Source of the DNA: Candidatus Gastranaerophilales bacterium
GTDB taxonomy: Bacteria > Cyanobacteriota > Vampirovibrionia > Gastranaerophilales > Gastranaerophilaceae
NCBI GenBank assembly: GCA_947589115.1
Contig: CANPZP010000011.1
Location: 1-39,289 of the forward strand
Length of the DNA: 39,289 bases
Direction of reading: 5' to 3'
Shown here: positions 1 to 39,289 of the stretch, in pieces
Numbering within the stretch: position 1 is the first letter of the stretch
Layout of the letters: each line of letters begins with the position of its first letter
Made by a program: the position numbers and the translations under genes
Notes under the pieces: model-generated
Database searches by the model: none
What the model was told of the DNA's origin: nothing
Seen by the model: the letters and a program-made list of their open reading frames with translations, nothing else

Positions 1-686
1 GGCCTTTTCATGCGCTATTTGGACAAGATAACGGCGGTGCGGCCCGTGGCGGAAAAACGCTTGCATTTACTTTATCTGAGGTATTAATCACCCTTGTCAT
101 AATAGGAATCATTGCAGGACTAACCGTTCCCGTATTAATACAACATCATAAAAGAATAGAAACAGCAGCTAAATTAAAAAAATTTTATTCTGCACTTGCT
201 CAGGCAATAAAACTTGCCGAAATAGAATACGGTATTCCGTCTAAGCAATTCTATACCGGTCAATATTCTCTGGAGCTTTGGAATAAATATATACAAAAAT
301 ATCTTCCCATAGGAGAACGAATAGATATAGTTGATGATCGTTCCGGATATATTTATCCGTTTAACGACGGAACAGGCTTAACCGAAATCGGTTCGGATTT
401 ATGTTCCGGTCAAAGAGGTAACGGTTATGAAATAGATATAAACGGGGAAAAAGGTCCGAATGAACCCGGCAGAGACAGATTTGCATTTTGTATATTCAGA
501 GAAAAATACATTAATGAAAATCCCGAACTTAAACCTTTAAGTCCTGCGAATTACGGTGCTTCTATAAAACTGTCTAAAACAAGAGAAGAATACTTAGATG
601 ATTGCAAAAAGTATCCTACAAATTGTACAGCTTTAATCATGAATGACGGGTGGGAAATAAAAAGCGATTATCCGTACAGGTTATAA
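1..686 (+). CDS. Prepilin-like (type IV pilin/pseudopilin) protein, 5' end outside window
   Basis: The reading frame is open from the left edge (first full codon at base 3) to TAA at 684-686. A short leader ending RGGKTLA precedes the prepilin motif FTLSEVLITLVIIGI (from base 66), with Glu at +5 of the mature protein and a long hydrophobic helix, the signature cleaved by prepilin peptidase. The following helix (KLKKFYSALAQAIKLAE) is typical of major and minor pilins. The C-terminal part contains DINGEKGPNEPGRD (435-476), a motif shared with the other prepilin-like genes at 20722 and 38224. The leader is locally GC-rich, unlike the rest of the gene. Bases 43-221 are nearly identical to the right edge of the window. 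Such proteins are assembled by type IV pilus or type II secretion-like machinery, none of which is encoded here. The start codon is not visible. Family call is sure; exact role unknown. Confidence 0.85.
   Translation, partial: PFHALFGQDNGGAARGGKTLAFTLSEVLITLVIIGIIAGLTVPVLIQHHKRIETAAKLKKFYSALAQAIKLAEIEYGIPSKQFYTGQYSLELWNKYIQKYLPIGERIDIVDDRSGYIYPFNDGTGLTEIGSDLCSGQRGNGYEIDINGEKGPNEPGRDRFAFCIFREKYINENPELKPLSPANYGASIKLSKTREEYLDDCKKYPTNCTALIMNDGWEIKSDYPYRL
43..221 (+). repeat. Near-identical copy of 39111-39289 (prepilin N-terminal block)
   Basis: Compared by eye without gaps, 43-221 and 39111-39289 (both 179 nt) differ at 16 positions, about 91% identity. Only three differences fall in the first hundred bases, which cover the RGGK leader and the prepilin helix; divergence rises after that. 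Upstream of the block the two sequences are unrelated: here the junction has CCC, there nine C. The block runs to the window edge on the right, so its true length is unknown. Confidence 0.9.
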
Positions 687-689
687 AAA

Positions 690-713
690 GAAGCGGGATT
701 ATAGTCCCGCTTC
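690..713 (-). terminator. Intrinsic terminator of the 699-3173 gene
   Basis: GAAGCGGGA (690-698) pairs with TCCCGCTTC (705-713) around a 6-base loop. On the minus strand the hairpin is followed by CTTTTTAT, so it terminates the minus-strand gene, whose stop codon lies in the loop. On the plus strand there is no T-run after it, although it may still protect the 3' end of the prepilin mRNA. Confidence 0.7.
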
Positions 714-3173
714 CGATAATGCTTTTAACATTGCCGCAACACCAAGCTGCTGGTCGACATGATTTGGGTCATAAACTCCGTCTCTGACGTATTTACCACC
801 TGTATATTTAGTTGTTCCGGCATATACATAAGGAGATACGACACCTCTGTTTCTATAACCCCAGCCGTTATATGCTTCGGCAAATTCTAAGTATGATTCA
901 GTTGAGCCTGACGAAGTATCAACTTTACTTTTTTCTCTGTTTATAGCATCTATAGCTGCCTCAGTCCAATCTTCAAAGTAAATTCCGGCAGGAACAAGCG
1001 TTGTGGTATGACCAAGTTTTTCACCGTTATGGAGGTAGGTTGTAAAGTCACCGGAACCTTCTCTCCAGTGGATTGCAGCTATTAACTCGGGAGGCATGCC
1101 TGTTGCTTGTGCAACCTTTTCATATTTATCTTTATTTTTCTGATAGTTAGATTTAAATGCTTCCATATCACTTTGCTGTTGTGCTGAAAGATTTAATTCA
1201 ATATCGCTCAGGTCAAAGTTTCCGCCTACGCTGCTCTTACTCTTAATTTCTTCGGCTTCTTTCGTTTTAATTTCTTCATTTACTTTATCAAGAGCTTCTT
1301 TTGCGGTATTAACTTTTGCATTAGCAGCATCACGTTGTTCAGTTTTTACTTTTTCTGCCGCTTCTTTGGATTGATTGTACTTATCCATAGCTTGTTTTGT
1401 TTCGGGTTTACAAGTTTCGGATATTTGTTTTTCAATTTCTTCTTTTTGTTTTTTAAAGTTTTCTAAATCAGTTTGAGTTTTTGTAAGGTTTTCTTGTGCT
1501 TGTGTTTTGGATGTATTTGCAGTATCAACCTTAGATTGAGCATCAGAAACTTTTGCTTCTTCGTCTGATTTTTGCTGTTCAAGTTCTGCTTTCTTTTCAC
1601 TTATCTTGGTTTTTTGTTCCTCAGAAACACCATCGGCATTTGCTGAATTATCAAGCTCTTGGATTGCAGCATCTATTGAACTTATATTGGATTTTGAAAC
1701 ATCTATTTCGGAATTGTTCAAATCGATTTCAGCATCATAATTATTTATTGATTTTTCATACTCATCAACGGCATCTTCAGACGTTGAAATATCTTTGAGA
1801 ACTTTTTCCAAACTAGTTTTCAATTCATCAGAAACTTTATCATCATTTTTAACGGCATCTTTATAAGCTTCTTCATCCTGCTTACATTGGTCTTCAGCAG
1901 CTTTTACTTCGCTGTTTGTACCGTCAAGAACTTTATTTACTTCTTCTCTGGCTGTATTATAGTCAGTTGTTTTTTGATTTTTTTCGACTTTTAATTCATC
2001 CAGTGTTTTACCTTTAACTTGAGTTGAGAGGTCACCTAATGAAGTGCCGCTGCCGCCGGAAACGGAACCGCCTCCGCCTGCTCCGCCGCCTGAGCCGCCG
2101 ACACCTCCTGCGCCGCCTGAGCCGCCTACTCCGGATGCTCCGCCTGAACCGCCTGAACTGTTAGCAGCTGAGGCTTCTTTTTGTGCCTGTGATTCCGCTG
2201 CAGCTTCAGGATTTTCAGCTGCCGTTACTTTTTCTTTTTCGGCTTTTATATCCTCGGCTGTTTGTTCATATGAAAAACTACCGTCCATTATTTTATCAAA
2301 TGCATCTTTTATAGCTTGCGGTGTTAATTCCTTTGAGTCTGACATATTTTCTTTTAAATATTCCTCAAATTTTGCTTTTTCTTCATCACTAAGCTTACCG
2401 TCTTTATCAATATCTAATGCTTTGATGACAGTTGCATTTTCATATATTTTATTTAATAAATTCTGTACCGTACCTTCTTTTTCTTTATCAACAGTTTGAG
2501 TAGTTTCTTCTTCGGGGGATATTATGTTTTTAACAGCCTTTGATACTCCTTCAAAGGTTAACTGATTGTTTTCATCTTCTTTCATAACTCCTTTTAAGAA
2601 TATGGCAACTTCATTAGCGCTTAAATCACCCGTACTGTCAAAATCTAACGCTTGAATCATTTGTTCGTTTGAAAATACGCCGTTTAACATATTTTTCATT
2701 AAATCCGAACCCATAGCGTTTGTTTCAGGTGCCATATTTGCGTTATCATCTATAGCTTTATTTAAACCTGCCATTTGCTCAATCGGATTTGAGTTATTTT
2801 GATTATTTCTTGCAAGCATGTCAAAATAATCGGCAGATAAATTATTTCCTTGTCCTGCTTCATCACCCGTTAACTGAATATCCTGAGAATGTTCAAAAGT
2901 ATCAGTATTTGTATCTTGAGGCTCGACAAGCTGTCCGTTTACAAATTCCATATTCATTATTTCATTTATGCTTTTTGAAAAAATGGATTCATCAGCACCA
3001 ACTTCATCAACAAGATACTCCTTAAATTCGTCGCTGTATAGGAATATACTTATCTCACCCGGCGGGAGCTGACGTGAAATTTCTTCCGAATCTTCCTTCC
3101 CCGGCTTCAGGTCTGTTGAATTCAGTGATTCTAAATACTGCAGAAATCCTGTTTTTATTGTTTCAAAATTCAT
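699..3173 (-). CDS. EF-hand, Gly-rich, coiled-coil protein with C-terminal lysozyme-like domain
   Basis: An 824-residue protein with no signal peptide or membrane segment. Two EF-hand calcium loops are visible: residues 177-188 (D177, D179, T181, D183, S185, E188) and 254-265 (D254, D256, D258, K260, S262, E265). A Gly/Ser-rich linker covers about 340-378. Residues about 395-645 are highly charged and heptad-like, probably a long coiled coil. The last 160 residues look like a lysozyme/lytic-transglycosylase fold: GMPPELIAAIHWREGSGDF, with E705 the likely catalytic acid, then TTYLHNGEKLGHTTTLVP. This suggests a peptidoglycan-cleaving enzyme at the end of a long calcium-responsive stalk. How it would reach the cell wall is not clear. 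The order of domains is seen directly; the enzymatic role is inferred from the motif. Upstream is the divergent perR-like operon. Confidence 0.75.
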   Translation of the reverse strand: MNFETIKTGFLQYLESLNSTDLKPGKEDSEEISRQLPPGEISIFLYSDEFKEYLVDEVGADESIFSKSINEIMNMEFVNGQLVEPQDTNTDTFEHSQDIQLTGDEAGQGNNLSADYFDMLARNNQNNSNPIEQMAGLNKAIDDNANMAPETNAMGSDLMKNMLNGVFSNEQMIQALDFDSTGDLSANEVAIFLKGVMKEDENNQLTFEGVSKAVKNIISPEEETTQTVDKEKEGTVQNLLNKIYENATVIKALDIDKDGKLSDEEKAKFEEYLKENMSDSKELTPQAIKDAFDKIMDGSFSYEQTAEDIKAEKEKVTAAENPEAAAESQAQKEASAANSSGGSGGASGVGGSGGAGGVGGSGGGAGGGGSVSGGSGTSLGDLSTQVKGKTLDELKVEKNQKTTDYNTAREEVNKVLDGTNSEVKAAEDQCKQDEEAYKDAVKNDDKVSDELKTSLEKVLKDISTSEDAVDEYEKSINNYDAEIDLNNSEIDVSKSNISSIDAAIQELDNSANADGVSEEQKTKISEKKAELEQQKSDEEAKVSDAQSKVDTANTSKTQAQENLTKTQTDLENFKKQKEEIEKQISETCKPETKQAMDKYNQSKEAAEKVKTEQRDAANAKVNTAKEALDKVNEEIKTKEAEEIKSKSSVGGNFDLSDIELNLSAQQQSDMEAFKSNYQKNKDKYEKVAQATGMPPELIAAIHWREGSGDFTTYLHNGEKLGHTTTLVPAGIYFEDWTEAAIDAINREKSKVDTSSGSTESYLEFAEAYNGWGYRNRGVVSPYVYAGTTKYTGGKYVRDGVYDPNHVDQQLGVAAMLKALSEAGL

Positions 3174-3300
3174 TTTTTCCTTTCTGTCTAAATACTTTTA
3201 ATATTTAGCCCATAACATAAATTCACTTATACACTTTCACTCATGATATCGTTATTTTTTTTTAAAACTTTAATAATTGTTACATATTTTAATATTTCCA

Positions 3301-3330
3301 ATTGTAATTTTAAACTCAATAAATTACAAT
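3301..3330 (+). promoter_or_regulatory. Inverted repeat over the perR-like promoter (putative operator)
   Basis: ATTGTAATTT (3301-3310) and AAATTACAAT (3321-3330) form a perfect 10-bp inverted repeat with a 10-bp spacer. A promoter is embedded in it: -35 TTGTAA (3303-3308), 16 bp, -10 TACAAT (3325-3330). A dimeric repressor bound here would cover both promoter elements. The gene starts 24 bp downstream, so autoregulation by the Fur/PerR-type product is the simple reading. The spacing differs from the classical Bacillus Per box (7-1-7). Confidence 0.6.
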
Positions 3331-3353
3331 AAAATGATAACGGATATTATTTT

Positions 3354-3737
3354 ATGAACTATTCAAAACAAAGAGAAATAATCATAGACACTCTGACAAA
3401 GAATGCGGTACACCCTACCGCTGAGAAGTTGTATGAAATAATAAAAAGAGAACATCCCGAATCAAAAATAGGTATAGCAACGGTATACAGAAACCTGAAT
3501 AAGCTGTCAAGTGCAGGAAAAGTAAAGCGAATAAATGCTTTAGAAGATTCTGAACACTTTGACAATAATACACATGAACATTATCATTTTATGTGTAATA
3601 AATGCAAACAAATCTTCGATATTGAAGCAGATATTGCACCTGATTTAGTTAAAAAAATTTTTGATAAAACAGGGTTTTTAGTTACTGATTATGATATTGT
3701 TTTTAACGGAATATGTAAAAGTTGTCAAAAAAAATAA
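3354..3737 (+). CDS. perR: Fur-family regulator, probably PerR-type peroxide sensor
   Basis: 127 residues, normal for Fur/PerR. The N-terminal winged helix ends in GIATVYRNLNKL (about residues 40-51), the DNA-recognition region. Structural zinc cysteines are C81, C84, C121 and C124 (CNKC and CKSC). Regulatory-metal candidates include H20 (in HPTAEKLY), D70 (HFD) and H74/H76/H78 (HEHYH). The aspartate at 70 matches the PerR rather than the Fur pattern. It heads a cluster with rubredoxin and a flavodiiron protein, both oxygen/peroxide-detoxifying in anaerobes, which supports PerR over an iron regulator. A strong inverted repeat overlaps its promoter. The family is certain; the PerR assignment is inference from D70 and context. 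Confidence 0.85.
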   Translation: MNYSKQREIIIDTLTKNAVHPTAEKLYEIIKREHPESKIGIATVYRNLNKLSSAGKVKRINALEDSEHFDNNTHEHYHFMCNKCKQIFDIEADIAPDLVKKIFDKTGFLVTDYDIVFNGICKSCQKK

Positions 3738-3812
3738 TTACTTTTATAGGGTATTGAAATGTTACATTGTGAATGATATCCTCATAAAGACACAAGTAAA
3801 GGAGATTATAAA

Positions 3813-3953
3813 ATGGAAAAGTATATTTGCACGGTATGTCATTATGTTTATGACCCTAAAGAAAATAATGATGTAGAATTTAAAGATTTACCCGACGATT
3901 ATATTTGCCCGTTATGCGGAGTAGGAAAAGACATGTTTGAAGTTCAGGAATAA
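3813..3953 (+). CDS. Rubredoxin
   Basis: A 46-residue protein with the two rubredoxin knuckles, [12 protein letters not shown] and YICPLCGVG, whose four cysteines bind one iron. The conserved tyrosine and proline residues and the length match classical small rubredoxins. The start ATG follows AAAGGAG (3798-3804) at good spacing. It lies 75 bp after the perR-like gene and 26 bp before the flavodiiron protein, to which it very probably passes electrons for reduction of oxygen or peroxide. The gene ends GKDMFEVQE, a typical rubredoxin C-terminus. Confidence 0.95.
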
Positions 3954-3979
3954 GTTATTCTTAATTAAAAGAGGCAAGT

Positions 3980-5164
3980 ATGAAATTTAAAACAATAAAA
4001 GAAAATATTTTATATGCCGGTATGAATGATGAGGACAGGCTGATTTTTGATGAATTAATTCCGTTAGATCACGGGACAAGTTATAATTCATATTTAGTTA
4101 TCGGGTCTGATAAAACTGCCGTAATTGATACAATGTATCCGAAATTCACACAGGAGTACATAAAATCATTTGATGAAAATAACATAACAAAAATTGATTA
4201 CATAATAGCAAATCACGGCGAACAAGATCATTCAGGGAGTATTCCGGCATTATTAGAGAAATTTCCGCAAGCTATAGTAGTTACAAATCAGGTCTGCGCT
4301 AAGAATTTACAAGAAATGTTATTAATTCCTCAGGAAAAAATAAAAATAATTTCTAATCATGAAGAACTTTCATTAGGAAATAAAACTTTAAAATTTATGA
4401 TTTCTCCCGGAGTTCATTGGCCTGATACAATGTTCACTTATATAAAAGAGGATAATATAATATGCACTTGTGATTTTCTCGGCGCTCATTATATATTTGA
4501 TAATATTTTTGCACCAGAAACGGAAGATTTAGAAAGAAGTGCAAAAAAATATTATGCGGAAATCATGATGCCTTTCAGCTTCGTTTGCAGAAAATATTTA
4601 GCTCAAATTGAAGAACTTAATGCAGATATGATATTGCCAAGCCACGGACCTATACATAAAAATCCTAAATATATATTAGATTTATATAAGGATTGGACAA
4701 GCGACAAAGGTAAAAATCTTGTTTTACTGCCTTATGTATCCATGTATGATTCAACAAAAGAAATGATAGACTACTTATCTGTTAAATTGAAAGAAAAAGG
4801 AATCCCGTCAATAAAGTATGATATGGTTGACGGAAATTTGGGAGATTTAGCCATAGCATTAGTAGACGGAAATACTATTGTATTAGGTACATCTATGGTA
4901 TTAGCGGGGCCACATCCTGCTGCTTTTAATACCGTATATTTAGCAAGTATTTTAAGACCAAAAGCTAAAATTGCTTCATTTATCGGTTCTTACGGCTGGG
5001 GCGGTGATTTATTCTCTAAAATGACTGATTTACTGTCCGGACTTAAATTAGATATTATTGAACCTATTTTAGTTAAAGGAAAAGCAAAACCGGATGATTA
5101 CCTAAAACTTAATAATATGGCTGATACAATATATCAAAAACACAAAGAACTTGGATTAATTTAA
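3980..5164 (+). CDS. fprA: Flavodiiron protein (class A, FprA-type oxygen/NO reductase)
   Basis: 394 residues with two domains. The beta-lactamase-like diiron half carries the ligand pattern H79-x-E81-x-D83-H84 (NHGEQDHSG), then H146 ([11 protein letters not shown]), D165 (CDFLGAHY) and H222 (PSHGPIH). The flavodoxin-like half, from about residue 245, binds FMN ([36 protein letters not shown]). There is no C-terminal flavin-reductase extension as in photosynthetic cyanobacterial Flv proteins, so this is the short anaerobe-type enzyme, reduced by rubredoxin. RBS GAGGCAAG precedes the ATG. Together with the two upstream genes it forms an oxygen-scavenging operon, ended by the hairpin at 5187-5231. 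Confidence 0.95.
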
Positions 5165-5186
5165 AATAAAATACTTTAATAAATTT

Positions 5187-5231
5187 AATCTCTCTGGTAT
5201 TATAAAACATATAAAACCGGGGAGATTTTTT
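5187..5231 (+). terminator. Hairpin with U-run that also contains the ilvD Shine-Dalgarno
   Basis: AATCTCTCTGG (5187-5197) can pair over 11 bp (two G-U pairs) with CCGGGGAGATT (5217-5227), followed by a T-run ending at 5231. This fits an intrinsic terminator for the fprA operon. The right arm contains the ilvD Shine-Dalgarno GGGGAGA, and the ATG follows immediately at 5232. The loop has TATTATAAAA, a possible -10 element. A transcript starting in the loop would lack the left arm and leave the Shine-Dalgarno free. Confidence 0.55.
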
Positions 5232-6896
5232 ATGAGAAGTGATGAAATAAAACAAGGATTACAAAGAACACCTCACAGAGCACTGTTATATGCAACAGGG
5301 GTTAGTGAGAAACAAATCAACAAAAGATTTATAGGTATAGCAAGCAGTTTTTCGGATTTAGTACCCGGACACTGTTCAATGCGTGATATAGAACGTCAAA
5401 TAGAAAAAGGTATTCACTCCGGAGGCGGTCAAGCGTTTATTTTCGGAGTGCCTGCAATATGTGACGGCATTGCTATGGGACATAGCGGTATGAATTATTC
5501 TTTGCCTTCAAGAGATTTAATTGCGGACTGTATAGAATCCGTAGCAGCCGCTCATAAATTAGACGGACTTGTATTGCTTACAAATTGCGATAAAATTACT
5601 CCCGGTATGATTATGGCAGCTGCGAGATTGGATATACCGTCTATCGTTGTTACCGTTGGACCAATGTCAGACGGAAAATGCCAAAATCAAACATTAACAA
5701 TGATTAAAGGAACATTTGAAGCCGTGGGAAAATTTTCTAACGGTCAGATAGATGAAAATCTTCTAAAAGCAATGGAAATAACTTCATGCCCGTCAGCCGG
5801 AGCATGCCAAGGCTTATATACAGCTAATACCATGGCTTGTTTAACCGAAGTAATGGGAATGAGCTTACCCGGATGCGCAACTTCTTTAGCCGTAAGTGCA
5901 AAAACAAAACGTATTGCATTTGATTCAGGATTTTTAATTAATGAATTAATAGAAAAAGATATAAAACCTTCATCAATCATTACAAAAGAGTCAGTAAGAA
6001 ATGCAATAATAGTTGATTTGGCACTCGGAGGCTCAACAAATTCCATATTACACCTGCTTGCTATTGCAAACGAAGCAGGTATAGATATAACACTTAAAGA
6101 TTTTGAAGAATTAAGCTTTAAAGTACCTCAAATAATAAAACTCGACCCATCCGCTTCAAAAACAATGACAGATTTGGATAATGCAGGCGGAATACCTGCA
6201 GTTATAAAAACCCTATGGGGTAATATAAAAGAAATGTCTGATACAAAAGGAGTATCAGGTTTGAAAACTTCCGAGATAGCAAATGCTGAAATATGGTGCG
6301 ATAATGAAGTTATAAGACCCGTATCGGACCCTGTTACTTCAAATCCCGGTTTAGCGGTATTACACGGCAACTTAGCTCCTGACGGTGCCGTTGTTAAAAT
6401 ATCAGGAGTTGAAAAAGAATGCCTTGAATTTACCGGAAAAGCTAAAACTTTTGATAGCGAAGAAGATGCTATGCAAGCTATTATGGATGATAAAATTAAA
6501 GCCGGAGATGTTGTAGTTATCAGATATGAAGGTCCAAAGGGAGGCCCCGGGATGAGAGAAATGCTCTCTCCCACTTCTGCAATTGTCGGAAAAGGTTTAG
6601 GCTCTAAAGTCGCTTTAATTACTGACGGCAGGTTCTCAGGCGGTACAAGAGGACTTTGTATAGGTCATATTTGCCCTGAAGCTCCCAATAACGGTATTAT
6701 CGGTATTATTAATGACGGGGACGAAATATATATTAACATCCCAAATCGTGAATTAACTTTAAAAGTCAGTGATGATGAAATACAAAACAGATTAAAAACT
6801 TTTGTTCCTTTACAAACAAAAGTTAAAAAAGGATATTTAAAACGTTATGCAACCGTCGTTTCTTCCGCAGATAAAGGCGCTGTTACAAGCATTTAA
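5232..6896 (+). CDS. ilvD: Dihydroxy-acid dehydratase
   Basis: 554 residues, the usual IlvD length. It dehydrates 2,3-dihydroxyisovalerate and 2,3-dihydroxy-3-methylvalerate to 2-oxo acids, the third step of valine, isoleucine, leucine and pantothenate synthesis. Seen motifs are [13 protein letters not shown] (34-47), the NCDK motif with C119 and K121, [10 protein letters not shown] with C192, and [14 protein letters not shown]. The last two cysteines are iron-sulphur ligands in the family. At the first-ligand region the protein has VPGHC rather than the TPC of many bacterial enzymes, so it belongs to the VPGH subgroup. The RBS is inside the upstream hairpin. The panD gene follows 54 bp downstream; both enzymes serve pantothenate supply. 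Confidence 0.95.
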
Positions 6897-6950
6897 TTAT
6901 GCTTAAATAAAATTTTGTTTTTGATAAAATATTTACAAGGAAAGGTAAAT

Positions 6951-7298
6951 ATGCTTTTAGAATTTTTATATTCCAAAATACACAGAGCAACAGTCACCGA
7001 TGCTAATCTTAACTATGTCGGTTCCATTACCGTTGACAGAAATATTTTAGAAAAAGCAAATATTTTAGAAGGTCAGAAAGTTGATATTTTAAATATAAAT
7101 AACGGTGAAAGATTTCAAACATATGTTATAGCAGGAGAAAAAGGCAAAAAAGAATTCTGTCTCAACGGAGCTGCGGCAAGAAAAGCTCAAATAGGCGATA
7201 AAATTATTATATGCTCTTATGCTCTTATGCCTTTAGAAGAAGCAAAAAACTTTAAACCGACCATTGTTCAAATTGATGATAACAATAATATAATTTAA
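6951..7298 (+). CDS. panD: Aspartate 1-decarboxylase (pyruvoyl-dependent)
   Basis: Makes beta-alanine from aspartate for pantothenate and coenzyme A. The proenzyme self-cleaves between G24 and S25, seen here in NYVGSITVD; the new Ser25 becomes the pyruvoyl cofactor. Other family motifs are [18 protein letters not shown]22 and the [20 protein letters not shown] stretch. The start was placed at 6951 because it follows AAGGAAAGG, gives the family length (115 residues) and puts the cleavage site at the canonical 24/25. An in-frame TTG at 6915 would add 12 unlikely residues. A -10-like TGATAAAAT at 6922-6930 suggests its own promoter in addition to read-through from ilvD. Confidence 0.95.
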
Positions 7299-7332
7299 AA
7301 TATTAAATATTGTAAAATTTATTAAAGTTTTA

Positions 7333-7370
7333 TTTTCTCCATCCGATAAATTATATAAAGATGGAGAAAA
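7333..7370 (+). promoter_or_regulatory. Perfect 11-bp hairpin covering the Shine-Dalgarno of the calpain-like gene
   Basis: TTTTCTCCATC (7333-7343) and GATGGAGAAAA (7360-7370) are a perfect inverted repeat with a 16-base loop. The right arm holds the Shine-Dalgarno GGAG, and ATG follows at 7374. The loop contains TTATATAA, a plausible -10 element. Read-through RNA from panD would fold and hide the ribosome site; RNA started in the loop would not. There is no T-run after it, so it is a weak terminator candidate. Confidence 0.5.
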
Positions 7371-7373
7371 TTT

Positions 7374-8629
7374 ATGACTAATATAAGCGGTATTAATCCC
7401 TACGACGAAAATCAATACAAAAATTCCACACCTGCTGCGCAACACAGTCAAGAAAAATTTGATAATACATCAATATTTTTCAATGTAAATAATATGTACG
7501 ATTCATACAGCTATATGGCAGGTTATTTAGCCGATCAAACATTACAAAACAGTATGGGAGAATCAGTCTTTAGCGGAATGTCCTTAGATGAACAGGAGGA
7601 TTATCTTGAATCGCTTGGGGCTGTCGAAAGTTACGGAAACTATTCCCTTGAAGATAATCAATATACAGAAATAGATATGGGCGACGGTTTTGGTTATTTC
7701 TATCAAAAACATGAAGATAATACCGACGAATTTGTAAAAATATATAAAGATAACTCAGATAATTCAGTAAAAATTGTGCGTGCTTTAGTTGACCCCGAAA
7801 CTTCTCAAGGAACTACAACCGTATTTGATGTAGGCTCAACTGTAAATGTAAATACATATATTGGTGACGAAAAGCAAGGTCAGACAGGAGATTGCTGGCT
7901 GCTTACAGCTATAAACAGCTTAAATATGAGTGAAAACGGAAGAGTATTATTATCAAATGCAATAACCGACAATCAAGACGGTACATATACCGTAGATCTT
8001 AAAGGTACGGGTAAAACCTATACAGTTACAAATAAAGAAATTATGGATGCCAAAAATTCAAATAAATACTCATCCGGAGATTCGGATATTATTTTGTTTG
8101 AATTGGCATATGAAAAAGCTCTTAAGAAGCACAAAATGGCGAAATTAATATTCCGCAAAATATAATAAATACTTCGGAACAGCAAACTCAAGGATTAAAA
8201 TCAATTCACGGAGGAAATTTTTATGACTTCCTCTACCTGCTTACAGGAAATGTAAATGATGACAATTATGAATATAAGAAAAACCCGACCTTAGATGATA
8301 TAAACGACGTTACATATAATATAAAAAATAATCCGGAAAGATATTCATACTATTTTTCACTAACAAAAAATGATGAATCAAATACAATGAACTGCATTAT
8401 CAAAGATGAAGAAGGTGTTTATCATGAGGCAGCTATATCTTTTGATTCACATGCATTTTTATTAAAAAGTTCAAACGATGATATAAATGAACTTGTTCTT
8501 ATTGATCCTTATAATTCAAAAGAAGAAGTTTATGTTCAAAAAGATGAATTTATGAAATATGCAGCCGGAATAGGAATATATGATTGGGCTCCCGAAACAA
8601 CTCCCGAGGAAGAAACACCTAATCAATAA
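7374..8629 (+). pseudogene. Calpain-like (peptidase family C2) cysteine protease, frameshifted
   Basis: Two halves of one protease lie in different frames. The first, 7374-8165, has an Asp/Asn-rich N-terminus without signal peptide and then GQTGDCWLLTAINSL, the calpain active-site motif, with C174 as nucleophile. The second half, readable from about 8140 to TAA at 8627-8629, continues calpain-like sequence (NGEINIPQNIINTSEQQT, GLKSIHGGNFYDFLYLLTG) and ends with the His and Asn active-site region: DSHAFLLKS and LIDPYNS. One extra A in the AAAA run near 8133 (CACAAAATGG) would join them into a protein of about 418 residues. The site is not a canonical slippery heptamer. It is either a true frameshift, a phase-like switch in a very short A-run, or an assembly error. 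The catalytic triad is complete across the break, so decay is recent if real. Confidence 0.8.
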
Positions 8630-9094
8630 TCAGTTTGTTTGCAAAAATTTTTGAACTCTTGTATTCATAGATTCTTCTTTAATTTTCCATTCGCCTGAAT
8701 TATCTTTCCCTATTATAAAATGTGCGGGAATTTTATAATCACTTGTTGAGGGCATCCTCATAGCAGCTACTTTGTAATCTTTACCATACGGAGTTATTTT
8801 GACATTGAAGTATCTGTTTTTATATCTCCTTAATTTCATTAAAGAAAAAGATTTCTTTGCTTCACTTTTGTAACGTCCCAAAGGTATATTAACGGATTGT
8901 TTTGTACCGTCAGGTTTTTCAACTACTCTTATTATTTTTGCATTATCCGTATAATATTTGAAATAATCACTGCTGTAGTTATTTGCCGCTGCTATATATT
9001 CATTAAAAAAACACTGTACATCTTGTATTTCATCAGCATAACAACTAATACTAATATTAGAAAAAATTAACAGAATCATTAATACTTTTTTCAT
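8630..9094 (-). CDS. Small secreted protein, possibly NTF2-like
   Basis: 154 residues with an N-terminal signal peptide (KK, hydrophobic stretch LMILLIFSNISIS, then CYADE). The cysteine before YADE does not fit a clean lipobox, so type I cleavage after the alanine is more likely. The mature part begins with a helix (QDVQCFFNEYIAAANNYSSDYFKYY) followed by short strands ending HFIIGKDNSGEWKIKEE, a pattern seen in NTF2/SnoaL-like folds with a closing W-K-I strand. That resemblance is only by eye. It converges on the calpain-like gene, the stops touching (8629/8630). Function unknown. Confidence 0.65.
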   Translation of the reverse strand: MKKVLMILLIFSNISISCYADEIQDVQCFFNEYIAAANNYSSDYFKYYTDNAKIIRVVEKPDGTKQSVNIPLGRYKSEAKKSFSLMKLRRYKNRYFNVKITPYGKDYKVAAMRMPSTSDYKIPAHFIIGKDNSGEWKIKEESMNTRVQKFLQTN

Positions 9095-9186
9095 ATTCTA
9101 CTCCCGCGATTTTATATATTTTTTAGTAAAGGATTAATTTTTTCTATTGCCTTATCGGATAAAATGTAAAAATTTTTTAATCATAA

Positions 9187-9229
9187 GTTTTAAAAAAGCA
9201 ATAATCATTTTTCTTAGGTTTTAAAAAAG
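9187..9229 (+). repeat. Two 12-bp direct repeats upstream of the EF-hand membrane protein
   Basis: GTTTTAAAAAAG occurs at 9187-9198 and again at 9218-9229, a 31-bp offset (three helical turns). It precedes the ATG at 9254. It may be a tandem operator or a curved-DNA element, but A/T-rich repeats arise easily here. Confidence 0.35.
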
Positions 9230-9253
9230 TGTAATTAAATAGGAGCAGGAAGA

Positions 9254-9679
9254 ATGAATATGGACCCAGTACAAATACTGTCGATATTAAAAGAAAATCA
9301 TAATGACACACAAATCCCAAGACAACCCGAAGCACCGGTAGTTAAAGAACAAGAACCTGACACTTTCTCAAAAAAGGCAATTGCAGGTATGGCACTTGCA
9401 GGAGGCGCAGCAATTACAACAGGTACAGGTGTTTATCACGGTTGTAAAGCCGGTGTTAATAAAGTAATAAACGGTATTGAAAAAGAAATCAGTGCGTTTT
9501 TCAGCGAACAAGGTAAATTATTTAAGGGTATACCGGATAAAGTTAAAATAAATCTTAAATACGGAACTGCACTTTTAGCAGGAATTGCAGCCGGTTTATT
9601 AGTTTTTAAAGATAGTGATAAAGACGGTAAACTTGATATTATAGAAGCAGTGCAAAAATTTATTAATCCGGAACAATAA
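9254..9679 (+). CDS. Small membrane protein with one EF-hand
   Basis: 141 residues. A polar, Pro/Glu-rich N-terminus (1-38) is followed by a Gly/Ala-rich hydrophobic stretch (about 40-68, AIAGMALAGGAAITTGTGVY) and a second one (about 103-118, YGTALLAGIAAGLLVF). A canonical EF-hand loop follows at 120-131 (D120, D122, D124, K126, D128, E131). The second segment plus the EF-hand suggests a calcium-binding tail next to the membrane. Shine-Dalgarno AGGAG precedes the ATG. It is transcribed toward rpoC2 and shares the bidirectional terminator at 9692. Not a family I recognise. Confidence 0.7.
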   Translation: MNMDPVQILSILKENHNDTQIPRQPEAPVVKEQEPDTFSKKAIAGMALAGGAAITTGTGVYHGCKAGVNKVINGIEKEISAFFSEQGKLFKGIPDKVKINLKYGTALLAGIAAGLLVFKDSDKDGKLDIIEAVQKFINPEQ

Positions 9680-9691
9680 TTATCTATATAT

Positions 9692-9729
9692 AAAAATAGG
9701 CAGAACCTAAAAAGGTTCTGCCTATTTTT
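9692..9729. terminator. Bidirectional intrinsic terminator
   Basis: A perfect 17-bp stem: 9692-9708 (ending GGCAGAACCT) pairs with 9713-9729 (starting AGGTTCTGCC) across an AAAA loop. A/T-runs flank both sides, so it ends both the rpoB-rpoC1-rpoC2 operon (-) and the EF-hand gene (+). Confidence 0.9.
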
Positions 9730-9737
9730 ATATTATA

Positions 9738-12700
9738 TTATTCAACAGTATAATCGGTTAGTTCAGGTGTACCAAACATACCTTCAATTTCTTCCAAAAT
9801 AGCGGAAGGTTTTCTTGCATTATTCTTTTCAGCTGCACGCTTTTGAGCTTCTCTGTCTTTTTCTTCCGATGCATTAGTTAAGTGATAGAATCCCGTACCG
9901 GCAGGAATTAATCTACCGATAATAACGTTTTCTTTCAAGCCTCTTAACAAATCACGTTTACCCTCAACAGCTGCTTCCGTAAGTATTCTGGTTGTTTCCT
10001 GGAATGATGCTGCAGATATAAAGCTTTCAGTATTTAAACTTGCTTTTGTAATACCAAGTAAAACGGCTTCATATGTAGCTTCTTGTCCGCCCGTTGCTTT
10101 TACGGCTTCGTTTTCCTGCTGTACCTCTTTTAATTCAAGAAATTCTCCCGGAAGTAATTTTGTATCTCCTGATTCAAGTATTTTTACTTTCTTAGTCATT
10201 TGTCTGACAATTACTTCAACATGCTTATCTGCAATTTCAACACCTTGCGAACGATATACTCTTTGTACTTCATCCACTAAGTATTGCTGAGCAGCTTCAA
10301 CACCATTCAATCTTATTACATCATGAGGATTTAAAGGCCCGCCGGTTAACGGTTGACCGATTTTTATTTCCTGTCCGTTTGCAACAATTATGTTTGAATC
10401 TATAGAATATTTAACTTCTTGTCTTCCGCCCTCTCCGTTTAAATATAAACGAGGAACATCATCTTCAATCTCTATTTCAGCTTTTCCCGAATATTCGGCA
10501 ACAACTGCGGAATCCTTCGGTTTTCTTGCTTCCAAAAGTTCTTCTACACGAGGTAAACCTTGAACAATATCACCTGTCTTTTGTCTTTCAAATACTAATG
10601 TGGCAATCATATCACCTCTTAGTACCAAAGAACCGTTTGTGACTTGAAGCATTGTTCCGGGACTGATTAAATAAGGTCTGCCGACTCTCAATGTTATCGA
10701 TTTTTTATCTGTTTTTACAACCATACCTGATATAGTCGAAACTTCTCCGGCTTCCGATATTATTGCATCCATTTTAATTAAATCGCCAACTTTTACTGTC
10801 GGTTTTGATTTTAAATCTATTACTGTTTCAGAGTTGTCTGATACTAATAATAATCTTCTTACATCCTGATTATTTGATTTTATACTTGCTACCGCATCAT
10901 TTATAGCTAAAACTTGAGTTTTTGCAACGGGAGTCTTAGGTTCAATTATTTGACCCTCTTTTACCAAAAGCTCTGTCTGCATTGATGCTGATGTTTTTGA
11001 TGTACCTTCAACTTCTCTTCTTACAATTAAAGTTTCCAATACAACTATTTTCAAATTATTATCGGAATCAAGTTCAACCTGACCTTTTAAATGACTTAAA
11101 TATCCGTCCATTTGCAATACTAAACTTGTTCTGGTTAAGACACCGCCGTCAAAATTTCTGACCCTTGAACCGTCTTTATATTGTAATTGTGTTACGGGAA
11201 CTAAATCAATTGCTTCATCGGTTGAATTAAATTTAATTGATACATCTTTTGTATCTATATTAAATCTTTGAACGGGTCTTACTAAAACTTGTATCGGTTG
11301 ATTTGATATTGACTTCTCATCTAAAGTTGCCACACCTAAATCTTCTTCTAAATCATCAATTTCAATAGTATCTTTTTCATTATCTAATATTGTAATTATA
11401 GAATCAGCTTTAGCTTTGATTTTAGGAGCAATTTCCGTTCCCTTCTTAACAACTTCGCCTTCATCAACTTTTAATTCACCAATACCGTTTAAGTTGTATA
11501 CTTCTCCTGGTCTTATAATAACTTCATGAATCATATCATTGAATTCTTTTATTTCAACAATACCGTCAATATGAGCATACAAGTCTTTTACAACTTCAGT
11601 ACCCGCCGTTACATATGTACCCGATTCAACCATTTTTAATGCCGAATCTTTATTAACCTGATGAATTTCATCCGGTATAAATATAACTTCTCCGGGTTTG
11701 GTTATAATTTGATTTTCATCAACTTCTATACCGTTATATCTTATTTCTCCCGAAGATGGAACTGTATATTCTTCATCTAACAGCTCGGCAATAATCATAC
11801 CGCTTTCAACTACAGTATCAACAGGTGCTTTAACTATGTATTTTTCACCCGTTTCTTCTACTGTCCATATCTGTTCTTTCTTTGTTTGTTCAAATTTTGC
11901 ATTTGCTGCAGAAATTGAAGCTATTACAATAGTTAACTCTTTACCTTGAACGATTTTCTTGATTTTTTTGCCTTCGAATTTAACATCTTCAACAACAAGA
12001 TTACCGCCAAGTCTAACTTCACCGCCGTGTTCCGAAATAATATGTATTTCAGCTAACTTTTCACCTTCTTTAACGGCTTTTCCGTCCTCAACCAATATTG
12101 TGGAACCGCTCGGTAAATTATATACATCACCGCCAAGTACCCATACTATTCCGTTTTTACTTGCAGTTCTTGAAATATTACCTTGTCTGTCCTTCTTTTC
12201 ATCTGCAACGAAATCTTCAAATAAAATTTCTCCGGATAAATCAGAAGTAATATCTTTTGTGGCTTTTTCAGTTAATCTGCTGCCGTCTCCGCCTGAAACA
12301 GGTTCATATACCGCTATTTTATCACCCTTCTTTATTTCTTGTCCTTCTTGTACATATAAAATAGCACCTGAGGGTATATGGTATTTCTTTGTTTTTGAGC
12401 CTGTTTTTATTTCCATATCAGATTCTTGAACAGTAATTGCAACATTGTCACCATGACGTGTTCTTAAATCTCTTGTAAATATTTTTGTAGCTACTATACC
12501 GTCAACATCAGATATTATTTCTTTCATAGCTCCGGCACCTTTAAATACACCGCCGGTGTGGAATGTTCTCATTGTTAACTGTGTTCCCGGTTCACCGATT
12601 GATTGAGCAGCTATAATACCTATTGCTTCACCTACATCAACAAGTTTTTGAGTAGTCATAGCCCATCCGTAACACTTTTGGCATATTCCGTATTCCAATT

Positions 12701-13586
12701 CGCATGTTAAGGGTGAACGTACCAATAATTGATGTAAATCCAGCGGTTTTATCTTTCTTATGTCATTTCTGTCTATTGTTGTATTTGCAGGAATAATAAC
12801 ATTTCCGTCTTTGTCTTTTATATCTTCGGCAATAGTTCTTCCCAAAAGTCTTTCAGTTAAAGGTGCAACTATTTTTTCACCGTCAGATATATCCGTCATC
12901 ATTATGCCTCGTTTTGTTCCGCAGTCATGATCACGTATAATTACGTCCTGAGCTACGTCAACAAGCCTTCTTGTTAAATATCCGGAGTCTGCTGTCTTTA
13001 ATGCAGTATCTACAAGCCCTTTTCTTGCTCCGTATGAAGAAATAATGTACTCGGTTACTGACAAACCTTCTTTAAAATTGGATTTAATAGGTAAGTCAAT
13101 AATTTGACCCTGCGCATCTGCCATCAAACCTCTCATACCTACAAGCTGTGATACCTGTGATAAGTTACCTCTTGCACCTGAGAATGCCATCATATAAACG
13201 GGATTTAATCTGTCAAAGTTTTCAACAACTCTTTCCGTTAATTTTGATGTTGTTTCACTCCAAGTGTCAATAACTTTTGTATATCTTTCAACTTCTGTTA
13301 TATCACCTTTTAAATATCTGTGAGTTGATTTTTCTATCTCTTTTTCAGCTTCATTTAAAAGTTCTTTTTTATCTTGAGGTACTGATAAATCGGCAATTGA
13401 GATAGTTGTGCCGGATTTTGTCGCATAATGATATCCTAAGTTTTTTAAGTTATCAGCAAGTGTTGCTGTCTTTGCTCCGCCAAATTCAAGGTATACTTGT
13501 GCTAATAACTTATTTATTGACTTCTTATTTACTTGTTCATTGATAAAATCAAATGTCTTTGTATTTTTATGTAGTAATGTATCCAT
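9738..13586 (-). CDS. rpoC2: RNA polymerase beta' subunit, C-terminal part (cyanobacterial-type RpoC2)
   Basis: Carries the C-terminal half of beta'. Near the N-terminus are ARGNLSQVSQLVGMRGLM, the zinc cysteines (C226, C299, C306, C309, counted from the upstream GTG) and the trigger-loop entry GIIAAQSIGEPGTQLTMRT. The loop resumes only some 660-680 residues later at GLPRVEELLEARKPKD. The insertion between (SI3) is therefore of cyanobacterial size, against 188 residues in E. coli; its many short beta-rich units with Gly-Glu turns fit repeated barrel-sandwich domains. The last part (GITKASLNTESFISAASFQETTRIL; GLKENVIIGRLIPAGTG) is the conserved beta' C-terminus. Start: AAGGGTG precedes ATG at 13586; a GTG at 13598 is in frame but lacks a spaced Shine-Dalgarno. 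The gap to rpoC1 is about 20 bp. Confidence 0.97.
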   Translation of the reverse strand: MDTLLHKNTKTFDFINEQVNKKSINKLLAQVYLEFGGAKTATLADNLKNLGYHYATKSGTTISIADLSVPQDKKELLNEAEKEIEKSTHRYLKGDITEVERYTKVIDTWSETTSKLTERVVENFDRLNPVYMMAFSGARGNLSQVSQLVGMRGLMADAQGQIIDLPIKSNFKEGLSVTEYIISSYGARKGLVDTALKTADSGYLTRRLVDVAQDVIIRDHDCGTKRGIMMTDISDGEKIVAPLTERLLGRTIAEDIKDKDGNVIIPANTTIDRNDIRKIKPLDLHQLLVRSPLTCELEYGICQKCYGWAMTTQKLVDVGEAIGIIAAQSIGEPGTQLTMRTFHTGGVFKGAGAMKEIISDVDGIVATKIFTRDLRTRHGDNVAITVQESDMEIKTGSKTKKYHIPSGAILYVQEGQEIKKGDKIAVYEPVSGGDGSRLTEKATKDITSDLSGEILFEDFVADEKKDRQGNISRTASKNGIVWVLGGDVYNLPSGSTILVEDGKAVKEGEKLAEIHIISEHGGEVRLGGNLVVEDVKFEGKKIKKIVQGKELTIVIASISAANAKFEQTKKEQIWTVEETGEKYIVKAPVDTVVESGMIIAELLDEEYTVPSSGEIRYNGIEVDENQIITKPGEVIFIPDEIHQVNKDSALKMVESGTYVTAGTEVVKDLYAHIDGIVEIKEFNDMIHEVIIRPGEVYNLNGIGELKVDEGEVVKKGTEIAPKIKAKADSIITILDNEKDTIEIDDLEEDLGVATLDEKSISNQPIQVLVRPVQRFNIDTKDVSIKFNSTDEAIDLVPVTQLQYKDGSRVRNFDGGVLTRTSLVLQMDGYLSHLKGQVELDSDNNLKIVVLETLIVRREVEGTSKTSASMQTELLVKEGQIIEPKTPVAKTQVLAINDAVASIKSNNQDVRRLLLVSDNSETVIDLKSKPTVKVGDLIKMDAIISEAGEVSTISGMVVKTDKKSITLRVGRPYLISPGTMLQVTNGSLVLRGDMIATLVFERQKTGDIVQGLPRVEELLEARKPKDSAVVAEYSGKAEIEIEDDVPRLYLNGEGGRQEVKYSIDSNIIVANGQEIKIGQPLTGGPLNPHDVIRLNGVEAAQQYLVDEVQRVYRSQGVEIADKHVEVIVRQMTKKVKILESGDTKLLPGEFLELKEVQQENEAVKATGGQEATYEAVLLGITKASLNTESFISAASFQETTRILTEAAVEGKRDLLRGLKENVIIGRLIPAGTGFYHLTNASEEKDREAQKRAAEKNNARKPSAILEEIEGMFGTPELTDYTVE

Positions 13587-13607
13587 ATTTATTTTCACCC
13601 TTATTTT

Positions 13608-15326
13608 TTATGATGCAAAGATTGCATTTCTTACCGTTTCATTAAATATTATTCTTCCGACAGTCGTTTCGAGTCTTTCACCGTGTTCATCACGAACTAC
13701 TATTCTGTCATGAAGTTTTATTACTCCAGTTTCGTGTGCTGCTATAGCATCTTCAAAACTATAGAAGTATTTTAATCCTTTATCAGATTCTTCATTATTC
13801 ATTAACGTTAAGTAATACATCCCGAGTACCATATCCTGAGAAGCAGCGATAATCGGTTTTCCCGTTGCGGGAGCTAATATGTTATTAGTTGCTAACATAA
13901 GCATTCTCGCTTCCGCTTGAGCTTCTATTGATAACGGTACGTGTACTGCCATCTGGTCTCCGTCAAAGTCTGCGTTGAATGCGGTACAAACTAACGGATG
14001 TAATTGGATAGCTCTTCCTTCAACCAATACGGGTTCAAATGCCTGAATACCCAATCTGTGAAGTGTAGGAGCACGGTTCAATAATACCGGATGTCCGTCA
14101 ATTACCTCTTCCAATATATCCCATACTACCGCTTCCGATCTTTCTATTTTTTTCTTTGCGGATTTTATATTCTGTACGAATCCTCTTTCAATTAATTTAT
14201 TTACTACAAAAGGCTTAAATAACTCAATAGCCATTTCTTTAGGCAGTCCGCATTGATTTAACTTAAGTTTCGGCCCTACGACGATTACCGAACGACCGGA
14301 GTAGTCAACACGCTTACCTAATAAGTTTTGTCTGAAACGACCTTGTTTACCTTCTATAATATTACTTAATGATTTCAAGGGTCTATTGCTCGGGCCGACA
14401 ACTGTTCTTCCTCTTCTGCCGTTATCTATTAAGGAATCAACAGCTTCCTGAAGCATACGTTTTTCATTTCTTACAATGATTTCGGGTGCTCCCATCTCAA
14501 GCAATCTTAATAAACGATTATTTCTGTTTATTACACGTCTGTATAAGTCATTTAAATCAGAAGTTGCAAATCTTCCGCCGTCTAATTGCACCATCGGTCT
14601 TAAATCAGGCGGTGTTACAGGTAATACATCCATTATCATCCAAGTAGGTTCTGTATTACTTTCCAATAAAGATTCAACTAATCTTAATCTCTTGATTAAT
14701 TTTGCTTTTCTTTGAACACTTCCCGATAAACCCGGAAGTTCAGCCCTTATGGAATCCGCCATTTCCTGAAGTGAAATTTCGCCCAATAATTCTTTTATTG
14801 CTTCCGCTCCGATTCCAACCTTTAATTGAGAATCTTCATGTTCAAGCATATAATCTTCATATTCTTCTTCCGAAAGTAATTGATATTTCTTAAATTCAGA
14901 ATCGGCAGGATCGATTACAACATAATTATTAAAATATATAACTTGTTCTAAGTCTTTTAAAGTCATATCAAGCAGCAAACCAAGATAGCTCGGTATCCCT
15001 TTTAAAAACCAAATATGACTTACGGGCGCTGCAAGCTTGATATGTCCCATTCTGTGACGTCTTACTTTTGAGTCTGTTACCTCTACTCCGCATCTTTCAC
15101 AGATTATACCTTTATGCCTTACTCTTTTATATTTTCCGCAATAGCATTCCCAATCCTTTGTAGGCCCGAATATTCTTTCACAGAACAATCCGTCTCTTTC
15201 GGGTTTTAACGTACGATAGTTTATTGTTTCAGGCTTTAATACTTCACCGTATGACCATTTTAGTACTTGTTCCGGTGATGCTATACTTATTCGTATATAA
15301 TCAAAATAATCTATACTTGTAGACAA
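13608..15326 (-). CDS. rpoC1: RNA polymerase gamma subunit (N-terminal part of beta', RpoC1)
   Basis: 572 residues covering the N-terminal half of beta'. The zinc ribbon C61, C63, C76, C79 ([19 protein letters not shown]), the lid/rudder region and the catalytic magnesium motif [12 protein letters not shown] are present. The protein stops after the active-site domain at [12 protein letters not shown], the same type of split as in Cyanobacteria and plastids. Most bacteria have one continuous rpoC. Start codon is TTG, preceded by AAAGGAGA at proper spacing, with [20 protein letters not shown] aligned to the usual beta' N-terminus. It lies 41 bp after rpoB and just before rpoC2, one operon. Confidence 0.97.
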
Positions 15327-15367
15327 TTTTTTATCTCCTTTAACTTACTTTTTATAGAGTATGTTAC

Positions 15368-18300
15368 CTATTCCTTAAATGCACTCGGTGTTTCAAGGAA
15401 ATTTATATTCAACAATTCCGAATCTAAATCAGAGAGTATTCTCTTAGGAGCTGATTTTCTTAAGTCGTCTGTATCAGACATTAAATCAACTTCTTCTCCG
15501 CTTTTCTTCGATACCGAAATATTCAAACCGATACTTTGTAATTCTCTTACAAGTACTTTGAATGATTCAGGTATTCCCGGTCTTGGAATATTATCACCTT
15601 TTACGATTGCTTCATATGCACGTGAACGTCCGTTTACATCATCGGATTTTATTGTCAGCATTTCTTGAAGTGTATAAGCTGCACCATATGCTTCTAATGC
15701 CCATACCTCCATTTCTCCGAATCTCTGTCCGCCGAATTGCGCCTTACCGCCTAAGGGCTGCTGCGTTACCAATGAATACGGGCCGGTACTTCTTGCGTGT
15801 ATCTTATCATCTACTAAGTGTACCAGCTTTAAGAAGTATGTTATACCTACTGATACCGGTTTATCAAACGGCTCACCGGTTCTTCCGTCATAAAGAACAA
15901 CTTTACCGTCCTCGCCTACCCAATCACATCCTGACTCTTTTATACCTCTTAATAATTCATATTTTGTTGATATTTCCGATTTATTTTCACCGTACATTTC
16001 ATCAAAAGACGGTGCTTCATAGTAATCTCCGGTTAAGTATGATGCTAAACCAAGCAAGCATTCATATGTCTGTCCTACATTCATACGTGAAGGAACACCT
16101 AACGGATTCAATACTATATCAACAGGAGTTCCGTCGGGTAAGAAAGGCATATCTTCTTTCGGAAGTATTCTTGAAACAATACCCTTGTTACCGTGTCTTC
16201 CGGCAAGTTTATCTCCTACTGATACCTTACGTTTTTGTGCTATATACACTTTTATTAATGTATTTGCACCGGGAGTAAGTTCGTCGCCTTTTTCACGGTC
16301 GAATACTTTTACATCGACTACTCTTCCGCCTTCTCCATGCGGTACTCTTAATGAATTATCTTTTACATCTCTTGCTTTTTCGGCAAAAATTGCTCTTAAC
16401 AATTTTTCTTCCGGAGGATGTTCAGATTCACCTTTTGGTGTTACTTTTCCTACTAAGATATCATCTGCATAAACTCTTGCCCCTATACGAACAATACCTC
16501 TTTCGTCCAAATGCCTTAATGACTCTTCGGATACATTCGGTACTTCTCTTGTTATTTCTTCGGGTCCTAATTTTGTTTGTCTTGCTTCAATTTCCAATTT
16601 CTCAATATGCAGTGAAGTAAATACATCGTCATATACGCATCTTTCACTTAAAAGGATAGCATCTTCGAAGTTATATCCTTCCCAAGGCATATAAGCAACT
16701 AAAACATTTTTACCTAACGAAAGTTCTCCGTAATGAGTTGATGCACCGTCGGCGATTACGTCGCCTGCTTTTACTTTATCACCTTCGGATACTATCGGTT
16801 TTTGGTTTATACAAGTATCTTGGTTGCTTCTTACATATTTCATTAATTGGTATTTATGTAATTTATTTGATTTATCTTTTATCCAGATTTCTTCACCGAC
16901 TACTTTTTCAACGGTTCCGTCTACATCTGAAACCACAACCATACAAGAGTCTTTTGCAGCTCTTTTTTCAAGCCCCGTTGCAACAACAGGTCTGTCTGTA
17001 ATTAATAACGGTACTGCCTGACGCTGCATGTTTGAACCCATCAAAGCTCTGTTTGCATCATCGTGTTCAATAAACGGAATTACCGATGTAGCAACAGATA
17101 TTACCTGAATAGGCGAAACACCCATATAGTCAACACGTTTTGATTCACCCATCGTAAATTCTGATTTATAACGAATCGGAACATATTGAGATTTTATGCT
17201 TCTATCAGGATTTAATGTTAAATCTGAAGGAGCTACACGGAAGTTTTCTTCTTCATCAGCACTCATATAATGTACTTCATCTGTTACAACTCCGTCTTTT
17301 ACAACGAAATATGGTGTTTCAATAAATCCGTAATCATTAACTCTTGCGTGAGTTGCTAATGAACCTATCAACCCTGCGTTCGGGCCTTCCGGTGTTTCTA
17401 TGGGGCATATTCTTCCGTAATGTGACGGGTGAATATCACGAACCGCAAACCCTGCACGTTCTCTTACCAAACCGCCCGGCCCAAGTGCAGATATACGTCT
17501 TTTATGTGTTAACTCAGAAAGCGGATTTACCTGATCCATAAACTGTGATAACTGAGATGAACCGAAAAACTCTTTTAATGAAGCTATTAACGGCTTTGTA
17601 TTCAATAAGTTTAACGGAGTTAATGTTTCGGAATTTTGAAGAGTCATTCTCTCTTTTACAATTCTTTCGATTCTTGATAAACCTACTCTGAACTGGTTTT
17701 GTAAAAGTTCTCCGACAGAACGGATTCTTCTGTTTCCTAAATGGTCAATATCATCACAGCTTCCTTCGTCGTATGTCAAATTGATTAAATATTCTACCGC
17801 AGCAACTAAGTCTTGAATTGTAAGAGTTCTTTGAGTTTCAGCTACATTTAAATTTAATTTTTTATTTAATTTGTAACGTCCTACTCTTCCTATGTCATAT
17901 TTCTTATCGTCAAAAAACCTTGATTCGATTATTGAACGTCCGCCTGCTGCTGATGCGGGGTCGCCGGGTCTTAACTTTTTGTATACATCTATTAACGCAT
18001 CATCTGTTGTTTCCGCCGTATCTTTTTCTAATGTTTTCTTTAAAAATTCAAAGTGCGTAAACAATGTTTCCATTTCGGAAACTGTTATTCCTAATGCTTT
18101 TAATAATGTCGTTGCTAAGATTTTCCTGTTCTTGTCTATCTTTACATATATTAAATCGTTAGCATCCGTTTCTATTTTTAACCATGCACCTCTGTTAGGT
18201 ATCAATGTAGCATTGAATAATCTTTTACCCGTAGGAGAGATTTCACGTTTATAATATATACCGGGAGAACGTACAATCTGAGATACAACTACACGTTCCG

Positions 18301-18682
18301 CTCCGTTTACTATAAACGTCCCTTTGTTTGTCATTGTAGGTATATCACCGATATAAACTTCTTGTTCTTTTATTTCACCGGTATCACGGTTGACTAACCT
18401 TGCCATTACTCTTAATTGTTTTGCATATGTTGCATCGTGTATTCTTGCTTCTTCCAATGAATATTTTGGATTATCAAATGTATAATTGGGAAGAAAATGA
18501 AGCTCTAATCTTCCTGTATAGTCTTTTATGGGAGAATATGAAAGAAATTCTTCTTTTAACCCTTCCTTCAAAAACCATTCAAACGATTTTTTCTGAATCT
18601 CGATTAAATCCGGCAGATCATCCAATCTTGTTTTGGGCATGCCCATCGGAGTTATTCTTTCAGAATATTTTTTCTTTATCAT
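15368..18682 (-). CDS. rpoB: RNA polymerase beta subunit
   Basis: 1104 residues, the short form without the large E. coli insertions, as in Cyanobacteria. The rifampicin-binding cluster at about 373-403 ([30 protein letters not shown]) has the wild-type residues, so sensitivity is predicted. Other beta motifs include [45 protein letters not shown] and [18 protein letters not shown]. Shine-Dalgarno GAGAGGTGA precedes ATG. It is the first gene of the rpoB-rpoC1-rpoC2 operon. No rplJ/rplL genes lie upstream, unlike the usual proteobacterial order; a sensor-kinase gene diverges from it instead. Confidence 0.98.
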
Positions 18683-18765
18683 TCATTCACCTCTCGTTAT
18701 GTGGTGTACTACAACAATTTATAAAATTTTTTATTTTAATTTTTAATTTAAAGCCACTATCAGCC

Positions 18766-18801
18766 ATTATAAAATGATACTTGCTAAAACATGCCAGTCA
18801 A
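18766..18801 (-). promoter_or_regulatory. Putative rpoB promoter
   Basis: On the minus strand, -35 TTGACT (18796-18801), 16 bp, then -10 TATCAT (18774-18779). A second -10-like TATAAT lies at 18766-18771. Either would give a 5' leader of roughly 80 nt before rpoB. The choice between the two -10 elements cannot be made by eye. Confidence 0.5.
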
Positions 18802-18949
18802 GAAAAAAACCTTTTTAAAAAAAATTTGTTAAACAATTGTTAACATTAAACCTTTTTTAGTATATAAAAAACACTAAAAAGCTTGTTTATTAGGGGATTC
18901 AATGTCAAGTCCCCCCTTAATTTTATTTTTTTATATTTTTTCTCTTACA

Positions 18950-18958
18950 TGATATAAT
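18950..18958 (+). promoter_or_regulatory. Extended -10 promoter directly before the sensor-kinase start codon
   Basis: TGATATAAT: TG at 18950-18951 and TATAAT at 18953-18958. The start codon is at 18967, only 8 nt after the -10 box, and no Shine-Dalgarno is visible. Transcription would begin at or next to the ATG, giving a leaderless mRNA. Confidence 0.5.
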
Positions 18959-18966
18959 TTACAATT

Positions 18967-20718
18967 ATGAATCTTACAAATTTTAAATTAAACAAACGAA
19001 GCAAATACATTATATCCGGACTTATACTTTCAACCGCACTTATAAGCACCATTGCAGTCTTTGCAATTAACAGTATTCAGGAAAAAATTGACAGGGCTTA
19101 TTCAGATTACGCTCAAACAATGTCTAAATCTATTGCCGCTTATATTTCTAATATTGAAGAAAAAAATATTTCCCTGAATCAATTTATTCCGTTTATTGAT
19201 AAAAATAATGACATTTATTACATTGAATATAAAGACAAAGATAATAATATTATTTATTCTTCAAAAAATACCCAATCAAATATTGCACAAAAAGTCATAT
19301 TTGACATTAGTTCTCCCGTTATTAAAAATGATGAGATTACAGGTTCCATAACTATCGGGATGACAGGTAACAGAATTAAATCAATATCTTTAGCCATTAA
19401 AAAAACTTTACTCGGAATATTTGTTACCACTTGGCTCATTTTAACAATTTTATTGCTTTTAAATTTCTTATTGATGTCAAAAGAGCTGAAAAAATTATAT
19501 CAGGGGGTAAAACAAATATCCACGGGAAAATTCGGTTACACTTTGGAATCCGAAAATATGCCAGAACTTACAGATGCATTTAATAATATGTCAAATCTTT
19601 TATCCCAATATGAAGAACAAAATATTGAACAGCTTACCCTTGAAAGAAATAAGCTGGAAGCAGTTCTAATGAGTATTATAAACGGCGTTATCGTATGTGA
19701 CAACTTTGATAACGTTGTACTTGCCAATTCGGCAGCTTTAAATATGCTTGATATCGAAGAAAAAGAATTTTTAAATACTAAAATACAAAGCTATATTGAC
19801 TCTCACGGTCAAACATGTTTTCTTGACAAAATAGAAGAATTTAAAGATACCCCCTTAAATATTATTGAACAAAAACCTGTTGAATTTAACATTGAAGCAG
19901 GAAAAAGAACTATCAAAGCCATGATTTCACCTATGTTTTCCAAACAGCAGGACTATGTAGGCTATATAATTGTGCTTATTGATATAACAAGGGAAACAGA
20001 AGTAAATAAGCTTAAAAATACATTTATATCAAATGTTTCACATGAATTAAGAACACCCGTAACGGTTTTAAGAACTTATATAGATACTCTTTGCCATAAC
20101 GGCGATGATTTTGACGAACAAACAAAAAAAGAATTTTTGAATACTCTTGATACGGAGGCTAAAAGACTTCATGCAATGGTTAATGATATTTTGGATTTCT
20201 CCCGCATTGAATCGGGCAACGTCTGCTTAAAAAAAGAATATTCAAATATTAATAACCTTATTGAACAAAATATAAATTCCATTAAAATTCTTGCGGAAGA
20301 AAAAAATATAAAAATTGAGTTTATACCATATACGGATATGCCATTAGTCCCTATTAACATTGAGAGTATGGACAGAGTAATAAGAAATTTACTTTCAAAT
20401 GCAATAAAATACTCATGTGAAGGTAAAAATATTTCCGTAAAAACAGGTATTTCCGAAGATAAAAACAATATATGGTACAGTATACAAGACCAAGGTATCG
20501 GAATTGCAAAAGAACATCTTGATAAGATTTTTGACAGATTTTACAGAGTTGAAAATGCTACCCACACTATAAAAGGTACGGGACTCGGACTTCATCTTGT
20601 TAAAATAACCGTTGAAAAACATCATAACGGAAAAGTAACAGTTGAAAGTAAGGAAAATGAAGGCTCAACTTTTACGGTAACATTACCCCTGAATATTAAT
20701 GAAAATGAACTTGTATAA
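18967..20718 (+). CDS. Orphan membrane sensor histidine kinase (HAMP-PAS-HisKA-HATPase)
   Basis: 583 residues. TM1 at about 14-35, an extracytoplasmic sensor of about 110 residues, TM2 at about 150-171, HAMP about 172-224, PAS about 228-340, then HisKA with H359 in FISNVSHELRTPVTVL. The ATP-binding domain has the N box (RNLLSNAIKYS, N474/N478), G1 (DQGIGI, D508) and G2 (GTGLGL, 537-542). All catalytic residues are present. No response regulator is adjacent. The architecture and the phrase DRFYRVENATHTIKGTGLGL recall the cyanobacterial NblS/Hik33 kinase, which is also unlinked to its regulator, and PhoR-type kinases; I cannot decide between them. Transcribed divergently from rpoB; the transcript appears leaderless. 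Confidence 0.9.
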   Translation: MNLTNFKLNKRSKYIISGLILSTALISTIAVFAINSIQEKIDRAYSDYAQTMSKSIAAYISNIEEKNISLNQFIPFIDKNNDIYYIEYKDKDNNIIYSSKNTQSNIAQKVIFDISSPVIKNDEITGSITIGMTGNRIKSISLAIKKTLLGIFVTTWLILTILLLLNFLLMSKELKKLYQGVKQISTGKFGYTLESENMPELTDAFNNMSNLLSQYEEQNIEQLTLERNKLEAVLMSIINGVIVCDNFDNVVLANSAALNMLDIEEKEFLNTKIQSYIDSHGQTCFLDKIEEFKDTPLNIIEQKPVEFNIEAGKRTIKAMISPMFSKQQDYVGYIIVLIDITRETEVNKLKNTFISNVSHELRTPVTVLRTYIDTLCHNGDDFDEQTKKEFLNTLDTEAKRLHAMVNDILDFSRIESGNVCLKKEYSNINNLIEQNINSIKILAEEKNIKIEFIPYTDMPLVPINIESMDRVIRNLLSNAIKYSCEGKNISVKTGISEDKNNIWYSIQDQGIGIAKEHLDKIFDRFYRVENATHTIKGTGLGLHLVKITVEKHHNGKVTVESKENEGSTFTVTLPLNINENELV

Positions 20719-20721
20719 TAA

Positions 20722-21405
20722 TTAATCTTTATTTGTTAAAATTCTTTCTTCAATATTACCGCCGTAAGGTTCCCAGCTGGCTAACAATATATCATATTGA
20801 TCAATATAAACTAAAAATAAATCTTTCCCAAAGGTATTCGGTTTTTTAGAACCATTTATGTCCACAAAAAAAGCAGCACAGTCATTATCATAAAATTCAA
20901 CATACTTTATATTGCCGTCGCTGTCTTTTTGGCATACCCCGTGTTTGTCTGTTACACAATCTTTTCTTGCATTATGACAACTCGGCTTCTGATTTATCAT
21001 TATTGTCATTCCGTCTGTTGTTAAAATAAGAGGCAATGAATCGGTATTGTAGTACGCATTTGCTTTTTCTTTATTTGCATAACGATATGTACTATAATAA
21101 TCAAAGCAGCCAACTTGATTTTTATTTTCACATATTTTCATAACATTAATATATTGTGATAATTTTTTTGCAGTATCCAAACCCGTATTCCCCGGTGTGG
21201 TAATTGCAGTATTATCCCCAATTATCCCTGCATCTGACGCTGCTTTATTAAACGCATTTGTTAAAACGGAATAAAACTTTTTAAATTTTACATTCCTCTC
21301 CCTCTTTACATATTCGGCTGATACTACGGGTATCGTTATTGCAGCTATTATTCCGATTATTACCAATGTTATCAATACTTCTGATATTGTAAAACTTTTT
21401 TTCAT
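20722..21405 (-). CDS. Prepilin-like protein
   Basis: 227 residues. A very short leader MKKS precedes FTISEVLITLVIIGIIAAITIP, the prepilin cleavage and hydrophobic helix motif with Glu at +5. Next comes the basic/aromatic helix VKFKKFYSVLTNAFNKA. The C-terminal half is rich in cysteine (about eight) and has DGMTIMI and, at residues 182-195, DINGSKKPNTFGKD, shared with the other prepilin-like genes in the window. Shine-Dalgarno GGAGG is well placed before ATG. A 16-bp palindrome sits directly upstream, and an XRE regulator gene diverges from it. Unlike the two prepilin genes at the right end, this leader has no homopolymer tract. Its 3' end converges on the sensor kinase (3 bp apart). Confidence 0.9.
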   Translation of the reverse strand: MKKSFTISEVLITLVIIGIIAAITIPVVSAEYVKRERNVKFKKFYSVLTNAFNKAASDAGIIGDNTAITTPGNTGLDTAKKLSQYINVMKICENKNQVGCFDYYSTYRYANKEKANAYYNTDSLPLILTTDGMTIMINQKPSCHNARKDCVTDKHGVCQKDSDGNIKYVEFYDNDCAAFFVDINGSKKPNTFGKDLFLVYIDQYDILLASWEPYGGNIEERILTNKD

Positions 21406-21418
21406 ATTTCCTTCCTCC

Positions 21419-21434
21419 GGACTCGTACGAGTCC
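21419..21434. promoter_or_regulatory. Perfect 16-bp palindrome between prepilin and XRE genes (putative operator)
   Basis: GGACTCGTACGAGTCC reads the same on both strands. It is GC-rich in an AT-rich intergenic space of 62 bp and lies just before the prepilin Shine-Dalgarno. Symmetry and position between divergent genes suggest a binding site for the neighbouring XRE regulator, repressing the prepilin gene; as RNA it could also fold next to the ribosome site. Confidence 0.6.
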
Positions 21435-21467
21435 AATTGAAATAATGGTAACATTAAAATTTAAGTT

Positions 21468-21755
21468 ATGCAACACGATAATATAAAATTAAATTACAAT
21501 AAAAAAATTGTCATGATTGCCGTTGGCAAAATATTGAAAAAATATCGTAAAAAGAATGAATTATCATTGAATTTACTTGCAAACCAGCTTCAAACATCAA
21601 AAACAGTTATTTCTCTTATAGAACAAGGCAAAAAAGATCCGCAATTTACTACTTTATGGAGAGTTGCCGAAGGATTAAACATTCCTTTAGAAATACTTAT
21701 AGAAGAAATCAGAAATGAACTGCCGAAAGATTTTAATCTTTCGGATTTAGAATAA
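21468..21755 (+). CDS. XRE-family helix-turn-helix regulator
   Basis: 95 residues, single-domain. The HTH covers about residues 20-75: GKILKKYRKKNELSLNLLANQLQTSKTVISLIEQGKKDPQFTTL, with the usual five-helix Cro/C1 spacing (LANQLQTSKTVISLIEQG being the recognition region). The rest is a short acidic tail. Several in-frame starts are possible; the ATG at 21468 is used, while VMIAVGKILKK (Met16) is an alternative nearer the domain. It diverges from a prepilin-like gene, with a 16-bp palindrome between, and likely controls it. A second XRE gene also sits next to a prepilin gene at 37905-38871. Confidence 0.85.
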   Translation: MQHDNIKLNYNKKIVMIAVGKILKKYRKKNELSLNLLANQLQTSKTVISLIEQGKKDPQFTTLWRVAEGLNIPLEILIEEIRNELPKDFNLSDLE

Positions 21756-21756
21756 T

Positions 21757-22443
21757 TCAGACATTTGCGCTCTTTGTATCTTTTAATTTATTAAGAGCTT
21801 TTTTTGCTCTTTCATATTCTATTGAAAGCTTTATTGTAAAATTAACAGATTCCAAATCTCGGGCAATTGCCTCTTTGCAGGCATAAATATCACTTATGGT
21901 ATATTCTGACAATTGAGCTGATTTATTTTTTCTTGAGTTATATAACTTTTTGAATAATTCCTGAGATTTATAATCAAATCCGGGCATATTGCTCTTATAT
22001 CCGTAATATTTATATAATGCTCTTGCCACTGTATATATTTCAACATTTTCAGTATTAAAAATAAACATTGCAGATGTATTAAATTTAACACGTTTATTCA
22101 GTATAAAATTAAGATACAAAGCTTTCAATCCTTTTAACGGAGTGAGGAAGCCTTCATCTTCATTAATCCAGGAGAGTATTTTTTCTGCATCTTTTAATTT
22201 ATACACTTTTATACCCTGCATTTTTATATACTGCATTAATTTTTCAGGGGAATTTATGTATCTTTTCAACAATTTTGTTAATTTATCATCTATTTCCAGA
22301 CGTTTTTGCTCGGTAGATGTTGAGAGCTTCAATGTACAACTTGCATTCATGGAATGCTTAGTTGTTGAATTTTTATAAAAAACGGATTGTATTGATTTCT
22401 TTTTCGAAAATAATATTTTATAAAGTTTGTTAATAAAATTCAT
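21757..22443 (-). CDS. Hypothetical protein
   Basis: 228 residues, not recognised. Lys-rich and mainly helical in appearance, with no signal peptide or clear membrane segment. Residues about 75-130 (MQGIKVYKLKDAEKILSWINEDEGFLTP, then LKGLKALYLNFILNKRVKFN) look like a compact domain; FIFNTENVEIYTVARALYKYYGYKSNMPGF follows. The C-terminal 40 residues are a likely amphipathic helix. It ends 1 bp from the end of the convergent XRE gene and diverges from the ABC permease pair with an 85-bp gap. Coding character (codon use, open frame, promoter-sized gap) supports a real gene. Confidence 0.6.
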   Translation of the reverse strand: MNFINKLYKILFSKKKSIQSVFYKNSTTKHSMNASCTLKLSTSTEQKRLEIDDKLTKLLKRYINSPEKLMQYIKMQGIKVYKLKDAEKILSWINEDEGFLTPLKGLKALYLNFILNKRVKFNTSAMFIFNTENVEIYTVARALYKYYGYKSNMPGFDYKSQELFKKLYNSRKNKSAQLSEYTISDIYACKEAIARDLESVNFTIKLSIEYERAKKALNKLKDTKSANV

Positions 22444-22528
22444 ATATTCGCCCCTTATTATAATAAAAACATTTTACGTGCAAATATTGTCATTAATGTT
22501 TATAATTATTTATAGAAAAGAGGGATAA

Positions 22529-23401
22529 TTGAATAATTTTTACAAAAAACATATTCCATATTTATTTTTAATTCCGGCAATTGTTTTGCTTTTAATATTC
22601 TTTTTTATTCCGTTTTTTCAAACAATTATTTTAAGTTTAAAAGATTACTCACAAGATATATACAATCCTGTTTTCTGCGGATTAAAAAATTATAAAATTT
22701 TATTGCACTCAAAAGAATTTTATACGGTTTTATTCAATACTTTCTTTTTCCTTATTTTAGCCGTACCTGTTTTAACTGTTGTTCCTTTACTGGTTGCAAT
22801 ATTTATTAATCAAAAAATTAAAGGAATAACTTTATATAAAATTTTAATATATCTGCCTGTTGTAGTATCTATTGTTGTAGTTGCAATAGCATTTAAATGG
22901 ATATATGCGCAAGAAGGAATATTAAATTATTTTATATCTTTAACCGGTATAAAACCCATAGGCTGGTTAACGGATACTCATTTCGCAATGCTTTCTGTTG
23001 CTATAGTTACTATATATAAAGGAATAGGTTATTATATGATGATATATCTTTCCGCACTGTTAGGAGTGCCTAAAGATTTATATGAAGCAGCGGAAACTGA
23101 CGGAGCAGGTAATTTTCAAAAGCATCTTAATGTGACTATACCTCATATAATGCCTACAATTGCTCTTGTCGTGACAATTTCTTCCATCTCGGCACTTAAA
23201 GTTTTTGCCGAAATATATGTTATGACTAAAGGCGGCCCTTTAAACTCAACAAAAACCATGGTTTATTATATTTATGAAAGAGCATTTGAAAATCTTGATT
23301 TATCAGCAGCTTCAGCTGCCTCTTGTGTCTTGCTTGTTGTTATACTTATATTTTCACTTATTAATATAACTTTTTTTGAAAATAAGAGGTATAAATTATG
23401 A
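22529..23401 (+). CDS. ABC sugar transporter permease, MalF/UgpA type
   Basis: 290 residues with six hydrophobic segments. The N-terminus (KKHIPYLFLIPAIVLLLIFFFIPF) is typical of CUT1-family inner-membrane permeases. The EAA loop that contacts the ATPase is EAAETDGAGNFQKHLNVTIP (about 189-208). Start is TTG at 22529, preceded by AGAGGG at good spacing. It overlaps the second permease by 4 bp (ATGA), so they are translationally coupled. No substrate-binding protein or ATPase gene lies next to them; the ATPase is probably shared (MsmK-like) and the binding protein encoded elsewhere. The sugar cannot be named from sequence. Confidence 0.93.
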   Translation: MNNFYKKHIPYLFLIPAIVLLLIFFFIPFFQTIILSLKDYSQDIYNPVFCGLKNYKILLHSKEFYTVLFNTFFFLILAVPVLTVVPLLVAIFINQKIKGITLYKILIYLPVVVSIVVVAIAFKWIYAQEGILNYFISLTGIKPIGWLTDTHFAMLSVAIVTIYKGIGYYMMIYLSALLGVPKDLYEAAETDGAGNFQKHLNVTIPHIMPTIALVVTISSISALKVFAEIYVMTKGGPLNSTKTMVYYIYERAFENLDLSAASAASCVLLVVILIFSLINITFFENKRYKL

Positions 23402-24243
23402 TAAGAAAATTTCTAAACGGATTAACAGCACATTCTTTTCTTATCTTTATTTCTTTTCTGTCAATATTTCCTTTCCTATGGCTGATTTCAACTGCACTTA
23501 AAGGAGCGGAAGAAAATATTTTCATGTATCCGCCTTATTTTATACCTAAAAATTTTACCTTAGATAATTTTATAGGTGTTTGGCACCAAATCCCGTTTCT
23601 TTTGTATTTCCTTAACAGTTTTATTGTCGCAGCTTTTACTGTTATTCTTAATCTTATTTTTTCTTCTTTGGCTGCATATCCTTTGGCAAGAATGAACTTT
23701 AAAGGCAAAAATTTTATATTTACTTTAATATTAATAACCATTATGATACCTTTTCAAGCAATAATGCTTCCGGTATATTTAATTGTATTAAAACTTCATC
23801 TTGTTGACTCTTACGGAATAACTGCAGGATATTTAGGACTTATTCTCCCGTTTGCGGTAAATGCTTTCGGTATTTTCTTAATGCGCCAAGCCTTTCTTAC
23901 ACTGCCCAAAGAACTTGAAGAAGCTGCTTTTATTGACGGATGCAGCATTTTCACAATATGGCTCAAAATTTTATTGCCCTTAACCTCTCCCACTTTGGCT
24001 GTTTTAGCAATATTTACTTTCATCGGTTCTTGGGGTGAATTTCTCTGGCCAAGTATTGTTCTTACAAATAAAACTTTATATACTCTTCCTGTCGGTGTTA
24101 ATGATTTACAAGGCATGTTCAGCGCTAACTGGAGATTTATTGCCGCAGGCTCAATTATCTCCATTATACCCATTATAATTTTCTTCCTTTGTATGCAAAA
24201 ATACTTCATTTCCGGCAGCGCAGAAGGAAGTATTAAAGGTTAA
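23398..24243 (+). CDS. ABC sugar transporter permease, MalG/UgpE type
   Basis: 281 residues, six membrane segments. Starts with a cytoplasmic stub then FLIFISFLSIFPFLWLISTALK, the usual MalG-like opening. The EAA loop is EEAAFIDGCSIFTIWLKILLP (starting near residue 179), and the end (QKYFISGSAEGSIKG) is the classic MalG/UgpE C-terminus, including the G-A/S-x-K-G motif. Partner of the overlapping upstream permease, together forming the CUT1 channel heterodimer. Confidence 0.93.
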   Translation: MIRKFLNGLTAHSFLIFISFLSIFPFLWLISTALKGAEENIFMYPPYFIPKNFTLDNFIGVWHQIPFLLYFLNSFIVAAFTVILNLIFSSLAAYPLARMNFKGKNFIFTLILITIMIPFQAIMLPVYLIVLKLHLVDSYGITAGYLGLILPFAVNAFGIFLMRQAFLTLPKELEEAAFIDGCSIFTIWLKILLPLTSPTLAVLAIFTFIGSWGEFLWPSIVLTNKTLYTLPVGVNDLQGMFSANWRFIAAGSIISIIPIIIFFLCMQKYFISGSAEGSIKG

Positions 24244-24260
24244 AAGTTATTTATATGAAT

Positions 24261-24515
24261 TTATACATTACCGAAATCATCATCTTCAAAACTTTTAAAG
24301 CCGTCGAAAATTAATTTATCATCTTCACCCACACAAAAATCCACCTGACCGTAGTCATTTTCTTTTGTATAGTCAAATACAACTCCGTCTAAATCTTCAC
24401 TGTATTCGTTTATTATTTCATTTTCGGAGTCATTATTATTTGATGTATTTAATCCATTGGAATTATATCCCTGTATTCTGCTAAAAAAATTGTTTCCGCT
24501 TAATTCATTGCTCAT
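24261..24515 (-). CDS. Small acidic hypothetical protein
   Basis: 84 residues from the ATG at 24515, chosen because GAGGAT lies just upstream; a longer frame to 24560 would add a hydrophobic stub without ribosome site. Very acidic and Asn-rich (NTSNNNDSENEIINEYSEDLDG; FEDDDFGNV). No known domain. It lies downstream of clpP on the same strand, beyond the clpP terminator, so it is likely a separate transcript. It could be a disordered regulator; nothing more can be said. Confidence 0.5.
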   Translation of the reverse strand: MSNELSGNNFFSRIQGYNSNGLNTSNNNDSENEIINEYSEDLDGVVFDYTKENDYGQVDFCVGEDDKLIFDGFKSFEDDDFGNV

Positions 24516-24596
24516 AATTATCCTCACTTTATATATCTTATATATATAAAAAATATACAAAGAGGATAATTGCCTAAAAAAGAAAAATAAATATTT

Positions 24597-24632
24597 AAAA
24601 AAGCTAAAAGCTTAATATTTAGCGCTTTCAGC
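24597..24632 (-). terminator. clpP terminator
   Basis: On the minus strand GCTGAAAGC pairs with GCTTTTAGC (one G-U) and is followed by six T (24597-24602). It lies 38 bp after the clpP stop. Confidence 0.65.
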
Positions 24633-24670
24633 CTTTTATATTTCTTAACAATTAATCTTATATATTAAAA

Positions 24671-25261
24671 TTAAATAACTTTATCAATTAATCCGTAATC
24701 AACAGCTTCTTGAGCCGACATATAATTGTCACGTTCAGTATCAGCATAGATTTTTTCAAGAGTTTGACCAGTATTTGCGGAAAGAATGGTATTTAATTCT
24801 TTTTTCATTCTCAAAATTTCTTTAGCTTCGATTTCAATATCTGTAGCTTGCCCTTGAGCGCCTCCTAAGGGTTGATGTATCATAATTCTGGCGCTTGGAA
24901 GAGCCATTCTTTTACCTTTAGTACCTGATGACAATAAAAATGCACCCATTGAAGCAGCTTCGCCCAAGCATATTGTACAAACATCCGCTCTTACATGCTG
25001 CATTGTATCATATATTGCCATGCCTGCGGTTATAACACCTCCGGGACTATTTATATACATCATAATATCTTTTTCGGGATTTTCAGAATCCAGTAAAAGT
25101 AATTGTGCAACAATTGAATTAGCCATTTCATCATCTATTTCTTCACCCAGAAAAATTATTCTTTCTCTAAGCATTCTTGAAAAAATATCAAAAGAGTTTT
25201 CTCCTCTTGAGGAGGATTCAATTACCGTCGGAATATAGCTTAATATTTTGTTTCTTTCCAT
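24671..25261 (-). CDS. clpP: ATP-dependent Clp protease proteolytic subunit
   Basis: 196 residues from ATG at 25261, which follows GAGG; upstream in-frame codons to 25294 lack a ribosome site. Catalytic triad S104 (GEAASMGAF), H129 (MIHQPLGG) and D178 ([13 protein letters not shown]), with the family spacing of 25 and 49 residues. Forms the tetradecameric barrel that degrades proteins unfolded by ClpX/ClpC-type ATPases. No clpX is adjacent. The N-terminal [22 protein letters not shown] is typical of the mature enzyme. ClpB, elsewhere in the window, is a disaggregase and does not normally pair with ClpP. Confidence 0.96.
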
Positions 25262-25316
25262 AAATAACCTCAATTCTTTTAATATTATATACAAAATTTT
25301 ATATTTAATAAATATC

Positions 25317-25325
25317 TGATAAAAT
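25317..25325 (+). promoter_or_regulatory. Extended -10 promoter abutting a start codon
   Basis: TGATAAAAT with TG at 25317-25318 and -10 TAAAAT at 25320-25325. ATG follows at 25332, six bases later, with no Shine-Dalgarno. The expected transcription start coincides with the ATG, implying a leaderless mRNA, like the sensor kinase at 18967. Confidence 0.45.
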
Positions 25326-25331
25326 ATCTTT

Positions 25332-25868
25332 ATGATAATTGATAATAATCTTATAGCATATGATTTTATGAGTGATTTTAACGGGCCATCAAGGTTATAC
25401 CCGAATCGCTCATATGAAACCGGAGTGTATGACGAAGATAAAATGCAATATAAGTTTGGGCCGGAATCTACAACTTATCCTAATTTAACACTGCCGTGCA
25501 ATTTATATGACGAAGCCGGTAATGTTATTACACAAGGGTTTTATATGGCGGTTTTATCCGATAATATGAAATATATTGATTTATATCAAAGTAATGAATT
25601 AAAAGCCAGAGTTAAAGTAATAAAAGTTGTAGAGAAAATGTATACAAATGAAGAACTTGACGAAGAATCAAAAATTATAGCAAAACTTCAGGAAGCTCAA
25701 AGAAAACAAAAATTGAAAAAAATAAAACAGGCAGAAGAAGAATTAATTGCATTCAAAGAAAAATGCGAGGCAAATACTTACGCTGAAATATATGATTCAG
25801 GCAAGGGCTATTACATCCTTAATTACAACAGAATGGGGAAAAAAGCTAAAGGAATTATTCAAAAATAG
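25332..25868 (+). CDS. Hypothetical protein with C-terminal coiled coil
   Basis: 178 residues, not recognised. The N-terminal 100 residues look beta-rich ([35 protein letters not shown]) and could be a small barrel. Residues about 105-145 are Lys/Glu-rich and helical ([33 protein letters not shown]). A short conserved-looking tail follows ([28 protein letters not shown]). No signal peptide or membrane segment, so cytoplasmic. It lies 58 bp before the FlhA_C-like gene on the same strand and could be its partner, but nothing in the sequence proves that. Confidence 0.55.
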
Positions 25869-25926
25869 TCTTTAAATTTTTAATTAAAATGATAAAATTA
25901 TTTTGTTAGCACTATGAGGATTTTCT

Positions 25927-27390
25927 ATGTATAAACCCACAAGAAATATTTTTACTATTAAAACTTCACCATATGACGACAATGAAAAACTTGAAAATTT
26001 ACTAAATGAAATGTCTAAAGAGGGTTGGGAAATATATTCTTTACAGGAGCTTGAAAACGAAGAAGGATATTATTACAACTGTATTTTCATTAAAGAGGTT
26101 GAAAATGATGATTTGTCTGTTAATGAGAATGCTGATTTATTAAATTTTAAATCTAAAATAGAGAGAATAATAAACCCCGAACTGGATCCTTATGAGCTTT
26201 GTGTGGATATACAAAAGAAGATAAAAGAAAAACGTCAAAAAGTTGCACAAATAAAAGGATTAATAGATGAAACATCTGAAGATTCACGCTCTATGCTTAA
26301 TGAAGAAATTTCCAAACATATTAAAGAGCTTGAAGAATTAAAAAAGAAATTAGCTAAAGTCATTTCTCCTGATATTATGGAGCAAAAGCTGGGTGAGAAT
26401 AAAATTACTTTGGCTATTTCGGAAGAATTAATGGACATTTTAGATAATGATAATGAATATAATATATTATCTCAAATAGTACTTGTCAGACAAAATTTAA
26501 CCGAATCTTTAGGATTCATAATCCCCAAAATTAAAATAGAAATTGATGACAGCCTTAATGAAAATGAATTTTCCCTTAAAGTAAGAGGTATAAATGTTAT
26601 TAATTCACATGCCTATTGTGATTATAATATGTTTTTTTCAAATGAACTTAACATAGAAAAATTACCGGATAATTCATACAAAGACGTTGATCCTGTTACA
26701 GGTCTTGATATAGTTTGGATTAACGAAGAAGAATCAAAAGATTTTTGGGCAAAAGGACTTGATACATCTGATTATATTGCACGATTAATTGAATTTTGTA
26801 TTACAAAATATATTGATGATATTTTCGATTATTCGGATATTAACAGGTATATTGAAATTGTAGGAAATCAAAACCTTTATCTTATAGAGAATATTATTCC
26901 CGATTATATGTCTGTAGCGGAATTAAAATATATTCTGGCTAACTTAATAAAAGAAAAAGTTTCAATAAAAGATATTGTTTACATCTTTGAAAAAATTAAT
27001 GATTTTGCGGATGAAACAAATAAAGAAGAGCTATTGGAAAGAATAAGAGTTTCACTCGCAAGACAAATCAGTAAATCTGTATATAATGAAAAAGAATCCG
27101 CAATTATGGCTTATGAACTTTCAAAAGAGAGTATAACTTCTTTTATGGATGAGAAGTCTAAAGATGAAGTAATAAGAATTGAAAGCGGCAAAGTGGAAGC
27201 ATTAATAAATACTATTAAGAAAAAAGTAAAAAAATACTCTCCGGATGCAAAAGAAATAGTTTTAATTGCACCTATGAAAATAAGGCATATTATTTATTTA
27301 ATACTTTCTCAAATGATGCCGAATCTGAGAGTTATAGCAAGAGAAGAACTTTTATTCGAATATCCTTTAAAAGTTCTTGCTTCAATATAA
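25927..27390 (+). CDS. Soluble FlhA/FHIPEP cytosolic-domain protein with N-terminal DUF4177-like domain
   Basis: 487 residues with no membrane segment. Residues about 10-57 (EKLENLLNEMSKEGWEIYSLQELENEEGYYYNCIFIKE) resemble DUF4177. A coiled coil follows at about 90-145. From about 158 to the end the sequence follows the FlhA/InvA/LcrD cytoplasmic domain: LSQIVLVRQNLTESLGFIIPKIKIE; NENEFSLKVRGINV; DPVTGLDIVWINEEE; LYLIENIIPDYMSVAELKYIL; LIKEKVSIKDIVYIFEKI; ELLERIRVSLARQIS; and the last strand and helix REELLFEYPLKVLASI. In flagella and type III secretion this part forms the nonameric export-gate ring under a membrane domain of eight helices; here that membrane part is absent. No other flagellar or secretion gene is in the window. 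ATG follows GAGGA. Domain call by memory of the family; function unknown. Confidence 0.8.
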   Translation: MYKPTRNIFTIKTSPYDDNEKLENLLNEMSKEGWEIYSLQELENEEGYYYNCIFIKEVENDDLSVNENADLLNFKSKIERIINPELDPYELCVDIQKKIKEKRQKVAQIKGLIDETSEDSRSMLNEEISKHIKELEELKKKLAKVISPDIMEQKLGENKITLAISEELMDILDNDNEYNILSQIVLVRQNLTESLGFIIPKIKIEIDDSLNENEFSLKVRGINVINSHAYCDYNMFFSNELNIEKLPDNSYKDVDPVTGLDIVWINEEESKDFWAKGLDTSDYIARLIEFCITKYIDDIFDYSDINRYIEIVGNQNLYLIENIIPDYMSVAELKYILANLIKEKVSIKDIVYIFEKINDFADETNKEELLERIRVSLARQISKSVYNEKESAIMAYELSKESITSFMDEKSKDEVIRIESGKVEALINTIKKKVKKYSPDAKEIVLIAPMKIRHIIYLILSQMMPNLRVIAREELLFEYPLKVLASI

Positions 27391-27416
27391 AAAAGGAGCC
27401 AATCGGCTCCTTTTTT
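27389..27416. terminator. Bidirectional intrinsic terminator
   Basis: AAAAAAGGAGCC and GGCTCCTTTTTT form a 12-bp stem with an AATC loop. It overlaps the last stop codon of the FlhA_C-like gene and abuts the stop of the convergent gene at 27415, serving both strands. Confidence 0.9.
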
Positions 27417-28341
27417 ATTTCTTATTTGCCGTTTCTTTCGGTTTATCTGACTTTGAACAATCTTTATTGCATTCTTTTTTACTTTTATCAAATAACTTTG
27501 AACTTAATTTATTGGCAATCGGGGTAACAACAACCGGCCCTAAGTATCTGTATATAATACCGAAGAGTACCAGTGTTTTTAATTTATTAAATCCGCCGAA
27601 TGAATTATTTGCTTCTATCCTTGCTGCGGATTTTGAATATACATCGTCCACAATACCTTTTACTGTTTCAGCTGCTTTTTGGCAATTGCCTTTATTATCA
27701 GTTATAGCAACTTTAACCGACTTTGCAACTTCATCTAATTTATCATGAGTAATTTGAAATGCTTTTGTTTTTCCTTCTTCACCCACAATATTTTTTAATT
27801 GTGTTGACATTAAATTAACAACATCATCCACACCTTGGGCAGCCTTTTCTCCTGTTTGCGATGCAGCTTCAGAAACCTTTTCCAACAATTTACCCATTTC
27901 GGCTTCTTTTGTTTTTGCTCCCAATTTCTTATAAAAATCACTGTGTTTTGCAAAATAATGTTCGGTAAATTTATTTACAAAACTTGAAACTTTATCATCC
28001 AATAAATATGCACCGGCTGTTGATACTCCCAATGTTAAAGTATCATTTATAACCATCTGCGGCTTCTGTTCCTTCTTGATTTTCTTATTAGTTAAAGTAC
28101 CTATCATATAAAATCCTGATAAGAAAATACTTTCCATTGTTAATAAATGAGTAAAGGTTCTGTTTGATTTACTGAAATTTTTTATAACATTTTGGAAACC
28201 TTTAGTATCAGCCAGCTTAGTATAAAATTTAGACATTTCTTTAATCGGTAAAGAAACACCGCCTTTAAACGTCGGAGCTTTTGAATTTTTTAAAGTATTT
28301 CCGTTATATTTATTATATTGAGATATACTATTTATTTTCAT
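27415..28341 (-). CDS. Hypothetical protein with N-terminal TFKGG motif
   Basis: 308 residues, not recognised. A short polar N-terminus leads to APTFKGGVSLP (about residues 22-32); a hydrophobic segment follows at about 66-82 (LLTMESIFLSGFYMIGTL), and another near 257-278 (LKTLVLFGIIYRYLGPVVVTPIA). The middle is helical and charged, and the tail is Lys-rich with two cysteines. No signal peptide. It overlaps the upstream gene by 14 bp, so the two are co-translated. Both share a (T/S)FKG motif after a polar N-terminus, suggesting that they work together. Could be membrane-associated. Confidence 0.65.
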   Translation of the reverse strand: MKINSISQYNKYNGNTLKNSKAPTFKGGVSLPIKEMSKFYTKLADTKGFQNVIKNFSKSNRTFTHLLTMESIFLSGFYMIGTLTNKKIKKEQKPQMVINDTLTLGVSTAGAYLLDDKVSSFVNKFTEHYFAKHSDFYKKLGAKTKEAEMGKLLEKVSEAASQTGEKAAQGVDDVVNLMSTQLKNIVGEEGKTKAFQITHDKLDEVAKSVKVAITDNKGNCQKAAETVKGIVDDVYSKSAARIEANNSFGGFNKLKTLVLFGIIYRYLGPVVVTPIANKLSSKLFDKSKKECNKDCSKSDKPKETANKK

Positions 28342-29284
28342 TTCTTGCTACTCCCGAAAATGAACTAAAAACTTTTTCATCTTTTTGTGTAGGTAACACA
28401 TCATAATTTAGTTGTTTAAGCAAATTAGTATCCTGAGGTTTAGCAGGGAGCATTCTTTTACCCATTAAACCCAAAAGAATAGGCACCATTGCAACCGTGA
28501 TTTCAGCTCTTGCCGGCATAAATATCGGCTGGAACAATTTATCCATAACATTTTTTGCCGTTTTTTCATAGTTATTAAGAATTTTTTGATTCTTAATACC
28601 GTTTACAACAGTTTCTTCTATTTCAGGACATTTTTCAGATAATAAATGTTTTACACCTTTTATCGCTTTATTACTTCCGTTTGAAATCATCGAAAGATTT
28701 AATTTATCACCAAGTGTAAATTCTTTTATAAAGCCGGCTAATTTAATATCTTTTTCTTTCCCGCTTGCAAGTAATTTTTCAGAGAAATCGGCAAGTCCTT
28801 TAACACTGTTTTTTACTGCGTTTGTACAAGTTTCTTTTACATCGGCAGGTATTTCAAATGCCTTGTGTTTTTGAGATTGTTTAACAGCTTTTGCAATCGG
28901 AGTACCGACTAAAGTTGTCATCCCTAACCCTATTAATCCTGAAGATATTGATTTTGCGGCTTGATAAGAACACTTTTCTTTATCTTCTTCTGTTTTTGCC
29001 GTTGCAAGTATTGTTGCAGGTCTTGCGCCGCAAGTAATAAATATTGCAAATATTGCTTCGGCTATTAACGGGGACCAACTTGCAAACTGTCCGACGTAAT
29101 GCAAAATCGGCGCCCCCTTAAAACTCACACGACCATCAGAATTACTCTTGATGGTCGTGTTTATTTTTTCATAATTATTTTGTTTTAAATTGCTTCTGTC
29201 ATGTACACAGCTTTTCACACCCGCAGAAGAACTTTCCATTCCCCTTTTTCGATAGTGCCCTGTATTTATTAAATTAACTTTCAT
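28328..29284 (-). CDS. Hypothetical protein with SFKGAP motif
   Basis: 318 residues, not recognised. A polar, basic N-terminus of about 50 residues precedes RVSFKGAPILHYVGQFASWSPLIAEAIFAIFITCGARPATIL, the motif followed by a hydrophobic stretch. A second hydrophobic part is near 100-115 (SSGLIGLGMTTLVGTPI) and a third near 262-275 (ITVAMVPILLGLMG). Other parts are helical and Lys-rich. No signal peptide. It overlaps the next gene by 14 bp. A perfect 12-bp hairpin lies inside the coding sequence just before the FKG motif. A -10-like TATAAT at 29356-29361 (-) could drive the pair. Confidence 0.65.
   Translation of the reverse strand: MKVNLINTGHYRKRGMESSSAGVKSCVHDRSNLKQNNYEKINTTIKSNSDGRVSFKGAPILHYVGQFASWSPLIAEAIFAIFITCGARPATILATAKTEEDKEKCSYQAAKSISSGLIGLGMTTLVGTPIAKAVKQSQKHKAFEIPADVKETCTNAVKNSVKGLADFSEKLLASGKEKDIKLAGFIKEFTLGDKLNLSMISNGSNKAIKGVKHLLSEKCPEIEETVVNGIKNQKILNNYEKTAKNVMDKLFQPIFMPARAEITVAMVPILLGLMGKRMLPAKPQDTNLLKQLNYDVLPTQKDEKVFSSFSGVARNENK
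29127..29160. repeat. Perfect 12-bp inverted repeat inside a coding sequence
   Basis: ACACGACCATCA (29127-29138) and TGATGGTCGTGT (29149-29160) pair perfectly around a 10-base loop. It codes for about residues 42-53 of the minus-strand protein, just before the SFKG motif. On the plus strand it is followed by a T-rich run, like a terminator facing antisense RNA. Confidence 0.75.
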
Positions 29285-29355
29285 AATTTCTTTCCATACA
29301 ATCTAACACTTATCCTAAATCATCAAAAAATATTTTTTGCTACTTAGGAGTCTTT

Positions 29356-29361
29356 ATTATA
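29356..29361 (-). promoter_or_regulatory. Putative -10 element for the FKG-motif gene pair
   Basis: TATAAT on the minus strand, 72 bp before the ATG at 29284. No convincing -35 at standard spacing, so this is tentative. The rest of the 180-bp gap (29285-29464) holds only A/T-rich sequence. Confidence 0.35.
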
Positions 29362-29464
29362 ACAAAAAAATAATTTCAATATTTCATCTTTAAGTGTAAA
29401 AAATACAAAATCCTCTTAAAATCTATATTTTACCGATTTTTTTCAGCTTAAAAAAACTTAATGT

Positions 29465-30763
29465 TTAACTTCCTATATTAATATATTTAAGTCCGGCTTC
29501 CGCCAAAGATAACCTGTCATATTGATTTCTTCCGTCAAAAATTACCGAATCTTTTAAAGATTTCTTTATTTTATTCAAATCAGGTTTTAAAAATTCGTTC
29601 CATTCAGTCAAAAGTAAAAGTGCATCTGCATCTTTAATAACTTCATAAGACGAATCACAATAGGTAACACTATCTTTAAAAATATTTCTAGCATTATCCA
29701 TAGCTTTAGGGTCATACACTTTTACAACTGCACCATGCTCTTTGAGTGAGTTGATTATATCAATGGACGGAGCTTCTCTCATATCGTTAGTCTTAGGTTT
29801 AAAAGCCAGTCCCCAAACCGCAAATGTTTTATTACTTATATCTCCGTTATAGAAATTAAGAATTTTTTCAATAAATAATTTTCTTTGATTCTCGTTAACT
29901 TCTTTTACTGCCCTTAAAATTTTAGCCTGATAGTTATTCTCTTCGGCAACTGAAATCAATGCACTTACATCCTTAGGAAAGCAGCTTCCGCCATAACCTA
30001 TACCTGCAAATAAAAACTGATTTCCTATTCTTGAATCCGATGATATACCCTGCCTTACTTTTTCAACGTTAGCTCCGACTTTTTCGCATATGTTTGCCAT
30101 TTCATTTATAAATGAAATTTTAGCCGCCAAAAAAGCATTCGCCGCATATTTTGTCATCTCGGCAGACTTAACATCCATGTATATTATTTTATCTTCGCCT
30201 TTAAAATACGGAGAATAAAGTTCGTCCATAATTTTAGCCGCTCTGAAAGAATCAACACCGATTATAACTCTTTCAGGCATTAAGAAATCATCTATTGCAT
30301 TTCCCTGTCTTAAAAATTCAGGATTTGAAACAATATCAAAATCAATATTCGTTTTATCTTTTATAATTTTAGCGATTTTTTCAGCCGTTCCGATTGGCAC
30401 TGTTGATTTATTTACTATAATTTTATAATCGTTTATATATTCCGCTATAGATTGAGCTACATCAAATACTGAACTTAAATTGCATGAACCGTCCTCGCAT
30501 TTGGGAGTAGATACGGCTATAAAACATATCAATGATTCTTCAACCGCTGATTTTAAATCAGTTGTAAATTTTAATCTGTTATTTTTAACGTTTATTTTAA
30601 TTAATTCTTCAAGCCCAGGTTCATAAATCGGTATTATACCCTTCTCGAGCTTATTTATTTTTTCCTTATCGTTATCAACACATATTACACTGTTTCCCAT
30701 GTCGGATAAGCAAGTACCCGCAACTAATCCAACGTATCCTGTACCGATAACACAAATTTTCAT
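29465..30763 (-). CDS. ugd: UDP-glucose 6-dehydrogenase
   Basis: 432 residues. Oxidises UDP-glucose to UDP-glucuronate with two NAD, a precursor for capsule or exopolysaccharide. The N-terminal Rossmann motif is VIGTGYVGLVAG (5-16). The catalytic cysteine is C261 in GIGYGGSCFPKD, with the upstream conserved STVPIGTA and NPEFLRQGNAIDDFL. The UDP-binding C-terminal domain has VWGLAFKPKTNDMREAPS. Length and motifs are normal. It is last in a minus-strand series after cstA (76-bp gap), but no polysaccharide cluster is adjacent. Confidence 0.96.
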   Translation of the reverse strand: MKICVIGTGYVGLVAGTCLSDMGNSVICVDNDKEKINKLEKGIIPIYEPGLEELIKINVKNNRLKFTTDLKSAVEESLICFIAVSTPKCEDGSCNLSSVFDVAQSIAEYINDYKIIVNKSTVPIGTAEKIAKIIKDKTNIDFDIVSNPEFLRQGNAIDDFLMPERVIIGVDSFRAAKIMDELYSPYFKGEDKIIYMDVKSAEMTKYAANAFLAAKISFINEMANICEKVGANVEKVRQGISSDSRIGNQFLFAGIGYGGSCFPKDVSALISVAEENNYQAKILRAVKEVNENQRKLFIEKILNFYNGDISNKTFAVWGLAFKPKTNDMREAPSIDIINSLKEHGAVVKVYDPKAMDNARNIFKDSVTYCDSSYEVIKDADALLLLTEWNEFLKPDLNKIKKSLKDSVIFDGRNQYDRLSLAEAGLKYINIGS

Positions 30764-30839
30764 TTACTTTTCCTCTCTTTTTTAATTCTAATCATATAAT
30801 TTGTGTTTATTTTAGTCAAATACCAAATGATGTATTTGA

Positions 30840-32273
30840 CTACGATTTTTTAAGTTTACACTTATAAAACAGATACAAAGCCGTTAAAGTTACTAATATA
30901 GACAGTGCTTTTGAAATATTATAATTTATATTAAATCCTATTTTTGAATTTAAAATGAAAAACAGAGTTATAAAAATAAAAAAGAATCCCGGAATAAGAG
31001 TCATGAAGTAATTTTTCTTATTTTTATAGAGATAAACAGATGCTACTAAGAATGCAGGAACGGCAATAAGCTGATTTACGAAATTAAAATATCTCCAAAC
31101 TACACTAAAACTGCCTGCTGCAGACTTTGCCCAAAAGATTATACCCATAATAAAAAGTGTAATTGGAATTATAATAAATAATCTGTTTTTAATCAGTTTT
31201 TGATTAAGATTCAGTGCATCACCGAGAATCATTCTTAATCCTCTTAAAGCGGTATCACCTGAAGTAATGGGCAAAACAACAACCGCAATAGTCACGACAA
31301 AAGTTAAAGCAGGAAAAACAAAGAAATCCGCCACTGAATTAATAACATTTACACTTCCGACAAGATTATCAGGGACAAAGCATATTGCATAAACATGCAT
31401 GGCAGCTGCCGCCCATATCATTGCTATTAAGGATTCAAGACACATCATACCATAGAATACCTGTCTGCCGTGTTTTTCACTTTCTAAAGTTCTCGAAACA
31501 ATTGTTGCTTGTGTAGAATGAAACCCTGATAACAATCCGCAGCTTACCGTCATAAAGAAGAACGGCAGTATATGTATTTTATCAGGATGTTGATTTATTT
31601 TTGTAAAATCTATATTTTCCAGATAAATTCCGTTAAAGAAAAAACCTATAAGCACTAATCCCGTACCGGTTAATAATAAAAGCCCCAATAAAGGATAGAA
31701 TCTGCCTATTATCTTATCAATGGGAAAAAGCGCCGCAATTATATAATAAAATGCTATAACAACATATATTGTTGTCACAACGGGATTTGAAAGCGAGAAA
31801 TCAGACTGTTTAAAAAATCTTTCAGCCATTAAATCACCCGAAGTATATACAAATACGGAAGCCAAAAGAAGAAGCATAACAGATACAATTATAAGAAAAA
31901 ATTTATATGAAAAAGTGCCGAGATATTTTTTTATAAGCTCAGTAATTTGAGCACCGTTATTTCTGACGGAAAGCATTCCGCTGAAATAATCATGCACACC
32001 GCCCATTAATATACATCCCAACGGTATCAATATAAAAGCAACCGGTCCGAATAATATACCCTGAACGGCTCCGAGTATCGGGCCTAACCCTGCTATATTC
32101 AATAAATGTATCAGCATATTTTTATTTTTACTCAGAGGAATATAATCCACGCCGTCATTATTTTTCTTAGCAGGAGTTTGTTCTTCTTCAATACCGAATT
32201 GTTTTTCCGTATATCGTGAATAAAAAATATATCCGACTACTAAAATTAAAATTCCTATAAAAAATGTTATCAT
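30840..32273 (-). CDS. cstA: CstA-family peptide/pyruvate transporter
   Basis: 477 residues with about a dozen hydrophobic segments. Diagnostic CstA stretches are LLNIAGLGPILGAVQGILFGPVAFILIPLGCILMGGVHDYFSGMLSVRN and GFHSTQATIVSRTLESEKHGRQVFYGMM, and SGDTALRGLRMILGDAL. It is shorter than E. coli CstA (about 700 residues) and matches the compact form found in many anaerobes. CstA proteins import peptides or pyruvate under carbon starvation; the substrate here is unknown. It lies 38 bp after the GH57 gene, probably co-transcribed. Confidence 0.93.
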   Translation of the reverse strand: MITFFIGILILVVGYIFYSRYTEKQFGIEEEQTPAKKNNDGVDYIPLSKNKNMLIHLLNIAGLGPILGAVQGILFGPVAFILIPLGCILMGGVHDYFSGMLSVRNNGAQITELIKKYLGTFSYKFFLIIVSVMLLLLASVFVYTSGDLMAERFFKQSDFSLSNPVVTTIYVVIAFYYIIAALFPIDKIIGRFYPLLGLLLLTGTGLVLIGFFFNGIYLENIDFTKINQHPDKIHILPFFFMTVSCGLLSGFHSTQATIVSRTLESEKHGRQVFYGMMCLESLIAMIWAAAAMHVYAICFVPDNLVGSVNVINSVADFFVFPALTFVVTIAVVVLPITSGDTALRGLRMILGDALNLNQKLIKNRLFIIIPITLFIMGIIFWAKSAAGSFSVVWRYFNFVNQLIAVPAFLVASVYLYKNKKNYFMTLIPGFFFIFITLFFILNSKIGFNINYNISKALSILVTLTALYLFYKCKLKKS

Positions 32274-32311
32274 ATTATTAATTATACCTTATTTTTTCTT
32301 AAATTAAAAAA

Positions 32312-34567
32312 TTAAGCAAGCGGTCTTGTAAGCACAAGCGGAATATCTTTAGGATATATATCTTCCGTTACTCCGCTGCATCCTGTTATAAAGAAGAAAT
32401 CAAAATTTTCACCCGGATTAATACCCAAATCTTCATAAGGAATGCAAATTTCCATTATTTCCTTATGTACGTAATTAATATGATGACTCCATTTTAATTC
32501 CCATAACCCGTCTTTAACCGCTAAAGAATATTGAAGCGGATATTTTCTGTTATTAGTCAGTGCTATTTTGACCTCATGAGTATAGCCGTCAAGCAATACA
32601 GGAAGCAGATTATCCGTTTTATTCGTTGTTCTTGAAGGAGAAGTCACTTCAAAAGACTTATTATAAACTTTTATATAAATATATATGGAATAGTATTCTT
32701 TAAACGTATCTTTGCTTTCGAAAATATATTTATTAATATCAAATCTCACATAAAAATTATCTTTATCGGTACCAAAATAAATGCGGTTAAAAAATTTATT
32801 TTCCTGAAGATTAGGGCCGTCAGGGATATCAATACAGCCTGCCGACAGCCATTCATCATTATCTTTTACCATACCGTTTATATTCGGGGTTATTTCTCTT
32901 TTAGGATTTCTCAGAGGTCTGCCTATATATGAAATCAGAGGCATTTCAAGATACGAAGGAATGGGCTTTTCCAATATATTGTATACATTTTTAAGGTGTT
33001 CTCTGAATAAAAAATCAAAAATATGGTCTTGACCCGAATTATTAGGTTCTCCGTACCACCAAAACCAATCCGAGCCTTCCGCAATATATAGTTCGGATTT
33101 TGCGGCTTTAACTTGCTCTTTTGTAAGTCTGCCGGATTTTTCCGCTGTTTTTAAATCGTTGCTTGTCTGTACCAAATATTTCCATGCCAGATTTTTTGTC
33201 GGCTCCATAAACCATAACTGAAATTCCTGATTTACCCAAGAGCCTGAAGATATCTTTTTTAACAGCTTCTCGGTTTTTTTGTTGGCATTAACATAATCAC
33301 TTATTAAAACCGTTTTTAAAGATTTATCTTCATTTATGAGCGAATAAAGCCTCTCAAGGAAAGTTGCACCGTCATTAGGATATGAATCCCAGCAGTTTTC
33401 ACCGTCCATTGCTATTGTAAATATATGTTTTTTATCCGGCGAATTTTTTAATTTATCATATATTGTTTTTATTTTATCAAATAAATCATTTGCACACAGC
33501 GTACTGTCATGGTGAGAATATTCAAAGTTAATCAGATTAGGTATTACCGAATCTCTGAATAATATATTAATTTCTTTATCACGTTTAGTTCTGTACAAAT
33601 ATAAAGAACAGACGTCATAAGGGTCTTCATAACATCCTCTAAAATCCCTCACAAATTCTTTTTTTACTGAATTTGAAAGAATACTTTCATCAGTTATAAC
33701 CCATTTAATACCAAGATTAGCCAAAACATCAAGTGTTTTCTGGCTGATACAATGTTCACTGGGCCAAAATCCTTGAGGAGTTTTACCGAATAATTCCGTA
33801 ATTCTGTTGACAGCCAGTTTAACTTGTTCTTTAGCATCCACGGTCAATGCTATTTTGCAATCAGGCATTGGAGCTTTTGTTCCGGGAATTTTTAAATCGT
33901 TAGGATTTATTAACAGAGGCAAAATAGGATGATTATACGGACTTGTTAATATTTCGATTCTGCCTTCATCCTGATATTTTTTAAATGTCGGAATGATTTG
34001 TTTTATTATTGTTCTGTTTAAATTTATTAATTCCTGTCTGTCTTTTAAATTGTAATTCTTTCCTTTTTTTTCAAAATCTTTTAATACGGGATAGACATTT
34101 TTCCATATAGGGTCAAACCAAACGTAATTAAACAAGAACATAATATCTTCATATTCTTGGTTAGAAAAGTCATCAATACTTATTTCGCTTTTATTATAAC
34201 GTTTAATATAAAGTTCGTTATATCTGGGATTTTTGGATATTAAGTTTTCAAAATTAGCATCAAAAAAGTAATTAAGTATATAAAGCTTATCATCAGAAGT
34301 TAATTCTTCAACAGGAGTAACGGTAAGTTTGGAATGAATATCATGCCCTTCTTTTTCGCCATATTCTTCAATTGCATCCAATAAAGAAGGAACTAAACTG
34401 AAGTTTAGCTTAATGTTTGGGAACTTATCCAAAATAATAAGCATATCAAGATAATCTTTAATGGCATGAAGTCTTGCCCACGGCATTAATCTTATTCCGT
34501 TAGGTTGTGCTTGATAATTCGGCTGGTGAAAATGCCATACAAAAGCTATTGATAATTCTTTTTGCAT
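32312..34567 (-). CDS. Glycoside hydrolase family 57 protein
   Basis: 751 residues, cytoplasmic (no signal peptide). GH57 motif 1 is HFHQP (H12, H14). The later motifs GFWPSE (E271, likely nucleophile) and MDGENCWD (D388/E390, likely acid/base region) are visible, as is the helix-rich segment after the barrel. A beta-rich C-terminal domain from about 560 (DIPDGPNLQENKFFNRIYFGTDKDNFYVRFDI) is usual for the amylase-like subgroup. GH57 enzymes act on alpha-glucans (amylase, branching enzyme, 4-alpha-glucanotransferase), so glycogen or starch-like reserve turnover is likely. The exact activity cannot be read from sequence. First gene before cstA on this strand; divergent from clpB. Confidence 0.9.
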   Translation of the reverse strand: MQKELSIAFVWHFHQPNYQAQPNGIRLMPWARLHAIKDYLDMLIILDKFPNIKLNFSLVPSLLDAIEEYGEKEGHDIHSKLTVTPVEELTSDDKLYILNYFFDANFENLISKNPRYNELYIKRYNKSEISIDDFSNQEYEDIMFLFNYVWFDPIWKNVYPVLKDFEKKGKNYNLKDRQELINLNRTIIKQIIPTFKKYQDEGRIEILTSPYNHPILPLLINPNDLKIPGTKAPMPDCKIALTVDAKEQVKLAVNRITELFGKTPQGFWPSEHCISQKTLDVLANLGIKWVITDESILSNSVKKEFVRDFRGCYEDPYDVCSLYLYRTKRDKEINILFRDSVIPNLINFEYSHHDSTLCANDLFDKIKTIYDKLKNSPDKKHIFTIAMDGENCWDSYPNDGATFLERLYSLINEDKSLKTVLISDYVNANKKTEKLLKKISSGSWVNQEFQLWFMEPTKNLAWKYLVQTSNDLKTAEKSGRLTKEQVKAAKSELYIAEGSDWFWWYGEPNNSGQDHIFDFLFREHLKNVYNILEKPIPSYLEMPLISYIGRPLRNPKREITPNINGMVKDNDEWLSAGCIDIPDGPNLQENKFFNRIYFGTDKDNFYVRFDINKYIFESKDTFKEYYSIYIYIKVYNKSFEVTSPSRTTNKTDNLLPVLLDGYTHEVKIALTNNRKYPLQYSLAVKDGLWELKWSHHINYVHKEIMEICIPYEDLGINPGENFDFFFITGCSGVTEDIYPKDIPLVLTRPLA

Positions 34568-34632
34568 TTACTGTTCCCAAATTTACTATCTTATTTTCAA
34601 ATTAACTCAATAACTCAAAAACAGATTACATG

Positions 34633-34646
34633 AAATGATATCATTT
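34633..34646. promoter_or_regulatory. 14-bp palindrome in the GH57/clpB divergent region
   Basis: AAATGATATCATTT is a perfect palindrome in the 224-bp gap between divergent genes, 66 bp before the GH57 start. It may be an operator. The CIRCE heat-shock element expected for HrcA control is not present in this gap. Confidence 0.4.
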
Positions 34647-34750
34647 TATTTTAAAATATACAACATAATACATCTTTCAAAATAAAAAATTAAAATCTTA
34701 ATAAAATATAAATTTTTTCTGATTTATTAAAAAAAAATATTAAACTAAAA

Positions 34751-34773
34751 ATAAGGTATATAAAAAACCTTAT
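34751..34773 (+). promoter_or_regulatory. Inverted repeat upstream of clpB
   Basis: ATAAGGT (34751-34757) and ACCTTAT (34767-34773) form a perfect 7-bp inverted repeat around a TA-rich spacer that includes TATATAAA-like sequence, a possible -10. It ends just before the clpB Shine-Dalgarno AGAGGTG. Could be an operator or a short 5' UTR hairpin. Confidence 0.4.
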
Positions 34774-34791
34774 GAAAAGAGGTGTTCTTAA

Positions 34792-37407
34792 ATGATAGAT
34801 TTTAACAGATTAACAGATTACACAAAGGAGATAATATACAGTGCACAGCAAATAATGTATCGTTATAACAATTCTCAGCTTGAACCGTTACATATAATGC
34901 TCGCCATTGCGGAAGATACTGAAGGAATCTCAAAGGATTTTTGTGAAGCTTTAAAAATTAATAATGATAATTTTAAACATCAACTGGTTAATGAAATTTC
35001 ACAACTTCCTCAAATTCAGTCATCAAATCCGAACCAACAACTATATTTATCACAAATGACAAATAAATTATTTGATACCGCACAAGAAAATGCAAATGCA
35101 CTAAAAGATTCATTTATAAGTATAGAACATATTTTAATGGCCATGACTGAATTAAACGGTTCTAAAATTCAGCAAATATTAAGTTCCAACAGAATAACAA
35201 AAGATACCATACTAAATGTAATGAAGAAAGTAAGAGGTAACAGAAAAGTGGATTGCAAAAATGCGGAAGATTCATATAAAGCATTGGAAAAATATTCAAC
35301 TGACCTTACATTAATGGCAAGAAAAGGAAAACTTGATCCCGTAATCGGAAGAGATGACGAAATAAGAAGAGTCATTCAGGTTTTAAATCGTAAAACAAAA
35401 AATAATCCCGTATTAATAGGGGAACCCGGTGTAGGTAAAACGGCGATTATTGAAGGTTTAGCACAAAGAATAATTAGAGGCGACGTACCTGAAAATCTTA
35501 AAGATACCAAACTTATTTCGCTTGATTTAGGTGCATTAATAGCGGGTGCAAAGTTTAGAGGCGAATTTGAAGAACGTTTAAAAGCTGTATTAAAAGAGGT
35601 AGAGGACTCAAACGGCGAAATAATAATGTTCATTGATGAATTACATACGGTTGTCGGGGCAGGTGCCACCGAAGGGTCAACCGATGCAGGCAACTTATTA
35701 AAACCAATGCTCGCAAGGGGTACATTAAGATGTATTGGTGCAACCACCATAAATGAATACAGAAAATATATAGAAAAAGACCCCGCTTTAGAAAGAAGAT
35801 TCCAGCCCGTCATGGTTAATGAACCTTCAATAGAAGATACAATAAGCATTTTAAGAGGACTTAAACAAAGATATGAAGTTCATCACGGAGTAAGAATAAA
35901 AGACTCTGCTCTTGTTGCGGCAGCTAAGCTTTCCGACAGGTATATTACAGACAGATTTTTACCTGATAAAGCCATAGACCTTGTGGATGAAGCGGCATCA
36001 TCTCTAAGAATCGAAATAGATTCCATGCCGGAAGAACTGGATATGCTCGTAAGACAAAAAATGCAATTAGAAATAGAACGTGAAGCTCTAAAACAGGAAG
36101 AAACTCCCGATAATGCCGAGAAAATCAGCAATATAGAAAATATATTAAAAGATTTAAACGAAAAAATAAATAAGCTTAAAACTCAATGGGAGCTTGAAAA
36201 AAGTTCCATACAAGGTGAAGCTTCAATAAAAGAAGAGATAGAAAAAGTAAAAATTCAAATAGAAGAAGCAGAACGTAATATGGACTTGCAAAAAGCGGCA
36301 GAATTGAAATACGGCAAGCTTATCGAATTGGAAAAACAACTTAAAGAATCGGGTGAAAACACAAAAGAACATAAAAATACGTTATTAAAAGAAGAAATAG
36401 ATGAAGATGATATAGCTGAAATCGTCAGTAAATGGACAGGTATAGCCGTAAATAAACTTCTGGAAAGCGAGATGCAGAAGTTGGTAAATATGGAAGAGTT
36501 TCTGCACAAACGTGTTATAGGACAAGATGAAGCGGTTGAAGTAGTATCTGATGCCATAAGACGAGCACGTTCAGGTTTAAAAGACCCCAACAGACCCATA
36601 GGTACATTTATTTTCTTAGGCCCTACGGGAGTAGGTAAAACCGAATTAGCTAAAGCATTAGCTGAATTTATGTTTAATGATGAAGGTGCATTAATCAGAA
36701 TAGATATGTCAGAATATATGGAAAAACATACAGTGGCAAGATTAATAGGAGCGCCTCCCGGATATATAGGTTACGATGAAGGCGGTCAATTAACGGAACA
36801 AGTAAGAAGAAAACCATATTCCGTTATACTGTTTGATGAAATTGAAAAAGCACACCCTGATGTGTTTAATATTATGCTCCAAATTTTTGATGACGGCAGA
36901 TTGACCGATTCAAAAGGCAGAACGGTTGACTTTAAAAATACCTTAATTATATTAACAAGTAATATAGGCAGTGATATCATTCTGAAAAATACTTTGGAAT
37001 CCATGCTCTCAGAACAGCAGTCCGAAAAGACAAAAGAAGAAGTTATGGCATTAATGCAGCAAAATTTCAAACCTGAATTTTTAAACAGAATTGATGAAAT
37101 AGTATTCTTCAAAGCATTAACAATGAATCAATTAGCTAAAATCGTAGATATTCAGGCAGAGCATCTAAGAAACCTGTTATCTGAACAAGATATAACAATC
37201 GAAATAACTGAGGATGCAAAAGAATTTCTTGCTCAAAAGGGTTATAACCCTATATACGGGGCAAGACCATTGAAAAGAACTATAAGACAGCTTGTTGAAA
37301 ATCCGATGTCAAAGAAAATTTTAAAACAGGAAATTACTCCGCATTCAAAAGTTATTATTGATGTTAACAATGATGAACTGATTTTTAAAAGCGAAAATCT
37401 TGATTAA
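34792..37407 (+). CDS. clpB: Chaperone ClpB (protein disaggregase)
   Basis: 871 residues. N-domain (1-145), first AAA+ module with Walker [11 protein letters not shown] (about 210-219) and Walker [10 protein letters not shown], the coiled-coil middle domain specific to ClpB (about 405-530, Lys/Glu heptads), and the second AAA+ module with [17 protein letters not shown] and [11 protein letters not shown]. The middle domain is the disaggregase signature and separates it from ClpA/ClpC. There is no ClpP-binding IGF/L loop evident. It unfolds aggregated proteins with DnaK. RBS AGAGGTG before ATG. Ends at a terminator (37436). Confidence 0.96.
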
Positions 37408-37435
37408 ATAAACATACACATACTTTATTTAAAAC

Positions 37436-37468
37436 CCCGAAAGCATTATTCACTTTCGGGATTTTTTT
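37436..37468 (+). terminator. clpB terminator
   Basis: CCCGAAAG (37436-37443) pairs with CTTTCGGG (37453-37460), 9-base loop, then ATTTTTTT. It overlaps the end of the convergent minus-strand gene, whose last codons form part of the stem. Confidence 0.85.
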
Positions 37469-37751
37469 CTTCTTCCGTATTTAACTTTTCTATCTCTTTT
37501 TCCAAAGTATTTTTAACTTTAAATTTAATCCAAAAATTTTTTATACGATTACCTACCTCTTCAATAGTATCTTTCGGTTTTTCCTCTTCTCCTTCTTCGG
37601 ATGAAAGTTCAAAAATATCTTTTTCTTCCTCTTCTTCTTTACGCTTCTTTTGACGTTTAAAATAGCCTAAATTTCCGGCGCCGCCATCATTTGTATGATG
37701 AGATTTTTGAATTGAAGGAAGATTATCAGGCCCATTTATACCGAATGACAT
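37446..37751 (-). CDS. Small charged hypothetical protein
   Basis: 101 residues, not recognised. Gly/Asn-rich start (MSFGINGPDNLPSIQ), then a Lys/Arg patch (YFKRQKKRKEEEEEKD), an acidic block (ELSSEEGEEEKPKD) and a helix (EEVGNRIKNFWIKFKVKNTLEKEIEKL). No signal peptide. Probably soluble and mostly disordered. ATG follows AAGAGAT (weak). Strand and codon use agree with neighbours, but no function is suggested. Confidence 0.5.
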   Translation of the reverse strand: MSFGINGPDNLPSIQKSHHTNDGGAGNLGYFKRQKKRKEEEEEKDIFELSSEEGEEEKPKDTIEEVGNRIKNFWIKFKVKNTLEKEIEKLNTEEEKNPESE

Positions 37752-37904
37752 CTCTTTTACCTTTTCTTAGAAAGTGAACATCTATTTTAAGTATATATTT
37801 ATTTCATTATATTTTAATCATTTATTTGTTGTAAAAAAATTTTATTCCTTTTTATACATATAAATGACTATACATTATATTAAAATATTTACTTATAAAT
37901 TTAT

Positions 37905-38129
37905 TTAATTGTTGAAAATAAAGAACTTGTATTCAGGTACGTTTAAAGCAGAAGAAACTTTAAGAAATAAATCTATACTCATATTTCGTTTTGCCGTTTC
38001 TACTTTGGCTATATGGTCACGTGAACATTCTACTATTTCAGCTAATTTTTCTTGGCTGTAACCTTTTAAATCTCTATACATGGCAAGATTATAACCAAAC
38101 AACTTTTTCTTTGCTTCATAATTTAACAT
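37905..38129 (-). CDS. XRE-family helix-turn-helix regulator
   Basis: About 74 residues from ATG at 38129; a TTG at 38150 would add seven residues and neither start has a clear Shine-Dalgarno. The Cro/C1-type HTH fills the protein: NLAMYRDLKGYSQEKLAEIVECSRDHIAKVETAKRNMSIDLFLKVSSALNV, with the classic SQEKLAE helix 2 and the recognition helix SRDHIAKVE. No other domain. It follows a prepilin-like gene on the same strand by under 100 bp, so it may be co-expressed with it or have its own promoter, next to the inverted repeat at 38159. Confidence 0.85.
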   Translation of the reverse strand: MLNYEAKKKLFGYNLAMYRDLKGYSQEKLAEIVECSRDHIAKVETAKRNMSIDLFLKVSSALNVPEYKFFIFNN

Positions 38130-38158
38130 AACAATATTATTGTGTACCAAAACGTCAT

Positions 38159-38187
38159 ATTTGTGTGTAGACTATTTAGGCACAAAT
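38159..38187. promoter_or_regulatory. Inverted repeat upstream of the XRE gene
   Basis: ATTTGTG (38159-38165) and CACAAAT (38181-38187) with a 15-bp spacer, in the 94-bp gap between the prepilin stop and the XRE start. Position suits autoregulation by the XRE protein. The arms are short and A/T-rich, so chance is possible. Confidence 0.4.
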
Positions 38188-38223
38188 AATCGGAAAGATT
38201 AAAAATTAAAAAACCTATAAAAA

Positions 38224-38932
38224 TTATTCTGCCAATTTTTGAGCCGTACAACTCCAATGATAGTTCACGGCTTTATTTTTACAATTGGAATCATCATCGG
38301 CACCTGCCGGTTTTAAACCGTCAGAAGTCAACACAAAAGCATAAACATCTTTTCCTACCACGTTCGGTTTTTTTACACCGTTAACATCCGCAACAAATAC
38401 AAGATTATGTCCTCCGCCCAAAAGATTTGAATATATACCGCAAAATGCGTTTGCACTAGCATTCTGCATTACATCAAGCAAAATAACTGTACCGTCATTT
38501 AGAATAAAACCGTTGGAGCTTATAAGTTCGACTGCGCCGTCTTTAGTAAACCCCTGATGTAATTTGCCGTCATCCGTATAAACAGGATAACTGCAATCCT
38601 TGTCATTATCATCACAAATTTTTACTATATTTAAGTAATTAGTTAATTTTTCTATTATTGATTTAGTAAAATCTTTTCCGTGCTTAAATTCCCAATTCAA
38701 ATAATCATCATAATCTCTCTTCTGCATAAGACTTAATGCATTTGAAAGCACGGAATAATTCTTTTTTAAAGCGGAATTAAATGATTTTTCCTGATAATAT
38801 GCAAAAATTACCGGAACAGTAATTATGGCTATAATACCAATTATTAATAATGTGATTAAAACTTCTGACAAAGTAAACGCTTTTTTATTAGATTTTACCC
38901 CCCCCCGTGCGGGTTTCAGCGTTTATCAGCAT
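38224..38932 (-). CDS. Prepilin-like protein, leader frame broken by a G9 tract (probably phase-variable, OFF)
   Basis: The body has the prepilin motif KKAFTLSEVLITLLIIGII, the helix FNSALKKNYSVLSNALSLM, a DGTVILLD stretch and DVNGVKKPNVVGKD (38347-38388), as in the other prepilin genes. The true start is probably ATG at 38930-38932: it follows AAGGAG at 8-base spacing and a promoter (38962-38990). Between ATG and FTLSEV lies a run of nine G on the coding strand. With nine, the ATG frame reaches TAA soon after the tract and the prepilin frame has TGA and TAA before it and no start codon. Eight or eleven G would give a continuous protein with a leader of about 19 residues (MLINAETRTGG...). So as sequenced the gene is OFF. 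Miscounting of the homopolymer is the alternative. Confidence 0.8.
38898..38906 (-). repeat. Nine-G (C on + strand) mononucleotide tract in a prepilin leader
   Basis: Nine consecutive C on the plus strand, inside TACCCCCCCCCGTG (38896-38909). The identical 14-mer occurs at 39103-39116 in the same plus-strand orientation, 207 bp away. Such a run is exceptional in this AT-rich sequence; outside these two tracts I saw none longer than six. Confidence 0.95.
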
Positions 38933-38961
38933 TATACTTTCTCCTTCTTCGTTTTGTCATA

Positions 38962-38990
38962 ATTATATCAAGAATTTAAAATAATGTAAA
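38962..38990 (-). promoter_or_regulatory. Promoter of the minus-strand prepilin gene
   Basis: -35 TTTACA (38985-38990), 17-bp spacer, -10 TATAAT (38962-38967), with G two bases before the -10. Predicted transcription start near 38955, about 23 nt before the ATG at 38932, leaving room for the Shine-Dalgarno AAGGAG. Confidence 0.7.
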
Positions 38991-39020
38991 TAAAAAACAC
39001 CCCAGAGAATTATTATTTTC

Positions 39021-39049
39021 TTGATAAAAATTATAATAAGTGATAAAAT
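39021..39049 (+). promoter_or_regulatory. Promoter of the plus-strand prepilin gene
   Basis: -35 TTGATA (39021-39026), 17-bp spacer, extended -10 TGATAAAAT (TG 39041-39042, TAAAAT 39044-39049). Start of transcription near 39056; Shine-Dalgarno AAGGAG (39069-39074) and ATG (39082) follow. It runs divergent from the promoter at 38962-38990. Confidence 0.7.
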
Positions 39050-39081
39050 AAGAAGTCATGAAGGAAATAAGGAGAGAGAAT

Positions 39082-39289
39082 ATGGAAAATAAGCATCAAA
39101 TCTACCCCCCCCCGTGGCGGAAAAACGCTTGCGTTTACTTTATCTGAGGTATTAATCACCCTTGTAATAATAGGAATCATCGCAGGACTAACCGTTCCCG
39201 TATTAATACAAAATCATAAACGAATTGAAACCGCATCTAAATTGAAAAAATTTTATTCCGCATTATCTCAGGCGGTAAAGCTTGCCGAA
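39082..39289 (+). CDS. Prepilin-like protein, leader frame broken by a C9 tract (probably phase-variable, OFF), 3' end outside window
   Basis: ATG at 39082 follows AAGGAG (39069-39074) and reads MENKHQIYPPP, then runs out of frame through the C9 tract and stops at a TGA 22 codons in. The prepilin frame, RGGKTLAFTLSEVLITLVIIGIIAGLTVP and KLKKFYSALSQAVKLAE, is one base off and has no ATG, GTG or TTG between its upstream TAA and the motif. Eight or eleven C would join start and body (MENKHQIYPPRGGKTLAFT...). The body from 39111 is about 91% identical to 43-221. The arrangement mirrors the divergent gene at 38224-38932. As sequenced it would not be translated; a homopolymer miscount is the alternative. 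Confidence 0.8.
39105..39113 (+). repeat. Nine-C mononucleotide tract in a prepilin leader
   Basis: Nine consecutive C between the ATG and the prepilin motif, coding for a proline run. The tract sits exactly at the left boundary of the block shared with 43-221, where the paralogue has only three C (43-45). Confidence 0.95.

Follow-up and report, generated by a model that had tools for sequence, protein, structure and literature searches.

What would a cell do with the cytosolic domain of FlhA freed from its membrane half? To our knowledge, FlhA/SctV is a single membrane-anchored nonamer in the systems described so far. The gene that raises this question lies in a stretch of 39,289 nucleotides, referred to here as the window, from a member of the Gastranaerophilales, a non-photosynthetic cyanobacterial order of gut and aquatic bacteria. 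The first-pass annotation, made from the sequence of the window, had read the gene as an FlhA cytosolic domain (FlhA_C) behind a small domain and a coiled coil, and had supposed a docking platform reused for another purpose.

Architecture of the stand-alone protein

The gene and the parts of its product are located as follows.

25927 to 27390, forward strand: gene of the stand-alone FlhA_C protein (487 aa), from the ATG start through the stop codon
25939 to 26103, forward strand: β-α-β-β domain, aa 5-59, weakly DUF4177-like
26188 to 26361, forward strand: predicted helical hairpin replacing the FlhA membrane domain, aa 88-115 and 118-145
26395 to 27387, forward strand: complete FlhA_C domain, subdomains D1-D4, aa 157-487, from profile and predicted fold

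A Pfam search aligned residues 134-475 with positions 310-652 of the 657 in the FHIPEP profile (PF00771; E=5.9e-52; a score of 177.5 bits where 29.1 is the cut-off), and the NCBIfam model TIGR01398 FlhA matched with E=2.4e-47. Solved FlhA_C domains also matched the protein by sequence, that of B. subtilis (3mix) with E=1.7e-27. An AlphaFold2 model built with 41 homologues (mean pLDDT 79, pTM 0.66) reached a pLDDT of 83-94 across most of the FlhA_C part, and the predicted fold agreed with H. pylori FlhA_C (3myd) with Z=30.5 and 3.2 Å over 328 residues. The assignment of the C-terminal ~330 residues to FlhA_C, with all of D1-D4, was therefore confirmed. As the FHIPEP match begins at position 310 of 657, the N-terminal membrane domain is missing from it. 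No membrane segment was found in the protein, whose highest 19-residue hydropathy mean was 1.45. As judged from the profile and the model, the protein is a soluble FlhA_C/SctV_C domain whose membrane half has been replaced, in agreement with the earlier reading.

Folded alone, the N-terminal domain was predicted as β-α-β-β with a pLDDT of 90, and its invariant residues are L25, L26, N27, M29, G33, W34, Y37, E41, I53 and F54. It had been described as DUF4177-like and shares the LNxMxxxGWxxY-type core of DUF4177 (PF13783), but its match (E=0.03, 15 bits) lies under the Pfam cut-off of 25, as does the best among 18 orthologues (E=0.0033). DUF4177 proteins over the cut-off were not found in the window's own genome, and a profile of the N-terminal domain matched no PDB sequence. 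The nearest folds were not significant either, with a best Foldseek E of 0.038 and a best Z of 6.3 for the C-terminal domain of KCTD5; dodecins ranked below this. A low-confidence stretch of the AlphaFold2 model separates the domain from the helical segment. The helical nature of this segment stood, but the predicted form is a two-helix hairpin and not the coiled coil first proposed. Kinship of the hairpin with PadR (Z 8.0) was rejected, as a helical hairpin is a common arrangement.

Distribution, origin and functional residues

The stand-alone FlhA_C was identified in 76 of the 81 Gastranaerophilales genomes of a class sample of 98, and in none of its 17 other genomes. A phylum sample of 292 genomes, which overlaps in part with the class sample, gave 152 matching genomes at E <= 1e-10: 5 elsewhere in the class, 16 outside the class and, as the remainder counted from the table, 131 in the order. 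The stand-alone protein was present in 130 of these 131, and was not found in the sampled rest of the class and phylum. The exception, G042, is a 98% complete draft that contains FlhA2 and no stand-alone gene, where a gap is possible; a second draft, G307, contains the stand-alone gene and no FlhA, which may be an assembly gap. Scanning GTDB contigs gave 80 loci, mostly titled Gastranaerophilales and otherwise mainly uncultured bacteria, with a few other labels. The paralogue is thus a single conserved family kept by almost every sampled member of the order. The dN/dS against same-genus copies was 0.07-0.11, a rough value with dS near saturation, which indicates that the gene is maintained. 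The missing membrane half might suggest a decaying FlhA fragment, but this is refuted by the conservation: such constraint, a length of about 490 aa with the same architecture across the order and an invariant residue set of its own leave that reading next to no credibility.

In a maximum-likelihood tree of the C-domains, the stand-alone family formed one clade (100/100) on a long stem branch (1.04). A 100/100 branch set this family and FlhA2, the FlhA of the second export system in these genomes, apart from FlhA1 and from FlhA of Salmonella and Bacillus, a placement to be taken with caution given the long branches. FlhA2 is the nearest paralogue (about 28% identity), and the two have in common the D1/D3 core and the linker motif PxxMYxxLG, whereas FlhA2 has a membrane domain. 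The segments that bear on ancestry and function are as follows.

26326 to 26400, forward strand: segment that aligns with the linker of FlhA2 (FlhA2 LENVKQNMQDLVNPNRMYERLG, stand-alone LEELKKKLAKVISPDIMEQKLG)
26419 to 26427, forward strand: S-E-E (aa 165-167) at the GYx of the GYxLxP switch, by residue mapping
26689 to 26703, forward strand: chaperone-pocket segment, aa 255-259, with D456 kept (D255) and F459 replaced by T258

The FlhA2-alignable segment is a candidate counterpart of the ring-supporting linker, with no firm equivalents of E351/W354/D356. From these likenesses we infer a duplication of the FlhA2 linker and C-domain, which would have acquired a new N-terminus.

In Salmonella, the open-close motion is driven by the GYXLI motif (PMC9431611), and the chaperone pocket is lined by D456/F459/T490 (PMC8166844). 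The residues of 20 family sequences were mapped on the Salmonella FlhA numbering. G368 was replaced by S in 20/20 sequences and Y369 by E/D in 19, and the switch is accordingly absent. D456 was kept in 19/20, the F459 position was occupied by T (13), S (4) or N (3), and T490 was mostly R/K/S, so the D456/F459/T490 dimple is not retained as a set; in FlhA2, by contrast, the pocket still has an aromatic residue and in most cases T490. The family further retains R391, G399, P403, W465, E559 and R579, and has gained an invariant W at position 475. As the switch and pocket residues are replaced throughout the family, a canonical chaperone-dock role appears unlikely, which weakens the proposed platform as far as the docking of chaperone-substrate complexes is concerned.

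Conservation within the stand-alone family was highest in D3 (56%) and lowest in D4 (33%). The FlhA2 comparison (sequences L001, L086-L091, L100-L103 and L188-L204) showed a D3 identity of 91-93% between genera of the order against about 69% for the membrane domains. The ratio of D3 difference to membrane-domain difference was 0.20 for FlhA2 of the order, 1.05 for FlhA2 of other orders and 1.32 for FlhA1. D2 is relaxed in the FlhA2 of the order while D3 is almost frozen, a pattern not seen in the other FlhA groups. The freeze was considered as proof of a contact with the stand-alone protein, a reading weakened by the order members without the stand-alone gene, in which FlhA2 D3 is equally frozen.

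The second export system and the gene neighbourhood

The remark that no flagellar or secretion gene lies nearby applies to the window, but not to the genome. A 700-aa FlhA (FlhA2) is encoded there with FliI, FliH and a FliG-like ORF adjoining, in a cluster comprising rod-type FlgG/F, FlgC, FlgB-like, FliE, FliF, FliG-like, FliH, FlhA and FliI. FliM/N-like, FliO, FliP, FliQ, FliR and FlhB are also encoded in the genome, and the match to FliJ was weak. This export and basal-body set spans G000:C13 (L033, L034), G000:C5 (L104) and G000:C61:1645-2670. Neither flagellin nor FlgD was found in the genome, and FlgD is missing from the sampled genomes of its genus. FlgE_D2 (PF07559) was unsuitable as a hook probe, as it matched nothing in any relative nor in B. 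subtilis.

FlhA and FliP of the filament-less system occur through most of the order; the second-system FlhA (about 670-740 bits) was found throughout this order, several further orders have it too, and another FlhA (about 855-890 bits) was found in most order genomes having flagellin. Counted from the tables, flagellin is missing from 48 of the 76 genomes with the stand-alone gene, and the second system is therefore the sole export system of its type seen there. A full FlhA is present in nearly all sampled carriers (exception G307), mostly with the remaining flagellar-type export apparatus. This, and the fact that the closest relative is FlhA2, does not support the idea of a domain lifted out of any secretion context. 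The observations direct attention to a second export machine of flagellar type, so far little noticed, that is kept order-wide even where flagella were lost; earlier genome papers took these genes in aflagellate members for incomplete flagellar sets (PMC3787301, PMC4040986). An SLT lytic transglycosylase gene (L067:11484-12101, reverse strand) lies within the second-system basal-body cluster of G064.

Immediately upstream of the stand-alone gene lies one further ORF.

25332 to 25868, forward strand: 178-aa ORF, no family match

About 40 loci, all of the nearest clade, have this ORF ahead of the stand-alone gene; 25 loci of another clade have a different ORF upstream, and a third group has an OmpH-like gene and other genes. 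No conserved neighbourhood with export genes was found, as the neighbours vary between clades. They are export genes in G064 and G069 only, two genomes of one genus, where the stand-alone gene is followed by fliJ-fliK-flgD-flgE on the same strand (L066:5889-11576, L068); the locus includes a gap of 147 bp, and infC/rplT lie upstream. Because FlgD occurs once there, these are the hook genes of the ordinary flagellum. The adjacency may be chance, and was rejected as proof of a hook role since only two close genomes have it.

Two ORFs on the reverse strand of the window (27415-29284) have no significant family match and share an N-terminal FKG motif, and similar ORFs adjoin the stand-alone gene in related genomes. 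FKG as a secretion signal was discarded: some enrichment was seen in the first 60 residues of neighbouring ORFs, but many matches were enzymes with no relation to one another or came from a single neighbour family that recurs. In the window, two adjacent ORFs (9738-13598 and 13608-15326, reverse strand) encode RNA polymerase beta-prime, with Pfam domains 1-3 and 3-5, as in Cyanobacteria, where rpoC is split. An ORF at 7374-8165 on the forward strand matched the calpain family of cysteine proteases (PF00648, E=1.5e-6).

Proposed role and relation to known systems

We tentatively propose, as the likeliest of the readings considered, that the stand-alone protein is an accessory subunit of the filament-less second export system, soluble and with a role in docking or regulation. 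The link to this system is drawn from ancestry and co-occurrence, not from synteny. The protein would act at, or assembled with, the cytosolic face of the system, either as a ring of its own or as part of the FlhA2 ring or a layer on it, with D1/D3 and the linker-like segment as the contacts; its N-terminal domain and hairpin might recruit a cargo, a regulator or a partner from the ATPase complex. As the open-close switch and the pocket are lost, it would probably be a fixed adaptor or regulator rather than a cycling chaperone dock. FlhA2 occurs without the stand-alone gene in other orders and in G042, and the protein is thus not needed for the second system everywhere; the variable neighbourhood and G307 also speak against an accessory role. 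A bolder and rather doubtful version is an order-wide filament-less export system with a soluble second FlhA_C ring part carrying its own cargo-recruiting domain, that is, a two-component cytosolic gate, of which we found no description among flagella or injectisomes.

Reuse for another purpose, as first suggested, may still apply, although it is a less simple reading. One form would be an export-independent scaffold, a homo-oligomeric cytosolic ring whose N-terminal domain recruits an unrelated partner. The lack of conserved export neighbours, the long stem, the loss of the chaperone-binding residues and G307 favour this, but the sampled occurrence is confined to a lineage with the second export system, an observation confounded by shared ancestry, and we regard a scaffold as somewhat improbable. 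A protein that has lost the switch and the pocket but kept the core would also suit a decoy or inhibitor that binds FliJ, FlhB or export chaperones off the membrane and outside the ring, preventing early firing of the flagellum or the second system. The binding site of FliJ homologues is the cleft formed by the D4 domains of adjacent subunits (PMC9431611), and fliJ follows the gene in two genomes; D4, however, is the least conserved subdomain, and the fliJ adjacency is confined to one genus and involves the other system, which makes a decoy unlikely. Service to the ordinary flagellum at the hook stage, as the same adjacency might imply, is highly improbable given the flagellin-free carriers, the lack of FlgD in the window's own genus and the grouping with FlhA2, not FlhA1.

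If the accessory-subunit reading holds, the ring fold would prove separable as an accessory part, in the form of a soluble paralogue that is conserved although it has no chaperone pocket; no FlhA paralogue of this kind was found described in our literature searches. As far as the available part of the source extends, the filament-free hook-basal-body export complexes of Buchnera aphidicola (PMC8109811) are alike in that export and basal-body genes are kept without motility, and differ in that it mentions no soluble FlhA_C paralogue. The stand-alone protein resembles the FlhA_C structures (3a5i, 3mix, 3myd) in all four subdomains, with about 20% identity and Z 27-30, but is without the membrane domain, has GYxLxP, F459 and T490 replaced, and has an added N-terminal domain and hairpin. 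The injectisome cytosolic domains of SctV/CdsV/InvA/MxiA, several of which have been solved as nonamers, share the same fold (Z 23-30), whereas their sequences are more distant and the native protein is fused to a membrane domain.
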